Source: Rhodanobacteraceae bacterium ZG21-1 (GTDB lineage Bacteria > Pseudomonadota > Gammaproteobacteria > Xanthomonadales > Rhodanobacteraceae). From it: a stretch of DNA of 64,000 nucleotides. Position 1 is the stretch's first letter. The number at the start of each line of letters is the position of its first letter. The position numbers and the translations under genes are program-made. Of the stretch, positions 1-64,000 are shown in pieces. The stretch lies in contig JAJEJU010000024.1 of assembly GCA_021390615.1 (NCBI GenBank), positions 558,001-622,000 on the forward strand. Direction: 5' to 3'. The notes below the pieces were generated by a model, which was not told the DNA's origin, made no database searches, and saw only the letters and a list, made by a program, of their open reading frames with translations.

Positions 1-753
1 GAACAGAGTCATGAAGGGCTGGCTCACCGCCAGCGTCTCGGCCCGCTGCTTCAGGCGCAGGGTGCCCTTGCCGGTGTCGTCGCGCACGACCGAGGCCACC
101 GCCCTGAGATTCACGATGGTCGAGCGGTGGATCTGCTTGAACTGGCTCGGGTCCAGCCGGGCGGCCAGCTCGCGGATCGGCGTGCGCAGCAGCGCCTCGC
201 CCTCGGCCGTCACCGCCACGGTGTACTTGCTGTCGGCGCGGAAGTAGGCCACGTCGTCGACCATGAGCAGGCGCGTTTCGCGGCCATGGCCGGCGGTGAT
301 CCAGGTCAGCGGCGCCTGGCTCTGGCCGCCGTGTACGGCGAGTTCGCGGAACAGCGCGGCCAGCGACTCGGCATCGGCGGGCGGCGTTTCGCGCCGCGCC
401 TTCAGCCGCTGCACGGTGGCGGCGAGCCGTTCGGCGCGGATCGGCTTGAGCAGGTAGTCCACCGCGCCGCGCTCGAAGGCGTCGACGGCGTACTGGTCGT
501 AAGCCGTGATGAACACCACCTGGGTTGCCGGGCTGGCCTCGGTCGCGGCGGCGGCCACTTCCAGGCCGCTGAGGCCGGGCATGCGGATGTCCAGGAAGGC
601 GACTTCGGGGCGCTGCTCGGCGATGGCCTCGAGCGCGCTGGCGCCGTCCTCGCACTCGGCGAGAATCTGCAGTTCCGGCCACGCCTGCGCCAGCGCCTCG
701 CGCAGGGCGGTACGCAGCAAGGCTTCGTCCTCGGCGAGGATCGCGCCGGTCAT
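1..753 (-). CDS. LytTR-family response regulator (3' end cut by window edge)
   Basis: DNA-binding response regulator, output half of the two-component pair with the kinase just upstream. 251 residues are visible without a stop. The N-terminal receiver domain has acidic residues E8/D9, the phospho-acceptor D55 in FLDIRMPG and the conserved Lys in LLKPI. The C-terminal half carries a LytTR DNA-binding domain (FRADSKYT, then FKQIHRSTIVN). The readable part ends in SQPFMTLF, close to the usual LytTR end, so probably only a few residues lie outside the window. The start ATG at 753 overlaps the kinase stop by 4 bp (ATGA), implying translational coupling. Target genes cannot be inferred from the sequence. 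Confidence 0.93.
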   Translation of the reverse strand, partial: MTGAILAEDEALLRTALREALAQAWPELQILAECEDGASALEAIAEQRPEVAFLDIRMPGLSGLEVAAAATEASPATQVVFITAYDQYAVDAFERGAVDYLLKPIRAERLAATVQRLKARRETPPADAESLAALFRELAVHGGQSQAPLTWITAGHGRETRLLMVDDVAYFRADSKYTVAVTAEGEALLRTPIRELAARLDPSQFKQIHRSTIVNLRAVASVVRDDTGKGTLRLKQRAETLAVSQPFMTLF

Positions 754-2048
754 GGCGCGCTCCCTGCGTCGGCGGCGGCGCGCAGCGGCACGGTGATGGT
801 GCTGGCCACGCCTTCCGGCGCATTGCCTACCACCGACAACGTGGCGCCGGGGCCGTAGATCAGGCGCAGCCGCTCGCGCACATTCTTCAGGCCGATGCCG
901 GTGCCGCTGCCGGCGACGCCGAAACCGCAGCCGTCGTCGGCCACCGTAATGGCGATGCTCTCGTCGTCGCGGCGCGCAGTGATCCATGCCGTGCCGCCGC
1001 CGGGTTTCGGTTCCAGGCCGTGCTTGATGGCGTTTTCCACCAGGGTCTGCAGCATCATTGGCGGCAGCGCGACGGCGCGCAGGGCATCGGCCACGTCGAT
1101 CTGCAGCGACAGGCGCGGGCCCATCCGCAGCTTCATGATTTCCAGATAGGCGCGCGTGCGTTCCAGCTCGTCGCCGAGGGTGGACAGTGCGTCGTCCTTG
1201 AGCGGCAGCGAGTGGCGCAGGTAGTGGATCAGGTGTCCGAGCATGCGATCGGCCTGGGCCGCATCGCTGCGCGTGAGGTATTGCGCGCTGGCCAGGGTGT
1301 TGTACAGGAAGTGCGGTTCCACCTGCGCATGCAGCAGGTTGAGGCGGGCGACCGTGCGTTCCTTTTCGCTTTCCGATTGCTGCGCCCGCCGCTGTTCCTG
1401 GCGCCGCCGCTCGGCCACGCGGCGGGTGATGGCGCGGGTGATCGCCTCGGCGTTTTCCAGGTTGGTGCCGTCGTCCACGCGGAACCAGTCGCTCCACGCG
1501 GCCGCTTCCGGCTCGCAGATCAGGGTCACGCTGCCGGTGCCGTCGCCGGGCGTCACCGTGGCATAGATCTGATTGCGCAGATGGCCGAACCAATTGGCCG
1601 GGCTGAACCGCGCCCATGGATTGCGCCCATACGGCATCGGCCGCTTCACCTTGGCGCGTATCTGCAGGCTGTCGCGCGCGCTTTCGATTTCCTCGGTACG
1701 CGGCAGCTCGCGGATGGCGGCGTCGAGCAGGTCGAAGGCCTCGCCGGCCTCGAACGGGACTTCCACGCGGCGGCGCTGGCGATTGCCCAGCGTGTCGCTG
1801 TCGACCCGCCCGGCGATCAGCCTGACCCGACGCAAATGCGAGACGGCGCCGGTCACCACCATCATCAGCGCCAGGAAGATCAGCAGGGTCACGCCGCCGG
1901 CGGTGTCGTGGTATTCCAGCAGGCGGCTGTGCGTCACCAGGATGGCGACGAACAGCAGCAGGAGGAACCAGGCGAGCACCAGGCGGGCGACGAAGAACAG
2001 GCTGTTGATCACGGCGAGCCCTGCTGGGAGTGGGGACAGGGCGAGCAT
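750..2048 (-). CDS. LytS/YehU-type sensor histidine kinase
   Basis: Inner-membrane sensor kinase of 432 residues. Two hydrophobic helices (about 12-38 and 52-70) form a short membrane anchor. They are followed by a region without a recognisable ligand domain, a charged helix, the His_kinase box with the predicted phospho-His H246 in EPHFLYNTL, and a C-terminal HATPase domain (VENAIKHGL, then DDGCGFG and GIGLKNVRERL). This arrangement defines the LytS-like family that partners LytTR regulators, and such a regulator follows with a 4-bp overlap. The two genes form one unit. The signal sensed is unknown. Confidence 0.93.
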   Translation of the reverse strand: MLALSPLPAGLAVINSLFFVARLVLAWFLLLLFVAILVTHSRLLEYHDTAGGVTLLIFLALMMVVTGAVSHLRRVRLIAGRVDSDTLGNRQRRRVEVPFEAGEAFDLLDAAIRELPRTEEIESARDSLQIRAKVKRPMPYGRNPWARFSPANWFGHLRNQIYATVTPGDGTGSVTLICEPEAAAWSDWFRVDDGTNLENAEAITRAITRRVAERRRQEQRRAQQSESEKERTVARLNLLHAQVEPHFLYNTLASAQYLTRSDAAQADRMLGHLIHYLRHSLPLKDDALSTLGDELERTRAYLEIMKLRMGPRLSLQIDVADALRAVALPPMMLQTLVENAIKHGLEPKPGGGTAWITARRDDESIAITVADDGCGFGVAGSGTGIGLKNVRERLRLIYGPGATLSVVGNAPEGVASTITVPLRAAADAGSAP

Positions 2049-2147
2049 ACCCAGCCTCGATGCGTGCCGCTGCCGCTGTGCGACGGAGGCGCGCCGGCGC
2101 CGACGAAAGCCGCCTTGGCGCGGACGAAATCCCCGATGCGGCGAGGG

Positions 2148-2768
2148 TCAGTGCTGAAAGAGGCGACGGTGCGGTCCGTCGCGGTGCCAGGCCAGCACGA
2201 CTTCCGGCAGCCAATGCTGCAGCGGCAGGCCGACGGCCTCGCACAGTGCCAGGGTATCCAGCAGCGCCTGTTCCAGCGGGCCGGCGTCGTCGAGCTGGGT
2301 GCGTTCCAGTTGTGCGCCGTCGAGCATGCGCAGGCTCCAGTCATAGAGCAGGTCGGCGCGCTCGGACAGCGTGGCGGCGAGCCAGGCGCGCAGCGGCGCA
2401 TGCACGCGCAAGCCGGCTTCGTCGGCGAGCCTCCGGGCCAGCTCGCCGGCCTGCGCATCGACGCCGCGGTACCACTCGGTATAGCCGGCCGCCGCCTCGC
2501 GCACGCTCAGCGGCGGCATCGCGCGATGCTCGGCGCAGGCGGTGAGCAGACGGCGCTCGATGCGCCGCGCCTGGCTCACGCGTTCGGCCTCGAGCAGCAG
2601 GCCGCGCTCGAGATCGAAGCAGGTGTAGAAACGCCGGTGCAGGCTGCGGAAGCGTTGCAGCGGTTCGCGCGAGAAGCCGATCTTCAGCAGGTCCTCGTCG
2701 CGCCACGGCAGCACGTAGACGTAGGCGCGTCCGCGCGAGGCGTAACGTGGTTCGATGAATTCATCCAT
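2148..2768 (-). CDS. GIY-YIG/T5orf172-like protein
   Basis: 206-residue cytosolic protein. The N-terminus (AYVYVLPW, then LLKIGFS about ten residues later) matches the shape of the GIY-YIG nuclease fold as found in T5orf172/MUG113-like proteins: a first Tyr-x-Tyr strand, then K-I-G. The remainder is helical and charged, and I recognise no partner domain. I chose the ATG at 2768 because the fold begins right after it and the upstream extension of the frame runs antisense-like through the HMG-CoA lyase gene. DNA cleavage activity is only a family-based possibility. No operon link to its neighbours is evident. Confidence 0.68.
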   Translation of the reverse strand: MDEFIEPRYASRGRAYVYVLPWRDEDLLKIGFSREPLQRFRSLHRRFYTCFDLERGLLLEAERVSQARRIERRLLTACAEHRAMPPLSVREAAAGYTEWYRGVDAQAGELARRLADEAGLRVHAPLRAWLAATLSERADLLYDWSLRMLDGAQLERTQLDDAGPLEQALLDTLALCEAVGLPLQHWLPEVVLAWHRDGPHRRLFQH

Positions 2769-2845
2769 GCCGGTGCGAGCGGAAACAGCGGGAAAGCGCC
2801 AGTCTGCGCCGGTCGCGTCTCGCCGATGCAGACGGCGAAGCGCGA

Positions 2846-3739
2846 TCAGGCGGCGGTGCGCGCGCGGGTGACCCGGCTGGCGGTTTCCTTGTGCAACTGC
2901 GCGGCCAGCCAGGCGCCGGTGGCGATCAGCAGGTCCAGGTCGACGCCGGTGTCGACGCCCATGCCGTGCAGCATGTACACCACGTCTTCGCTGGCCACGT
3001 TGCCGGTGGCGCCCTTGGCGTAGGGGCAGCCGCCGGTGCCGGAGACGGCGCTGTCCACCACCCGCACGCCTTCCTCCAGGCAGCTGAGGATGTTCGCCAG
3101 GGCCTGGCCGTAGGTGTCGTGGAAATGCACGGCGAGCGCGCTCATCGGCACTTCCTGCGCCACCGCGCGCAGCATCGCGCGTGCCTTCGCAGGGGTGCCG
3201 ACGCCGATGGTGTCGCCCAGCGAGATCTCGTAGCAGCCGAGGCGGTAGAGCCGGGCTGCCACGCGCACCACGTCGGCCACCGGCACCTCGCCCTGGTAGG
3301 GGCAGCCCAGCACGGTGGAGACATAGCCGCGCACCTTCACTTCGTCGGCCTGGGCATGCTCGACCACGCTGGCGAAGCGGTCGATCGACTCGTCGATCGA
3401 AGCATTGGTGTTCTTGCGGTTGAACGCTTCGGAGGCGGCGGTGAAGATCGCCACCTCCTTGGCGCCGACCTCGCGTGCGCGCAGATAGCCCTGCTCGTTG
3501 GGCACCAGCACCGGATAGCTGACGCCGGGCACCTTGCGGATGCCGCGGAACACCTCGGCGGCGTCGGCCAGCTGCGGAATCCACTTGGGGCTGACGAAGC
3601 TGGTGGCCTCGATCGACTTCAGGCCGGTGGCGGAAAGGCGGTCGATCAGGGCGATCTTCACGTCGGCCGGCAGCAGGGTCTTTTCGTTCTGCAGGCCGTC
3701 GCGGGCGCCGACTTCGACGATGCGGACGTGATCGGTCAT
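2846..3739 (-). CDS. liuE: Hydroxymethylglutaryl-CoA lyase
   Basis: Cleaves 3-hydroxy-3-methylglutaryl-CoA to acetyl-CoA and acetoacetate, the last step of leucine breakdown. The 297-residue DRE-TIM barrel enzyme shows the family residues: R13-D14 in GARDGLQNE, metal-ligand histidines H205 and H207 in VHFHDTYGQ, catalytic C238 in GGCPYAKGATGN and N247. Length is typical of bacterial HMG-CoA lyases. Other leucine-pathway genes (carboxylase alpha, methylglutaconyl-CoA hydratase, carboxylase beta, isovaleryl-CoA dehydrogenase) lie upstream on the same strand but are separated by unrelated genes, so it is not in a compact liu operon here. Confidence 0.95.
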   Translation of the reverse strand: MTDHVRIVEVGARDGLQNEKTLLPADVKIALIDRLSATGLKSIEATSFVSPKWIPQLADAAEVFRGIRKVPGVSYPVLVPNEQGYLRAREVGAKEVAIFTAASEAFNRKNTNASIDESIDRFASVVEHAQADEVKVRGYVSTVLGCPYQGEVPVADVVRVAARLYRLGCYEISLGDTIGVGTPAKARAMLRAVAQEVPMSALAVHFHDTYGQALANILSCLEEGVRVVDSAVSGTGGCPYAKGATGNVASEDVVYMLHGMGVDTGVDLDLLIATGAWLAAQLHKETASRVTRARTAA

Positions 3740-3803
3740 GACGGTTGGGAAGCTTCGAAGGCGATCGGCAGGAGGTTAGCAGGTCTCGAGCATGCCGGGA
3801 CGT

Positions 3804-4310
3804 TCATGCGCCGGCATATTCTTTTTGAATGAGCGCGCCGCGCAGTATCGGCGTTTCTTTCACGAGATCGAAAGGCTTGCGCTTGAGGATCGCGGCAAGC
3901 AGCTGCGGCGCGATCTGCGGGTTGCGCTGCGGCACGAAGGTGTAGAGGCCGCCGCTCTGCTTGTTGGCCAGGTACAGGCCACCGGGCGGTCGGTTGAGGA
4001 TCAGGCTCTGGATGTGGCTCAGTTCGATCGTCTTGGCCGGCGACTTGCCTGCCTGTATCACGATCGCCCGATCGTCGATCTGCACACGCGTAGCCCTGCC
4101 GGCGAAGCGCAACAGAAAAAAGACCGGCAGCAGCGCGACGAAGGCGATCGCGATGCCCAGGCCTTTGTAGGAATGCACGCCGTTCAAATAATCTTCGGCG
4201 GCGCTTTTGCCGACGACGCCGAAAAGCAGCACAAGCAGCAGGATCAGATAGCCGACCATGCACAGAACGAGCAAGCTTCGATGGACCTGGCGAAACTCGA
4301 ACGTCTCCAT
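3804..4310 (-). CDS. Small membrane protein with PH-like C-terminal domain
   Basis: 168 residues, function unknown. Two hydrophobic segments (about 13-35 and 52-70) form a hairpin in the inner membrane. The soluble remainder has the beta-strand pattern of bacterial PH-like domains (VQIDDRAIVIQAG, then TIELSHIQSLIL), as in many YdbT/DUF-type membrane proteins. It sits between carboxylase alpha and HMG-CoA lyase on the same strand, but nothing in the sequence ties it to leucine metabolism. The start at 4310 gives the only sensible N-terminus. Confidence 0.72.
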   Translation of the reverse strand: METFEFRQVHRSLLVLCMVGYLILLLVLLFGVVGKSAAEDYLNGVHSYKGLGIAIAFVALLPVFFLLRFAGRATRVQIDDRAIVIQAGKSPAKTIELSHIQSLILNRPPGGLYLANKQSGGLYTFVPQRNPQIAPQLLAAILKRKPFDLVKETPILRGALIQKEYAGA

Positions 4311-4360
4311 AGGCTGTCTCCCCGCGCTGGAAAAGTTAGCTGTTCAACAGATCGATCCGA

Positions 4361-6349
<1,989 letters not shown>

Positions 6350-6466
6350 GCGAGGTCTTCCGGACGACAGGGGCGGCGGCATCGAGGCCGTCACGTTAGC
6401 AGATTGCAGCGGCGACCCATGCGACCGGGCGCCGCCGGCGCGGCAGGGAATGCGGGCCTCGGCGGC

Positions 6467-7318
6467 TCAGCTGCCGCTCTTCAGTGCCTGCAGCCAGTTC
6501 TGCTCGGATGCATGCATGCGCTCGAACCATTGCTGGCGCATGAAGCTCAGATAGGCCGGCGGCGCCTTGGCGAAATCGTCCTCGTTCTGGTAGCAGCCGG
6601 GCACCGGCAACTCGTCGAACACCTGCTGCTCGCCTTGCTGGTGCAGCAGGGCGCGTTGCTTGTCGGCGCTGCAATCGCTGGGCAGGGGCATGCCGGTGAG
6701 GCCGCCGTGGTCGCCGGGCATCAGCACGCCGAAGCGGTCGCTGCCACGCAGGCCGTACTTATCCTTGCCCACGTGCATGATCAGCTTGTAGTCGCGCGGG
6801 CTGACGTCGCCGAAGCACGATACCTGGTAGCCCACGGTGACCTCGGCCACGCCGTCGCCGTCGAGGTCGGTGACGTGGGTGGCGTCGGGATCGAAGTCGT
6901 TGACGTGATCCTCATCGCATTCCTTCACGGCGTCGCTGAGCATCCACACACGGTGTGGCCGATCCGCCTGCAGCTGGTATTGCGCCGCGTAGACCGAGAT
7001 GTCGTCGTCGTTGCTGGCCAGCACCAGCAGGTTGTTGCCGGTCTTGTCGTTCCAGGTATAGGCCGCGACCAGTTTGCCGCGCACTTCCACGCCGTCGGGG
7101 ATCTTGTCGGTCTTCTGCACGGCCAGGGCGCTGGAAGCAGGCGCAGGGGCAGCGGCTGAGGTTGCCGCTGCCGTCTTCGAGGTGCTCGGTGTGCTTGGCA
7201 CTGCGGTGCTTGCCGGTGCAGGCGGGTCGCCGATCCGGTCGGATTGATGCGACTGGCAGGCCGCCAGCAGCGCGGTGGCCGCAACGCAACCGAGGCGGCG
7301 GATCAAAGTTTGGCGCAT
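6467..7318 (-). CDS. Lipoprotein with FG-GAP-like Asp-rich motif
   Basis: 283-residue predicted lipoprotein. A basic N-terminus and short hydrophobic stretch lead to the lipobox L18-A19-A20-C21. A Pro/Ser/Thr/Ala-rich linker to about residue 70 precedes a globular domain with DLDGDGVAEVTVGY, a calcium-loop-like motif seen in FG-GAP/VCBS-type proteins, and several cysteines. The start at 7318 is preceded by AGGGAA; an in-frame ATG 63 bp upstream would bury the signal sequence. It resembles uncharacterised M949_RS01915-type surface proteins, a recollection I could not check. Function unknown. Confidence 0.78.
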   Translation of the reverse strand: MRQTLIRRLGCVAATALLAACQSHQSDRIGDPPAPASTAVPSTPSTSKTAAATSAAAPAPASSALAVQKTDKIPDGVEVRGKLVAAYTWNDKTGNNLLVLASNDDDISVYAAQYQLQADRPHRVWMLSDAVKECDEDHVNDFDPDATHVTDLDGDGVAEVTVGYQVSCFGDVSPRDYKLIMHVGKDKYGLRGSDRFGVLMPGDHGGLTGMPLPSDCSADKQRALLHQQGEQQVFDELPVPGCYQNEDDFAKAPPAYLSFMRQQWFERMHASEQNWLQALKSGS

Positions 7319-7355
7319 GGGGTTCCCTGTTTCGGTGAGTTTCGTGACGGCGAGA

Positions 7356-7877
7356 TCATTCGCCTTCCCAGTAATCGACATCCTCGGCCAGGCGGCCCAT
7401 GCGGCGGAAACGGCGCTGCTGGGTGGCTTCGTCGCGTACCGAGGCGAGGAACTTGCCGGAGTCGGGGTATTCGCACACTTCCGTGGCGGCCTGCGTGCTG
7501 ACTGCCAGATAGCGCAGCTCGGTATCGCCGGTGTTGATGATCTGGTGCGCCGTTTCCGCGCCGCCGGGCGGGCAGGCCACCACGTCGCCGGCGCGCAGCG
7601 GATGCCGGCTCGCGCCGTAGCGCAGTTCGCCGCAGCCTTCGAGGATGAAGAACATTTCCTCCTCGACGTGATGGTTGTGGAACGGGCAGGCGCGCTTGCC
7701 CGGCGCCACCACGGTGAGGTTGTAGCCGAGCTTGCGCGCGCCGATCCGGCTGGCCAGCTCGCCCCAGCGCAGATCGTAGTGTTCGGCCGTGTCGCCCTGC
7801 GGCAGCCCCGGCGGCGTACTCACGTGGTCGGCCGACAGCAGCTCGACCTGATCGAGGTTGAGGATGCGCTCGTGCAC
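7356..7877 (-). CDS. Cupin-domain protein
   Basis: 173-residue single-domain cupin. The metal-binding pattern is visible as FHNHHVEEEMFFILEG (motif 1: H-x-H with Glu and Gly) followed by a second motif around GDVVACPPGGAETAHQI. Members range from isomerases and dioxygenases to sugar-binding proteins, and the substrate cannot be assigned. The stop of the upstream VOC-family gene is only 3 bp away, so the two are co-transcribed and may act on related small molecules. Confidence 0.85.
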   Translation of the reverse strand: MHERILNLDQVELLSADHVSTPPGLPQGDTAEHYDLRWGELASRIGARKLGYNLTVVAPGKRACPFHNHHVEEEMFFILEGCGELRYGASRHPLRAGDVVACPPGGAETAHQIINTGDTELRYLAVSTQAATEVCEYPDSGKFLASVRDEATQQRRFRRMGRLAEDVDYWEGE

Positions 7878-7880
7878 GGC

Positions 7881-8273
7881 TCAGCCTTCCGGCTGATGGC
7901 AGACCGCCTCGATGTTGTGGCCGTCGGGATCGATCACGAAGGCGCCGTAGTAGTGCGCGTGGTAGTGCGGCCGCAGGCCCGGCGCGCCGTTGTCGCGTGC
8001 GCCCGCGGCGAGCGCGGCGGCATGGAAGGCGTCCACGGCCTGGCGGCTGGGCGCGCTGAAGGCGACGTGGATGCCATTGCTCGGCCTGGCGCCGCCGGTG
8101 CCGATCCAGAAGGCCGGCTTGCCGTCGCGGCCGAAGCCGGCATGCGCGCCGCCGCCGGTCTGCTCCGGGGTGACTTCCATCAGCAGTTCATGGCCGAGCG
8201 TGGCCAGCACCTGGCGGTAGAAGGCCAGGCTGCGCGGGTAGTCGGCGACTGCGAATCCGATATGGTCGAACAT
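7881..8273 (-). CDS. VOC-family (glyoxalase/dioxygenase-fold) protein
   Basis: 130-residue vicinal-oxygen-chelate protein: MFDHIGFAVAD starts the first beta-alpha-beta unit and ends in FVIDPDGHNIEAVCH, where the terminal Glu is the usual metal ligand. A strong AGGAG ribosome-binding site lies upstream of the ATG at 8273. It belongs to the lactoylglutathione-lyase-like subgroup commonly labelled glyoxalase; the actual substrate is unknown. It sits 35 bp downstream of the enoyl-CoA hydratase gene and 3 bp upstream of the cupin gene, so hydratase, VOC protein and cupin probably form one transcript. Confidence 0.88.
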   Translation of the reverse strand: MFDHIGFAVADYPRSLAFYRQVLATLGHELLMEVTPEQTGGGAHAGFGRDGKPAFWIGTGGARPSNGIHVAFSAPSRQAVDAFHAAALAAGARDNGAPGLRPHYHAHYYGAFVIDPDGHNIEAVCHQPEG

Positions 8274-8288
8274 GGTGATCTCCTTAGG

Positions 8289-8316
8289 ATGATTCAGAGC
8301 CGAATGATTCAGAGCC
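8289..8316. repeat. Short tandem duplication at the liuC stop codon
   Basis: ATGATTCAGAGCC occurs at 8289-8301 and again at 8304-8316, a 13-bp repeat with 15-bp period. The copy on the gene side contains the stop codon of the enoyl-CoA hydratase gene. It looks like a small replication-slippage duplication of the gene end. Confidence 0.8.
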
Positions 8317-9094
8317 AGGACGGTGCGCGTTTGTCGAGGAAGGCGCCGAGCCCTTCCTGGCCTTCGCCCGAGACGCGCAGGCGGGCGATCAGCGCGGCGT
8401 TCTCGCGATCCAGCGCCTCGGCATGTTCGGGCGTGCTGCCGGCCATGCGCAGGGCCAACTGCTTGGCCTCGCGCTGGGCCTGCGGTCCGGCCTTGGCCAG
8501 CAGGGCGAGGGTGTCCTGCACGGCCTGATCGAGCGCCTCGGCGGCGACCACGCGGTGCAGCAGGCCGATGTGCAGGGCGGTGGCGGCGTCGAAAGTCTCG
8601 CCGGTGAGGAACAGCCGGCGTGCGTGTCGCGCGCCGATCGCCTGGATCACATAGGGCGAGATCACCGCCGGCACCAGGCCCAGCTTCACCTCGGTGAGGC
8701 CGAAGCGGGCGCCGTCCACGCCGATCGCGATGTCGCAGCAGGCGACCAGGCCCACACCGCCGCCGTAGGCAGCGCCGTGCACGCGCGCCACGGTCGGCTT
8801 GGGCAGGAACTGCAGGGTGCGCATCAGCTGGGCCAGGCGCTGCGAGTCCTCGCGGTTGTCCGCCTCGCTGGCGCGGGCCATGCCGCGCATCCAGTTCAGG
8901 TCGGCGCCGGCCGAGAAGCTCGCGCCGGCGCCCTCGAGCACCACCGCGCGCACCGCGGCGTCGGCAGCGGCCTGGTCCAGCGCGGAAGTCAGTTCGGCGA
9001 TCAGGCGATCGTCGAAGGCGTTGTGCACCTCGGCGCGATCGAGCCGGATATGGCGGACCGCGGCGCGGTCCTCGATCAGGATGGAAGCGGACAT
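8309..9094 (-). CDS. liuC: Enoyl-CoA hydratase family, probable 3-methylglutaconyl-CoA hydratase
   Basis: 261-residue crotonase-fold enzyme that should hydrate 3-methylglutaconyl-CoA to HMG-CoA. Visible signatures are the CoA/oxyanion-hole segment FSAGADLNWMRGM, the second oxyanion segment AAYGGGVGLVACCDIAI and the E-containing loop GLTEVKLGLVP. The start ATG at 9094 matches the family N-terminus (ILIEDRAAVRHIRLDR); an in-frame ATG 96 bp further upstream would add an unrelated leader overlapping the feo promoter. Assignment to the leucine pathway rests on the co-directional carboxylase and lyase genes; a generic short-chain enoyl-CoA hydratase cannot be excluded. Confidence 0.87.
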   Translation of the reverse strand: MSASILIEDRAAVRHIRLDRAEVHNAFDDRLIAELTSALDQAAADAAVRAVVLEGAGASFSAGADLNWMRGMARASEADNREDSQRLAQLMRTLQFLPKPTVARVHGAAYGGGVGLVACCDIAIGVDGARFGLTEVKLGLVPAVISPYVIQAIGARHARRLFLTGETFDAATALHIGLLHRVVAAEALDQAVQDTLALLAKAGPQAQREAKQLALRMAGSTPEHAEALDRENAALIARLRVSGEGQEGLGAFLDKRAPSWL

Positions 9095-9176
9095 CGGCGA
9101 CTCCGTCGGTGAGCCCGACATGATAAGCATTTGGCGTGGCGGCGGTGGTGGCGCTGCACTTGCCTGCGCGGCGATG

Positions 9177-9199
9177 TACAATGCGAACAATTCTTATTT
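9177..9199 (+). promoter_or_regulatory. Fur box overlapping a -10 element, upstream of feoAB
   Basis: Positions 9180-9199 read AATGCGAACAATTCTTATTT, matching 16 of 20 positions of a classic palindromic Fur site (AATGAGAATCATTCTCATTT). TACAAT at 9177-9182 is a good -10 hexamer and is overlapped by the box, the usual geometry for Fur repression under iron-replete conditions. I see no convincing -35. The site is 13 bp upstream of the likely feoA start. Confidence 0.75.
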
Positions 9200-9211
9200 G
9201 AGTGGGTGCCT

Positions 9212-9457
9212 GTGCGCCTGTCCGATTTGCCCAGAGGTGCTGCCGCCGTGGTGGACCGCGTGGATGATGCCCAGACTGCCGACCCGATCGCCCAGCGCCT
9301 GCGCGACCTGGGCTTCGTGCAGGGCGAGCCGGTGCGGGTGGTGGCGACCGGCCCGCTGGGCGGCGACCCGCTGCTGATCCAGATCGGCTCGACCCGCTTC
9401 GCCCTGCGCCGCAGCGAGGCCGCACGCGTGTTGGTGTCCACCGAGGCGGCGGCATGA
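9212..9457 (+). CDS. feoA: Ferrous iron transport protein A
   Basis: 81-residue SH3-like cytosolic protein that assists the FeoB ferrous iron channel. Family features are DPIAQRLRDLGFVQGEPVRVV and the closing FALRRSEAARVLV. I choose the GTG at 9212 (protein begins MRLSDLPRG, as in related FeoA proteins); GTG 9206 is an alternative, while an in-frame ATG at 9131 would translate the Fur box and promoter. The stop overlaps the feoB start (ATGA), so the two are coupled. Confidence 0.9.
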   Translation: MRLSDLPRGAAAVVDRVDDAQTADPIAQRLRDLGFVQGEPVRVVATGPLGGDPLLIQIGSTRFALRRSEAARVLVSTEAAA

Positions 9458-11298
9458 GCGCAGCCACTATGCGCATTGCCCTGGTCGGCAATCCGAACTG
9501 CGGCAAGACGGCGCTGTTCAACCAGCTCACCGGCGGCCGGCAGAAGGTGGCCAACTACGCCGGCGTCACCGTGGAGCGCAAGGAAGGCCGCTTCACCGCG
9601 CCCTCCGGCCGCATGCTGCAGATTCTCGATCTGCCCGGCACCTACAGCTTCGATGCGACCAGCCCGGACGAGCAGATCACCCGCGACGTGCTGGAAGGCA
9701 ATTACCCGGGCGAGCAGGCGCCCGACTTGATCGTCTGCGTGGCCGACGCCACCAACCTGCGCCTGCATCTGCGCTTCGTGCTCGAGGTGCGGCGGCTCGG
9801 CCGGCCGGTGGTGCTGGCTTTGAATATGATGGACGCGGCGCGCCAGCGCGGCATCGTCATCGACGTGCCGGAACTGCAGCGTCGGCTCGGCATGCCGGTG
9901 GTGGAAACGGTGGCGGTGAAGCGCGGCGGCGCGCAGGCGCTGATCGCACAGGTCGACGGCGAGGTGCCCGCGGCGGCGCCGGCGCAGCCCGACGATCCGC
10001 TCAGCCGCGCCGACCTGCACGCGCAGGTGCGCGAGCTGCTGGCGGCCACGGTGAGCATGCCGCGGGCCACCGCCGCGATCGACGACGCGCTGGACCGCTG
10101 GGCGCTGCATCCGGTGTTCGGCCTGGCGATCCTGGCGGCGGTGATGTTCCTGGTGTTCCAGGCAGTCTATGCGGCCGGCAAGCCGATGAGTGACCTGATC
10201 GGCGACGGCTTCGCCTGGCTCGGCGGACACGCCGCGGCCGGCCTGCCGGAAGGGCCGCTGAAAGGCCTGATTGTCGACGGCGTGTTCGCCGGCATGGGCA
10301 CGGTGCTCGGCTTCCTGCCCGAGATCCTGGTGCTGTTCTTCTTCATCCTGATGCTGGAAGAGTCCGGCTATCTGCCGCGCGCGGCCTTCCTGCTCGACCG
10401 GCTGATGCTCTCGGTGGGGCTGACCGGCCGTTCGTTCATCCCGCTGCTGTCCAGCTTCGCCTGCGCGATCCCCGGCATCATGGGCACGCGCAGCATCACC
10501 GATCCGCGCGACCGCCTCACCACCATTCTGGTGGCGCCGCTGATGACCTGCTCGGCGCGGCTGCCGGTGTATGCGCTGCTGATCGGCGCCTTCATCCCGC
10601 TGCGCCGTGTGTTCGGCATATTCAACCTGCAGGGGCTGGTGCTGTTCGCGCTGTACCTGGCCGGCATCGTCGGCGCGATGGCGGTGGGCTGGACGATCAA
10701 GCGCATGCGCCGCGACCGCAGCGAGCACGCGCTGCTGATGGAACTGCCGTCCTATCGCCTGCCCAAGCCGCGCGACGTGGCGATCGGCCTGTGGGAGCGC
10801 GGCATGGTGTTCCTGAAGCGGCTGACCGGAGTGATCCTGGCGCTGACCGTGCTGATGTGGTTCATCTCCACCTTCCCGTCGCCGCCGGCCGGCGCCACCG
10901 GCCCGGCGATCGACTACAGCTTCGCCGGCTACATCGGCCGCGGGCTGACCTACATCTTCGCGCCGCTGGGCTTCAACTGGCAGATCAGCCTCTCGCTGAT
11001 CCCGGCCTTCGCCGCGCGCGAGACTGCAGTGGCGGCGCTGGCCACCGTGTATGCGGTCGCCGGCGGCGAAGCGGACAGCGCCGGCCTCAGCCATGCGCTG
11101 GCCGCCAATTTCTCGCTGGCCAGTGCCTTGTCCCTGCTGGTGTGGTTCGCCTTCGCGCCGCAGTGCATGTCCACCCTGGCGGTGATCCGCCGCGAGACGC
11201 GCTCCTGGCGCAACGTGGCGATCGCCTTCGGCTACATGTTTGCGGTGGCCTACGTCGCCGCGTTCGCCACCTATCAGATCACCAGGGCGCTGACATGA
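9454..11298 (+). CDS. feoB: Ferrous iron transporter B
   Basis: 614-residue inner-membrane GTPase transporter importing Fe(II). The N-terminal G domain shows G1 GNPNCGKT (12-19), G3 DLPGTYS and G4 NMMD; then comes a helical linker and a C-terminal core of about eight membrane helices with the Gate motifs around FFFILMLEESGYLPR and SFACAIPGIMGTR. It is shorter than E. coli FeoB, mostly at the C-terminus. It is the second gene of a three-gene operon: 4-bp overlap with feoA, and its TGA overlaps the ATG of the next small gene. Regulation by Fur is inferred from the upstream box. Confidence 0.97.
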   Translation: MSAATMRIALVGNPNCGKTALFNQLTGGRQKVANYAGVTVERKEGRFTAPSGRMLQILDLPGTYSFDATSPDEQITRDVLEGNYPGEQAPDLIVCVADATNLRLHLRFVLEVRRLGRPVVLALNMMDAARQRGIVIDVPELQRRLGMPVVETVAVKRGGAQALIAQVDGEVPAAAPAQPDDPLSRADLHAQVRELLAATVSMPRATAAIDDALDRWALHPVFGLAILAAVMFLVFQAVYAAGKPMSDLIGDGFAWLGGHAAAGLPEGPLKGLIVDGVFAGMGTVLGFLPEILVLFFFILMLEESGYLPRAAFLLDRLMLSVGLTGRSFIPLLSSFACAIPGIMGTRSITDPRDRLTTILVAPLMTCSARLPVYALLIGAFIPLRRVFGIFNLQGLVLFALYLAGIVGAMAVGWTIKRMRRDRSEHALLMELPSYRLPKPRDVAIGLWERGMVFLKRLTGVILALTVLMWFISTFPSPPAGATGPAIDYSFAGYIGRGLTYIFAPLGFNWQISLSLIPAFAARETAVAALATVYAVAGGEADSAGLSHALAANFSLASALSLLVWFAFAPQCMSTLAVIRRETRSWRNVAIAFGYMFAVAYVAAFATYQITRALT

Positions 11299-11594
11299 GC
11301 ATGGGCCTGTGGGTGCAATACCTGGTGGTCGGCCTGCTGGTGCTGGCCAGCCTGCTGTACGCCTTGCGCAAGCTGGCGCCGCAGCTCACCAGCCGCTGGC
11401 TGGCCACTGCCTCGATCCGTCTGAATCAGCCGCAGCGCGCCGGTTGGGTGCGCGCGCTCGGGCGGCGCCTGCAGCCGGCGCAGGCCAGCGGCCATTGCGG
11501 CGATGGCTGCGATACCTGCGGCTCCTGCGGCCCCAAGCCTCCGGCGTCGGCCAATCAGGCGATGCCGCTGGAGTTCCGGCCGCGCCGCCGTTGA
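11295..11594 (+). CDS. Small Cys-rich membrane protein of the feo operon (DUF6587-like)
   Basis: 99-residue protein with one N-terminal membrane helix (about 5-24), a basic amphipathic region, and a C-terminal cysteine cluster CGDGCDTCGSC preceded by His. Four closely spaced cysteines could hold an iron or iron-sulfur centre, but this is inference. The ATG at 11295 overlaps the feoB stop. The position is that of feoC in enterobacteria, yet there is no winged-helix FeoC fold, so it is probably a lineage-specific third component. Confidence 0.82.
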   Translation: MSMGLWVQYLVVGLLVLASLLYALRKLAPQLTSRWLATASIRLNQPQRAGWVRALGRRLQPAQASGHCGDGCDTCGSCGPKPPASANQAMPLEFRPRRR

Positions 11595-11728
11595 GCGCGT
11601 TCACTTCGCGTTGAGCGGGGCGGACGTATCGCCGATTCGCCGACGGCGGCTCGACCCCAGGACATCCATCGCGCTGCATGCCGCAGCGCGCGATGTTCGG
11701 CGCGCTGCGGTGGATGCCGAGGCTCTGC

Positions 11729-12751
11729 TTAGTTCCAGGGCGTGCCGCCGTTGTAGTCGCTGCTCATGGTCGTTTCGAGCTGCGAAATGATGCTGCTGTT
11801 GGTGGTGACCAGGCCGAGCTCGCGGTTCTTGGTCAGCGAGGCGCTGGAGAAGTTCTCCGAACCCACGAAGGCCTTGACGCTGGAGGTGCCGTAGTCGGCG
11901 ACGATCGCCTTGGCGTGGATGTACAGCGCGGTGCTGTTGTCCGGATAGGTGCTCACGTTGGCGCCGGCGCTGGTGAGGTCGTCGAATTCGGAGCTGTAGT
12001 CGTTGTCGTCGTTGGTCATCACGATGGTGACCTGCACGCCGTTCTCGGCGGCATTCTCCAGCGCATCGACGATCGCGCTGTCGCTCATTTCCTCGTTTTC
12101 GACCAGCAGCGACTGCTTGGCGCCGTTGATGATGCTGAGCAGTTGGGTCTGCGAGTTGGTCGGGCTCCACACCAGGTCGTCGCCGGTGGGCGGCGTGACC
12201 TTGGCGTGCTTGAAGTCGGCATTGAAGGTGGTCTCGATCGCAGCGACGTCGTTGGCGTCGTTCTCGATCACCGCGAAGTCGCGCGTGGTGCTGTAGTAGC
12301 GGCTGGTGAGGTTGAGCGTCATGATCGCCGCCTGGGCGTTCGAGGTGCCCGCGTCGATCACGATCGACTTCTCGTGCGTCGCCTCGTAGGTGGTCCAGGC
12401 CCAGACCACGCTCACGCCGCAGCCGTTGAGCTGGTTGTAGGCCGCGGTGTTGTTGCTCTTCTCGTCGTTCACGTCGAGGATCACGCGCACCTTGATGCCG
12501 GCCGCGGCTTCCTGGCACAGCAGGCCGGAAGCATTGGTGTCGACCAGTTCGTACATGGTCATGTCGATGGTCGACTTGGCCAGCTTGATGAAGTTGTAGA
12601 TCGGGGTGAGACCCTGATCGGGCTCGACCACCAGGGTCTGCGTAGCGGTGGCCGCGGTGGCGCTCAGGCTGGCGCCCAGCGTGCCCAGGCAGAACAGCGC
12701 GGCCGTGAGGGTGTTTTTGGCAAACGAAGACAACCCGCAACGATGTTTCAT
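11729..12751 (-). CDS. Secreted phospholipase D-like protein (two HKD motifs)
   Basis: 340 residues. A Sec signal peptide spans about residues 1-33 (basic start, hydrophobic core, ATAATA before mature TQTLVV). Two PLD-family active sites are intact: H126-x-K128-x4-D133 in HEKSIVID and H279-x-K281-x4-D286 in HAKAIVAD, followed by FVGSENFSSAS. Two HKD motifs in one chain form a complete active site, so this is likely an exported phosphodiesterase; lipid versus nucleic-acid substrate cannot be decided. The start at 12751 has GGGAG upstream; an in-frame ATG at 13033 would add a 94-residue leader with no signal character. It is convergent with the feo operon. Confidence 0.9.
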   Translation of the reverse strand: MKHRCGLSSFAKNTLTAALFCLGTLGASLSATAATATQTLVVEPDQGLTPIYNFIKLAKSTIDMTMYELVDTNASGLLCQEAAAGIKVRVILDVNDEKSNNTAAYNQLNGCGVSVVWAWTTYEATHEKSIVIDAGTSNAQAAIMTLNLTSRYYSTTRDFAVIENDANDVAAIETTFNADFKHAKVTPPTGDDLVWSPTNSQTQLLSIINGAKQSLLVENEEMSDSAIVDALENAAENGVQVTIVMTNDDNDYSSEFDDLTSAGANVSTYPDNSTALYIHAKAIVADYGTSSVKAFVGSENFSSASLTKNRELGLVTTNSSIISQLETTMSSDYNGGTPWN

Positions 12752-13103
12752 GAGGTGCTCCCAAAGTCGAATGGATGGGCGGCTCGAAGATCTGTGCCGT
12801 GGATGTCCGCCGCTTCTTCCGAGCGGCGTCGGGCTGTCCGACTGCGTGGTGTCGCCCCCTCGACAAGCACCGGCGCGGCACAGCCTGGCGCCGATGACAG
12901 CCTTGTTTCGTGACGCTGATCTTTCCGATTTGCACGGCAAAATCCTGCGTTTACGCGTGATGCAGTTTTTTCTGATTTCGTGTGATCTGCGGCACGCTGG
13001 AATCGCGTAGAGATGCACAAGAACCTCGCGCACGATGTACGTCGCCGCTGGTTGCCAGCGGGGTCCGATGTGCGGCCGCGATGCTGCCTTGACCTGCGAA
13101 AGG
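12752..13103. other. Intergenic region upstream of the PLD-like gene
   Basis: 352 bp without a credible gene. It must contain the promoter of the PLD-like gene and the 3' flank of the J-domain gene. It is AT-richer than its surroundings near 12930-12980, but I could not pick a convincing -35/-10 pair or terminator. Confidence 0.5.
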
Positions 13104-14960
13104 CTAACGGCGCCGTGTTGGGGTCGACGTGGGCCGATCGCGTCTGAAGATCGATGGGCGGTTCTCGCGCTGGCGCGCGTCGATCATCCAGAACACAAAT
13201 GCCAGGCATGCCGGTAGCACCGGTACCATGAGCACTTGGATGAGGAAGCCGGCGGACAGTCCAAGCAGCAGCAGGCGTACCAGCGGATTTATGCTGCCGA
13301 GCTGTAACGGCGACTTGCTCCGCGCTTGTTCGCGCTGGAAGGCCAGCGGCACGAGCGGTACAAGCACTATCTGCGCGGCGATGGCATTACCGCTTGCGGC
13401 GTAAACGATCAGACCCAGCGCGATCATCATGGGAATGAACAGGAAGCGGGCCAGTGCATAGGGCCTGCCTGGCGTTTCGGGAGCGCGCTGCCAGAAATAA
13501 GCGAGCAGGTAGGCGAGATAACCGAGCCAGGCGGCGATCGCGATGCCTGCCAGCATCCATGGATCCAGCGGCTGGGTATGCGGTCCCCCCGAGTCGGGCG
13601 CCAGTTGGTTGAAGCGCACAGCCAGGCCGGCGCACAACAGCCCGAGCAGGCAGCGGACCACCCCGATCGCCACGCGAGGCAGCGAGATGCGCTCGCGATC
13701 GGAGGCGGCGATCCAGAAATCCACGGTCTTCGGGTCGAATACCTCATGCAGCCGCGCGGTCTGCCTGCCGCTGAGCTGGCGCAGAAAAACGCCCATCATG
13801 GTCGGCCATGTAGGGATCCAGCCGGCCAGTAACACGCGCCACCAGGCAAAGGGCCGCTGTGCGCAGCGCAGCAGCCGGCGCGTCATGGAAGTACTGCGCT
13901 CGGTTTGTGCGGATTGCCCGGCACGCGTCTGCTTGGACAGCGCTGCCGTGTTGCCGGGCTGCACCAGCCATTTGATCTGCAACCGCGTTGCAAGATCGCG
14001 CAACGCGGGTTGTGCGGCCCAAGGGTCGGTCTGGGGAAGCAACAGCTTGAGCAGCAAATGGGTGTGGCTTGCCGGCAGCGGTGGCGCTTCGCTCAATAGT
14101 CGTTCAAGCACGCGTCGGGCGAAATTCGCCTGGTCGGCCGCAGGCATCAGCATGCGTCCCACGCGAAGGTGCATATCCAGCTCGTCCAGACGCAGGCGGG
14201 GTGCCTGCAGGAGGAACCAATGGAAGAAGCGATCCCCAGCTGTTGGCGCCTCGTCGCGGTCCCAGGGCGAGGTGAGCCGGCCATCGGGCGACGCATAGCA
14301 GGGATAGTCCAGCGCATCGCTGGCGCGTGCCCGCTGCAAGGCCGAAAACTGTTCGTTCAGTTCGGTGCGCAGCGCGTGCAGCCGTATCGGATCGACACCG
14401 CTCGAGACCTGGTCGAAACCGAAGAACTGCAGCAAGGTGTCGAAACTGGCGCTGGCGACCGGCGGCGTGTGCTGGCCAAGCTGGTTCAGCACGATCTGGC
14501 CGGCCAGGCGCTTATGCTCCAGCGACCACAGTGCGGGTTGTTGATGCAGCCATGCCAGCAGGGACGCCGCATCGTTCCCGGTCAATCTTGGCGACAAATC
14601 ATGCAAGAAAGCAGCAGGTTGGAATGGCTCGCTTGGCGTCGCTGGTGCGGGTGCCTCCGCCGAGGGTTCGGCAGGCTCCGAGATGGGAGGCCTTGTCGTG
14701 GTCGATGCAACGGCAGACGCATTCGACGCAACAGCGGGCGCATTCGGTGCAGCGGTAGACGCATTCGACGCGACGGCCGGCGCGTTCTGCGCGTGGCGGC
14801 GGACCCAGGTCAAGGCCTGCTGGTACGCCGCATGCAGCTGCTGAAAGCCGGCCTCGTCTTCATCCGGCCGGATCGACTTGAGCATTTTCGCGTAGGCACG
14901 CTTCACCTCGCGCTCGTCGGCGTCCGGCCGCAGACCGAAGTAATCCAAAGGCGTGTTCAT
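13104..14960 (-). CDS. Membrane J-domain-like protein with RPD instead of HPD (DjlB/DjlC-like)
   Basis: 618 residues. Residues 1-50 have the J-domain outline (DYFGLRPDADEREVKRAYAK), but the tripeptide is R31-P32-D33 rather than His-Pro-Asp. A low-complexity Ala/Thr/Pro linker follows (about 60-110; its DNA holds a 42-bp direct repeat at 14719 and 14761), then a helical region and about six membrane helices in the last 200 residues. It lies 52 bp downstream of hscC on the same strand. In E. coli, HscC is served by the membrane J-like proteins DjlB and DjlC, so a dedicated HscC partner is the best reading. The missing His could alter or weaken ATPase stimulation. Confidence 0.82.
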   Translation of the reverse strand: MNTPLDYFGLRPDADEREVKRAYAKMLKSIRPDEDEAGFQQLHAAYQQALTWVRRHAQNAPAVASNASTAAPNAPAVASNASAVASTTTRPPISEPAEPSAEAPAPATPSEPFQPAAFLHDLSPRLTGNDAASLLAWLHQQPALWSLEHKRLAGQIVLNQLGQHTPPVASASFDTLLQFFGFDQVSSGVDPIRLHALRTELNEQFSALQRARASDALDYPCYASPDGRLTSPWDRDEAPTAGDRFFHWFLLQAPRLRLDELDMHLRVGRMLMPAADQANFARRVLERLLSEAPPLPASHTHLLLKLLLPQTDPWAAQPALRDLATRLQIKWLVQPGNTAALSKQTRAGQSAQTERSTSMTRRLLRCAQRPFAWWRVLLAGWIPTWPTMMGVFLRQLSGRQTARLHEVFDPKTVDFWIAASDRERISLPRVAIGVVRCLLGLLCAGLAVRFNQLAPDSGGPHTQPLDPWMLAGIAIAAWLGYLAYLLAYFWQRAPETPGRPYALARFLFIPMMIALGLIVYAASGNAIAAQIVLVPLVPLAFQREQARSKSPLQLGSINPLVRLLLLGLSAGFLIQVLMVPVLPACLAFVFWMIDARQRENRPSIFRRDRPTSTPTRRR

Positions 14961-15012
14961 GCGTGGCGGCGCGTCTGCATGGACGTCTGTGCGAAGCAGG
15001 GCGGGCGCAGAC

Positions 15013-16704
15013 TCACAACTGTTCCTCGAGTTCGTCCATGGCGCGCACGAAATTGTGCCGATGCTCGCCGATCATCCGTTCGTCCTGAGACTCCAGCGAC
15101 TGCCTGAACTGCATGATCCATTGCTGCAGCAGCGGCCGTGCGTCGAGGTGTTCCTCGTACATGCGCTCCGCGCGGGCGAGCAAGGCGAGGTTTTCCTGCT
15201 TTTCGCGCGGATGGATCTTCAACCCGGACAGCGCGGCAAGGCGCGCGCGGATCTCCGCTTCGCTCAGTGCGCCTGGATTTTGTTCCAGCACCAGTTCGTA
15301 GCGTGCCTCGCTGGACAGCGCGGTCGCCTCCACCTGCAGCACGCCGTTGATGTCGTAGGTGAAGCGCACGCTCACCTGGTTCTCGCCGATCGGGCGGGTC
15401 GGATTCAGCGGGATCTCCAGCTGGCCCAGCTTGATGTTGTGCGCCACCAGCGGGCTTTCGCCTTGGTAAACATTCAGCATCAGGGTTGCCTGGCGCTCGT
15501 GCATCGGGCCGTAAGTGCCCTCGCGGCTGATCGGCACCACGCTGTTGCGCTGGATCAACGGCGAGAACAGCCCGCTCTGCACGTGACCCTGGGCGTCGCG
15601 ATGTCCCACTTCCACGCCCAGTGTGTAGGGGCAGACGTCGGTAAGTACGATCTCCTCGAGCTTGGCGTCGCGGCGCTTCATGCCGGCCGCCACGCAGGCG
15701 CCCAGGCCGATCGCCTGGTCTGGATTCACGTGCCGCAGCGGCAGCTTGCCGAACATGCGCGCGATCAGCCGCGAGACCAGCGGCATGCGGCTGGCGCCGC
15801 CGACCAGCACGATCTCGTCGAGCTGGGCGGGCTGCAGCTTGGCGTCGCGCATGGCGCGTTCGAGCGGCGCGCGCATGCGCTGCATCAGCGGATCGGCCAT
15901 CTGCAGGAAGCGGTCCTGGTCGATCTTCCAGGCGATCGTCTGCTCGCCGAGCTGGCAGGTGAATTCGACTTCGCCCTGCTGGCTCAGCTCGCGCTTGACC
16001 GCTTCCAGCCGGCGCCGCAGCACGCCGAGTTCCTGCGGCGCCAGGCTTTTCGCGTCGAGCTTGTGCTCGGCCAGGCAGGCGGCCTGCAGCAGGTCGAGAA
16101 AGTCTTCGCCGCCGAGATAGTTGTCGCCGGCGCTGGCGTGGACTTCGATCACGCCGTCGAACAATTCCAGGATCGAGACGTCGAAGGTGCCGCCGCCCAG
16201 GTCGAACACCAGCACGCGGCTGTGGTCGCTGCGCTCCTGCAGGCCGTAGGCGAGCGCGGCGGCGGTGGGCTCGTTGATCAGGCGCTCGACGCGGATGCCG
16301 GCCAGCTCGCCGGCGGCGCGGGTGGCCTTGCGCTGGGTATCCGAGAAATAGGCAGGCACGCTGATCACCGCTTCCTGCACTTTCTCGCCCAGGGCGGCTT
16401 CGGCATCGGCGATCAGCGAGCGCAGCACCAGCGCCGACAGCTCCTCCGGGCGGAAGCTGCGCGTGCCCAGCCGCACCTCGCGCGACGCGCCCATCCAGCG
16501 CTTGAACGAGGCCACGCTGAGCGCCGGATGGCTGATCAGGCGATCGCGCGCCGCCTGGCCGACGATGATCTGCTCGTCGTCGCCGACGCTGACCACCGAA
16601 GGCGTCAGGTACTCGCCGAGCGCGTTGCGGAACAGCTCCGGCCCGGACTCGCCATAGCGCCCGACCAGCGAGTGCGTGGTGCCCAAATCGATACCGACGA
16701 TCAT
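15013..16704 (-). CDS. hscC: Hsp70-family chaperone HscC
   Basis: 563-residue Hsp70 homologue, shorter than DnaK. The nucleotide-binding domain has IVGIDLGTTHSLVGRYG at the N-terminus, VISVPAYFSDTQRKAT, FDLGGGTFDVSIL and VLVGGASRMPLV; the substrate-binding domain includes FSPLIQRNSVVP and ISREGTYGPMHE. Length, the short C-terminus and the downstream J-like gene all match the HscC (Hsc62) subfamily rather than DnaK or HscA. It lies 55 bp downstream of carboxylase beta on the same strand. Clients are unknown. Confidence 0.92.
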   Translation of the reverse strand: MIVGIDLGTTHSLVGRYGESGPELFRNALGEYLTPSVVSVGDDEQIIVGQAARDRLISHPALSVASFKRWMGASREVRLGTRSFRPEELSALVLRSLIADAEAALGEKVQEAVISVPAYFSDTQRKATRAAGELAGIRVERLINEPTAAALAYGLQERSDHSRVLVFDLGGGTFDVSILELFDGVIEVHASAGDNYLGGEDFLDLLQAACLAEHKLDAKSLAPQELGVLRRRLEAVKRELSQQGEVEFTCQLGEQTIAWKIDQDRFLQMADPLMQRMRAPLERAMRDAKLQPAQLDEIVLVGGASRMPLVSRLIARMFGKLPLRHVNPDQAIGLGACVAAGMKRRDAKLEEIVLTDVCPYTLGVEVGHRDAQGHVQSGLFSPLIQRNSVVPISREGTYGPMHERQATLMLNVYQGESPLVAHNIKLGQLEIPLNPTRPIGENQVSVRFTYDINGVLQVEATALSSEARYELVLEQNPGALSEAEIRARLAALSGLKIHPREKQENLALLARAERMYEEHLDARPLLQQWIMQFRQSLESQDERMIGEHRHNFVRAMDELEEQL

Positions 16705-16759
16705 GTCTGCCTTTTCCCCAATAACTTGCTTTCATGTGGCCCACGCGCAGCGGGCCCGG

Positions 16760-18367
16760 CTACATGCGGAACACGCCGTAGCGCTGCGGCTGGATCGGCG
16801 CGTTGAGCGAGGCGGAGATCGCCAGGCCGAGCACCCGCCGCGTGTCGGCCGGATCGATGATGCCGTCGTCCCACAGCCGCGCGCTGGCGTAGTAGGGATG
16901 GCCCTGACGCTCGTACTGCTCGCGGATCGGCGCCTTGAAGGTTTCTTCGTCCTCGGCGCTCCAGGTCTGCCCGGCCGCTTCGAGGCCGTCGCGCTTCACC
17001 GTGGCCAGCACCGACGCGGCCTGCTCGCCGCCCATCACGCTGATGCGCGCGTTCGGCCACATCCACAGGAACCTCGCGCCGTAGGCACGGCCGCACATGG
17101 CGTAGTTGCCGGCGCCGAAGCTGCCACCGATCACCACGGTGAACTTCGGCACGTGCGAGCAGGCCACCGCGGTGACCATCTTGGCGCCGTCCTTGGCGAT
17201 GCCGGCGTTTTCGTACTTGCGGCCGACCATGAAGCCGGTGATGTTCTGCAGGAACACCAGCGGCACGTTGCGCTGGTTGCACAGCTCGATGAAGTGCGCG
17301 CCCTTCAGGGCGCTCTCGGCGAACAGGATGCCGTTGTTGGCGATGATGCCGACCGGGTAGCCGTGGATGTGCGCGAAGCCGCACACCAGGGTCTTGCCGT
17401 AGCGCGCCTTGAACTCGTGGAACTCGGAGCCGTCGACGATGCGTGCGATCACCTCGCGGATGTCGAACGGGCGGCGCGTGTCCTGCGGGATCACGCCGTA
17501 CAGCTCTTCCGCGGCGAAGCGGGGCTCCAGCGGCGGACGTACGGCCAGCGGCACCTGCTTGCGCCGGTTCAAGCTGGCGATCACGTCGCGCGCGATCGAT
17601 AGCGCGTGTGCGTCGTTCTCGGCGAAATGGTCGGCCACGCCGGAAACGGACGTATGGACGTCCGCGCCACCCAGCGCTTCGGCATCGACCACCTCGCCGG
17701 TGGCGGCCTTCACCAGCGGCGGGCCGCCGAGGAAGATGGTGCCCTGCTCGCGCACGATGATGGTTTCGTCGCTCATCGCCGGCACATAGGCGCCGCCGGC
17801 GGTGCACGAGCCCATCACCACCGCGATCTGCGGAATGCCCAGGCCGGACATGCGCGCCTGGTTGTAGAAGATGCGCCCGAAGTGTTCCTTGTCCGGGAAC
17901 ACCTCGTCCTGCAGCGGCAGGAAGGCGCCGCCGGAATCGACCAGGTAGATGCAGGGCAGGTGGTTTTCCAGCGCGACTTCCTGGGCGCGCAGGTGCTTCT
18001 TCACGGTCATCGGGAAATAGGTGCCGCCCTTGACCGTGGCGTCGTTGGCGACCACCACCACCTCGTTGCCGTGCACACGGCCGATGCCGGTGATGATGCC
18101 GGCTGCCGGAGCCTGGCTGTCGTACATGCCGTGCGCGGCTAGCGGCGACAGCTCGAGGAAGGGCGACCCGGCATCGAGCAGGGCGCGGATGCGTTCGCGC
18201 GGCAGCAGCTTGCCGCGCGCGGCGTGCTTTTCGCGGGCCTTGGCGCCGCCGCCGTCGGCGTGGCGCGCCAGTTCCTGCCGCAGCTCGTCGACCAGGCCGC
18301 GCAACTGGCTGCTGCTGGCCTGGAATTCGGCGGAGCGGGGATCGATCTGGGTGGCGAGAACGCTCAT
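16760..18367 (-). CDS. liuB: Methylcrotonyl-CoA carboxylase, carboxyltransferase (beta) subunit
   Basis: 535-residue acyl-CoA carboxyltransferase that moves CO2 from biotin on the alpha subunit to 3-methylcrotonyl-CoA. Two crotonase-like halves are visible: the N-half with [20 protein letters not shown] and [18 protein letters not shown], and the C-half with [23 protein letters not shown] and the [18 protein letters not shown] glycine loop. Length and motifs fit MCC-beta better than propionyl-CoA carboxylase beta. The start at 18367 is supported by the family N-terminus ([13 protein letters not shown]). The partner alpha subunit is about 10 kb away on the same strand. Confidence 0.94.
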
Positions 18368-18464
18368 GAGTGCACGGCCGTCGTTCGTAATAGAACGCGC
18401 ATGATAGCCGTCGTCGCCATCGCTTCGCATGATCCCGTGGCGCGGGGTGTTTGTTATCGATGAA

Positions 18465-18496
18465 ACAAAAAAGCGGCCGCCCGGAGGCGGCCGCTT
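18465..18496 (-). terminator. Rho-independent terminator of the Ala-rich lipoprotein gene
   Basis: Perfect 11-bp stem AAGCGGCCGCC (18471-18481 with 18486-18496) around a 4-nt loop, followed on the minus strand by a T-run (AAAAAA on the plus strand at 18467-18472). It lies about 26 bp beyond the lipoprotein stop. Confidence 0.92.
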
Positions 18497-18521
18497 CTAC
18501 GAACTCGACTCAAGGAGCGGA

Positions 18522-18974
18522 TCAGTGACCCGCGTTCGCGTCCTTGGAATCCTTCATGGCGTCCTTGGCCGCGTCCTTGGTGTTCTTCATCGCGTCCTTG
18601 GCGGCATCGGCAGCCTTGCCAGCCTGGTCGGCGGCGTTGGCGGCAGCCGTCTTGGCCTGGTCCACCGCGGCGGCCGGGGTGGCCGAGGTCGCAGCGGCAG
18701 CGGCAGCGTTGGCGGCCGTGGCGGCGGAGGCGGCAGCCTGCTGAGCCTGATCGGCAGCCTGGCCAGCGGCGGCAGCAGCGGCCTTGGCCTGGTCGGCACC
18801 CTGCTGGGTAGCCTGGTTCGGAGCCTGCGCGGCAGCCTGCTGGGCCTGGTCAGCGGACTGCTGAGCCTGGTCGGCGGACTTCTGCGCGTCCTGCGCGGAA
18901 TCCTGCGCGCCATTGCTGCAAGCCGCCAGCAGCGCGACGAGCGCGGAGGCGAGTAGGGTACGCGTCAACTTCAT
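18522..18974 (-). CDS. Ala/Gln/Lys-rich small lipoprotein
   Basis: 150-residue protein with signal peptide and lipobox LLAAC (Cys19). The mature chain is almost wholly Ala, Gln, Asp and Lys in heptad-like repeats (DQAQQSADQAQQAAA, later KDAAKDAMKDSKDA), predicting one long amphipathic helix or coiled coil much like Lpp/OprI-type envelope lipoproteins. The terminal KDANAGH is not the Lpp-type Lys end, so covalent peptidoglycan attachment is uncertain. It has its own strong terminator. Confidence 0.85.
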   Translation of the reverse strand: MKLTRTLLASALVALLAACSNGAQDSAQDAQKSADQAQQSADQAQQAAAQAPNQATQQGADQAKAAAAAAGQAADQAQQAAASAATAANAAAAAATSATPAAAVDQAKTAAANAADQAGKAADAAKDAMKNTKDAAKDAMKDSKDANAGH

Positions 18975-19148
18975 GGGTGAATCTCCTTTGCCGTGGAATG
19001 CCGTTTGGCGGCGTATTAATAACCTTTTCGCGACATTTACGCCACAGGTTCAGCCGCCAATCTTTCAGTACCCATTAAAAGGCCCCTGCTCCGATTGCAG
19101 ACAATCCATGCTCGTTCAAGCTGATTATCGCGCGAGTGTTGTGATGGT

Positions 19149-20333
19149 TCAGTCGAGGCGCTCGACCGCGATCGCGGTGGCCTCGCCGCCGCCGATGCAC
19201 AGCGATGCCACGCCGCGCTTCAGGCCGCGCGTCTTCAGCGCGTTGAGCAGGGTGACCATCAGGCGGGCGCCGCTGGCGCCGATCGGGTGGCCCAGCGCGC
19301 AGGCGCCGCCGTTGACGTTGAGCTTGTCGTGCGCAATGCCGAGTTCGCGCATCGGCGCCATCGCGACCACGGCGAACGCCTCGTTGACCTCGAACAGGTC
19401 CACGTCCTCGACCTTCCAGCCGGCCTTGTCGAGCACTTTCTGGATCGCGCCGACCGGGGCGGTGGTGAACCACTCCGGCTCCTGCGAATGGGTGGCGTGC
19501 GCCACCACGCGCGCCAGCGGCTTCAGGCCGCGGGCCTGTGCATCGCTGGCGGCCAGCAGCACCAGCGCGGCAGCGCCGTCGGAAATGCTGGAGGAACTGG
19601 CTGCCGTGATGGTGCCGTTTTCCTTGCGGAAGGCCGCCTTCAGGCTGGGGATCTTGGCGATGTCGGAGCGGCCGGGCTGCTCGTCGGTGTCGACCTGCAC
19701 GTCGCCTTTGCGCGACGCCACGGTCACCGGCACGATCTCGTCGGCGAAGGCGCCGGACTGCTGCGCCGCCTGGGCGCGCTTGACCGACTCGATCGCGTAG
19801 GCGTCCTGCTCTTCGCGGCTGAAGTGGTACTTGTCGGCGCACAGCTCGCCGAACACGCCCATCGCCTTGCCGTCGTAGGGATTGGTCAGGCCGTCCCAGG
19901 CCATGTGGTCGACCAGCTGGGCGTCGCCGTAGCGGATGCCGGCGCGGGCATTGACCATGTGCGGCGCGTTGGTCATCGACTCCATGCCGCCGGCCACCAC
20001 CACCGCAGCCGAGCCGGCCTTGATCAGGTCGTGGGCCAGCATCACCGCCTTCATGCCCGAGCCGCAGACTTTGTTGATGGTGGTGCAGCCGGCACTCGCC
20101 GGCAGGCCGGCCTTGAGCGAGGCCTGGCGGGCCGGGGCCTGGCCCAGGTTGGCCGGCAGCACGCAGCCCATGATCACTTCGCCGACATCCTTGGCCGCCA
20201 CGCCGGCCTGCTGCAGCGCTGCGCCGATCGCGGTGGCGCCCAGGACCGGGCTGGGTACGCCGGTGAACTGGCCTTGGAAGGAACCGATGGCAGTGCGCTT
20301 GGCACCGACGATGACAACGCTGACGTCCGACAT
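19149..20333 (-). CDS. Acetyl-CoA C-acetyltransferase (thiolase)
   Basis: 394-residue biosynthetic-type thiolase interconverting two acetyl-CoA and acetoacetyl-CoA. Signatures are nucleophile C90 in INKVCGSGMKAVM, the CALGHPIGASGAR segment holding the catalytic His, and the second catalytic cysteine C379 in SLCIGGGEA. Family length is about 390-395. It fits degradation of acetoacetate-derived units from leucine (and ketogenesis/PHB precursor supply), and it lies on the same strand between carboxylase beta and isovaleryl-CoA dehydrogenase. atoB and phaA homologues cannot be distinguished here; no phaB/phaC is nearby. Confidence 0.95.
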   Translation of the reverse strand: MSDVSVVIVGAKRTAIGSFQGQFTGVPSPVLGATAIGAALQQAGVAAKDVGEVIMGCVLPANLGQAPARQASLKAGLPASAGCTTINKVCGSGMKAVMLAHDLIKAGSAAVVVAGGMESMTNAPHMVNARAGIRYGDAQLVDHMAWDGLTNPYDGKAMGVFGELCADKYHFSREEQDAYAIESVKRAQAAQQSGAFADEIVPVTVASRKGDVQVDTDEQPGRSDIAKIPSLKAAFRKENGTITAASSSSISDGAAALVLLAASDAQARGLKPLARVVAHATHSQEPEWFTTAPVGAIQKVLDKAGWKVEDVDLFEVNEAFAVVAMAPMRELGIAHDKLNVNGGACALGHPIGASGARLMVTLLNALKTRGLKRGVASLCIGGGEATAIAVERLD

Positions 20334-20566
20334 GGGGGATCTCCGCAGGAACTGGATGGGCCGATGCGCCCGACTAAACAGGGGGATTATCGCAGCCGGT
20401 TGGGAAGGGCGGCAAACCCGCCGAAAACCCCGCTGGCCCGGGATCGACGCCGCAATCTGTTACGCCTGCGTTGTGCCAGAATCGGGGCAGGGAATCGGGC
20501 GCCGGCCATCGGGGCACGGTCGGCAGTCCGCCAGGGGTGTCTGAACTGCCCGTATTGGGGATGGCC

Positions 20567-23401
20567 ATGCAAAAAGGGACGAATGCGTTCAAGCGCCGCG
20601 ACGCGGTGCTAATGATCTATGTGGCGCTGGGTCTGAGCGCCTGCGGCGGGGGCGGCAGCAGCAACGTCAAGCCGAACACCTCCACCCCGGCACCGCCGTC
20701 GTCGTCGCCGGCACCGCCCAGTTCCATCCCACAGCCGCCGCTGGACGCCCAGCTCTCGCTGACCAACACCTATGCGGCGCACAACCAGGGCTATACCGGC
20801 GCCGGAGTCACCATCGGCATTGTCGATTCCGGCGTGATGGCCAACAACGCCGCGCTCAGCGGGCGGGTGGTGAAGAACCTCACCTACGTCGACCCCAGTA
20901 CCAACAACCTCAACGTGGGCGACGTGATCGGCCACGGCACCTGGGTGTCGGAGATTGCCGCGGGCAGCCCGTTCGCGAAGTTCCCCGGCGGCATCGCGCC
21001 CGGCGCCGACATCGTGTCGGCGCGCATCATCGACGACAATTCCGGCGACGACAACGGCTCCACGCCGCCGAGCCAGGTCACCTCGGCCGATCCGCTGCCG
21101 CAGGTCAACGCCGACCTGATCGCCGCCGGCGTGAAGGTGCAGAACAACTCCTGGGGCGGCATCACCTGGAGCGCTTCCAGCACCGCCACCACCCAGCTGT
21201 TCGACGCGGCCTACAGCCCGTTCGTGAACCAGTGGGGCGGCCTGGTGGTGTTCGCCGCTGGCAACGACTCGCAGGCCAATCCCAGCACCATCGCCGCGCT
21301 GCCCAGCCTGGCGCCGGATCTGGAAAAGGGCTGGCTCACCGTGGTCGCGACCAACAGCAACAACCCGACCCAACTGGAAAGCTATTCCGACAAGTGCGGC
21401 ATCGCGATGAACTACTGCCTGGCCGCGCCGGGCGACGTGATCGTGCTGGACAAGGGCACCACCACCAGCACCACCAACCCGACCTATTACATCGTCGAGG
21501 GCACCTCGCTGGCTGCGCCGCAGGTCACCGGCGCCGCGGCGCTGGTGTGGCAGGCCTACCCGTATTTCAGCAACGACCTGGTGCGCCAGACCCTGCTCGG
21601 CACTGCCGACCCGCTGGGCGGCTCACAGCCCAACCCGACCTTCGGCTACGGCGAGCTGGACGTGGGCAAGGCGGTGAACGGCCCCGAGCAGTTTAACTGG
21701 GGCGACGTCACGGTGAGCTTCAGCGGCAGCTCCAACTGGAACAATCCGATTTCCGGCGCCGGCGGCCTGATCAAGCAGGGCAGCGGCACGCTCAACCTCA
21801 CCCAGCCGTCCAGCTACACCGGCCTCACCCAGGTGCAGGGCGGCACGCTCAATGCCGTCGCCCTGGCCTCCAGCGCGAACGTCAGCGCTGGCGCCACGCT
21901 CAACAGCCTGCAGAGCATCGGCGGCAACGTCAGCAATGCCGGCGTGCTGAACGTCAGCAACAACGGCAACGTCACCGTGAGCGGCAACTACGTGCAGCAG
22001 GGCAATGGCCGTCTGGCCGTCTCGCTGGGCTCGGCGCTGAGCGTGACCGGCACCGCCACGCTCAGCGGCGGCGACCTGTTCGTGACCGGCGCCAACCAGG
22101 GCTACGTGGTCAATTCGCACACCAACGTGCTCACCGCCGGCGGCGGCCTCAGCGGCACCTTCTCGGCCTTGAACACCGCCTCCAACGTGCTGCTCAACGC
22201 CAGCCTCAACTACGACGCCAGCAGCGCCTGGCTGAACGTGCAGCAGGTGCAGGTGACGGCGATCCAGGGCGCCACCTATACGCCGGCTTCGTTCGGCGCC
22301 GCGCAGCGCGTGCAGAACGCGTTCGGCCAGATCAACACCCAGCTGACCCAGCCGACGCCGCCCAGCGGCAATGGCCCGATCCCCACCAGCTTCATCAGCG
22401 GCGCGGCCAACCTGCAGCAGTCGAGCAGTCTGGCCAACGTGCAGAATTCGCTGCAGAGCCTGTCGGGACAGCTGCATGCGGCCAGCGCGCAGATGACCTT
22501 CGAGGCCATCGACGCCGGCACGCGCGCCTTGTCCGACCGCTTCGATCAACTGCTCAACGCGCCCTCGCCGCTGCTGGCCGCGGGCGGCTGGACCCAGAAC
22601 CTCGGCTACCAGGGCAGCATGTCGCGCGGCGGCTACGGCAACGTCAGCTACGACCTCAACGGCTGGATGGCCGGCAACGACCTGCGGCTCGGGAGCAACG
22701 GCGTGTTCGGCTACGCGCTGAGCCAGAGCCGCGGCCTCGGCCGGCTGGCGGAAAGCGCCGACCAGGGCGACAGCCATGCCGCCGAAGGCATGATCTATGC
22801 CGGCCTGATCCAGGGCCAGTGGTATGCGATGGGCCGCTTCGGCATGGGCGAATACCTGGAGAACATGCGCCGCGACGTGCAGCTCGGCGACACCCTGTCG
22901 GGCGTGGGCAGCAGCAACCGCGGTCGCTACGGCGTGGCCTACGCCGAGAGCGGTTATCGCTTCGGCCTGGGCAACTGGCAGTTCACGCCGTACGTGGATC
23001 TGCAGTACGTCAATATCCGCAACGACGGCTTCGAAGAGCAGGGCGCCGACGGCTTCGGCCTGCAGGGCGACGGCCAGAACATCCAGCGCTGGCAGGCCGG
23101 CGTGGGTATGCGCGCGGCGCAGCGCTGGCTGCTCACCCGCGGCAGCCTGACCCTGCAGGCGCACATGCTGTGGCAGCAGGCCTTCGCCATGCGCGGCGAA
23201 GAACTGGACGCCAGCTTCGCCGCCCTGCAGCAGTATGCGCCGGTCGGTGGCATCGGTCTGTCGCGCTACGGCGGCAGCGCCGGCATGAGCCTGGATTGGG
23301 AAATGTCGCCGCACGCCGGCGTGCAGCTTTCCTACGACCACTTCGCCGGCCAGTACGAGCATTCCAATATGGGGCAGCTCAGCTACCGCCTGTCGTTCTG
23401 A
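20567..23401 (+). CDS. Autotransporter subtilisin-like (S8) serine protease with lipobox
   Basis: 944 residues from the ATG at 20567, preceded by GGGGA; upstream in-frame starts dilute the signal sequence. The N-terminal segment ends in lipobox L-S-A-C26, followed by a Gly run and a Pro/Ser linker to about 58. The S8 catalytic triad is complete: D87 (GIVDSGV), H123 (GHGTWVSE), S314 (EGTSLAAPQ). After the protease comes an autotransporter passenger repeat (LIKQGSGTLNL, TQVQGGTLN) and, from about 660, a beta-barrel translocator ending in LSYRLSF with terminal Phe. It should insert in the outer membrane and display the protease. The promoter region is shared with the divergent thiolase gene. Confidence 0.93.
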   Translation: MQKGTNAFKRRDAVLMIYVALGLSACGGGGSSNVKPNTSTPAPPSSSPAPPSSIPQPPLDAQLSLTNTYAAHNQGYTGAGVTIGIVDSGVMANNAALSGRVVKNLTYVDPSTNNLNVGDVIGHGTWVSEIAAGSPFAKFPGGIAPGADIVSARIIDDNSGDDNGSTPPSQVTSADPLPQVNADLIAAGVKVQNNSWGGITWSASSTATTQLFDAAYSPFVNQWGGLVVFAAGNDSQANPSTIAALPSLAPDLEKGWLTVVATNSNNPTQLESYSDKCGIAMNYCLAAPGDVIVLDKGTTTSTTNPTYYIVEGTSLAAPQVTGAAALVWQAYPYFSNDLVRQTLLGTADPLGGSQPNPTFGYGELDVGKAVNGPEQFNWGDVTVSFSGSSNWNNPISGAGGLIKQGSGTLNLTQPSSYTGLTQVQGGTLNAVALASSANVSAGATLNSLQSIGGNVSNAGVLNVSNNGNVTVSGNYVQQGNGRLAVSLGSALSVTGTATLSGGDLFVTGANQGYVVNSHTNVLTAGGGLSGTFSALNTASNVLLNASLNYDASSAWLNVQQVQVTAIQGATYTPASFGAAQRVQNAFGQINTQLTQPTPPSGNGPIPTSFISGAANLQQSSSLANVQNSLQSLSGQLHAASAQMTFEAIDAGTRALSDRFDQLLNAPSPLLAAGGWTQNLGYQGSMSRGGYGNVSYDLNGWMAGNDLRLGSNGVFGYALSQSRGLGRLAESADQGDSHAAEGMIYAGLIQGQWYAMGRFGMGEYLENMRRDVQLGDTLSGVGSSNRGRYGVAYAESGYRFGLGNWQFTPYVDLQYVNIRNDGFEEQGADGFGLQGDGQNIQRWQAGVGMRAAQRWLLTRGSLTLQAHMLWQQAFAMRGEELDASFAALQQYAPVGGIGLSRYGGSAGMSLDWEMSPHAGVQLSYDHFAGQYEHSNMGQLSYRLSF

Positions 23402-23651
23402 AACTGCGCGCGCTGAAGTGTGCGCACTGAAGGTGTAAGCGGATGGCGGGTCACGCCGCCGTCCGCGACATGACGTGAGTCGCCGCAAGCGAGACGGCAG
23501 CGGATGCTCATTGCGGTTTCAGAACATCGCCGTCGCCACGGTCCGCAAGTCGGCCGAACGAATGCACGTCGAACGCATGGGCAGGCCGCTGCGGCTGTGT
23601 GCTCGCCTTTTTGCCATCAAGGTCTAGAGCAGGTTTGTCACTGGCGCCGGG

Positions 23652-24293
23652 CTAGAGCAGGCGCAAAGTAATTGCCTTCAGCACCGCGTGGGTACGGTCG
23701 CGGCATTCCAGCTTGACCAGCAGGTCGGAGATGTAGTTCTTCACCGTGCCTTCGGAGAGATGCAGGCTGCGCCCGATCTCCTTGTTCGAATAGCCGCCGG
23801 CGACCAGCCGCAGGATGCTTGCCTCGCGTTCGGTGAGGTGGCGCGGGCCACTCTCGTTGCCCGCGTCGGCCAGGCGCGCACGCACCGGACCCAGGCTGAT
23901 CGGCTGCAGCAGCGTTTCGCCGGCGGCGACGCGGCGGATCGCCGCGCACAGTTCCTCCGGCGAGGCGTCCTTGAGCAGGAAGCCCTGCGCGCCTGCGGCA
24001 ACCGCGCGCAGCATCAGCTCGGGATCGTCGAAAGTGGTCAGCAGGATCACCGGGGTGGCGTCGCCGCGCTCGCGCAGGACCTGCAGCACGGACAGCCCGT
24101 CCATGCCGGGCATGCGCACGTCGCTCAGCACCACGTCGACGGGACGCTTGGCGAGGCCGTCCAGCAGGGCCTGGCCGTCGCTGGCTTCCAGCGCGATCTG
24201 CAGGCCCTGGTCGGCCAGCAGCGCCGAGAGCCCCTTGAGCACTAGCGCCTGGTCGTCGGCGAGGGCGATGCGGATCGCGGCAGCCGTGCTCAT
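23652..24293 (-). CDS. NarL/LuxR-family response regulator
   Basis: 213-residue regulator: a receiver domain with D13-D14 and phospho-acceptor D58 (VVLSDVRMPGMDG), then a LuxR helix-turn-helix at the C-terminus (LTEREASILRLVAGG, NKEIGRSLHLSEGTVKNY). The start ATG at 24293 overlaps the kinase stop by 4 bp (ATGA). With the DesK-like kinase it forms a complete two-component system. Targets cannot be read from the window; the divergent DUF2306-like gene upstream of the kinase is a candidate by position only. Confidence 0.94.
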   Translation of the reverse strand: MSTAAAIRIALADDQALVLKGLSALLADQGLQIALEASDGQALLDGLAKRPVDVVLSDVRMPGMDGLSVLQVLRERGDATPVILLTTFDDPELMLRAVAAGAQGFLLKDASPEELCAAIRRVAAGETLLQPISLGPVRARLADAGNESGPRHLTEREASILRLVAGGYSNKEIGRSLHLSEGTVKNYISDLLVKLECRDRTHAVLKAITLRLL

Positions 24294-25450
24294 CGCGGCT
24301 GCGCCGGCAGTCGCGCGATCAGCTCGACGCCGCGCTCGTCGTGGGCGGTCACGCGCAGCTGTCCGCCTAGCGCTTCCAGCCGTTCGCGCATGCCAGTGAG
24401 CCCGTTGCCGGCGACCAGGCTGGGCCGGCTCGAGCCGTCGTCGCGCACGCACAGTTGAATATGCCCGTCGACGCGCCGGCAGTCCAGGCTGATCAGGCGC
24501 GGTTGGCCATGCCTGAGCGCGTTGGTGATCGATTCCTGCGCGCAGCGCAGCAGGGTTTCCGCCGCCTGCACCGAGGACGGACGCGCTTCCTCGTCCACCT
24601 GCAGCTCGAAGCGCGGGCCGGGAATCGGCCGCACCAGCGCCTCCAGCGCGGCGCGCAGCTCGATGCCGTCGTGCTGACGCAGCTGGCTGACCACGGCGCG
24701 GATGTCGTCGAGCAGCTCGTGCGCCAACACGCTCGCCGTGGCCAGCTCGGCGCGCTCGCGCAGCGCCGGATCGCGCGACAGCAGGGCGAGATTGAGCTTC
24801 AGCGCGGTGAGCTTGTGGCCGGCCACGTCGTGCAGTTCACGCGACAGCTTCAAGCGCTCCTCGCCGCGTGCGCTCTCGTCGAGCAGGGCCTGGGTCGCCA
24901 GCAACTGCGCGTTGAGCCGGGCCAGTTCGTCGCGCGCGCGCTCGGCATCGGCCTGGTAGTGCGCGGTCAGGGCAGCGAAGGCCTGGAAGGCCAGCAATGG
25001 CAGCAGTTCCAGCGTCACGTTGCCGGCGCGTCCGTCGAGCAACCACCAGCCATACAGCAGGATCAGGTTGAAGCCGAGCATGATCGCCAGGGTTTGCCGC
25101 GGCGGCTGTAGCAAGGCCAGCTGTGCCGCGACCACGATCAGCAGGATGCCGATCCAGCCGTCGAGCAGCATGAAGCCGGCCAGCAGCACGGCGATGCCCT
25201 GCAGCAGCACCAGCGCCAGCGAGCGCAGTGGCGGGACACGGCGCAGGCTCAGCGTGTGGGCCACCAGCAGGGCCAGCATCGCCAGCAGGGCGCAGGCGCC
25301 GATCCAGCTGCGGCTGTCGCCGGCGGCAAGCCGGGCGAATGGCATCGACTGCAGCGCGATGCCCAGCCAGGTGAGGTAGGCGGCAAGGTTCAGCGGCGCC
25401 AGGATCGACGAACGGCGCGGGCGATAGCGAGGCGGGGCGGGCGCGTGCAT
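24290..25450 (-). CDS. DesK/NarX-type sensor histidine kinase
   Basis: 386-residue inner-membrane kinase. Four to five hydrophobic helices occupy about 18-165; there is no periplasmic sensor domain, as in DesK-type membrane-state sensors. A coiled-coil stretch leads to the HisKA_3 dimerisation box with phospho-His H207 in SRELHDVAGHKL, then an HATPase domain (CAQESITNALRHG, DDGSS, GNGLTGMRERLEALGG). It is the first gene of the pair with the LuxR-type regulator. Confidence 0.93.
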   Translation of the reverse strand: MHAPAPPRYRPRRSSILAPLNLAAYLTWLGIALQSMPFARLAAGDSRSWIGACALLAMLALLVAHTLSLRRVPPLRSLALVLLQGIAVLLAGFMLLDGWIGILLIVVAAQLALLQPPRQTLAIMLGFNLILLYGWWLLDGRAGNVTLELLPLLAFQAFAALTAHYQADAERARDELARLNAQLLATQALLDESARGEERLKLSRELHDVAGHKLTALKLNLALLSRDPALRERAELATASVLAHELLDDIRAVVSQLRQHDGIELRAALEALVRPIPGPRFELQVDEEARPSSVQAAETLLRCAQESITNALRHGQPRLISLDCRRVDGHIQLCVRDDGSSRPSLVAGNGLTGMRERLEALGGQLRVTAHDERGVELIARLPAQPR

Positions 25451-25600
25451 GGCGCCGAGTATAGGCAGGCCGCTGTGCCGCGGCAGCCGGTGCGCAGCAA
25501 GAGGTGACTTTTCTCACCCCTGGCCGGTGACGATCCGCATCTGCTCCGTCGTGCGGCGCTTTCCCACAATGCGGGCAACCACTCGACACGGGGAATCGCG

Positions 25601-26296
25601 ATGGATGCCTACCGCCTGCTGATCCTGGTGCATGCCTGCTTCGGCACGCTCGCGCTGGCGAGTTACTGGAACGCCGCACTCAGCCGCAAGGGCTCGCCCT
25701 GGCACAAGGCGGCGGGACGGCTCTACGTGAAGAGCATGCTCGGCATCATCGCCAGTGCGCTGCCGATCGCCGCGGTGGCCTTTGCCCGCGGCAATCCCGG
25801 GCGCGGCATCTTCCTGTCCTATCTGGTGGTGATTACCGCAACCGCCCTGTGGCTGGGCTGGCGGGCGGTGCGCCGCAAGCAGGACCAAGCCGCATTCCGC
25901 GACCGCCGTTATGTGGTGGTGGCCTGGCTCAACCTGGCCGCCGCTGCGGCCGTTTTCGCCATCGGCCTGCGCACCGGCAATGGCGTGCTGATCGGCTTCG
26001 CTGCGATCAGCGTCTACGGCGGCACCACCATGCTGCGGCGCCATCGGCGCCCGCTGGACACGCCACGCTGGTGGCTGCGCGAACATTTCGCGGCGATGCT
26101 GGCCTGCGGCGTGGCCACGCATATCGCCTTCCTGTCGATCGGCCTGAGCCGGATGCTGCAGGGCGCCGGCATCGAACTCGGCGGGCGCCTGGAATTGCTG
26201 AGCTGGTTCGCGCCGGTGCTGGTGGCGCTCCTGGCCGGGATCTACTTCAAGCGCAAATATTTTCCGGTGCGCCCGACGGCGGCCTCGCTCGACTAG
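25601..26296 (+). CDS. Polytopic membrane protein (DUF2306-like)
   Basis: 231 residues with about seven hydrophobic helices. The early HKAAGRLYVKSM segment after helix 1 resembles the H-R/K-x-x-G-R-x-Y loop of DUF2306 proteins. The start has GGGGAA upstream. It is divergent from the kinase/regulator pair with a 150-bp shared promoter region. Function unknown. Confidence 0.75.
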   Translation: MDAYRLLILVHACFGTLALASYWNAALSRKGSPWHKAAGRLYVKSMLGIIASALPIAAVAFARGNPGRGIFLSYLVVITATALWLGWRAVRRKQDQAAFRDRRYVVVAWLNLAAAAAVFAIGLRTGNGVLIGFAAISVYGGTTMLRRHRRPLDTPRWWLREHFAAMLACGVATHIAFLSIGLSRMLQGAGIELGGRLELLSWFAPVLVALLAGIYFKRKYFPVRPTAASLD

Positions 26297-26357
26297 CCGG
26301 GGTTCGCAGCGCTCAAGAGCGCCTACGATGCAGCGACGCCACCGAGAAAGGCATCGA

Positions 26358-26903
26358 ATGACTCTGCCGGCTTTCAAGTACCACCCCGATCCGCTGGACA
26401 CGGGCAGCGTGATCGCCTCTGGCCTCGTCTGCATGTGCTGCCGGCAGGCGCGCGGCTATGTCTATGTCGGACCTGTTTTCGCCATCGAGGATTATCAAGG
26501 CCGCCTCTGTCCCTGGTGCATCGCCGACGGCTCCGCGCATGCCAGCCTGGGGGCAAGCTTTACGGATGAGCACGGTATCGGCGATGGCGGCGCATGGGGC
26601 GAGGTGCCTGCGGCGGTCGTCGAGGAAGTCGCGTTTCGCACACCGGGTTTTTCCGGATGGCAGCAGGAGCGTTGGTGGACTCACTGCGGCGATGCCGCCC
26701 AGTTCCTGGGGCGGGCAGGCCGGGATGAATTGCAGGCGTTCGGTCCGCAGGCGCTGACGGCGATTCGGGACGATGCCGGGCTTGCCGATGGGCCGGCCTG
26801 GGAGCGGTTTCTCGCTGCTCTGAGCAAGCATGGCTCGCCCACGGCTTACTTGTTTCGTTGCATCCGCTGCGGCGCGCTGGGCGGCTACCAGGATTGCGAT
26901 TGA
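26358..26903 (+). CDS. CbrC/UPF0167-family protein
   Basis: 181-residue soluble protein. It opens with LPAFKYHPDPLDTG and contains two cysteine pairs, CMCC and CPWC, plus CIRC near the C-terminus, the pattern of CbrC (UPF0167), which in E. coli has been linked to colicin E2 tolerance. The cysteines suggest zinc binding. The ATG at 26358 is supported by GAGAAAGG upstream. Whether it has any role in bacteriocin tolerance here is unknown. Confidence 0.8.
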   Translation: MTLPAFKYHPDPLDTGSVIASGLVCMCCRQARGYVYVGPVFAIEDYQGRLCPWCIADGSAHASLGASFTDEHGIGDGGAWGEVPAAVVEEVAFRTPGFSGWQQERWWTHCGDAAQFLGRAGRDELQAFGPQALTAIRDDAGLADGPAWERFLAALSKHGSPTAYLFRCIRCGALGGYQDCD

Positions 26904-26980
26904 ACTGCCCGGAGACGCGGCCCCGGCGATCCGTCAGCCGGGGCACAGATGGTCATCCATGACATCGCCACCGATGACAT

Positions 26981-29458
26981 CTACGGCGCGGCAGCGGCCT
27001 TGGGCGGCTGAATCGTGTAGTCCTCCGGCGGCTGCGCGTGCAGCAGATGGGTGACGAAGTAGTCCCACATCCGCCGCGTGTAGTAGGCGTCGGTGCGGAA
27101 GAACTCGTGCGTGCGGTTCGGCAGGTAGAGCAGGTCGTAGTTCTTGTTGGCGCGGGTCAGCGCATCGACCAGCTGCAGGGTGACCGCCGGCAGCGCGTTC
27201 TCGTCCATGTCGCCGTAGACCAGCATCAGATGACCGCGCAGCTGGCTGGCCAGCGCGCTGTTGTCGATCTGGCGCATGTGCTCGGGCACCGCCTGCGGGG
27301 TGGGGCGGAAGCGTTCGCCGTGGCCGTAGTCCGGCATGCCGATCTGCGCCTCCAGCCCGTCGTAGAAGCCCTGGAAGTTGTGCGGCCCGGCCGAGGACAC
27401 CGCCACCTTGTAGAACTCGGGGTGGGAAAGAATCGCGCGCGCCGAGGTATAGCCGCCGAAGGAGTGGCCGTAGACGCCGACCCGATCCAGGTCCAGCGCC
27501 GGATAGCGTGCGCCGAGCTGCTTGATCACGGCGACGTGGTCGGCGATTTCGGGATCGGCGAAGTTGCCGTAGCCGACATCGTGGAAGGCGCGCGAGCGGC
27601 CGGGCGTGCCGCGCGCGTCCACGGTGAGCACGGCGAAGCCCAGCTGCGCCAGGCTGGCGCGCGAGATCGGATTGAAGGCCGCGGCTGCCTCGGCGAAGCT
27701 GCGCGGCACATTGGTCATCTGCGGACCGCCGTAGAAGGCGTCGATCACCGGCACGCTGGCGTGGCTGGCGCGATCGAAGCCGGGCGGGAAATAGATCACG
27801 CCGTAGAGTTCGGTCTTGCCGTCGGAGGCCGTCGCATGGAAGCGCGCCGGCGGCTGCCAGCCGGCGGCGTAGACGGTCGAGGCGTCGGCCTTTTCCAGCG
27901 GCAGCACCACGTGGCCGTCGTCGCTGGCGCGCAGCACGCTGCTCGGTGGCTGGTCGATCGTCGACGAGGTGTCGACCAGGTAGCGGCCACTGGGTGAGAA
28001 CAGACTCTCGGCGCCGACCTGACCGACCGCCAGTTCGTCCAGCAGCGGCACGTTGAATTCGTGCTCGGCCTGATCGGCGGTCAAGGCCTCCGGGTCGCCG
28101 CCGTCCAGCGAGACGCGATAGAGCTGGCGCAGGTAGGGATCGTCGCCCGGCCGGTGGCCGGGAGCGGTGAAGTACAGCTGGCGGGCGGATTCGTCGACGT
28201 GCACGATGTCGCGCACCGGCCAGTCGCCGCGAGTGAGCTGGCGCTCCAGCCGGCCGCTGGCGATGTCGTACAGGTACAGATGGCCCCAACCGTCGCGCTC
28301 GGAGAACCACACCGCTTCGCGGCCGTCGCCGACGATGCGCAGGTTGGCGCGATCATAGATATAGGGGTTGAGCCACACCGGCGTATCGGCCTTTTCGCTG
28401 AGCACACGGCGCAGCGCGCCGCTGCGCATGTCGATCTCCTGCAGCGAGAGCTGGCGGCTGTCGCGCGTGGTCGCCACCCCGTAGCAGCGCAGCGCATCCT
28501 TGCTGCATTGCAGTTGCGGCGGCGACAGGCTGGCCTCTTCGAACTGCCAGTCCGCCGGCAGACTCAGCGCATGCTTGGCGCCGCTGGCCACGTCGATCAC
28601 GAAGGCATCCTGCCTGGCCTCGCCGCGATCGCCCAGCAAGGCCAGCCGCAGCTGGTACAGGATCGGGCGGAAGCTGCCGTCCTGCGGTACCCACTCGACG
28701 AAGGGATACGGGGCGATCGCGCGCTCGTCGGTGCGCACGCCGATCAGCCGCTTGCCGTCGGGCGACCAGGCGATGCCGATCGGCGGGATCTTGGTCTTGC
28801 TGCGCATCAGCGGAATCGCCACGGTGATGCTGTCCGGCAGCTTGCCGTAGGCGAAATAGGGCTGACCGTCCTCAGTCAGGCGGCGCTCGTGCCCGTTGCC
28901 CAGATCGCGCAGCCACAGATCGTTGTCGCGCGCGAACACGGCCTGCTTTCCATCGGGCGAAGGCAGCAGATCTTCGCCCGGCTTGGCCTCGGCTGGCGCG
29001 CGCTCACAATGGTAGGCGGGCAGTTCGCAGCGGATCGTCTGCTGTTTGTCGTCGGTCAGCTGCACTTGCAGGCCGTCGCCTTGCGGCGTGATGTCCTTGA
29101 CCTGCAGATGGTCGGCATCGGCCTTGGCCTGGCCGAAGTCGTGCTGCAGCAGGGCAGCCAGGCGTTCGTGGTCGAAGGCCGGCTCGCGCGTGCCCTTGGC
29201 GGCGTCCACCAGCAGGTAGCGGCCGCCCTGAGCGGTGTCGCTGCGATACCAGAACGCATCGCGCTGACCCAGCCAGTGCGGTGCGACGACGGCGTTGCGC
29301 AGGGTGCCGCGCAGCTGGTAGTCGAGCAGCCGCTCGGCGCGCGCATAGTCAGCCGTGGTCAGCTGAGCAGTTGTCTGCGCGGCGGTGGCGATGTTGGGCA
29401 GAGCGAGCATGAGCGCGATCGCGCAGTCGCGAAGGCAAGGGCGACGGAATGAATGCAT
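26981..29458 (-). CDS. S9-family (DPP IV-like) serine peptidase, exported
   Basis: 825 residues. An N-terminal signal peptide (about 1-26: basic start, AIALMLALPNIATAA) targets it to the periplasm. An eight-bladed propeller (about 90-550) precedes an alpha/beta-hydrolase domain with catalytic S666 in GHSFGGY, D752 in GDMDENA and H784 in NRTHEFF. The propeller plus peptidase layout matches dipeptidyl-peptidase IV/acylaminoacyl peptidases that remove N-terminal dipeptides. The start at 29458 follows from the signal peptide; upstream in-frame codons add no signal character. It is monocistronic as far as seen. Confidence 0.92.
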   Translation of the reverse strand: MHSFRRPCLRDCAIALMLALPNIATAAQTTAQLTTADYARAERLLDYQLRGTLRNAVVAPHWLGQRDAFWYRSDTAQGGRYLLVDAAKGTREPAFDHERLAALLQHDFGQAKADADHLQVKDITPQGDGLQVQLTDDKQQTIRCELPAYHCERAPAEAKPGEDLLPSPDGKQAVFARDNDLWLRDLGNGHERRLTEDGQPYFAYGKLPDSITVAIPLMRSKTKIPPIGIAWSPDGKRLIGVRTDERAIAPYPFVEWVPQDGSFRPILYQLRLALLGDRGEARQDAFVIDVASGAKHALSLPADWQFEEASLSPPQLQCSKDALRCYGVATTRDSRQLSLQEIDMRSGALRRVLSEKADTPVWLNPYIYDRANLRIVGDGREAVWFSERDGWGHLYLYDIASGRLERQLTRGDWPVRDIVHVDESARQLYFTAPGHRPGDDPYLRQLYRVSLDGGDPEALTADQAEHEFNVPLLDELAVGQVGAESLFSPSGRYLVDTSSTIDQPPSSVLRASDDGHVVLPLEKADASTVYAAGWQPPARFHATASDGKTELYGVIYFPPGFDRASHASVPVIDAFYGGPQMTNVPRSFAEAAAAFNPISRASLAQLGFAVLTVDARGTPGRSRAFHDVGYGNFADPEIADHVAVIKQLGARYPALDLDRVGVYGHSFGGYTSARAILSHPEFYKVAVSSAGPHNFQGFYDGLEAQIGMPDYGHGERFRPTPQAVPEHMRQIDNSALASQLRGHLMLVYGDMDENALPAVTLQLVDALTRANKNYDLLYLPNRTHEFFRTDAYYTRRMWDYFVTHLLHAQPPEDYTIQPPKAAAAP

Positions 29459-29817
29459 GGCGTTCCCTGACAAGAGCAGCGTGGGCGGGAATCGCCAGTG
29501 AAAAGGATCGCTGTGCCGCGGGCAAGATGACTTAAGGCATGCGTGGCTTGCGATGGGGCGCGGCATCGCGTGGTTGCGAACGAGCCAGCGCGGCGGCGTC
29601 GATCAAGCTGATGGGCGGGCGTGCGAGACATCGAGCCGACAGCGAGGCGAGGGGCTGGCAGGTGTGGCTTCGTCACGCTATCGCTGCGCGGCCTATCGGT
29701 CGACACGCATTGCCCGCGGTCGATCCGTGCATGCAGACATCGATCCGGCGCATCGGCATCCGCACGATGCGCCGGCGTCGTTACGGCCGGCATCCATCAT
29801 GCCGGCTGGCACTGCAT
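29459..29817. other. Gene-free gap with a perfect 11-bp hairpin
   Basis: 359 bp between isovaleryl-CoA dehydrogenase (its 3' side) and the S9 peptidase (its 5' side). The arms CCGGCGCATCG at 29745-29755 and 29765-29775 pair perfectly around a 9-nt loop, 43 bp past the dehydrogenase stop. A smaller CCGGCAT/ATGCCGG hairpin lies nearer the stop. No U-run follows, so it may be a processing or anti-decay structure rather than a terminator. I see no gene. Confidence 0.6.
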
Positions 29818-30975
29818 TCAGGCCTTGCCGTGGAACAGCTCGCGGCCGATCAGCATGCGGCGGATTTCATTGGTGCCGGCGCCGATCTCGTACAGCTTGG
29901 CGTCGCGCAGCAGGCGACCGGCCGGGAACTCGTTGATGTAGCCGTTGCCGCCCAGGGTCTGGATCGCCTCCAGCGCCACCTTCACCGCGTTCTGCGAGGC
30001 GTTGAGCAGGCAGGCTGCGGGATCGATGCGCGACTTCACCCCAGTGTCGAACTGCTGCGCCACCATGTAGGCGAAGCCGCGCGAGGACTGCAGGGCGGTG
30101 TACATGTCGGCGATCTTCGCCTGCATCACGCCGAAGGTGCCGATCGGCGCATTGAACTGCTTGCGCTCGCGCACATAAGGCAGGGCCAGGTCCAGCGCGG
30201 CCTGCATCAGGCCGATCGGGCCGCCCGAGAGCACCAGGCGCTCGGTGTCCAGGCCGCTCATCAGCACGCGCACGCCTTCGTTGACCTCGCCCACGATGTT
30301 CTCGACGGGAATCTCGCAGTCCTCGAACACCAGCTCGCAGGTGTTGGAGCCGCGCATGCCCAGCTTGTCCAGCTTCTGTGCAGTGGAGAAGCCCTTCATG
30401 CCCTTCTCGATGATGAAGGCGGTCATGCAGCGGCTGCCGGCGACGCGCGGCGCGGTGCGCATGTAGACCAGCAGCACGTCGGCGTCCGGCCCGTTGGTGA
30501 TCCACATCTTCGAGCCGTTGGCCACCCACACGCCGTCGCGCAGTTCGGCCTTGCAGCTCATCGAGCCCACCACGTCGGAGCCGGCACCCGGCTCGCTCAT
30601 CGCCAGCGCGCCCACGGATTCGCCCGAGCACAGCTTGGGGATGTACTTGCGCCGCTGCGCCTCGTTGCCGTTGTGGAAGATGTTGTTGAGGCAGAGGTTG
30701 GAGTGGGCGCCGTAGGACAGGCCCACCGAGCCCGAGGCGCGCGAGATCTCCTCCATCGCCACCATGTGCGCCAGGAAGCCCATGCCGGTGCCGCCGTACT
30801 CGGTCGGGATGGTCATGCCGAGCAGGCCCATCTCGCCGAACTTGCGCCACAGGTCGGCCGGGAACAGGTTGTCGTGGTCGATCTGGGTAGCGCGCGGCGC
30901 GATCTCCTTCTCGGCGAAGGCGTGCACGCTCTCGCGCAGCAAGTCGAGGTCTTCTCCCAGCGGAAACGGACGCAT
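29818..30975 (-). CDS. liuA: Isovaleryl-CoA dehydrogenase
   Basis: 385-residue FAD-dependent acyl-CoA dehydrogenase oxidising isovaleryl-CoA to 3-methylcrotonyl-CoA. Family landmarks are [12 protein letters not shown] and [10 protein letters not shown], and the late [18 protein letters not shown]. The catalytic Glu sits at E245 in [11 protein letters not shown], the internal position that marks isovaleryl-CoA dehydrogenases, whereas most family members place it near the C-terminus. This gives confident substrate assignment. It is the furthest upstream of the scattered leucine-pathway genes. Confidence 0.95.
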
Positions 30976-31142
30976 GCGATACCACTCCGGTTGGCTATTC
31001 AGACCTACATGATATCGCGTCGGGGCCCGGAGGAGGTTTGGCGTAGTTCATGGTGGCCGATGCAGACCCGCACGCGTCCGTGGTCGACGCGGTTCGCTTG
31101 TGTCGACGGGTGACGCTCGTCTCGTCACTTTTGGGTGAAGAC

Positions 31143-31613
31143 CTATTCCTTCTTCAGCTCAAGATACGCAATCAGCGCATTGCCGTCCGGGAGGAATTTC
31201 GACATGACCAGGGCGAAGTATTGAGGGTGGATCAGGCCAAGCTTGAAGATTCGGATGGCTGCAATGCCCGGCACGTCTAGCCCTTCGGCAACAATCTTTC
31301 CGCCTTGCTTGGCAGTGAAATTATCTATGTCGCCACTAATAACGACCCACTGCGGGGAAATGTCAGGCGGCACCTTTGCATAAACAAAAATACGCTGGTC
31401 AATGATGCTGTACCTTCCATTTAAGTAATGACTTGTAGAGGCAATAAATGCCGACTGCTGCTCGGCGTACTGATCATTTCTGATAGGTGTGCTTGGATTG
31501 AAGAGAGGGTCTATCGGAAAGCTTTCTACATTCATCTTGGCATCCTTGGCTGCAGCTGCATGAATAATGGACATGGATAGCATGATTATTAAAAGGCGTA
31601 TTATCTTCCTCAT
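31143..31613 (-). CDS. Small exported protein, candidate partner of the calpain-like gene
   Basis: 156 residues, not recognised. A signal peptide is clear (basic RK, hydrophobic core to about residue 18, HAAAA before KDAKM). The mature protein is a mixed alpha/beta domain without cysteines. Base composition is AT-rich and codon choice differs from the flanking genes, suggesting transfer. The ATG is 9 bp downstream of the calpain-like gene's stop on the same strand, with GAGG upstream, so the two are one unit. An exported protein directly after a possible effector recalls immunity genes; that is inference. Confidence 0.75.
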   Translation of the reverse strand: MRKIIRLLIIMLSMSIIHAAAAKDAKMNVESFPIDPLFNPSTPIRNDQYAEQQSAFIASTSHYLNGRYSIIDQRIFVYAKVPPDISPQWVVISGDIDNFTAKQGGKIVAEGLDVPGIAAIRIFKLGLIHPQYFALVMSKFLPDGNALIAYLELKKE

Positions 31614-31622
31614 GCTGCATCC

Positions 31623-32774
31623 TCATCGAGTCATGATAGGGCCAGTCTGGGCCTGTGGCTGCTGCTGCGCGGCTTGCTGAGCGGCCTGCGATTGCGCTTG
31701 GAATTGCTGATTCTGGAACTCGGCATGCTGCGCACGGCCTTCAGCATGAAACGCCTGGCCTGAAGGGGATTGTGCAAGTTCCTGAAGGGCCTTGGTAGTT
31801 GCGTCCTGATTTCCCAGGCTATTGAGTAGCTTGTCAAAGGCGGGGTCTCCCGTCTTGACTGGCTGAGGCGTTTGTTGCTCCGGACTCTTGTTTTGATTTT
31901 GCTCTTGCTTCTTCTCGAGCGCCTTGGGACCGATGTCTATGCTGTCTAGGTGACCATTGCTGAGGATGGTTTTGAGGTCAACTTGGACATTGGAGTCTTT
32001 GACGGTAACACCTTGCGAGGGGGCGTAGTTGTGCCCCCAGGGATTTCGCAAATCCAGCTTGACGTTGCTATGGGCATCTTTAGAGATACCTTCCAGGATG
32101 TATTCGTGTCCTGAATTCTTGGCCAGATCTCCTTGGACTAATCCATCCGTCGGCTTGTCTTTCATAGGATTGGTCCCCAGCAAGACGGGTCTGCCTTCTT
32201 TCAAGGCCGCATCGAGTTTGACATACGCTGCATCAACACCCATGTGTTTCATGGATGAGGCGGAGAGGTTCTGAGTTTTTTCGCCCGTTAATGTATAAAC
32301 GGCATCTTTACTATAGCCTCCGTCGCCGCCGATGTTCTTGAAGCCTTGATCTAGATCTTGCCCCTTTTTCTCTGAAAGCTTGGCGTAAGCGGCTTCCATG
32401 ACGGCTGGCCACATAGGTTCTTTTTGGCCTGGATGCTTCCATGCCTGGCCGCTGCCGCCGACGGCAAGGTCTTTTTGGATGTCGGCTTGAGTGACTTCGA
32501 CTTGCACGGGCTTGGTTTCGTGATGCAGTCCGAGAAAGCCGTTGTGCTGCGAATGATAAAGAGTGACTGAGAACGATCCTTTGTCGGCGTCGTAATGAAT
32601 GGCGTTTTCGATACGTTCGGGCTGTTGGTGCGCCAGTGCTGATAGAGGTGAAATGTAGTAGCAGTCACCCAATTTGTACTGTGCGATGTCCTGCGCTTGA
32701 GGCTTGCCGGACTGACCATAGAGGTCTTTGTCGGTGTATGAGGGCGGCTACGGGTGTTGCGGTAAGTCAGCCAT
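31623..32774 (-). pseudogene. Calpain-like (C2) cysteine protease gene interrupted by an amber codon
   Basis: The frame opens at ATG 32774, 5 nt after a near-perfect AGGAG site, but codon 9 is TAG (32748-32750); reading continues for 375 codons. No ATG or GTG lies between the amber and the conserved domain; only TTG 32672 could restart. The domain has calpain hallmarks: C38 in LGDCYYISPLSALA, MWPAVMEAAYAKL, His in NSGHEYILEG and Asn in LRNPWG. The C-terminal 60 residues are Gln-rich (SQAAQQAAQQQPQ) and resemble the Gln-rich tails of Xanthomonadales type IV effectors, though I do not recognise a full XVIPCD domain. AT-rich composition suggests transfer. It could be a nonsense pseudogene, a suppressed gene or a sequencing error. 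Confidence 0.75.
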
Positions 32775-32851
32775 CGCATTCTCCTTTTGCTCTCATAAAG
32801 TGGCAGTATCGACTCTAATGCATGTTCATAGTTGTAAATCAGGAATAAAGT

Positions 32852-33451
32852 ATGGACGCTGAATTGAACAATCTCATCGAGACGGCGAAGAAGTTGGCAT
32901 TTCTCACGGAGACATTGGAGCGTCGAAGCGCTGCCGCTCTGCAAGCTCAAGAGCAAGCTGGCCAGAACCTGGTGCAGACCGTTGCAGCGGTTCGGCAAGA
33001 CGTCAGTGGGCTGATACATGGCTCTGGCCAGCAAGTGGCCCAGGGTGCTCAGCAGAGCATCGATAGTGCTTTGAACCCATTGATGTCGAGGCTAGAGCAT
33101 TCTGTAGAGGCGACCATCAGGAGGCTGACTTCATCGGTACAGTCTTTTGAAGACACGGCAAGCACCTCAAGGCGAGTCATGGGTCGACATGCCAAGATGA
33201 GTTTTGTTTACATTGTCGGCTTATATGTTTTGCTGACTTTGGGTGGCTTCACAGTGCTCTGGCTGCAATGGCAGTCTTACAACGACGCCAGAGCTCGGGC
33301 TGAAGCTGCTCAGGTTAACGCTGATTTGGCCGAAGCCTATGCTCGGGTCGGCATGACCTCATGTGGCGGGCATCCTTGCATCAAGATCGACTCCAAGTCT
33401 CAAAAATGGGGTGGGCACGGGGAATATATTTTGGTCGATGAGAAGAAGTGA
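32852..33451 (+). CDS. Membrane-anchored coiled-coil protein, unknown function
   Basis: 199 residues. Residues 1-110 are a long, Gln/Ala-rich amphipathic helix region (LIETAKKLAFLTETLERRS and following), then a membrane helix at about 118-140 (FVYIVGLYVLLTLGGFTVLWL) and a short C-terminal domain with two cysteines (CGGHPC) and a basic end. The shape resembles MobB/relaxation-type or chemoreceptor-like membrane coiled-coils, but no family motif is decisive. It is divergent from the calpain-like gene, with 77 bp between starts, and shares its AT-richer composition. Confidence 0.72.
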   Translation: MDAELNNLIETAKKLAFLTETLERRSAAALQAQEQAGQNLVQTVAAVRQDVSGLIHGSGQQVAQGAQQSIDSALNPLMSRLEHSVEATIRRLTSSVQSFEDTASTSRRVMGRHAKMSFVYIVGLYVLLTLGGFTVLWLQWQSYNDARARAEAAQVNADLAEAYARVGMTSCGGHPCIKIDSKSQKWGGHGEYILVDEKK

Positions 33452-33662
33452 TTCATCTGCCGCGAAATGCAATCGTGACTTCAGGGTGGTCGGGCGGACA
33501 GGGTTTTTCGCGGGCCTGCACCGACGAGGAAGCGATCAGTGCACAAGCCATGAGAGCTTCGGTGAAACGTCGCCTTGCTTTCATGCGCCATCGTCCTTGT
33601 GCGAATTTTTCCGCCGTCTGCAGTGCCATCATCGATGGGTCTTGCCGGCGACTCTAAAACAG

Positions 33663-33687
33663 AAAAGCCGGCCAGGGGCCGGCTTTT
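33663..33687. terminator. Bidirectional rho-independent terminator
   Basis: Perfect 11-bp stem AAAAGCCGGCC/GGCCGGCTTTT with a 3-nt loop; T-runs are present on both strands. It lies 44 bp past the stop of the minus-strand secreted protein gene and about 210 bp beyond the plus-strand coiled-coil gene, and also marks the right edge of the AT-richer islet. Confidence 0.9.
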
Positions 33688-33730
33688 GTGCTTACGCTTT
33701 AGTCCGCCGAAGCGGCATCCAGGGAAGGCC

Positions 33731-34165
33731 TCAGGGCACCTTGGCCAGCTTGGCCTTCAGCGCCACGCCGGACATCAGGAAGCCCTTGTGGCATTCGAAG
33801 TTCTGGCCATCCTTGAATTCGACATAGTTGTAGTTGCTGATGATGTCGACCACGGCGTTGGCGCCGGCGCGCTTGGCTTCGTTCTGCAGGTAGATCAGGT
33901 CGGTGGCCAGTACGCGGTTGCAGGTGTCGGCGTCGCTCTTGCCGAAGGCATTGGTCTTGCGGCTGATGGTGACGTTGTCGTCGACGATCTTGCCGCGCGG
34001 GCCGGTGCCGGCCAGATAGAACCTCACGCTGCCGTCGATCTGGCCGGTCTGCTTGGCGGCGGCCACGCCGGCGTCGAACGGCAGGTGGATCACCTTGTCG
34101 CCGGCCATGCTGACGGCCGGGGCGGCCAGGAGGATGGCCGCGAGTCCGAGGGCGAATGCTTTCAT
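33731..34165 (-). CDS. Small exported protein, unknown function
   Basis: 144 residues with a signal peptide (about 1-21, cut after VSMA). The mature part contains two cysteines (DTCNRVL, NFECHKGF) likely forming a disulfide, and ADxxANAVVDIIS-type strands. Similar proteins are often mislabelled excinuclease ATPase subunit in databases; nothing here supports an ATPase. AAGGAGA precedes the ATG at 34165. It lies just downstream of the pigment cluster on the same strand but has its own ribosome site and terminator. Confidence 0.78.
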   Translation of the reverse strand: MKAFALGLAAILLAAPAVSMAGDKVIHLPFDAGVAAAKQTGQIDGSVRFYLAGTGPRGKIVDDNVTISRKTNAFGKSDADTCNRVLATDLIYLQNEAKRAGANAVVDIISNYNYVEFKDGQNFECHKGFLMSGVALKAKLAKVP

Positions 34166-34339
34166 GCTAGCTGTCTCCTTGGGTGGGGCAGGAACTGCCG
34201 TTGAAGTGAAAAGGTGTGGCGAGAACGAGTCGGTGGATGCCCGCATGCGTCGCCGGTCGGCACGTCCCGCATGCCGACGCGGATGTTGCCGAACGGCCGC
34301 GATGAGGCGGCGCATCCACATGCGTGCTGGGCGAGCGGC

Positions 34340-35068
34340 TCAACACAGGCCGCCATTCACCGCCAGCACCTGGCGAGTGATGTAGCCGGCGTCGGCGCCG
34401 AGCAGGAACTGCACGGCGGCGGCGACATCTTCGGGCGTGCCGGCGCGCTGTGCGGGAATCATCTTGAGGATTTCCTCCACCGGCACGTCCTCGTCCAGCA
34501 TGTCGGTGTCGATCAGCCCCGGCGCCACGCAGTTGACGGTGATCTGCCGCTTGGCCAGCTCCACCGCCAGTGCCTTGGCCGCGCCGATCACGCCGGCCTT
34601 GGAGGCGCTGTAGTTGACCTGGCCGCGATTGCCGATCAGGCCGGACACCGAGGTGATGCAGACGATGCGGCCGGGCTTGCGGCGGCGGATCATCGGCATG
34701 GTCAGCGGATGCAGCACGTTGTAGAAGCCGTCGAGGTTGGCGCGCAGCACGCTGTCCCAGTCATCGCCGGTGAGCGCGGGAAAGGCGCCGTCGCGGGTGA
34801 GTCCGGCGTTGCACACCACACCGTAGTAGGCGCCGTGCGCTTCCACGTCGGCCTCCAGCGCGGCGGCGCAGGCAGCGCGGTCGGCCACGTCGAACTGCAG
34901 GATGCGCGCCGTGCGCCCCAGCGCCTGGATGGCTTCGCGCACGGCTTCGGCCTCGTCGCGGCGCGAACGGCAGTGCAGCACCAGGTCGTAGCCCGCCTGC
35001 GCCAGGCGCAGCGCGATGGCGCGGCCGATGCCGCGGCTGGAGCCGGTGACCAGAATGGTTTCAGACAT
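34340..35068 (-). CDS. 3-oxoacyl-ACP reductase (FabG-like, ApeQ-type)
   Basis: 242-residue short-chain dehydrogenase that should reduce the beta-keto group in each polyene elongation cycle with NADPH. Visible: nucleotide loop TGSSRGIGRAIA (8-19), the CNAGLTRDG strand, catalytic Ser in ITSVSGLIGNRGQ and Y-x-x-x-K in VNYSASKAG. It is the last gene of the cluster; its start overlaps the upstream dehydratase by 8 bp. A general FabG role is possible, but position in the KS-dehydratase-reductase run matches ApeO-ApeP-ApeQ of aryl-polyene loci. Confidence 0.92.
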   Translation of the reverse strand: MSETILVTGSSRGIGRAIALRLAQAGYDLVLHCRSRRDEAEAVREAIQALGRTARILQFDVADRAACAAALEADVEAHGAYYGVVCNAGLTRDGAFPALTGDDWDSVLRANLDGFYNVLHPLTMPMIRRRKPGRIVCITSVSGLIGNRGQVNYSASKAGVIGAAKALAVELAKRQITVNCVAPGLIDTDMLDEDVPVEEILKMIPAQRAGTPEDVAAAVQFLLGADAGYITRQVLAVNGGLC

Positions 35069-35540
35069 GCGTGTTTTCCTGTGCGCCCGAGGCCTGCGCG
35101 GCGGCGCGCAGAATCGCCTCCGGATCGGCCGGGCTGTAGACGTTGAGGCGCGCCTCGGCGTGCATGCCGGGCGCGTCGATGCGGCAGGCGAACACGCCCA
35201 TGCCATGCTCGTCGTGGAAGCTGCGCACCGCTTCGATGCGCAGTTCGCTGCCGACCGGGAAGACGTCGACGTCGCATTGATACTGGCGGCTGCCGAGCAG
35301 GAAACCGAGCCGGATCGGCTGGCCCGCCGCACGGGCGTGGCAGCCGGCCCAGGCGGCGATCGCCTGCGCCATCAGCTCGATGCCCATCCAGCCGGGCAAG
35401 CCGTCGGCCTGCTGCAGCACGCCGCCGGCCGGCACGCGACGGCGGCATACGATGCTCTCATCGTCGTAGCGCTCCACCGCGTCGAGCAGGATCATCTCGC
35501 CTGCATGCGGCAACACCTGCTCGATCGGCCAGATCGTCAT
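35061..35540 (-). CDS. Hotdog-fold 3-hydroxyacyl-ACP dehydratase (ApeP-like)
   Basis: 159 residues. The start IEQVLPHAGEMILLDAVERYD is characteristic of the ApeP dehydratases of aryl-polyene loci, with the His of LPHAGEM likely catalytic. It removes water from the 3-hydroxyacyl-ACP to give the trans double bond. It overlaps the ketosynthase upstream by 4 bp and the reductase downstream by 8 bp. A second, FabA/Z-like hotdog protein lies at 39.1-39.5 kb; aryl-polyene systems normally carry both types. Confidence 0.88.
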   Translation of the reverse strand: MTIWPIEQVLPHAGEMILLDAVERYDDESIVCRRRVPAGGVLQQADGLPGWMGIELMAQAIAAWAGCHARAAGQPIRLGFLLGSRQYQCDVDVFPVGSELRIEAVRSFHDEHGMGVFACRIDAPGMHAEARLNVYSPADPEAILRAAAQASGAQENTHV

Positions 35541-36730
35541 GCCACCGCTCCCGGCACGGCGTCGCCCAGGATCACACAGGCGTTATTGCCGCCGAAGGCG
35601 AACGAGCTGCTCATCAGTCGCCGCGGTCGCGTCTCGGGCAGGCGCTCGCCGGGGCGGACCAGGCGCAGTGCCGGCAGCTCCGCATCGACAGCGCCATCCC
35701 AGACCTGCGGCGGCAGCCGGCCGTCGGCCAGGCTCAGCCAGCAGAACGCCGCCTCCAGCGCGCCGGCCGCGCCCAGCGTGTGGCCGGTCAGCGACTTGCT
35801 GGAGGAGCAGGGCACGCCATGCGGGAACAGCGCGGCGACGGCGCGGCTCTCCATGCTGTCGTTGTGGGTGGTGGCGGTGCCGTGCAGGTTGAGATAGTCG
35901 ATCTGCGCCGGCACCAGTCCGGCCTGGTCCAGCGCGGCGCGCATGGCCTGCAGTGCGCCGACGCCTTCCGGCTCGGGCGAGGACATGTGGTAGGCGTCGG
36001 AACTGGCGCCGCCGCCCAGCCACTGCACCGGACCGGGCTCGCGGCTCATCAGGAACAGCGCGGCCGCCTCGCCGATATTGATGCCGTTGCGATGCGCGGA
36101 GAACGGATTGCAGCGTGCGGGGTCCATCGCACCGAGTGCGTGGAAGCCGTTGAGGGGCAGCCGCGCCAGCGAGTCCGCGCCGCCGCACAGCACGGCGTCG
36201 CACAGGCCCATCTGCAGCAGGCGCTGCGCGCTGATCAGGGCGCGTGCGCCGGCGGTGCAGGCGGTGGAGATCACGTAGCAGGGGCCGGCCAGGTCCAGCC
36301 ATTCGGCGAGGAACTCGGCCGGGCCGGCCAGCTCCTGGTGCTCGTAGCGATAGGCTGGCGGCCACGCGCCGTCGCGGCGCTGTTCGGCGGTGCCCTGGGT
36401 GGCTTCCTCGATGCCGGCCGTGCTGGTGCCGAGCACCACGCCGACCCGCTCGCGGCCGTAGCGGGCGATCGCCGCGCGCAGCTCGGCTTCGATCTCCTGC
36501 GCGGCGGCCAGCGCCAGCTGGTTGCAGCGATTGTCGCGGCGCCTGGCCAGCGCGGGAGGGATCGCCGGCAGCGGGCTGCGCACCGCACCCAGTAGCGGCG
36601 CCGCGTCGGGGATCCAGTCGTTCTCGCTGCGCAGCTGGCTGTCGTCGCCGGCGAACAGCGCGGCGGCCACGGCCTGCTTGCCGGCGCCCAAGGCGCAGGT
36701 CACGCCCAAGGCATTGAGGTAGAGGTTCAT
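35537..36730 (-). CDS. Beta-ketoacyl-ACP synthase (ApeO-like)
   Basis: 397-residue condensing enzyme. The Cys-His-His triad is present: C158 (STACTAGA), H283 (NLHGTATTH) and H317 (SLTGHTLGAAGALE), with the C-terminal SSSFAFGGNNA loop. It should extend the ACP-bound chain with malonyl units. Start ATG 36730 overlaps the methyltransferase stop by 4 bp. In the characterised E. coli-type aryl-polyene system the ApeO ketosynthase works with a chain-length-factor partner (ApeC); such a partner is encoded at 41.1-41.9 kb. Confidence 0.92.
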   Translation of the reverse strand: MNLYLNALGVTCALGAGKQAVAAALFAGDDSQLRSENDWIPDAAPLLGAVRSPLPAIPPALARRRDNRCNQLALAAAQEIEAELRAAIARYGRERVGVVLGTSTAGIEEATQGTAEQRRDGAWPPAYRYEHQELAGPAEFLAEWLDLAGPCYVISTACTAGARALISAQRLLQMGLCDAVLCGGADSLARLPLNGFHALGAMDPARCNPFSAHRNGINIGEAAALFLMSREPGPVQWLGGGASSDAYHMSSPEPEGVGALQAMRAALDQAGLVPAQIDYLNLHGTATTHNDSMESRAVAALFPHGVPCSSSKSLTGHTLGAAGALEAAFCWLSLADGRLPPQVWDGAVDAELPALRLVRPGERLPETRPRRLMSSSFAFGGNNACVILGDAVPGAVA

Positions 36731-37458
36731 GCAGCCGTGCGCGGCTTGCGCGCGGCGACGTTGACCAGGGTTTCCTCGCGCTGGCCAGGCGGCGGCGGCC
36801 GGCGCAGCTTCCAGCGCTCGAGCAGGCCGAAATCGCGCGAGCGGCTCCACCACAGATAGGGATAGGAGACGTTGCGCGGTTCGAACTCGAAGCCCTGGCC
36901 GCGCAGCATGTCGAGGTAGCCCTCGGCGCTCTTCTGCACGTGCATCGGATGGCGGAAGAACCAGCGGATCACCCAGGTGTCGATGTACGCCTTGGTCGAC
37001 TCGGCGAACAGCAGCAGGCCGCCGGGCCGCAGCACGCGCCAGAACTCGGCCAGTGCCTGCTCCTGCTCGACCAGGTGATGGAAGGTCTGGTGGCAGAACA
37101 CGATGTCAGCGCTGGCGTCGGGCAGCTCGATGCGCGCGCAGTCGGCGCTCTGCAGATCCACCGTCAGGCCTTGCGCGGTGGCTTCGGCGCGCGCGCACTC
37201 GAGGCTGTGCGGGTCGGCATCCAGGCCGATCATCCGCGCGGGGCGGAACGCCTCGTGCAGCAGACGGAACGACTTGCCCTGGCCGCAGCCGGCATCCAGC
37301 AGCACGCCGCCCTGCGGCAGCGGCGCGCCGATCAGGCGCTTGAGATCCTCGATCGCCACGCGCAGCACGTGATGCTGCCAGGTATGCGTGGCGAGAAAGC
37401 GGAAGCCGAGGCGGGTTTCCTCGACGTAGGTCGGACTGGCGTAGTTCATAGGTCCCAT
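36727..37458 (-). CDS. SAM-dependent methyltransferase
   Basis: 243-residue class I methyltransferase. Motif I is VLLDAGCGQGKSFRLL, the acidic residue of motif II is in MIGLDADPHS, and CHQTFHHLVEQ and VLRPGGLLLFAE follow. In aryl-polyene loci a methyltransferase decorates the aryl head group, the likely role here. Two ATGs are close: 37458 (MGPMNYASP) and 37449 (MNYASP); neither has an ideal ribosome site. It is the first gene after the 290-bp gap in the cluster and overlaps the ketosynthase downstream. Confidence 0.85.
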   Translation of the reverse strand: MGPMNYASPTYVEETRLGFRFLATHTWQHHVLRVAIEDLKRLIGAPLPQGGVLLDAGCGQGKSFRLLHEAFRPARMIGLDADPHSLECARAEATAQGLTVDLQSADCARIELPDASADIVFCHQTFHHLVEQEQALAEFWRVLRPGGLLLFAESTKAYIDTWVIRWFFRHPMHVQKSAEGYLDMLRGQGFEFEPRNVSYPYLWWSRSRDFGLLERWKLRRPPPPGQREETLVNVAARKPRTAA

Positions 37459-37747
37459 GTTTGATCTTCGCATCCAGGGAGGCATGCAAAACCTTGAGCA
37501 GCGCGGTCATGCACGGCCGCGCCTTGATGCTTGCATTCGAGGGCGAATGCAAGCCCGATGGATGGCGTCTTCGCGAAAGATCGCTCCGCAGCTCGTGTCC
37601 GCAGCGATGCAGGCAAGATCGACGACAGACACGGCCAGAACCCGGCACTGTCGAGGACCGCCGGCGCACTCGCGCGTGAACACGAAGATCTGCGCCGACA
37701 TCGATGGCCGCGTCTGATCGACTCCTGCCGCAGCGAATGCCATGCCG
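37459..37747. other. Intra-cluster gap with a perfect hairpin
   Basis: 289 bp with no credible gene between thioesterase and methyltransferase, which are otherwise in a run of overlapping genes. GCTTGCATTCG (37529-37539) and CGAATGCAAGC (37544-37554) form a perfect 11-bp stem with a 4-nt loop. No T-run follows on either strand, so it is not a standard terminator. It could be a processing, attenuation or binding site dividing the cluster into two expression units. Confidence 0.6.
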
Positions 37748-38182
37748 TCATGCCAGTGCACTCAGCTGCCGTTCGACCGCATCGATCAAGATCTGCGGCG
37801 ACGCCAGCTGCATCACGCCGTCGGCAAGGCCGACCGCCACCTGCACTGTGCTGGCGCGGGTCATGCGCTCGCCGCTCTGCGCGTCGCTCACCAGGTAGTG
37901 GATCTTCAGGCGATTGCGCCATTCCACCAGGTCGGCGCGCACGCTCAGGCGCTGGCCGAAGTGCGCGGCGCGTGCGTAGCGCACCTGCAGATCGATCACC
38001 GGCCAGACGTAGCCGGTTTCCTTCATGCGCTCGTAGTTGTAGCCGACGCGGTCGAGCAGCACGCAGCGGGCGACCTCGAAATACTTCACGTAGTGGCCGT
38101 GCCACACCATGTCGGCCGAGTCGACGTCGAAGAACGGCACGACCACTTCGGTCTCGGCATGCAGCGCGCCGCGGCTACGCAT
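37748..38182 (-). CDS. Acyl-CoA/ACP thioesterase (4-hydroxybenzoyl-CoA thioesterase type; ApeK-like)
   Basis: 144-residue hotdog protein. FFDVDSADMVWHGHYVKYFEVAR is split here as FFDVDSADMVWHGHYVKY and FEVAR; it contains the catalytic Asp and HGHYxKYFE signature of 4HBT thioesterases. In aryl-polyene loci such an enzyme (ApeK) removes intermediates from the carrier protein. Start 38182 overlaps the acyltransferase stop by 8 bp. Confidence 0.88.
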   Translation of the reverse strand: MRSRGALHAETEVVVPFFDVDSADMVWHGHYVKYFEVARCVLLDRVGYNYERMKETGYVWPVIDLQVRYARAAHFGQRLSVRADLVEWRNRLKIHYLVSDAQSGERMTRASTVQVAVGLADGVMQLASPQILIDAVERQLSALA

Positions 38183-39143
38183 CGGGCTCTCCCTGCGGCG
38201 CCGGTGGCTGCCAGTACGCATAGAAATTGAACCACTGCTGCGGCGCCAGCAGGCACCACTGCGCCAGCCGTTCGGCGTAGCGCTGCACCCAGCCTTCGAT
38301 CGTCGCGTCGCGCTGCCCGCGCGCCCACGCCGGATCGTCGATGAAGCGCTCCAGGTGAATCTGGTAGCGCCCGTCGATCTTCAGGCAGCACATCAGGTTC
38401 ACCGGACAGCGCAGCAGGCCGGCCATCAGCCATGGCCCCTGCGGGAACGCCGCCGGATGGCCTAGGAAATCCACCGCCACGCTGCGTCCGCCGTGCAGCG
38501 GCACGCGGTCGCCGGCGATCGCCAGCCACTCGCCGCGATCCAGCCGCTGGGCCAGGTCGAGCATCAGCGCAGGGTCCAGCTCGCTGACCTGGATCAGGCG
38601 TAGCCGCTGCTCGCCGGCCTCGCCGAGCAGGCGGTTGAAATGGGCCACGTGGCGGGTGTGCACCAGCACGTTCAGTGGCACCCGCTCGCCCAGCTCGGCC
38701 AGCGCGCGGCAGACGTCGAGATTGCCCAGGTGGGTGCCGACCAGGATCTGCCCGCGGCCGTGCTGGCGGCCCTGCACCAGTTGCGGGCGCAGGCTGCCGG
38801 GATCGAGCAGCTGTACCTGGTCCAGGCGCAGGCGGCCGCCCCACACGTCCAGACGGTCCAGCAGGCAGTCGGCGAAGGCCATGAACTGGCCGAACACGCG
38901 GCCGGTGGTCGGGCGCAGTTCGTCGCGGCCGCTCCAGTCCGCCAGGTAGTCGTGGTACTGGGCGATGTTGCGGCGGGCCTGGCGTCCGGTGAGGAAGAAA
39001 TACAGCACGATCAGGTGCAGCACCGGCGACAGCAGCCGGCGTCCGAAGCGGCGCGCGGCGAACGCGGTGAGGCGCATCAGCAGCAGGCTGCCGCGCTCGC
39101 GCTGCAGCGACCAGTGGCGCCCGGCGGCGCTTGCCTCAGCCAT
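38175..39143 (-). CDS. LpxL/HtrB-type acyltransferase
   Basis: 322-residue lysophospholipid/lipid A acyltransferase-family protein. The H-x4-D catalytic motif is in GTHLGNLDVCRAL, followed by LNVLVHTRHVAHFNRLL, GEWLAIAGDRVP and the FPQGPWLMAG strand, all typical of PF03279. An N-terminal amphipathic or membrane segment (VLHLIVLYFFLTG) anchors it. It probably transfers the finished polyene (or a fatty acyl) onto the lipid part of the pigment. ATG 39143 is preferred; ATG 39149 is 6 nt upstream in frame. It overlaps both neighbours. Confidence 0.88.
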   Translation of the reverse strand: MAEASAAGRHWSLQRERGSLLLMRLTAFAARRFGRRLLSPVLHLIVLYFFLTGRQARRNIAQYHDYLADWSGRDELRPTTGRVFGQFMAFADCLLDRLDVWGGRLRLDQVQLLDPGSLRPQLVQGRQHGRGQILVGTHLGNLDVCRALAELGERVPLNVLVHTRHVAHFNRLLGEAGEQRLRLIQVSELDPALMLDLAQRLDRGEWLAIAGDRVPLHGGRSVAVDFLGHPAAFPQGPWLMAGLLRCPVNLMCCLKIDGRYQIHLERFIDDPAWARGQRDATIEGWVQRYAERLAQWCLLAPQQWFNFYAYWQPPAPQGEPDA

Positions 39144-39507
39144 GTGCATTCCCCACCAACAGGCGTCCGGAGGAATACATGATATCGCCGCGCGAATAAC
39201 TGAAATGCAGCTTGCCGCGCGCATCCGTGCGCAGGCTCAGCTGCACGCGATCGCCTGGACGCAGCAGTTGCTGGAACTTCAGCGCCTCCATGCTGCGGCA
39301 GGTGAGGGAGGTGCCCAGACGCTGCGCGGCCAGGGCCAGCGCCCAGGCGATCTGCACGGCGCCTGGCAGCACCGGCGCCTGCGGGAAATGGCCGTCGAAA
39401 TAGCGCAGCTCGGCCGGCACTTCCAGCTCCAGCAGCCAGGCCTCGCCGTCGCGGCGCTCGTGCAGCAGCCGCGCCTCGGTAGGGCGCGTGGCCGGCGCCG
39501 CGTTCAT
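39136..39507 (-). CDS. FabA/FabZ-like hotdog dehydratase (ApeI-like)
   Basis: 123 residues. YFDGHFPQAPVLPGAVQIAW carries the hotdog dehydratase signature H-F-P-x-x-P-V-L-P-G with its catalytic His. It is the second dehydratase of the cluster and differs from the ApeP-like one at 35 kb. Start 39507 overlaps the upstream membrane protein by 4 bp. In homologous loci the corresponding protein is ApeI. Confidence 0.88.
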   Translation of the reverse strand: MNAAPATRPTEARLLHERRDGEAWLLELEVPAELRYFDGHFPQAPVLPGAVQIAWALALAAQRLGTSLTCRSMEALKFQQLLRPGDRVQLSLRTDARGKLHFSYSRGDIMYSSGRLLVGNAHG

Positions 39508-40052
39508 GCCGCCACCACCTGCAGGCGTCGGCGCAGCAGCCATTCGCCGCCGAGCAGGGCGCCCATGATGAAGTACACGATCAGGCTGTTGTACAGCGTC
39601 CACCATTGCAGCGAAGCCCACAGCGTGAGCGCCGCGGAGACCGCGCCGTTGAACACGAAGAAGGCCACCCACACCCAGGTGACCTTGCGCGTGTACGACA
39701 CCGCGTGCGCCGGGAAGTCCGGCGTGGTGGCGCGCGCGATGCGCTCCACCAGCGGCGGCCCGTAGCGCAGGCTCAGCCCGAAGGTGGCCAGCAGCAGCAG
39801 GCTGATCAGGGTGGGATACCAGCGCAGCAGGAAGGCTTCGCCGCTCAGGCCCAGCAGCACACAGTAGCCCAGCGCGGTGCCCAGCATCCACAGCCCGCCG
39901 GGCTGGCGCCGCAGGGCGGGCGCGCGCACCAGCCAGATCGCGGCCAGCACCAGGGCGAACTGCGGCGGCGCGATGCGGTTCACCCCGAAATACACCACGA
40001 ACGGATACAGCACGCCGACCAGCGGCAGCAGCAGGGAGCTCAGCCGGCGCAT
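39504..40052 (-). CDS. Polytopic membrane protein of the polyene cluster (COG4648-like)
   Basis: 182 residues, almost all hydrophobic, with about five membrane helices. VSYTRKVTWVWVAFFVFNG resembles the conserved core of COG4648-type putative membrane proteins found in aryl-polyene loci (ApeG position). Role unknown; a part in head-group handling or export is possible. It overlaps ACP by 13 bp and the dehydratase by 4 bp, so it is firmly in the operon. Confidence 0.82.
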   Translation of the reverse strand: MRRLSSLLLPLVGVLYPFVVYFGVNRIAPPQFALVLAAIWLVRAPALRRQPGGLWMLGTALGYCVLLGLSGEAFLLRWYPTLISLLLLATFGLSLRYGPPLVERIARATTPDFPAHAVSYTRKVTWVWVAFFVFNGAVSAALTLWASLQWWTLYNSLIVYFIMGALLGGEWLLRRRLQVVAA

Positions 40053-40327
40053 GCGGCCTGCTGCTGCGTCTCGACGAAGGCGGCCAGGCTGGCCACGGTG
40101 GCGAAGTGCCGGCGCGCATCCTTGTCGTCCGAGGCGATCCGGATCGCGTAGCGCTTCTGCAGCGCCAGCGCCAGCTCGAGCGCGTCCACCGAGTCCAGTC
40201 CCAGGCCCTGGCCGAACAGCGGCTGCTCGGGCGGGATGTCTGCCGGCGTGAGGTCCTCGAGGTTCAGCGTATCGATGATCAGCTGGGCGATTTCCTGTTG
40301 CAGGGCGGTCGAGGCCGGTGCGTTCAT
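40040..40327 (-). CDS. Acyl carrier protein 2 (ApeF-like)
   Basis: 95-residue carrier protein. The phosphopantetheine serine is in GLGLDSVDALEL. It is one of two carriers in the cluster, the other being at 49.6-49.9 kb; aryl-polyene systems use two (ApeE/ApeF). Start ATG 40327 overlaps the acyltransferase stop by 4 bp. A phosphopantetheinyl transferase would be needed and is not in the window. Confidence 0.93.
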   Translation of the reverse strand: MNAPASTALQQEIAQLIIDTLNLEDLTPADIPPEQPLFGQGLGLDSVDALELALALQKRYAIRIASDDKDARRHFATVASLAAFVETQQQAACAG

Positions 40328-41130
40328 GAGCAGGCGAGTTCCTTGAGATAAAGCTGGTGCAGATATTGATTGAGCCGGCGCGAGGCGATCGGCGGCGGGG
40401 CGTCCGCGGCGAAGCGGGCAGGGTCGATGTCGGCACCCACGCGCAGGCGCACTTCGAAGCGGCGGTCGGGAATGCGGTACCACGGCTCGGCCTTGGTCAG
40501 CGTGGTCGGCTCCACCGTGATGAACACCGGCGTCACCACCTGCGCGCCGCGCAGCGCGATCGCCGCGGCGCCGCGGTGGAACTGCGGCGACTGCCCGGGC
40601 GTGGTGCGGGTGCCTTCGGGAAACACGATCAGGGTCTGGCCGTCGCGCAGCACCTGGGCGGACTGCTCCAGCATCTCCGGGCTGCCGTCGTTGCTGATGT
40701 ACTGCGCCATCGACACCGGGCCGCGGGTGAACGGATTGCGGAACAGGCTCTGCTTCACCACGCAGTTGGCGTCGCGGATCTGCGAGCCCAGGAACACCAC
40801 GTCGATCAGCGAGGGATGGTTGGCCACGATCATCTGGCCCGGCCGGCCCAGCCGCTCGACGCCGTCCACGCGGAAGCGCAGCACGCCGGTGCGGTACATG
40901 AACTGCACGTGCAGGTAGAAGGCGCGGCTGATCACCGCGCGCGCGCGGCGCCGGCGCGCCAGCGCGCCGCCGGGCAGGCAGCGCAGCAGCGGCGGCACCA
41001 GCAGGCCGAGCAGCAGGCCGCCGAGGCCGAACAGCACGAAGCTGGCGCCGGTCGCGCACAGCCGCCATGGCCAGGCGTCGCGGCGTTGTTTCAGCGGGTA
41101 CGCTGCCAATTCCATTGGCGTGTTTTCCAT
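40324..41130 (-). CDS. PlsC-type 1-acylglycerol-3-phosphate acyltransferase
   Basis: 268 residues. After an N-terminal membrane segment (about 25-50) it shows the acyltransferase motifs NHPSLID (H-x4-D), then LFRNPFTRGPVS, VFPEGTRTTPGQ and TPVFITVEP. PlsC-like proteins are regular members of aryl-polyene loci (ApeD position), where they are thought to attach lipid. The ATG at 41130 has GGAG upstream and overlaps the chain-length-factor gene by 40 bp, a longer overlap than elsewhere in the cluster; ATG 41115 is an alternative with a 25-bp overlap. Confidence 0.9.
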   Translation of the reverse strand: MENTPMELAAYPLKQRRDAWPWRLCATGASFVLFGLGGLLLGLLVPPLLRCLPGGALARRRRARAVISRAFYLHVQFMYRTGVLRFRVDGVERLGRPGQMIVANHPSLIDVVFLGSQIRDANCVVKQSLFRNPFTRGPVSMAQYISNDGSPEMLEQSAQVLRDGQTLIVFPEGTRTTPGQSPQFHRGAAAIALRGAQVVTPVFITVEPTTLTKAEPWYRIPDRRFEVRLRVGADIDPARFAADAPPPIASRRLNQYLHQLYLKELACS

Positions 41131-41888
41131 ACGTGCTCCAGTGACGACTCGCGGACTAGCAGGGCACGGAGAAAGTCCAGCGCATGCGGCCAGGCGCAGC
41201 GCTCCGCGTCCGGCACGGCCGGCGCGTGGGCGGATGAGCGAAGGCGCAGCAGCCAGTCGCTGCCGTCCTGCGCGTCTTCCGCTGGTGCGACTCTCCCCAG
41301 CCGCAAAGCGACAGCATACGAGAAGGGCACGTCTGTGATCCAGTCCGCATAAGCGCTGTGCGGCGATTCCTCGGCCACCACCACCAGCGCCGCCGACGCG
41401 CCGGCAGCCAGCTGCATGGCGCCTTCCAGCACGGCGTGTTCGAAGGTGTCGGCCTCGCCGGCCAGCGCCACCGACTCGCCGCGCTGGCCGCGCAGGATCG
41501 ACCACTGGCCGGCGATGGCGTTGTGCACCGACAGGCCGAACTGGGTGGGCGACAGCGGCTGGCGGTCGACGATTTCGCCGAGCAGGGCATAGGTGCGCGG
41601 GGTTTCGCCATGGCGCGAGCCGAACACGAAGGGCAACTGCTCGTGCTCGCCGCACAGCGGCCAGGCCACGTCCATGGTCATGCGCGCCAGTCGGCTGAGC
41701 CGGCGCCGCTGCATGGTCGGCAGGAAGGCGCAGGCCGGCTGCGCCTGTTCGGCATCGGGCCGCATCTGCGGTGCCGCGGCCCAGGCCTGCCAGGCCGCGA
41801 CGTCTTCCAGGCCGGGCGCCCAGGCGCGCCATTGCTCGATGCGCAGCGCCAGGCCGTCGGCCGGGTTTGCAGGCGTGGGCGCCGTCAT
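41091..41888 (-). CDS. Chain-length-factor-like beta-ketoacyl synthase (ApeC-like)
   Basis: 265-residue truncated ketosynthase fold (PF13723 type). Segments FVFGSRHGETPRTYALL and PTQFGLSVHNAIAGQWSI are recognisable. No active-site cysteine is present where a full ketosynthase has one, so it should be a non-catalytic partner that sets chain length, as ApeC does for ApeO. The stop lies within the PlsC-like gene start and the start overlaps the upstream ketosynthase by 4 bp. Confidence 0.9.
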   Translation of the reverse strand: MTAPTPANPADGLALRIEQWRAWAPGLEDVAAWQAWAAAPQMRPDAEQAQPACAFLPTMQRRRLSRLARMTMDVAWPLCGEHEQLPFVFGSRHGETPRTYALLGEIVDRQPLSPTQFGLSVHNAIAGQWSILRGQRGESVALAGEADTFEHAVLEGAMQLAAGASAALVVVAEESPHSAYADWITDVPFSYAVALRLGRVAPAEDAQDGSDWLLRLRSSAHAPAVPDAERCAWPHALDFLRALLVRESSLEHVWKTRQWNWQRTR

Positions 41889-43135
41889 GCCGAGGCGTCC
41901 TCGGCGCAGCGGCGGAACAGCAGGGCGGCGCAGCTGCCGCCGAAGCCGAAGCTGTTGGACAGCACGCTGTCGATGCGCTGCGCGCGGTTCTCGCGCAGCA
42001 GCGGCGCATCTTCGAAGTCGGGGTCCAGCGCGGCGATGCCGCCGCCGGCGGCGAGGAAATCGTGCTGCATCATCAGCAGCGCGGCCACCGCGTCCAGCGC
42101 GCCGGCGGCGCCGGGCGCATGGCCGCTCAGCCGCTTGATCGAGGACAGCGGCGGCACCGGCGCGCCGCGCTCGGCGAACACTGCGCGGATCGCCTGCCAT
42201 TCGGCCAGGTCGCCCTGCGGGGTGGAGCAGGCGTGCGCGTTGACGTAGTCGGGCAGGCTGCCGGCGCGCGCCAGCGCCTGCCGCATCGCGCGGGCGATGC
42301 CTTCGGCGCCGGGGCCGACCATGCTGGCGGCGTCGGTGCAGGCGCCGTAGCCGGCCAGCTCGGCCAGCACGGCGGCGCCACGCGTGCGGGCGTGCTCCAG
42401 CGATTCCAGCACCAGCACGGCGGCGCCGCCGGCCAGGGCGAAGCCGTCGCGGTCGCGGTCGTAGGGGCGCGAGGCGAGGCCGGGATCGTGCTGCGGCGAC
42501 AGCGCGCCCATCGCGTCGAACCACATCGCGGTGCTGTCGTGCAGCTCCTCGGCGCCGCCGGTGATCACCACGCTCTGGCGGCCGAGCTGGATCAGCTCCA
42601 TCGCCTGGCCGATCGCGTGTGCCGCGCTGGTGCAGGCCGAGCTGACCGTGTAGCTGACCCCGCCGATGCCGAAGGCATGCGCGGTGCTGGCGCTGAGCGC
42701 GCTGCTCATGCCGCGCGGCACGATGAAGGGCGACAGCTTGGCGACGCCCTTGGCGCGATGGCTGGCCAGCGCTTCCTCGTGCTCGCTCAGCGCGGCGCCG
42801 CCGCCCAGGACCAGGCCGCAGTCCTCGTCGCCGAGGCGTTCCGGCGCTAGCGCCGATTGCGCCATCGCTTCCTGGATCGCGTACCAGGCGTACAGGCCCG
42901 GCGCCGACAGGAAACGGCGCAGCTTGCGCGGCGGCTCCGTCAGGCCCTCCAGCGAGACCGGCCCGCCGATGCGGCTGCGCAGGCCCAGCGCGGCGAAGCC
43001 CGGCATCGCGCGCAGGCCGCTGCGCCCGTGGCGCAGCGCGTCGAGCAGGGCGGCATTGCCCTGGCCCAGGCAGCTCAGCGAGCCCAGGCCGGTGACCACC
43101 ACTCGCGGCAGGCCGTTGGCGTTGAGCAGGTTCAT
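41885..43135 (-). CDS. Beta-ketoacyl-ACP synthase (second ketosynthase)
   Basis: 416 residues. C168 (VSSACTSAAHAI) and H339 (RLSGHAPGAAGALD) are in place, but the first active-site His region reads NAHACSTPQGD (H301) instead of the usual HGT-x-T, a notable deviation. The C-terminal SNSFGFGGSCA loop is normal. The stop overlaps the chain-length-factor start by 4 bp, suggesting these two may pair, though the ApeO-like enzyme at 36 kb is the partner by analogy. It directly follows another ketosynthase (1-bp overlap), a probable duplication. Confidence 0.9.
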   Translation of the reverse strand: MNLLNANGLPRVVVTGLGSLSCLGQGNAALLDALRHGRSGLRAMPGFAALGLRSRIGGPVSLEGLTEPPRKLRRFLSAPGLYAWYAIQEAMAQSALAPERLGDEDCGLVLGGGAALSEHEEALASHRAKGVAKLSPFIVPRGMSSALSASTAHAFGIGGVSYTVSSACTSAAHAIGQAMELIQLGRQSVVITGGAEELHDSTAMWFDAMGALSPQHDPGLASRPYDRDRDGFALAGGAAVLVLESLEHARTRGAAVLAELAGYGACTDAASMVGPGAEGIARAMRQALARAGSLPDYVNAHACSTPQGDLAEWQAIRAVFAERGAPVPPLSSIKRLSGHAPGAAGALDAVAALLMMQHDFLAAGGGIAALDPDFEDAPLLRENRAQRIDSVLSNSFGFGGSCAALLFRRCAEDASA

Positions 43136-44376
43136 CAGTCGACGGCCCGAAAGATCAGCGAGGTGTTGATGCCGCCGAAGGCGAAGTTGTTGCTCATCAC
43201 GTACTCGGTGCTGAACCGGCGTTCGCTGCCGACGATGTAGTCCAGCTCGCCGCAGTCCGGATCGATCTCGTCGAGGTTGATGGTGGGCGCGAACCAGCCC
43301 TCGCGCATCATGCGCACCGCCCACCACGCCTCCAGCGCGCCGCAGGCGCCGAGGGTATGGCCGACGTAGCTCTTCATCGAGCTGATCGGCACGTGCGCGC
43401 CGAGCACGCTGGCGGTGGCCTGGCTCTCGGCCACGTCGCCGCGGTCGGTGGCGGTGCCGTGCGCGCTGACGTAGCCGATCGCTTCCGCCGGCAGGCTGGC
43501 GTCCTGCAGCGCCAGGCGCATCGCCACGGCCATGGTGTCGCGGGTCGGCTGGGTGATGTGGTTGCCGTCGGAGTTGCAGCCGAAGCCGATCACTTCGGCG
43601 TGGATGGTCGCGCCGCGCGCCTTGGCGTGCTCGTACTCCTCCAGCACCAGGCTGGTCGCGCCTTCGCCCACCACCAGGCCGTCGCGGCGACGGTCGAACG
43701 GGCGCGGGGTGAGCTGCGGCTCGTCGTTGCGCGTGCTGGTGGCGAACAAGGTGTCGAACACCGCCGCGCCGGGGCCGGACAATTCCTCCGCGCCGCCGCA
43801 CAGCATCAGCGTCTGCTTGCCCTGCTGGATCGCCTCGTAGGCGTAGCCGATCGCCTGGCTGCCCGAGGTGCAGGCGCTCGAGGTCGGAATGATGCGGCCC
43901 TTCAGCCCGAAGAACACGCCGACGTTCACCGCCGTGGTGTGCGCCATCATCTGGATGTAGCTGGTGGCGGTGACGCCCTGCATCGAACCGGTGTCCAGCA
44001 TGCGGCCCATCACCCGCACCGGCTCCACGCTGCCGCCGGACGAGCCGTAGGCCACGCCCATGCGGCCGTCGCGGATCGCGGCGGCGTCCTGCGACGTGCC
44101 GTCGTACAGCCCGGCATCCTGCAGCGCACGCTCGCTGGCGGCCACCGCCAGCTGCGCCACCCGACCCATCGAGCGCAGCTGCTGGCGCGGCCAGCGCGGC
44201 ACCTCGAAATCGTCCACCGGGCAGCCGAGCCGGCCGTTGAGCGCCTCGAAATAATCCCATTCCGGCATCCGCCGCACCGCGTTGCGCCCTTCGCGCAGGC
44301 GCGCCGCGATGCTGGCCCAGTCGTGGCCCAGCGGGGTGATGCCGCCCATGCCGGTGATGACGACGCGCTTCCTCAC
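43135..44376 (-). CDS. FabF-like beta-ketoacyl-ACP synthase (ApeR-like)
   Basis: 413 residues with all catalytic residues: C169 (TSSACTSGSQ), H306 (SAHGTATDRGD), H340 (SYVGHTLGACGALE) and the SNNFAFGGINTS loop. Start RKRVVITGMGGITPLG is textbook FabF. It may prime or begin elongation of the polyene (ApeR-type). It is the first gene downstream of the 1.35-kb repeat block, 1 bp overlap with the next ketosynthase. Confidence 0.94.
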   Translation of the reverse strand: MRKRVVITGMGGITPLGHDWASIAARLREGRNAVRRMPEWDYFEALNGRLGCPVDDFEVPRWPRQQLRSMGRVAQLAVAASERALQDAGLYDGTSQDAAAIRDGRMGVAYGSSGGSVEPVRVMGRMLDTGSMQGVTATSYIQMMAHTTAVNVGVFFGLKGRIIPTSSACTSGSQAIGYAYEAIQQGKQTLMLCGGAEELSGPGAAVFDTLFATSTRNDEPQLTPRPFDRRRDGLVVGEGATSLVLEEYEHAKARGATIHAEVIGFGCNSDGNHITQPTRDTMAVAMRLALQDASLPAEAIGYVSAHGTATDRGDVAESQATASVLGAHVPISSMKSYVGHTLGACGALEAWWAVRMMREGWFAPTINLDEIDPDCGELDYIVGSERRFSTEYVMSNNFAFGGINTSLIFRAVD

Positions 44377-44535
44377 GAGAGTGCTCCTGGGGTGTTGCCA
44401 ATTTTGGATTGCATGCCAATTTTTGGTTGGCGTGTTTGGGGTGTGGTGGCGTGTTCTCGGGCACCCGCCGACGCATGAGCTGCTTCCGCCGGGTTGTCCT
44501 GGCGAAGCGCTGTTGCTGTGGCTTCAGAGATTTTC

Positions 44536-44727
44536 GCGAGATTGTTTGGGCTTCGTTTGCCGACCGATGTCCAAGCTACTTTTGCAAGCTGGCCTGGGTT
44601 TCGTCCGCCTGCCGGCGGCCGAGCTACTGTCGTAAGCTGAGCTTGGTTTGGAGCCGCTGCCGCGGCCTGAGCGACATTCGCGAGCTGGCATTGGTTTCGA
44701 GCGCCTGCCGGCGCCCGAGTCACTTCT
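44536..44727. repeat. 48-bp tandem repeat, four diverged copies
   Basis: Units begin at 44536, 44584, 44632 and 44680, exactly 48 bp apart. The consensus starts GCGAGCTGGCxTTGGTTTCG and continues CGCCTGCCGGCGGCCGAG. The last copy runs straight into the 12-bp hairpin. Copies differ at many positions but never in length. Confidence 0.85.
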
Positions 44728-44750
44728 CTTTGCTTGCCCAAAGAGAAGTG
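44721..44750. repeat. Hairpin, left arm of the inverted element
   Basis: CACTTCTCTTTG (44721-44732) pairs perfectly with CAAAGAGAAGTG (44739-44750) around a 6-nt loop. An equivalent hairpin lies in the opposite arm at 45385-45416. Confidence 0.88.
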
Positions 44751-45384
44751 ACCAAGAGAAACGGCACCCCGAGGGCGCGCCTTCCGGGCATCCTGCCCTG
44801 CAGGTGTGCGAGCAGGCTCCGGGGTTTTTCGACAGCACATCCTGTGCTGGCGAAAAACTGGCCGACTTCCTGTCGGCCACCCTGTGGGCTGATCCTCCCC
44901 CTGCTCACCGCGCCTAAGGGGCCCCAGGCAGAGCAGCGCGCTCCCGGCGCGCACTGGGGGCGCCGCTGCGCGGCGATGAAGCAGGGTGCGGCAAGTCTTG
45001 CTCGTGGTTTCGTGCACCGAGCTCAACTTCAATCCTAGATTTAGTTCAGGCATCAGCGCCGAAGTGCAGGTCGAGATCAAAGCCAAAATCTCAGCCTGGG
45101 TCCGGATGCGGGTCTGGGCTTGGGCCGGAGTCGGAGCTGAAGTCGGAATTTGCCTCGAGCTTTGCTTTTGCTCTTCCAAAAAGTGCGCGCGGGAAGCGCG
45201 CTGCTCTGTGGGGTCCCCTTGGCGGTGGCGGGGCTCGGCCGAGCAGGCCCCGTCAGGGGGACTCGGCAGGACGCCGAGTCCTTTTCGCCGGGGCAGGAGC
45301 CCCGTCGAAAAGCCCGGGCGAGCCTCGCGGACCCGCAGGGCAGGATGCCCGGAGGGCACCGCCTCGGGGTGCCGTTTCTCTTGG

Positions 45385-45416
45385 CTACTTCTCTTTGGGC
45401 AAGCAAAGAGAAGTAG
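45385..45416. repeat. Hairpin, right arm of the inverted element
   Basis: CTACTTCTCTTTG (45385-45397) pairs perfectly with CAAAGAGAAGTAG (45404-45416) around GGCAAG. It is the inverted counterpart of the hairpin at 44721-44750, with a compensatory change in the outer stem (CA..TG versus TA..TA), which argues that the fold is kept. Confidence 0.88.
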
Positions 45417-45450
45417 CTCGGGCGCCGGCAGGCGCTCGAAACCCAGGCCA

Positions 45451-45700
45451 GCTCGCGAAAGTCGTTCGGGCTGCATTGGCAACGCGAGAATCCGATCCCG
45501 CCGCCGACAGGCGGACGAAAACCCAGCCAAAGGCCGGCCAGCTTGCGAAAGTGACTCGGCCGCCGGCAGGCACTCGAAACCCAGGCAAGCTCGCGAAGGT
45601 CGCTCCGCTTGCGTTGGCAATGCGAGAATCCGACCCGGCCGCCGGCAGGCGGACGAAAACCCAGCCAAAGGCTGGCCATCCCGCGAAGCCCCAACCGAAG
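45451..45700. repeat. Alternating 90/48-bp repeat array
   Basis: The motif GCTCGCGAAAG or a close variant starts at 45451, 45541, 45589 and 45679, that is spacing 90, 48, 90. The 90-bp units contain GGCGGACGAAAACCCAGCCAAAGGC, quoted here as GGCGGACGAAAACCCAGCC plus AAAGGC, and TTGGCAACGCGAGAATCCGA-like sequence. The 48-bp unit is the inverted form of the array at 44536-44727. Confidence 0.78.
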
Positions 45701-45730
45701 GTTGCCAACCCGGCGAAAGCATGCGCGCCC

Positions 45731-48106
45731 TCATCGCCCCGCCTCCCGCCCCGCAAGACTCGCCGGCACCAGCACCACCGTAAACGCGATCCCCAGTAGT
45801 AGCGTCAGCCCGAAGTCCCTCAGCGCCGGCATCGAACTCAGCGCCAGCAGGCCGAACGATAGCAGCGCGGTGAGCGCCGAGAGCAGCACGCTGGCGTACA
45901 TCGCGCCGGGGCGGTCGCCGGTGTGCGGTTCGCCTTCGCGCAGGAACACCGCGTAGTTGGCGCCCACGCCCAGCACCAGCATCAGCGCCATCCAGTGGAA
46001 CAGAGTCAGCGGCTGCTGCAGGTAGCCGAGCGCGGCGAGGGTGAGGCCGAGGCCGAGCACCGGCGGGGCCAGCACGCGCGGCGCCTGGCGCCAACTGTAG
46101 CGCCAGCCGAACACCGGCACGATCAGCAGCAAGGCGGCCAGCAGCCACACGCTGGCGTAGCCGCGGTAGCGGCCGAACAGGGCGGAGACGCTGGCGGCCT
46201 TGTCGACCAGGCTCACGCCAGGCAATCCCTCAGCGGCCTGCTGCAGCAAGGCGAGATCGGCCGCGCCCTGTGGCAGCACGATGCTGCCGTGGCCGTGCGT
46301 CGCATCGTCCAGCCACAGATAACGGAATGGCGTCGACAGCGGCGTGCGCAGCCAGTCGTCGAGCTGTAGCGGGGTGCCGGGCCAGGCGTCGAGGTAGCGG
46401 GATACGGCCGACGCGCGGAAGCCGGCCGTGCTGAGCCACTGCTGCATGCGTGCGCGGTCGTCGAGCCAGCGCGCGAGCAGGGCGTGGTTCTGCTGCTGGC
46501 GCTGCTGCGAGGGCACCATCCCGGCCAGGCCCAGCCAGCCCTGCAGTTTGTTCTGCTCGACCAGGGCCTGCAGGTGTGCTTCCAGGGCTTCCTCGCGCTG
46601 CAGAACCTGTTCGGCGTCATCGCCGGTGACCAGGAAGAACTGGTTGCCGTCACCCAGGCCGGTGACCTGGCGGATGGTGGCTTCCTGCGCTACCAGCTCC
46701 GGCGGCTGCACGATCAGCTGATGCACGTCGTCGTCGTGGCGTAGCTGCAGCCAGCCCGGCAGCGCCAGCAGGAGCAGCAGCGCGGCCAGCACGACGCCAC
46801 GGCGTCCGGCGCCGCCGCGGGCGAGCACCTGTTGCATCGCTCGCGCCAGGCGCACCGGGATCGCCGACAGCGGTTTCGCCGGCCGCTGCAACAGGGCGGG
46901 CAGCAGCCAGAACACGCTGAGGCAGGCGGCCAGCATGCCGCTCATGGCGAACACGGCCATCTGCCGCAGCGCCGGGAACGGCACCAGGCCGAGCAGGGCG
47001 TAGCCCAGCAGCGAGGTGCCCAGGGCGAGCAGCAGGGCGGGGCGCACCTGGCGCAGACCCGTCGCGGCCTGCCAGCGCGGTCCGGCGTTGGCGCGCGCGC
47101 TGAGATACTGGATCGAGTAGTCGACCGCTTCGCCCAGCAGGGCCGCGCCGAACACGATGGTCAGCAGATAGATCTGGCCGAACACCAGCAGGCTGAGCGT
47201 GGTCGCCGCGATCACGCCCACTGCAGTGGAAAGGAAGGCCAGCAGCAAGGGGCCGGGCGAGCGGAACACGCCAAGCAGCAGCAGGGCGATGCCGATCGTG
47301 GATATCCAACCGACGATGTGCACGTCGTGCTCGGCGTTGTGGCGCGCCGCGGCGGCGTAGAACAGCGCGCCGGTGCGCCACACGCGGGTGCCGGGCTGGT
47401 CGTGCACGATGGCCTGTTCGGCCAGCGCCAGCGCGGCCAGCGCCTGCTGCTGCACCTGGTCGTCGAAAGACGAGCCGCGCAGGGTGGCCGTGACCAGCAC
47501 GTAGCTGTGGCCGTCGCGATGCGCGGTGAGCAGGTCGTCTTCCGGCAGCAGCGGCGAGCGGCTCCACGGCTGCTGGTCCAGCCAGTGCTGCAGCCAGCCG
47601 AAGGGGTCGTCCTGCAGCGGCACGCCGACGCCGGTGAGGAAGGGTTCGTTGAGGTGCTGCGCCAAGGCCTGGGCCGGGTCGTAGCTGCCGGCGGCCAGCG
47701 CGGCGCGGTCGCCGTCGCCGAGCAGGGTGAAGCGATGCGCCAGGTAGGGCGCGAACACCTGCTGCAGGTCGAACGGCGGCAGTTCGGCGGTGACGCTGTC
47801 GAAGATGTGGTTCTGCGCCAGCGCCTTGCCCAGCGCACGGGCGGCGTCCTTGGCGCGCGCGTCGTCGGCGTTGTCCACCAGCAGCACCACGCGGTCGCCG
47901 TTGGCGTGCGCCAGCCGCTGCACTGCGATCTCGGCCAGCGGATGCTGCTCGGTGGCGGGCAGCATCGCCAACATGTCGGTCTGGATCGGCAGCGGGCCGC
48001 GGCCGAACAGCAGCCAGGCGCCGAGCGCGGCCAGCGCCAGCGTGGCGAGTGCGAAGGCGACGGCGCGCCGCGCGAGCGCGGACCGGGGCGATGCGCTCGA
48101 ACTCAT
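45731..48106 (-). CDS. MMPL-family exporter of the polyene cluster
   Basis: 791-residue inner-membrane RND/MMPL transporter with two symmetrical halves: a leading helix (14-34), a periplasmic domain, five helices around 270-410 (WISTIGIALLLLGVF; GAALLGEAVDYSIQYLSARA), a second periplasmic domain and a final helix bundle (LMLVLGVGANYAVFLREGE; LLLGIAFTVVLVPAS). MMPL exporters are standard in aryl-polyene loci, where they move the finished molecule toward the outer membrane. The 5' end overlaps the lolA-like stop by 4 bp; its 3' end abuts the repeat block. Confidence 0.93.
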   Translation of the reverse strand: MSSSASPRSALARRAVAFALATLALAALGAWLLFGRGPLPIQTDMLAMLPATEQHPLAEIAVQRLAHANGDRVVLLVDNADDARAKDAARALGKALAQNHIFDSVTAELPPFDLQQVFAPYLAHRFTLLGDGDRAALAAGSYDPAQALAQHLNEPFLTGVGVPLQDDPFGWLQHWLDQQPWSRSPLLPEDDLLTAHRDGHSYVLVTATLRGSSFDDQVQQQALAALALAEQAIVHDQPGTRVWRTGALFYAAAARHNAEHDVHIVGWISTIGIALLLLGVFRSPGPLLLAFLSTAVGVIAATTLSLLVFGQIYLLTIVFGAALLGEAVDYSIQYLSARANAGPRWQAATGLRQVRPALLLALGTSLLGYALLGLVPFPALRQMAVFAMSGMLAACLSVFWLLPALLQRPAKPLSAIPVRLARAMQQVLARGGAGRRGVVLAALLLLLALPGWLQLRHDDDVHQLIVQPPELVAQEATIRQVTGLGDGNQFFLVTGDDAEQVLQREEALEAHLQALVEQNKLQGWLGLAGMVPSQQRQQQNHALLARWLDDRARMQQWLSTAGFRASAVSRYLDAWPGTPLQLDDWLRTPLSTPFRYLWLDDATHGHGSIVLPQGAADLALLQQAAEGLPGVSLVDKAASVSALFGRYRGYASVWLLAALLLIVPVFGWRYSWRQAPRVLAPPVLGLGLTLAALGYLQQPLTLFHWMALMLVLGVGANYAVFLREGEPHTGDRPGAMYASVLLSALTALLSFGLLALSSMPALRDFGLTLLLGIAFTVVLVPASLAGREAGR

Positions 48107-48771
48107 GGCAGGCCGAGCGCGTGCTTTTCGAGGGCGCTGAGCTCGCCGGCGTCGCGGGTCTGGCTGAAGCGGATGTCGGTGCTGCTGCCGTCCTGCAGGT
48201 CGATGCGGATGCTCTGCAGGTAGTCGTTGCCGCCGAGTTCAATATGGCCGAGCACGCGCGCCATGCGTTCCTGCTTCGGGGTGAAGCGCAGAGTCCACTG
48301 GGCCGGCGCGCCACTGGCTTCGACGTTGAACTGGCGCAGCACCTCGTCCGGCTTGCCGGCCAGCATGGCCTGCAGCATCTGCGAGATCTGGCTGACCCCG
48401 CGCTCGTTGCGCATCGGCTGCAGCTGACCTTGCGCGTCGAGGCGGGCGGCGCGATCGCCGTTCAGCGCCAGGGTTTCCTGGTAGGGCGTGCGGGTCTGCC
48501 ACAGCATGCCGTGGCCGAGTACGAACAGCAGCTGCCCCTGGCTCACCTGCGGCTGGGCCAATGCGGGATTCGAACGGGTCTGCACGAACTCGGCGCGCAC
48601 CGCGCTGTGCTTGCCCAGCCCGTCCAGCACGTTCTGCAGCAGGCCATCGGCCTGGCCGTCGGCATGGGCGAGGGCGGCCACGGCGCACAGCAGCAGGATC
48701 AGCGCAAGGCGGAAAACGCCGCGTCCTGCCCGGCCTGCGCGATGGTTGGAGTAGCTCAGTGAGTGGCGCAT
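48103..48771 (-). CDS. LolA-like outer-membrane lipoprotein carrier
   Basis: 222-residue exported protein with signal peptide (about 20-38, LALILLLCAVAALAHA). The LolA-like fold is suggested by VRAEFVQTRSNPALAQPQVSQG and GQLLFVLGHGMLWQTRTPY. LolA-like genes next to MMPL exporters are a hallmark of aryl-polyene clusters, probably shuttling the lipidated product across the periplasm. It overlaps the exporter gene by 4 bp. The 66-bp gap upstream holds a copy of the cluster's GGGCATCCTGCCCTGC repeat core. Confidence 0.87.
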   Translation of the reverse strand: MRHSLSYSNHRAGRAGRGVFRLALILLLCAVAALAHADGQADGLLQNVLDGLGKHSAVRAEFVQTRSNPALAQPQVSQGQLLFVLGHGMLWQTRTPYQETLALNGDRAARLDAQGQLQPMRNERGVSQISQMLQAMLAGKPDEVLRQFNVEASGAPAQWTLRFTPKQERMARVLGHIELGGNDYLQSIRIDLQDGSSTDIRFSQTRDAGELSALEKHALGLP

Positions 48772-48836
48772 GCGGGTTTCTCCTGACTGCGGGCATCCTG
48801 CCCTGCGCCCTGCGCCCTGCGGGCCGGCGGCGCTGT

Positions 48837-49613
48837 TCACCGCGGCTCCTGCCGCGGGGTGCGGAATCGGCGCCACACCAGGCCGGGCGCGCGCGGCAGC
48901 ATGCCGAACAGCAGGCGCGTGTGCATCGCCGAGATGCGCAGGTTGTCGCGCAGCATGCGGAAGTGAGACAAGCCGTTTTCCGGATAGATCACCCGGGTCG
49001 GCAGATTGCGCACCGGCAGGCCGCGCCAGGCCAGCCGCACGGCGATTTCGGTATCGAAGTCCATGCGTGCCGGCAGCGGCGCGCGGGCGATCTCGGCGCA
49101 GGTGTCGGCCAGCGGGTACAGGCGGTAGCCGCACATCGAATCGCGGATCGCCAGCGACAGCGTTTCCATCCATACGCAGACATGGGTGACGTAGCGGCCG
49201 TACAGGCGCGCGCGCGGCACGCTGTCGTCGTAGATCGGCTGGCCGCAGACCAGGGCGCGGGGTTCGGCGCGCGCCGTGGCGAGAAAACGCGGCACGTCGG
49301 CAGTGTCGTGCTGGCCGTCGGCGTCGATCTGCAGGGCGTGGCTGTAGCCGGCCTCGCGTGCGGCGAGCAGGCCGGCGCTGAGCGCGCGGCCTTTACCCTG
49401 GTTGTGCGGCAGGCGCAGCAACTGCATGCCGTCGATCTCGCGCGCCAGCGCATCGAGCACGGCGCGGGTGGCCTCGTCGCTGCCGTCGTCCACCACCAGC
49501 ACGGGCAGCCCGTGCGTGCGCAGCGCCTGCACGGTGCGCGCAATGGTGTCCTTGTGGTTGTAGATCGGGATCAGCGCGCAGGGGGCGAACCGTCCGTCGG
49601 CGATGGCGGACAT
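48837..49613 (-). CDS. Family 2 glycosyltransferase
   Basis: 258-residue GT-A enzyme. CALIPIYNHKDTI, the VLVVDDGSDE nucleotide-sugar site and ALQIDADGQHD (DxD) are clear. In aryl-polyene loci GT2 proteins glycosylate or otherwise modify the aryl-polyene lipid. The gene lies 14 bp downstream of the first ACP gene. Confidence 0.93.
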   Translation of the reverse strand: MSAIADGRFAPCALIPIYNHKDTIARTVQALRTHGLPVLVVDDGSDEATRAVLDALAREIDGMQLLRLPHNQGKGRALSAGLLAAREAGYSHALQIDADGQHDTADVPRFLATARAEPRALVCGQPIYDDSVPRARLYGRYVTHVCVWMETLSLAIRDSMCGYRLYPLADTCAEIARAPLPARMDFDTEIAVRLAWRGLPVRNLPTRVIYPENGLSHFRMLRDNLRISAMHTRLLFGMLPRAPGLVWRRFRTPRQEPR

Positions 49614-49627
49614 CCGGCGCGCGGGCC

Positions 49628-49897
49628 TCAGCGTTCGAGCAGGGTACGCACAGTGGCGATCACGTCGCCCACGGTGCGCACGTTCTTGAAATCCTCGGGC
49701 TTGATGCGCATGCCGGTCATTTCCTGCACCTGGATCGCCAGGTCCACCGCATCGATGCTGTCCAGCTCGAGGTCGGTGAACAGGTGGGCAGCGGGCGTGA
49801 CGCGTGCCGGGTCGATCTCGAAGGTCTCGTGCAGCACGCTGCGCAGCCGCTGCAGGATGTCCTCGTCACTGATCCCTGTTGCCAAGATTGCGCTCAT
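49628..49897 (-). CDS. Acyl carrier protein 1 (ApeE-like)
   Basis: 89-residue carrier protein with the attachment serine in FTDLELDSIDAVDL. It is the most upstream gene of the minus-strand polyene cluster, so its 5' flank should hold the main promoter. It differs clearly from ACP2 at 40 kb, as expected for the two-carrier scheme of aryl-polyene systems. Confidence 0.94.
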   Translation of the reverse strand: MSAILATGISDEDILQRLRSVLHETFEIDPARVTPAAHLFTDLELDSIDAVDLAIQVQEMTGMRIKPEDFKNVRTVGDVIATVRTLLER

Positions 49898-50511
49898 AAA
49901 CTTCGACTCTGCTCTTGTTGATCCATGCACGCCGTGCATCGCCTTCCGGGGCATCGTCCTTTGAGAGCGCGGCGGCGTCGTCCGGCAACGGGGTCGACGC
50001 GCGACACCCGCCACGGGCAGGCACCGGCCTGGCCGATCTCCCCCTGAAGCATTCCCCTTGTACTTGTACAAACCCGAGCCTGCCATAGCAAAGGCTTGCG
50101 ATTTGCTGAACGCGGAGTGTAGCAGATGCTTGCGCCGCGCTCATCGCCGGCCGGGGCTCTGCACGGATGTGAAGGAGCTGCCTTTTCCCGCAGTCTTTTC
50201 GTGATAAACCGAAGGGTAGGCTGGCCGGTTGCAGAGCGGCGGCCGCTTGGATGCGCGGCTTCGCCGAGGCGCTTTGCGGCGAGGTGGCGGCGAGCTTGCG
50301 GGACCGGGGTGCTGCTCCCCTGCTTATCTCATGCTGTGTCGTGGCGCCGCCTTGAACGGTCTGCGGTCGCCTGGGCGGTCTGCGCGATCATCGCGGCTGG
50401 GTTCCGGCGGCAAACCCGCCATGCTGTTCACCCGACCAGCGATCTCACAAGAGGGTTTTCAGATCGTGGTGCCGGGCGCGCCGCGCAAGGGAACGAACCC
50501 GGCAGCTTGCT
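49898..50511. other. Presumed promoter region of the polyene cluster with a 14-bp inverted repeat
   Basis: 614 bp with no credible gene; apparent reading frames lack family signals or ribosome sites. TTGTAC-TT-GTACAA at 50058-50071, about 160 bp upstream of the ACP1 start, is a perfect 6-bp inverted repeat and a possible operator. I could not fix a -35/-10 pair. Confidence 0.55.
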
Positions 50512-51417
50512 TCAAGCCGACAAGCCCATGAACAGCGAGCGATGTGCCGCGACGCCGGCCAGCACGCCGCTGGCTGCGGCGCGTGGCGCGTTGGTGAAGG
50601 CGGTGACCGCATCGCCGCCGGCAAATACGCCGGGTACGCTGGTCTGGCCGGTGCCGTCCACGCGCAGCAGCGGCCCCAGCGGGCCATCCTCGAAGGCGCA
50701 GCCGAGCTGCTCGGCGAGCGGGCTGGCCATGCGGGTGCGCGGCGCGATGAACAGTCCGCGCACTGGCACGCTGCGGCCATCGGCCAGGCGCACGCCGTCC
50801 AGCGCTGGCGCTTCGCCCAGCAGTTCGACCACCGGCTGATGCTCGATATGCACGCCGCGCGCGGCGAGGCGGGCGGCCTCGTCCGCGTCCGGTTCGACCA
50901 GTCCCTGGGTGAACAAAGTGGTCGGGCCCCAGTCCGGCACCAGCATGGCCTGATGCAGGGCGACCGGGTGCCAGGCCAGCACGCCCAGGGGCGTTTCCAG
51001 CTCGTAGCCGTGGCAGTACGGGCAGTGCACGACCGTGTTGCCCCAGCGCTCGTGCAGGCCAGCCAGCGGCGGCAGCTCGTCGCGCACGCCGGTGGCGAGC
51101 ACCAGGCGACGGGCGGCGAGCGAGCTGCCGTCGTCCAGGGTCAGTCGGAACTCCTCCTCGCCTTCGCGTGCGGCGGACACCGCGGTGGCCTGGCGCAGCA
51201 TGGCGCTGGGGTAGCGCAGCAGCTGTTCCACCGCCTCGCCCAGGATCTGCGCAGGTGGCTTGCCGTCGTGGCCGAGGAAGCCGTGCGCGTGGGCGGCGAA
51301 GCGGTTGCGCGGCGCGCCCGCATCGACCACCAGCACCTGCCGTCGTGCCCGCGCCAGCTGCAGGGCCGCGGACAACCCGGCGAAGCTGCCGCCGACCACG
51401 ATCACCTCGTATTTCAT
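50512..51417 (-). CDS. Thioredoxin-reductase-like FAD/NAD(P) oxidoreductase
   Basis: 301 residues: FAD-binding VVGGSFAGLSAALQLARA, a redox-active C132-P-Y-C135 (VVHCPYCHGYE), the NAD(P) region VLAWHPVALHQ and the late GVFAGGDAVTAF flavin motif. It fits the AhpF/TrxB-like small flavoproteins that reduce a disulfide partner; the partner is unknown. ATG 51417 is preferred, GTG 51429 is 12 nt upstream. It is divergent from an Rrf2 regulator, which probably controls it. Confidence 0.88.
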   Translation of the reverse strand: MKYEVIVVGGSFAGLSAALQLARARRQVLVVDAGAPRNRFAAHAHGFLGHDGKPPAQILGEAVEQLLRYPSAMLRQATAVSAAREGEEEFRLTLDDGSSLAARRLVLATGVRDELPPLAGLHERWGNTVVHCPYCHGYELETPLGVLAWHPVALHQAMLVPDWGPTTLFTQGLVEPDADEAARLAARGVHIEHQPVVELLGEAPALDGVRLADGRSVPVRGLFIAPRTRMASPLAEQLGCAFEDGPLGPLLRVDGTGQTSVPGVFAGGDAVTAFTNAPRAAASGVLAGVAAHRSLFMGLSA

Positions 51418-51511
51418 GGGGAAATCCACTCAAGTATCAAATGAAGTTACAAAATAGCGCCGCTGGCCAACTTATGCAACATTTGCAGTTACCAATTGCC
51501 GCGAGCTGATC

Positions 51512-51979
51512 ATGAAGGGCGATAGCCGACTTTCCCGCATGCTCCACGTGCTGCTTCACCTGGGCGAACAGCAGGGGCCGGTCACCTCCGAGCTGATGGC
51601 GCGGATGCTCAACACCCATCCGGTGGTGGTGCGCCGGACCATGGCCGGCCTGCGCGAGAAGGGCCTGGTGCGCGCCGAGCGCGGTCACGGCGGCGGCTGG
51701 AGCCTGGCCCGCAGCCTGGACCGCATCAGCCTGCTCGACGTCTACCACGCCATCGACGAGCCGCCGGTCTTCGCGCTGGGCATGGCCGAGGACGAACCGC
51801 GCTGCCTGGTCGAGCAGGCGGTCAATGCCGCGCTGGAAAGCGAACTGCGCGAGGCGCGCGACAAACTGCTGAAGCGCTTCGGCGAGATCACCCTGGCAGC
51901 GCTGGCAGAGGACTTCGAGCGCCGGATGCGGCGGGCGGCGCGGAAGAGCCAGCACGGCGGCGGATGCGGAGCGGCGTGA
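51512..51979 (+). CDS. Rrf2-family transcriptional regulator
   Basis: 155-residue winged-helix regulator: SRMLHVLLHLGEQ, VTSELMARMLNTHPVVVRRTMAGLREKGLV and RAERGHGGGWSLARSL are typical Rrf2 segments. The three-cysteine iron-sulfur motif of IscR/NsrR is absent; only one Cys (EPRCLVEQ) lies in that area, with another near the C-terminus. It is therefore a YwnA-like, perhaps thiol-responsive, type. The intergenic 94 bp shared with the flavoprotein gene contains AGTTAC twice (51444 and 51486 areas), possible operator half-sites. Confidence 0.9.
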   Translation: MKGDSRLSRMLHVLLHLGEQQGPVTSELMARMLNTHPVVVRRTMAGLREKGLVRAERGHGGGWSLARSLDRISLLDVYHAIDEPPVFALGMAEDEPRCLVEQAVNAALESELREARDKLLKRFGEITLAALAEDFERRMRRAARKSQHGGGCGAA

Positions 51980-52185
51980 ACCCGATCCAGGCCAGGGTTG
52001 CGATGCCGCTTAGTGTCACCACCACGCGCTTGCACGTATGCCTGCCGGATCATCTCGTCGGCAGGCTTCGGAGATATGCTTCCGAGCCGCAGCGGAGCTT
52101 CCGGACATAACGAATCGACGGACGCGTGGGGCACGAAGCCATGAACAAGCAGGGGACAGATCGAAAGACGCAGGGCGAGGCGTCC

Positions 52186-52557
52186 ATGCATGCTTGGCTA
52201 CGCTGGATCACGGCGGCGTGTTGCGTGGCTTTCTGTGGCGGCGCGCTTGCCCAGTTCGAATCGCCCGGCATCAAGCTGGACCCCGCACTCGCCAGGATTT
52301 TCTCGGTTGATCGCTGCCAGTGGATATCCGGACTCACCTGCAAGATCACCTATAACGGCAAGGGGCCGCTGCCGTCGCGGGTGTTCTTCACGGAGTTCGA
52401 TGCCCAGGGGCGCGCCGTCGGGCCGCGGGTGACGCTGATCTATCCGCACTTGAATCCGAGTGAGAGAGGGGCGGCGACCTTCCGGATCACCAGCGCCAGT
52501 CCGGCCAGCCTACGGCTTACTGCTCAATGGGGTGGCGCATGGCACGACCTTCATTAG
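52186..52557 (+). CDS. Small exported protein, unknown function
   Basis: 123 residues with a signal peptide (about 1-23, ending CGGALAQ). The mature part is beta-rich with two cysteines (DRCQWISGLTCKI), probably disulfide-linked. I chose ATG 52186 because GGCGAGGCG precedes it and the signal begins there; ATGs at 52126 and 52141 are in frame. No family recognised. Confidence 0.68.
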   Translation: MHAWLRWITAACCVAFCGGALAQFESPGIKLDPALARIFSVDRCQWISGLTCKITYNGKGPLPSRVFFTEFDAQGRAVGPRVTLIYPHLNPSERGAATFRITSASPASLRLTAQWGGAWHDLH

Positions 52558-52938
52558 CCACGGCATGTGGCTGATGCCTGCGATTCCGCGCGCCGCATAA
52601 CTCCCTCCATCAGCCTGCAAGGTATTCGCAGCATGCGAGAAACCACGGGGCGACTGGCAGGATGAGGATGCGTTTTTCCTCTGACAGGGAAAGACTGACA
52701 CGAGAGGACGCGTAGCATGAATGCGCTGGTCGCCGCGTCCCGCCGTTCGCCGCATGGATGCGCACAGGCAGTGCCGCTTGGCGGTCTTTGTTCGTGACGT
52801 CTCCGATCAGCTCTTTGCGACTGCGCGACTCAGCAGAAGAGCACCGCTGCGGCACGATGTGGCTCGCTGACGGCAAGCGGGCAAACGAAAACGCCTCCGC
52901 GAGGGAGGCGTTTCCGGGATCGCTGATGGCGATGCCGC
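52558..52938. other. Gene-free gap with terminator
   Basis: 381 bp without a credible gene. Its right part holds the terminator of leucine dehydrogenase at 52885-52913; I see nothing else of note. Confidence 0.55.
52885..52913 (-). terminator. Rho-independent terminator after leucine dehydrogenase
   Basis: AAACGCCTCC (52889-52898) pairs with GGAGGCGTTT (52904-52913), 10 bp around a 5-nt loop, with a T-rich stretch following on the minus strand. It lies about 26 bp past the dehydrogenase stop. Confidence 0.88.
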
Positions 52939-54042
52939 TTACTGACCGCGCATGCGGCCCTGGAAGCGGGTGCCGCCATTGCCCATGTGCGGCAGCTTGA
53001 TCTTGCCGATGGCGTTGATGCGCTCTTCGGCGAGACGGTCGGCAGCCAGGTAGGTCGGCACATTCTCGTTCTTGCTGATCTCGAAGATGCGTCCCAGGTT
53101 GTAGTAGATCGTGCGCATCATGCGCATGGCGCGCTCGCGGTTGTAGCCGTCGATTTCCAGCGACACGTTCATCACGCCGCCCGCGTTCACCGCGTAGTCC
53201 GGCGCGTACAGCACGCCGCGGCGCTGCAGCTCGTCGCCGATGGCGTTGTTGGCCAGCTGGTTGTTGGCGGCGCCGCAGATGATCTTGGCCTTGATGCGGT
53301 CGATGGTCTGCTCGTTCACCGTACCGCCCAGCGCGCACGGCGAGTACACGTCGGCGTCGACGTCGTAGATCTCGTCCAGGCCCACCGCCTCGCAGCCCAG
53401 CTCGTCCACGCAGCGCTGCACCGCATCCTTGTTGATGTCGGTGACGAACACCTTGGCGCCCTGTTCGCGCAGCAGCTTGATGAACTCGCTGCCGACGTGG
53501 CCGGCGCCCTGCACGGCGAAGCTGTACTTGCCCACGTCCTCATTGCCGTGGCGGAAGTTCAGCGCCGCCATCAGGCCCTGCAGGGTGCCGTAGGCGGTGA
53601 ACGGCGAGGGATCGCCCGAGCCGCCGTGCACCTGGTGCACGCCGGTGACGTACTCGGTCTCGCGGAACACGTATTCCATGTCGTTGACGTCGATGCCGAC
53701 GTCTTCGGCGGTGATATAGCGGCCGTTGAGCGAATTGACGAAGCGGCCGAAGGCACGGAACAGCGCCTCGGACTTGTCCTTGCTCGGATCGCCGATGATC
53801 ACCGCCTTGCCGCCGCCCAGGTTCAGGCCGGCCACGGCGTTCTTGTAGGTCATGCCGCGCGACAGGCGCAGCACGTCGTTCACCGCGTCCTGCTCGCTCT
53901 TGTACGGCCACATGCGCAGGCCGCCCAGCGCGGGGCCCAGCACGGTGTTGTGGATCGCGATGATGGCCTTCAGGCCGGCGTCCTGGTTCTGGCAGAACAC
54001 CACTTCTTCGTGGCCGGTATGGGCGATGGTTTCGAAAATCAT
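52939..54042 (-). CDS. Leucine dehydrogenase (Glu/Leu/Phe/Val family)
   Basis: 367-residue NAD-dependent amino acid dehydrogenase that should oxidatively deaminate leucine (also valine, isoleucine) to the 2-oxo acid. Active-site residues align with Lysinibacillus leucine dehydrogenase: K67 (SRGMTYKNAV), K79 (GLNLGGGKAVI) and D114 (TAEDVGIDV), with the Rossmann loop VQGAGHVG. Start 54042 matches the family N-terminus and has GGAG, though spaced 11 nt. It could feed the leucine catabolic genes at 3-31 kb; the branched-chain keto acid dehydrogenase is not in the window. Confidence 0.92.
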   Translation of the reverse strand: MIFETIAHTGHEEVVFCQNQDAGLKAIIAIHNTVLGPALGGLRMWPYKSEQDAVNDVLRLSRGMTYKNAVAGLNLGGGKAVIIGDPSKDKSEALFRAFGRFVNSLNGRYITAEDVGIDVNDMEYVFRETEYVTGVHQVHGGSGDPSPFTAYGTLQGLMAALNFRHGNEDVGKYSFAVQGAGHVGSEFIKLLREQGAKVFVTDINKDAVQRCVDELGCEAVGLDEIYDVDADVYSPCALGGTVNEQTIDRIKAKIICGAANNQLANNAIGDELQRRGVLYAPDYAVNAGGVMNVSLEIDGYNRERAMRMMRTIYYNLGRIFEISKNENVPTYLAADRLAEERINAIGKIKLPHMGNGGTRFQGRMRGQ

Positions 54043-54249
54043 TGGAACGGTGACTCCATTTTTTGACGGTGCCGGCAGCCGGCACGGCGGGGATGGGAGC
54101 GAGGGGCGACGCGCTCCGGCTCGACGGCCGGGGGCATGCGCATGGTGATGTCGCGCCCGGAGCGGCCGGGCAGTCAAAATTGGCGCGCAGTCTAGTACGT
54201 CATCGCCGGGGTTGGGTGTTGCGCCGCAGCAGGCGCGTTGCGGTGCGGG

Positions 54250-55122
54250 TCAGCCAGGGCCGATCGGATTGGGCGACAGGTGCTCGGCGCCCTCCAGGCG
54301 CATGCGCACGCCTTTAGGCGCGAACACCGCATACGGCAGCGCATGCTGCAGGCCGGCCGGGTAGTTGCCGCGGTAGATCTTGTAGCCGTGGTGCGTGAGG
54401 GTGGAGTTGGCGTCCGCGTAGATGCGTCCGCCCAGTGCCCGCCACAGCTGGCAGAAGCTGTAGTCCTCGGACAGGTAGCGCAGGGTCTGTGGGTCCACGC
54501 CGACGTCGAAGAAGCGGTAGTGCAGGCCGCGATCGATCACGCCGGGGCTGTCCGGTACGTAGCGATGGTCCGGGTAGGCCTGGATCATGCGCTCGAACAC
54601 GTTGCGCTTGATCAGCATGAAGCCGGTGGGCGCCTGATCCACCTCCATGAAGCCGTCCGGCTGGACGGTCACGACGAGCTCGCTGCCATCCGCCGGCGCA
54701 TCGGTGTTGACGGTGTAATAGGTGTAGCTCGCCTCGAAGCTCTGCTGGGTGGTGCCGGCAGGCACGCCGCCCTCGGGCCAGTTCTCGCGCTTGAGCGGAT
54801 AGACCCCCGCGCAGACCTCGTAGCCGGAACTCAGCAGGCGGAACGCGGCTTCCGCCGAAAAGCCGATGTCGGCATCGATCCAGAACAGATGGGTGTAGTC
54901 CGGGTTGGCCAGGAATTCCGCCACGCAGTTGTTGCGCGCGCGGGTGATCAGGCTCTCGCCCTGATGCAGCTGGGCCTGAATGCGCAGCCCGACCTGCATC
55001 GCCGCGTTGCTGAAATTGAGCATCGACAGCACGTAGTTGTGGAAGTACTTGCCGTCGTGGCTGGGCGTCGCGATCAGCGGGTAGACGTTGCGCAGGTCGA
55101 CGGGCGAGGGCGTGGATTCCAT
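54250..55122 (-). CDS. Glycosyltransferase-like protein
   Basis: 290 residues. LIATPSHDGKY starts the domain, and THLFWIDADIGFS carries a DxD-type metal motif embedded in a GT-A-like strand order; FMLIKRNVFERMI and EDYSFCQLWRALGG follow. The layout resembles family 2 or Anp1-type transferases. There are no membrane helices. Substrate unknown; neighbours offer no pathway. Confidence 0.7.
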   Translation of the reverse strand: MESTPSPVDLRNVYPLIATPSHDGKYFHNYVLSMLNFSNAAMQVGLRIQAQLHQGESLITRARNNCVAEFLANPDYTHLFWIDADIGFSAEAAFRLLSSGYEVCAGVYPLKRENWPEGGVPAGTTQQSFEASYTYYTVNTDAPADGSELVVTVQPDGFMEVDQAPTGFMLIKRNVFERMIQAYPDHRYVPDSPGVIDRGLHYRFFDVGVDPQTLRYLSEDYSFCQLWRALGGRIYADANSTLTHHGYKIYRGNYPAGLQHALPYAVFAPKGVRMRLEGAEHLSPNPIGPG

Positions 55123-55326
55123 GGTCGGGCGGCTCCTGGGCGGTGCAATGGCGCGTGGCCGCGCAAGAGGCGGCCCCGGACGAGGGACGGCAGCGAAGAT
55201 AGTAACCGCCGTGAACCCCGGCATGGGGCGATGCCGGCAGCACCCCGGCGCGCCCGGTACCCAGATACGACATGCCCCGCCGGAGCGGGACATGTCGGTC
55301 GAGCGGTGGCGCGGGATGCGCCGGGT

Positions 55327-55674
55327 TCAGCCGGAGATCCAGATGCCGGCGTGCCAGTGCCAGCCGTCGGGGCGGCGCTCCCAGTGCGGATGCACGTAGT
55401 GATAGCCCGGACGCACCACTTCCCAATGGCCAGGCATGGCGACGTAGCGCGCGCCGTCCCAGCGCCAGTAGCCGCGGGCCCAGACGTAGCCTGGCCGGCG
55501 GGCCGGCTCCACTTCGACCACCTGCACCGGCGGCGGCTGCGGTGCGACCACCTCCACATATTCGCGCTGCACCGGGCGTTCGACCACGACCGGCCGGTCG
55601 TGCACGACGCGCTCTTCGACACAGCCGGAAAGCATCGCGACGGCCGCGACCATACCCACATAGCGCAACAACAT
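55327..55674 (-). CDS. YXWGXW-repeat lipoprotein
   Basis: 115 residues. Lipobox MLSGC (Cys18) follows a short hydrophobic leader. A Val/Pro-rich linker leads to three Trp/Tyr-rich repeats (GYVWARGYWRWDG, GHWEVVRPGYHYV, HWERRPDGWHWH), the YXWGXW pattern of small proteobacterial envelope proteins of unknown function. A related non-lipidated protein is encoded next to it. Confidence 0.88.
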   Translation of the reverse strand: MLLRYVGMVAAVAMLSGCVEERVVHDRPVVVERPVQREYVEVVAPQPPPVQVVEVEPARRPGYVWARGYWRWDGARYVAMPGHWEVVRPGYHYVHPHWERRPDGWHWHAGIWISG

Positions 55675-55791
55675 GTTTACCCCCTCGAGTGGATGGAACG
55701 TTTGGGTTCCGGATGATGTGCGAGTAATTCACGCCCACGCTTTCCTGCGACTTTCGCCGGCCGCAGGAAGCGCGGCGTGGTTGCTGACGGT

Positions 55792-56118
55792 TCAGCGGCC
55801 CCAGCCGCCGGGGTAAAAGCGATAACCGTGGCCGTAAGGCACCCAGCGCGCCGGCCGGTAGATGTAGCCGCGGCGGGCCGGAACCCAGTAGCCGCCAGCC
55901 CAGATGTGGCGGTGCGCATAGGCGTCCCAGCGCCAGTAGCCCGGCGCCCACACGTAGCCGACACGCGGCGGCGGCACGCGCTCGAAGCGCGGCGGCGGCG
56001 GCGCCATGCCGACGTTGACGAGGACTTCGCCCGCGGCGGCCGGCGGGTTATAGCTCAGGCCGGCGAAGGCCAGGCCAAGGCCGGCGAGCAGGGCCAGTTT
56101 CTGAGTGATGTGCTTCAT
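55792..56118 (-). CDS. YXWGXW-repeat exported protein
   Basis: 108 residues with a cleavable signal peptide (about 1-29, ending PPAAAG). The mature chain has Tyr/Trp-rich repeats (GYVWAPGYWRWDA, IWAGGYWVPARRGYIY, WVPYGHGYRFYPGGW), again the YXWGXW type. It probably arose by duplication with the neighbouring lipoprotein; the two are 117 bp apart. ATG 56118 has GGAG upstream. Confidence 0.88.
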   Translation of the reverse strand: MKHITQKLALLAGLGLAFAGLSYNPPAAAGEVLVNVGMAPPPPRFERVPPPRVGYVWAPGYWRWDAYAHRHIWAGGYWVPARRGYIYRPARWVPYGHGYRFYPGGWGR

Positions 56119-56407
56119 GGAGGGTCTCCGACACCGCGACATGCGGCTGAGCGTAAAAAACGACGAAGGCGGCCACTTGTTGACGTGCCCGTGCGATCCG
56201 TTCAGCCCGCGTCCGGACTGGCCGCCCGCGGGTTCTTGCGGCTGCCGGGATCATGGGTGAAGACCGGGCGCAAAAAACCACTGCGGTCATCGACATGCGG
56301 TTGAAGTGCGTTATGCTGCAATGCAATAAAAGCTCGCCTGCGAGATAGCCTGCAGGCCTTCATGTGCGCCCCATTACCCGACGCCACGTCTCCTGGAGTC
56401 CGCAGCC

Positions 56408-57349
56408 ATGAATCGTCCATCCGTCGCACAGCCTCGCGCTTCTTCCTCGGCCGGTACGGTCGCGCGGCTCAAGCTGGGCACCTTGCGTGCCGGCTTCGTG
56501 CTGGGTGGCCGGCTGGCCCCGCAGCGTACCGTGCGCCGCGCCGCGCGCCTGTTCGCCACGCCCTTCGCCAGCAGCCGCAGCCGTGCGCGCAACGCCCAAC
56601 CCGATCCGGCCATGCAGCGCGAGACGCTGCGCCTGGGCGGCGAAAGCATCGCCGTCTACCGCTGGGGCGATCCGGCTGCGCAGCCGTATGCCTTGCTGGC
56701 GCACGGCTGGTCCAGCTTCGGCCTGCGCTACCTGCCGTGGGTGCCGCATCTGCGCGCCCTGGGCTATGCGGTGATCGCGTTCGACCAGCCGGGCCACGGC
56801 TTCAGCAGCGGCCGCTACTGCACCTTGCCGGACTTCGTCGACACCTTGAGCGAGCTTGGCCGTCGTCACGGCCCCGCTGCGCTGGCGATCGGCCATTCGC
56901 TGGGCGCCGCCGCGCTGACCCTGGCCCAGGACGAGGCCTGGCATGCGCGTCGGCTGGTGCTGCTGGCGCCGGTGGCCGACATGGTCGCCGCCACCGATCG
57001 CTTCTTCCGCCAGGTGCGGCTGGGGCCGCATCTGCGCAAGCCGTTCTTCGCCTGGCACGAACAACACACCGGCGTGCATCCGCAGGATCTACAGGTGCAT
57101 CGCCATCTACCCGCGCTGGGCCAGGCCGGCCTGATCGTGCACGACCTGGACGATCACGAGGTGCCGTGGGAAGAGGGCGAGCGCTATGCCCGCCACTGGA
57201 CCGCCTCGCGCCTGCTCACCACTCAGGGCCTGGGGCATCACCGTGTGGTCGATGCGCCGGAGGTGATCGAGGCCTCGCTGGCCTTTCTGCGCGGCGAGCC
57301 GGTGGGCAACCGGGTGGTGAGCAGCCCGAATCTCGCCTTCGGCCTCTGA
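56408..57349 (+). CDS. Alpha/beta hydrolase
   Basis: 313 residues. After about 70 basic/low-complexity residues the hydrolase fold begins (YALLAHGWSSFG oxyanion segment), with nucleophile S164 in AIGHSLGAAAL, acid near D248/D249 (HDLDDHEVP) and H277 in GLGHHRVV. An esterase or lipase role is possible; the substrate is unknown. The N-terminal extension is unusual and could target or anchor the protein. It stands alone, convergent with the ketosynthase gene. Confidence 0.87.
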   Translation: MNRPSVAQPRASSSAGTVARLKLGTLRAGFVLGGRLAPQRTVRRAARLFATPFASSRSRARNAQPDPAMQRETLRLGGESIAVYRWGDPAAQPYALLAHGWSSFGLRYLPWVPHLRALGYAVIAFDQPGHGFSSGRYCTLPDFVDTLSELGRRHGPAALAIGHSLGAAALTLAQDEAWHARRLVLLAPVADMVAATDRFFRQVRLGPHLRKPFFAWHEQHTGVHPQDLQVHRHLPALGQAGLIVHDLDDHEVPWEEGERYARHWTASRLLTTQGLGHHRVVDAPEVIEASLAFLRGEPVGNRVVSSPNLAFGL

Positions 57350-57526
57350 GCAGGCGCGCGTCCCGTTGCAGGGGGCAGAAGGGCTCGGTGTCGATGTGTT
57401 CCGGAGCGAAGGCATCCGGCGCGCGGCCGATTCGCTCGTGCGATCACACGGGGCAGCGACCTGTTCTCCGCCTGCAGCGTGCCACGCAAGCGCTAGCCAG
57501 CGTGGCCCCTGGAATTGTGTTGCCGC

Positions 57527-59395
57527 TTACTCCGCACCTGGCCAGCAGTGGCGCTCGGCCATGCTCAGCGCCAGCCGTTCGCCCAGGCGATAGCCGCGCT
57601 CGCGCCGTTCGCGCTCGGCGCGCAGCTGCGGCCAGCGCTCGAGGTAGGCGGCCAGCACGGCGGGATCGAGCTGGTAGCGGGCAAAGGCTTCCGCGTGCGC
57701 CGAACGCAACGCGATGGCGCCGTTGTAGCCGCCGAAGCCCTGGGTGGCGCACAGCGCGCCGCCGTCGGCGTTGCCCTGCCAGGGCGCGGCCTGCAGCTTG
57801 AACGCCTGCGCCACGTCGGCCAGTTCGGGGTCGAGTCGGCGCAAGGTCGGCACGCCCGGTGCGGTGCGGCCCAGTACGTATTGCAGCGCCTGCGAGATCG
57901 CCTTCAGGCCGGTTTCGCCCATGCTGTGGCCATCGCCCAGAGCCTTCGGCGTGCCCACCGCCATCGGCGGCAGCGTGCCTTTGAAGCCTTGCCGTAGCGC
58001 GGCGTTGCTGCGTCCGGCGCTGGCCGTGGTGAGGTCGGTCTTGGAGTTGGTGCGGGTGCCGGTGGCGTGCGCGACCAGGTAGTCGAAATCGGCCACGCCG
58101 TAGCCGTGTGCCTGATGCGCCATGTCCAGCGCGTGCACGATGGCGTTCTCGCCGCCGAAGCCGACGCCGGCGAAGTGCGCCTTGCCGCCAGCCTCGCCGC
58201 TCTGGCCCCAGCCGACGATGATCGAGGTGATATCGAGGAAGTTGCGCAGGGCGAAGTCCAGCGTGGTGACCAGCACGCCCGAGCCGGCGTGGCCGACCAC
58301 GGTGCCGTTGGCGTCGAGGTCGAACGGCGCCAGCGACTCGCCCACGCCGCGCTGTTCGTGCGGCCCGCGCGCGGCATTCGCCTCGGCCAGCTTGGCGCTG
58401 GTCATCATGGCGCCGCCGCCGAAGGCGTCGAGGATGCCGAAGCGCGGCTGCAGCGCGGCATCGGCGGCGCACAGCAAGGCCATCTGCGGACGCTGGAAAC
58501 CGGGGTAGTCGAACAGCAGCTGCGGCGCGACATCGCAGAACGCGATCAGGCTGGAGGCGCAGGCGCCCACCGCGGTGAGCGGGCTCTGCGGCACGCGCTG
58601 GTAGCCCGGGTCGTCGGAGTGCAGCGAATCGCGCAGGGCCGGATTTTTCAGGGTGCGGCTCAGGCTGTAGGACGGCGCCAGCATGGTCGAGACCAGGGCG
58701 GGCCCGTGCGAACCCAGCGAGTTGGCCAGGCGCACCGCGAAGCGGTCGCGCGGCTCGCCGCCGGGCGGGGGTGGCGCGTCGGGACGCAGCCACTGCGCCA
58801 GCGCGTCCATGCCGCCGAACGCGGTGGCCGCGGCGACGCGGAAGCCGTAGGGGTTGCGGATCAGTTCGGACAGCGGCTGCGGCAGGCCGGCCAGCGCGCC
58901 CAGCGCGCCGTAGGCGAACAGTTGCGACTGCAGCGAGGGCCCCAGCAGCGGATCGTCCTGGAACAGGCCGTACATGTCCTTCAGCGCGGACTCGCGGATG
59001 TCGCTGTAGCCCAGGCCGGCGAGTCGGCGCAGGCCACCGTTCTCCAGGTCGTGCGGCAGCGGCGCGGCGATGTCGGTCACCGTCTGGTTCGGCGCCAGCA
59101 GCGCCGGATCGATACGGCGGATGCCCAGGCCGGCACGCAGCTGGCTGCCGTGGCGTGCCTCGATCTCGGCCAGGCTGGCCGGCTGGCCGGCCAGTTCGCC
59201 GCGGGTCCAGCGCATGCCGGGCGTCGCGTCATGCAGGCTGGCCGGGTCGAAGGCGATCAGGCCGGCGTCGAAGGCCGCCAGGGCGATGAAATCTTCGCTG
59301 CCGCGCACCAGCGCCTGATAGGTCTCGGTACTGCCTACCGCCGACATCGTGCACGGCGTACCGACCGTAACCAGCACCTGATGGCCGTTCAACAT
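57527..59395 (-). CDS. Long divergent stand-alone beta-ketoacyl synthase
   Basis: 622 residues, about 200 more than a FabF-type enzyme. The ketosynthase triad is recognisable: C279 (TAVGACASSLIAF), H443 (VAHATGTRTNSKTD) and H490 (LGDGHSMGETGLKA), and FGGYNGAI ends the core. The extra residues are mainly an N-terminal region (to about 265) without a known domain. ATG 59395 is preceded by GGGAA; an in-frame extension upstream is not supported. No ACP, reductase or dehydratase is adjacent, so its substrate and carrier are unknown. The pigment cluster ends 8 kb away. Confidence 0.85.
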   Translation of the reverse strand: MLNGHQVLVTVGTPCTMSAVGSTETYQALVRGSEDFIALAAFDAGLIAFDPASLHDATPGMRWTRGELAGQPASLAEIEARHGSQLRAGLGIRRIDPALLAPNQTVTDIAAPLPHDLENGGLRRLAGLGYSDIRESALKDMYGLFQDDPLLGPSLQSQLFAYGALGALAGLPQPLSELIRNPYGFRVAAATAFGGMDALAQWLRPDAPPPPGGEPRDRFAVRLANSLGSHGPALVSTMLAPSYSLSRTLKNPALRDSLHSDDPGYQRVPQSPLTAVGACASSLIAFCDVAPQLLFDYPGFQRPQMALLCAADAALQPRFGILDAFGGGAMMTSAKLAEANAARGPHEQRGVGESLAPFDLDANGTVVGHAGSGVLVTTLDFALRNFLDITSIIVGWGQSGEAGGKAHFAGVGFGGENAIVHALDMAHQAHGYGVADFDYLVAHATGTRTNSKTDLTTASAGRSNAALRQGFKGTLPPMAVGTPKALGDGHSMGETGLKAISQALQYVLGRTAPGVPTLRRLDPELADVAQAFKLQAAPWQGNADGGALCATQGFGGYNGAIALRSAHAEAFARYQLDPAVLAAYLERWPQLRAERERRERGYRLGERLALSMAERHCWPGAE

Positions 59396-59853
59396 GGGGC
59401 ATTCCCGGCATGGCGCGGGCGGTGGCTCAAGGCCGGGCACGTGGCATCGGTGCCAGAAGGTCGCATCGTATGTCTCATCAAAGTTCGCTGTCTGCCGGGT
59501 GGCGTCCACGCAGGTGAGCGCAGCGCCGGTCGGCCGGGGGATCCGAAAGGGGGCATAGACTACTATTTCTTGCCGGCTTAGCAGCAGTGCATGGCGATAC
59601 GCCCGGGCTGGCCTCCGCCGGCCCCATCCTGCCGATGCCTCGCACAGCTTGTTCGTGTCGGCGCGGCTGCCGCCATGGCAGGGGCTGCGCGTGCCAGGGC
59701 TGGGCATGCGCGTATCCGCAAACTTCCGTTCCGGCGTCGATACAAGCGCCGCGTTTCCATGCGCATGCACCGTACGCATTGGTACGGGATGCCGAGCGGC
59801 CGTGGCCGATCCCCACTAGAATTGGGAGATCAAGCAACGAGGCTGAAGTCGCC
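59396..59853. other. Divergent promoter region between ketosynthase and icmF
   Basis: 458 bp without a credible gene. CCGTAC (59770-59775) and GTACGG (59782-59787) form a 6-bp inverted repeat around 6 nt, and TAGAAT at 59817-59822 is a good -10 hexamer for icmF with an operator-like site just upstream. No clear -35. Confidence 0.55.
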
Positions 59854-62800
59854 ATGAGCTCCCCTGCCAAGCATGTCCCCGCCGGCGCCGCGCAAACCGA
59901 AACCCATCCGCTGCGCTTCGTCACCGCGGCCAGCCTGTTCGACGGCCACGACGCGGCGATCAACATCATGCGCCGGATCATCCAGTCGCAGGGCGCCGAG
60001 GTGATCCACCTGGGCCACAACCGCTCGGTGGAGGACGTGGTGCGCGCCGCGCTGCAGGAAGACGCCGACGCCATCGCGCTGTCGTCCTACCAGGGCGGCC
60101 ACGTCGAGTACTTCAAGTACATGGTGGACATGCTGAAGGAGAAGGGCGCCGGTCACGTGCGTGTGTTCGGCGGCGGCGGGGGCACCATCACGCCGGAGGA
60201 AATCCGCGAGCTGCAGGCTTACGGGGTCGAGCGCATCTACCATCCGAACGACGGCATGAAGCTTGGCTTGGTCGAAATGATCGAGGACGTGATGCGCCGC
60301 GCCGGCGATGCCGCGCACGCGCGCGCGACGACCGAGCACGGCGTGCCCAAGGCCGACATCGGCGACGAGAACTCGATCGGCCGCATGCTCACCGCGATCG
60401 AGGAAGGCCGCCTCAGCGAGGCCGAGCTGGAACACCAGCGCAAGCAGTGGAAGCTGGCCGGCAAGCAGACCCCGGTGCTCGGCCTTACCGGCACTGGCGG
60501 CGCCGGCAAGTCCTCGGTGGTGGACGAGCTGCTGCTGCGCTTCCTGCACGCCTTCCCGCACATGCGCATCGCCGTGCTGGCGGTGGACCCGACCCGTCGC
60601 CGCAGCGGCGGTGCGCTGCTGGGCGACCGCATCCGCATGAATTCCCTGCGCAGCCATCGCGTGTACATGCGCTCGATGGCTACGCGTCGCCAGCACGCCG
60701 CCACCAGCGTGGTGCTGCACGACTGCATCGACTTCCTGAAGAGCCAGCCCTACGACCTGGTGATCGTGGAGACCGCCGGCATCGGCCAGAGCGATTCGGA
60801 AATCGTCGACCTGGTGGACTTCCCGGTCTACGTGATGACCAGCGACTACGGCGCGGCCAGCCAGCTGGAGAAGATCGACATGATCGACTTCGCCGAGCTG
60901 GTGGTGCTCAACAAGTTCGATAAGCGCGGCGCCGAGGACGCGCTGCGCGACGTGCGCAAGCAATGGAAGCGCAACCGCACCACGTTCGCGCTGAAGGACG
61001 ACGAGGTGCCGGTCTACCCGACCATCGCCAGCCAGTTCAACGACCCCGGCGTCACCTGGATGTTCGCCAACCTGTGCCGGCTGCTGCGCGACAAGCTGCA
61101 CCTGCCGGCGGAGAAATGGACGCCGCAGCTCGACACCTCGCTGAAGGAGCCGCGCGCCACCGTGCTGATCCCTGGCAATCGCGTGCGTTACCTGGCCGAG
61201 ATCGCCGAGCAGGGCCGCGCAGTCAACCAAGGCATCGCGCGCCAGGCCGAGTTCGCCAGCAAGGCGCAGCACTACTACGAGGCGCTGAAGGAGCTGGGCG
61301 ACGACAAGCTGCCGCGTCCGCTCGATCTCTACCAGTCCACCGACCTGCTGTCGCACATCGGCACCGATGCGCCGCATGCCGACCGCAGCCTGTTGACCCT
61401 GCGCCAGCGCTACAACGAGGCGCTGAAGGAACTCAGCCACGAGGCGATCGAGCAGCTGCGCGAGTGGCCGGCGCGCTTCCGCGAGGTGACCGAGGAAGTC
61501 AACGAATACAAGGTGCGCGACAAGACCATCCGGGTGGAGAACTACCGCGAATCGCTCAGCCACCAGAAGATTCCCAAGGTGGCGCCGCCAAAGTCGAAGG
61601 ACTGGGGCGAGCTGCTGAGCTTCCTCGGCCGCGAGAACCTGCCGGGTTACTACCCGTACACCGGCGGCGTGTATCCGTATCGCCGCAGCGGCGAGGATCC
61701 GACCCGCATGTTCGCCGGCGAGGGCACGCCCGAGCGCACCAATCGCCGCTTCCATTACCTGAGCCAGGGCGGCGCGGCCACGCGCCTGTCCACCGCCTTC
61801 GACTCGGTGACCCTGTACGGCGAAGACCCGGCGCCACGCCCGGACATCTACGGCAAGATCGGCAACTCCGGCGTCAACGTCGCCACCCTGGACGACATGA
61901 AGAAGCTGTACTCCGGCTTCGACCTCAGCGCGCCGACCAGCTCGGTGTCGATGACCATCAACGGCCCGGCGCCGATCATCCTGGCGATGTTCATGAACAC
62001 CGCCATCGACCAGAACGTGGAGAAGCATCTCAAGGCCGAGCCGGCGCGCTGGGCCGCCGCGCAAAAGCGCATCGAGGAGCTGTTCGCCGGCAAGCCGCGT
62101 CCGCAGTATTCGGGCGAGCTGCCCAAGGGCAACGAAGGGCTGGGCCTGGGCCTGCTCGGCGTCACCGGCAACCAGCTGGTGGATGCGGAAACCTATGCGC
62201 GGATCAAGCAAGAGACTCTGCAGAGCGTGCGCGGCACCGTGCAGGCCGATATCCTGAAGGAAGACCAGGCGCAGAACACCTGCATCTTCAGCACCGAATT
62301 CGCGCTGCGCATGATGGGCGACATCCAGCAGTACTTCGTCGACCACAAGGTGCGCAACTTCTACTCGGTGTCGATCTCCGGCTATCACATCGCCGAGGCT
62401 GGCGCGAACCCGATCAGCCAGCTCGCCTTCACCCTGTCCAACGGCTTCACCATCGTCGAGTACTACCTCGCGCGCGGCATGCACATCGACGACTTCGCAC
62501 CCAACCTGAGCTTCTTCTTCAGCAACGGCATGGACCCGGAGTACACCGTGATCGGCCGCGTGGCCCGCCGCATCTGGGCGCGCGCCATGCGTGAGCGCTA
62601 CGGCGCCAGCCCGCGCAGCCAGATGATGAAGTACCACATCCAGACCTCCGGGCGCTCGCTGCACGCGCAGGAAATCCAGTTCAACGACATCCGCACCACC
62701 TTGCAGGCGATGTACGCGCTGTTCGACAACTGCAACAGCCTGCACACCAACGCCTACGACGAGGCGATCACCACGCCCACCGAGGAGAGCGTGCGCCGCG

Positions 62801-63333
62801 CGGTGGCGATCCAGATGATCATCAACAAGGAACTGGGCCTCAACTTCAACGAGAACCCCTGGCAGGGCAGCTATATCGTCGACACCCTCACCGACCTGGT
62901 GGAGGAGGCGGTATACAAGGAATTCGAGGCGATCAGCGAGCGCGGCGGCGTGCTCGGCGCGATGGACACCATGTACCAGCGCGGAAAGATCCAGGAAGAG
63001 TCGATGTACTACGAGCACAAGAAGCACGACGGCAGCCTGCCGCTGATCGGCGTGAACACCTTCCTGCCCAAGGACCACGGTGGCGAGATCGCCACCGAGA
63101 TCGAACTGATCCGCTCCACCGAAGAAGAGAAGGGCCAGCAGATCACCAACGTGCAGGCCTACGGCCAGTCCCGCAACAGCCTGCTGCCCGAAAGCCTGCG
63201 CACCCTGCAGAACACCGCCCGCGAGCGGAAGAACGTGTTCGAACAGCTGATGGAAGCCGTGAAATACAACTCGCTGGGGCAGATCTCCCATGCGTTGTAT
63301 GAGGTGGGTGGGGAGTATCGGCGGAATATGTGA
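59854..63333 (+). CDS. icmF: Fused isobutyryl-CoA mutase IcmF
   Basis: 1,159-residue adenosylcobalamin-dependent mutase fused to its G-protein chaperone. The B12-binding domain is N-terminal with H32 in [11 protein letters not shown] (the usual final Gly of DxHxxG is Ala, as in other IcmF). The MeaI-like GTPase follows: P-loop GTGGAGKSS with K219. The mutase barrel starts at about 590. F620 in RMFAG replaces the Tyr found in methylmalonyl-CoA mutases, marking isobutyryl-/pivalyl-type specificity. It isomerises isobutyryl-CoA and butyryl-CoA, and in some species isovaleryl-CoA and pivalyl-CoA. Fits the branched-chain acyl-CoA theme of the window. Confidence 0.95.
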
Positions 63334-63364
63334 CGTCGAAATCAAGCGATGGGGAGGTGCTTTT

Positions 63365-64000
63365 ATGAAGCTCAAGCGGCTATTCGTAATGCTTGCTATG
63401 GCATCTATTTCTCTTAATGCCTCTGCTGCGGCACCCCCGAACAAATTCGTCGGAATATTATACGAGACATGGTTTAACTACATACAAAACAGTGGTGCGT
63501 TCAGCACTTATCCGGTCATGCAGCCCAATCAGTGGATGTATTGGGGTGAGCCTGCTGTGGGCTATTACAAATCTGATGATCCGTCGATCATAAATATGCA
63601 TGCCACTCAGCTCGCCGGGGCTGGAGTCGATTTTATTTTGATCGATTATTCCAATAATAATATCGACAATTCAGATTTGAATGGACCGCTTCCTGCATTG
63701 CTTCAAATCTACCAGCAGAGGCTGCAAGCTGGTACGCCTACGCCAAGGATAGCTTTCTTGACCTCCTCCGCGAATGGAGGGGTGCTCAAGCTATGGCAGC
63801 AAGTCTATTCGAAATATGGTTCTTCCATCTTTTTTAATGATGCCGGTAAGCCGCTGCTCTTATCAGACAATTGTAATGTGGATGGCGCGGCCAATTTTTC
63901 TTGCAAGGAAACGCATGGATTGCTCGATAGCACTGCTACGTGGTCCTTTCTGGAGCGTTCGCCGCAGCCGCTGGTGCTAAATGCAGGCTGGCCGGAGCAG
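63365..64000 (+). CDS. Exported protein, possibly glycoside-hydrolase-like (3' end cut)
   Basis: 212 residues visible, frame open at the window edge. A signal peptide (about 1-21: KLKRLF, hydrophobic core, ASAAA) is followed by KFVGILYETWFNYI and FILIDYSNNNID, which resemble the first strands of TIM-barrel glycosidases near families 71/99 (VGIFYxxW pattern), but this is weak. GGGGAGGTG is a strong ribosome site. Base composition is clearly AT-richer than icmF, 31 bp upstream, suggesting recent acquisition. Confidence 0.75.
   Translation, partial: MKLKRLFVMLAMASISLNASAAAPPNKFVGILYETWFNYIQNSGAFSTYPVMQPNQWMYWGEPAVGYYKSDDPSIINMHATQLAGAGVDFILIDYSNNNIDNSDLNGPLPALLQIYQQRLQAGTPTPRIAFLTSSANGGVLKLWQQVYSKYGSSIFFNDAGKPLLLSDNCNVDGAANFSCKETHGLLDSTATWSFLERSPQPLVLNAGWPEQ

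Follow-up and report, generated by a model that had tools for sequence, protein, structure and literature searches.

The insert and its place in the pigment operon

The window analysed here is a 64,000-nucleotide stretch of the genome of Rhodanobacteraceae bacterium ZG21-1, and it carries a pigment operon on its minus strand. Within this operon, an MMPL-family exporter gene (45731–48106, minus strand; Pfam PF03176) lies upstream and a beta-ketoacyl synthase gene (43135–44376, minus strand; Pfam PF00109/PF02801) lies downstream of a block of 1354 bp (44377–45730), which runs from the exporter stop at 45731 to the ketosynthase start at 44376. The sequence-only reading had described this block as free of genes, and our analysis agrees: the ORFs listed across it read as mechanical. 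A coding function for the block was rejected on the same judgement, made by reading, which takes the ORFs as mechanical and the arms as hairpins.

To place the block among its relatives, we scanned named records that include the exporter, which yielded 38 loci. The gap between exporter and ketosynthase was measurable in 35 of these, as no ketosynthase was found in L053, L054, and L076, which were left out of the junction count. In 27 of the 35 relatives the gap is at most 43 bp (two overlap by 7), with 28 bp as the most frequent length. Fulvimonas sp. R45 (706-bp gap) and Rhodanobacter sp. C06 (727-bp gap) both have a homologous element with the architecture of the window copy at this orthologous junction, and two further relatives with a 118-bp gap hold a remnant there that resembles fused outer hairpins. 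This comparison shows 44377–45730 to be an insertion that is absent from most relatives. In a tree of the exporter, one 12-row group (support 83/97) unites the window, the two other occupied loci, and both remnants, and also includes empty sites; a single old insertion with subsequent losses and several insertions would each fit this tree. Short other sequence occupies the junction in L050 and L055, while L063 and L070 have a different dispersed repeat there (GTCATTCCGGCG...CCGG.ATGACG), which indicates that the spot accepts unrelated repeats.

The two inverted arms that had been claimed for the block are present and are longer than claimed. An ungapped search pairs 44662–44828 with 45308–45474 (86% complementary) and 44929–44955 with 45182–45208 (93% complementary), and gapped self-BLAST aligns 44533–44955 with 45182–45597 (74%, E 2e-65). 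Each 301-nt arm out-folds 100 of 100 shuffles (z -5.1 and -4.4), and the compensatory change reported for the outer stem is there as well (GTCACTTC.../...GAAGTGAC versus GCTACTTC.../...GAAGTAGC).

The outermost parts of the element are a 16-bp inverted repeat at 44481–44496 that is 94% complementary to, and pairs with, 45706–45721. On the left, a repeat search found four outer repeats spaced by 48 bp, with the outer hairpins H0/H1 (44526–44724, plus strand). These are followed by hairpin H2 (44719–44752), which is common to the A- and B-type elements described below, and by hairpin H3 (GGGCAGGATGCCC; 44786–44798), whose GGA loop is on the minus strand. Next comes the left A-arm module, made up of P1, H5, and H4 (44798–44905, minus strand), which scores 96.1 bits with our covariance model R1 and 84.1 bits with the loop-masked model R2. 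Its hairpins H4 (44825–44857, loop CAGGATG) and H5 (44859–44879, loop CAGGAAG) carry their GGA loops on the minus strand, which is the strand of the operon. A variable centre (44956–45181) separates the arms. The right A-arm module (45231–45338; R1 93.6 bits, R2 81.8 bits) has its GGA loops on the plus strand, in H5 (45259–45281, loop CAGGACG) and H4 (45282–45311, loop CAGGAG), and is followed by a plus-strand copy of H3 (GGGCAGGATGCCC; 45338–45350), by H2 (45384–45417), and, at the outer end of the arm, by two 138-bp direct repeats (45411–45686, plus strand). Within a single transcript, the left and right arms can form a duplex (-681 kcal/mol for 1001 nt), which may conceal the GGA loops. A pattern search of the window found no sigma-70-like promoter site in the block, the variable centre included, and eight terminator-like sites compared with 2.2 +/- 1.8 in shuffles.

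The 16-bp core that the sequence-only reading had noticed a second time does recur, at 48791–48806, within the 65 bp that lead from the stop of a glycosyltransferase gene to a LolA-like start. The 13-mer GGGCAGGATGCCC occurs 10 times in the 5.5-Mb genome, eight of them inside element loci, and thus the lone copy at 48791 could be chance. On the minus strand, 48771–48857 holds two AGGA-loop hairpins before the LolA-like start: CGCGGC-AGGA-GCCGCG lies in the last glycosyltransferase codons, and GGGCAGGATGCCC lies in the 65-bp leader and is followed by a GGA-containing Shine-Dalgarno sequence. We rejected a conserved CsrA-like leader before the LolA-like gene, as none was seen in those leaders of relatives that could be placed by script, a comparison in which several starts were misplaced, that of L041 grossly.

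A dispersed family of mosaic elements

The block had been suspected to belong to a dispersed non-coding repeat family, and the many copies per genome, together with an insertion absent from most relatives, bear this out. It is neither single-copy nor without homologues: the own genome yielded 38 matches (self-matches included), and homologues occur in many genera. The core of hairpin H2 is found 13 times in the own genome, as six plus-then-minus pairs and one unpaired copy, and in 16 of 61 sampled genomes (own included) and 14 of 44 genera.

The outer hairpins H1/H2 are common to elements with two kinds of interior. The window and L029 are A-type, most copies on contig C18 are B-type, and A/B chimeras occur in other genomes. 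Other dispersed hairpin repeats sit within or beside the elements, and the whole therefore resembles a BIME mosaic. The B-type elements on contig C18 of genome G000 (L032–L037) have H1/H2 ends, units of about 100 bp (GAGCACGCCGG...ATCGCTCGGGAACTG), of which some elements have several, and an AT-rich centre that contains CCAAATTGCCAA. In L035, L036, L038, and L030, H2 is split by a similar hairpin-rich insert, which in most cases has GGGCAGGATGCCCGGAGTCAAG or its complement, as though H2 were a landing site for a smaller repeat. The copies in genome G072 are about 90% alike over 800–900 bp (some arms up to 98.6%), and their flanks differ where compared; this points to either recent spread or homogenisation.

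Such features would suit BIME- or MITE-like mobile DNA, in which the hairpins are single-stranded DNA sites for a trans-acting transposase or HUH enzyme that contacts the loops, and any RNA role is incidental. The family is dispersed and multi-copy, ten of the G072 matches listed for R1 share one score, the H1/H2 ends are shared by differing interiors with chimeras between them, and the outermost 16-bp repeat supplies the terminal inverted repeats of a MITE. However, a Y1 (RAYT-type) transposase (PF01797) was absent from the one genome searched, the element's own, which leaves mobilisation by a resident RAYT/REP system unsupported. No target-site duplication was seen by eye at the window ends or at the G072 ends shown. 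A transposase between widely spaced pairs was also rejected, as the intervening ORFs of two such pairs (L084 and L090) look by eye like ordinary genes. Plasmid or phage carriage was set aside with one weak plasmid match and zero phage matches. The earlier suggestion that the family is mobilised in trans may still hold, although it gained neither a target duplication nor a resident Y1 enzyme. Together with the loop evidence given below, we judge that mobile DNA with an incidental RNA role is an unlikely full account of the element.

Conservation of the twin-hairpin module

Each arm contains a module of about 107 nt with two neighbouring hairpins, H5 and H4 (A-arms are read here with H2 at the 3' end). 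When arms are aligned by H2, both hairpins keep GGA in their loops while the stems vary. H2 alone retrieved 27 arms, 14 of which were classed as A-type by eye; in these 14, GGA is present in every H5 loop and in 13 H4 loops. R1, a covariance model built from 14 arms, found the module in 114 of 147 genomes of the family and 23 of 26 genera, in a scan that scored the best 26 candidates per genome and in which many genomes, G072 among them, reach at least 26. There were up to 72 places in one genome (G063) and five matches in the own genome. R1 also matched 18 of 185 genomes of the class and, at the lower sensitivity of a scan that scored the best 13 candidates per genome, 4 of 299 genomes of the phylum, all inside the order (own genome included in both counts). 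Across 58 other loci, B-type elements included (529,464 bases in all), it had no match. The B-type elements thus have the same H1/H2 ends but lack the module, which argues against a purely mobile role for its hairpins.

The idea of an RNA structure, which the sequence-only reading had offered for the gap as a whole, finds support for the arms, in their covariation and conserved loops. In alignment A3 (87 R1 matches), which is fitted to R1 and whose counts thus lean toward the model, 99.0% of pair cells are paired and 21 of 23 pairs have double changes, which far exceed one-sided changes; the covariation score is 0.665, compared with 0.167 for shuffled and 0.064–0.097 for slid alignments. A1, a MAFFT alignment of 16 arms, is not fitted, and for this alignment RNAalifold predicts 34 pairs, 19 of which have a double change.

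GGA is present in 86 of the 87 H5 loops and 84 of the 87 H4 loops of A3, with a GGA-to-GGA distance of 26–29 nt in the 83 rows that have both. The C, A, G, G, A, and G positions of the H5 loop have entropies of at most 0.18 bits, compared with 1.64 bits for N and 1.47 bits for X. The full CANGGANG loop occurs in 68 H5 and 23 H4 hairpins of the 87 rows. Because R1 knows the loop letters, we retested loop conservation with R2, a model from 24 arms in which the loop letters A(N)GGA(N) are masked and only the P1 and H4 pairs are modelled, which makes it blind to H5 pairing as well. R2 matched 26 of 151 genomes of the order (own included). Alignment A7 (45 rows from 28 loci returned by R2, eight of them already fetched by R1, with two rows being weak antisense matches) has GGA in 37 H5 and 41 H4 loops and A(N)GGA in both loops of 32 rows. 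A8 was drawn from loci chosen by H2, DNA similarity, or the exporter, and not by GGA models; after 7 of its 27 rows were dropped as short, the 20 full-length matches, many of which are seeds, have GGA in 20 H5 and 19 H4 loops. Among background hairpins, 3 of 452 strand readings show an A(N)GGA loop. As judged from these alignments, loop conservation holds up once ascertainment is controlled for, at a lower level than the R1 matches imply. The commonest H5 exception is CACGATG instead of CANGGATG (L142, L231, and L239), possibly a loss of one putative binding site.

The fold appears to be selected on one strand. Across 216 rows of H5 and H4 (200 distinct), there are 38 G.T cells and 3 A.C cells; merging repeats within some genomes leaves 32 and 3 (p 4e-7). 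A DNA cruciform would treat both strands alike, so this bias indicates that the GGA strand is the folded, selected strand, as RNA or possibly as single-stranded DNA. G.A would read as C.T on the opposite strand, and C.T is found in one cell; this imbalance, noticed post hoc, has the same direction as the wobbles. The G.T (G.U) pairs make up about 1% of H5 and H4 cells and are outnumbered by G.A mismatches (38 versus 67), which are scattered and in many cases in distant copies; the stems thus depart from the textbook pattern, and some process at the DNA level may also help to maintain them. Rare G.U pairs favour the mobile-DNA account, and strand-specific folding also fits single-stranded DNA.

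The dominance of double changes would also suit neutral palindromic debris, kept paired through template-switch (quasi-palindrome) correction and gene conversion between arms, as would the near-identity that arms of one element can reach (98.8% over 80 bp in L036). Conserved loops already count against such debris, unless the copying mechanism itself constrains loops, and neither they nor the 32:3 wobble asymmetry would be expected of it. The order of the modules also counts against it, as most copies preserve this order, in other families of the class too: neighbouring modules within 1 kb stand as minus then plus in 56 of 68 cases, with six plus-plus, four plus-minus, and two minus-minus, in a count that includes at least one place twice (L059 and L117). 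Altogether, we consider neutral debris very unlikely. The opposite order, plus then minus, was seen in L156, L187, and L188 (G048) and in L220 (G327).

Nearly all modules are intergenic, with 102 of 105 module groups overlapping no gene called by our home-made caller. Both neighbours were called for 84 groups (including a few duplicates), and these are convergent in 27, tandem in 44, and divergent in 13. Solo modules in tandem-gene contexts are antisense in 16 cases and sense in 8, which speaks against a role purely as leaders. Divergent promoters located centrally between the arms were rejected, as the 47 of 56 minus-then-plus centres that are shorter than 330 bp showed no shared promoter by eye, and the pattern search of the window gave none. 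More convergent than divergent neighbours, along with the surplus of terminator-like sites in the block, would be in line with a terminator, insulator, or mRNA-stabilising structure, in which a long inverted repeat stops read-through or protects 3' ends independently of any protein. However, the T-run after H5 is lost in several of the distant copies shown, and CA(N)GGA loops in both hairpins are not needed for such a role, which we regard as improbable.

Candidate CsrA/RsmA sites and comparison with known systems

Across the family, the loops mostly keep CA(N)GGA(N)G, and H5 in most relatives has the form C-ANGGAX-G on its stem. RsmE/CsrA is described as preferring, with high affinity, an ANGGAX loop directly on a stem, with lower affinity when N is omitted (PMC4005645), and another account names 5'-CANGGANG-3' as a motif for Rsm binding (PMC6849547). 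The H5 and H4 loops match this published site position by position, which further weighs against a purely mobile element. As in CsrA/RsmA sites, both loops of both window arms have A(N)GGA in the apical loops of paired, stable hairpins; the window loops lack the N of ANGGAX, which would place them in the weaker class. The own genome has three CsrA matches, one of them canonical; the third, partial match (G000:C18:1872351-1872473) contains one in-frame TAG. The twin-hairpin module probably binds CsrA/RsmA.

Our preferred explanation, which we hold with modest confidence, is a dispersed element built as an inverted pair, whose transcripts would present RsmA/CsrA-binding hairpins for titration or local control. 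The block is one copy of this non-coding element, with arms that end outward in H1/H2 and an inner module whose H5 and H4 loops would serve as RsmA/CsrA recognition sequences. With the arms inverted, a transcript from either side ends with a GGA-bearing arm. Such a transcript could arise through read-through, here by the pigment operon on the minus strand, and the transcribed arm would bind RsmA/CsrA dimers. The bound arm may then titrate the protein, as CsrB and RsmZ do, and/or, from its position about 420 nt before the ketosynthase gene, serve as a leader that responds to RsmA. We put forward more tentatively, as a possibility we doubt somewhat, that a mobile or once-mobile repeat has spread mirrored RsmA/CsrA docking hairpins to tens of intergenic sites in some genomes, and that these repeats jointly fill the place of the RsmA antagonist missing from Rhodanobacteraceae and/or bring many operons, the pigment operon in this case, under RsmA.

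CsrA/RsmA is a global regulator, and its opposition in this order is poorly known. If the repeats do carry binding sites, RsmA would be titrated or redirected by a transposon-like family, which would parallel regulatory rewiring by mobile elements in eukaryotes, and the orphan RNA family TwoAYGGAY would gain a testable context. The sequence-only reading saw a real feature and guessed its class well; new here are the mirrored-pair packing inside a high-copy repeat, the test for strand bias, and the location in a pigment operon. Our search of open-licence PMC papers found no description of dispersed inverted pairs of such modules.

REP/BIME sequences with RAYT are intergenic hairpin repeats in inverted pairs with a mosaic structure (PMC2817692). 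The window element is likewise an intergenic, mosaic assembly of hairpin repeats in inverted pairs; it differs in being much longer and in having no Y1 transposase in its genome.

CsrB, RsmX, RsmY, and RsmZ are sRNAs from single genes. They and RsmU share GGA hairpin loops with the module; in contrast to CsrB-type sponges, the window element is a dispersed repeat in which no promoter was found. For sequenced Xanthomonas genomes, no CsrB or RsmX/Y/Z homologue is reported in the account that describes RsmU, an mRNA-derived RsmA binder reported there only in Xanthomonas (PMC7694677). According to the same account, RsmA binding in vitro persisted when all four GGA of RsmU were replaced by AAU (PMC7694677), which indicates that the presence of GGA loops is not in itself proof of binding. 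A weak match to Bacillaceae-1 RNA (RF01690) lies on the window plus strand at 44814–44876 (28.2 bits, below the cut-off of 35). Bacillaceae is the taxon listed for this RNA (PMC2864571), and its reverse complement has been proposed to bind CsrA (PMC4333381).

TwoAYGGAY (RF01731), which shares Rfam clan CL00106 with CsrB, is listed from human gut, gamma-Proteobacteria, and Clostridiales (PMC2864571) and is predicted to bind CsrA (PMC4333381). Like the module, it has two adjoining hairpins with GGA loops, and both window arms have two hairpins with GGA-containing terminal loops. The window loops (AGGAA, AGGAT, AGGAC, and AGGA) lack the first Y of AYGGAY, and some relatives have ATGGAT or ACGGAC. 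Matches reached the gathering cut-off (43 bits) in 2 of 44 scanned sources: L165 (61.0 bits) and L130 (43.4 bits) among 20 related loci, none among 20 other related loci (best 33.4 bits), and none among the window, L029, L059, and L073. By analogy, we regard the module as akin to TwoAYGGAY and likely to work like one, and the window copy is not filed as RF01731 because its score is below the cut-off. Compared with TwoAYGGAY, the module here is set apart by its packing as an inverted pair; the dispersed element that holds it has H1/H2 ends and reaches tens of copies in some genomes.
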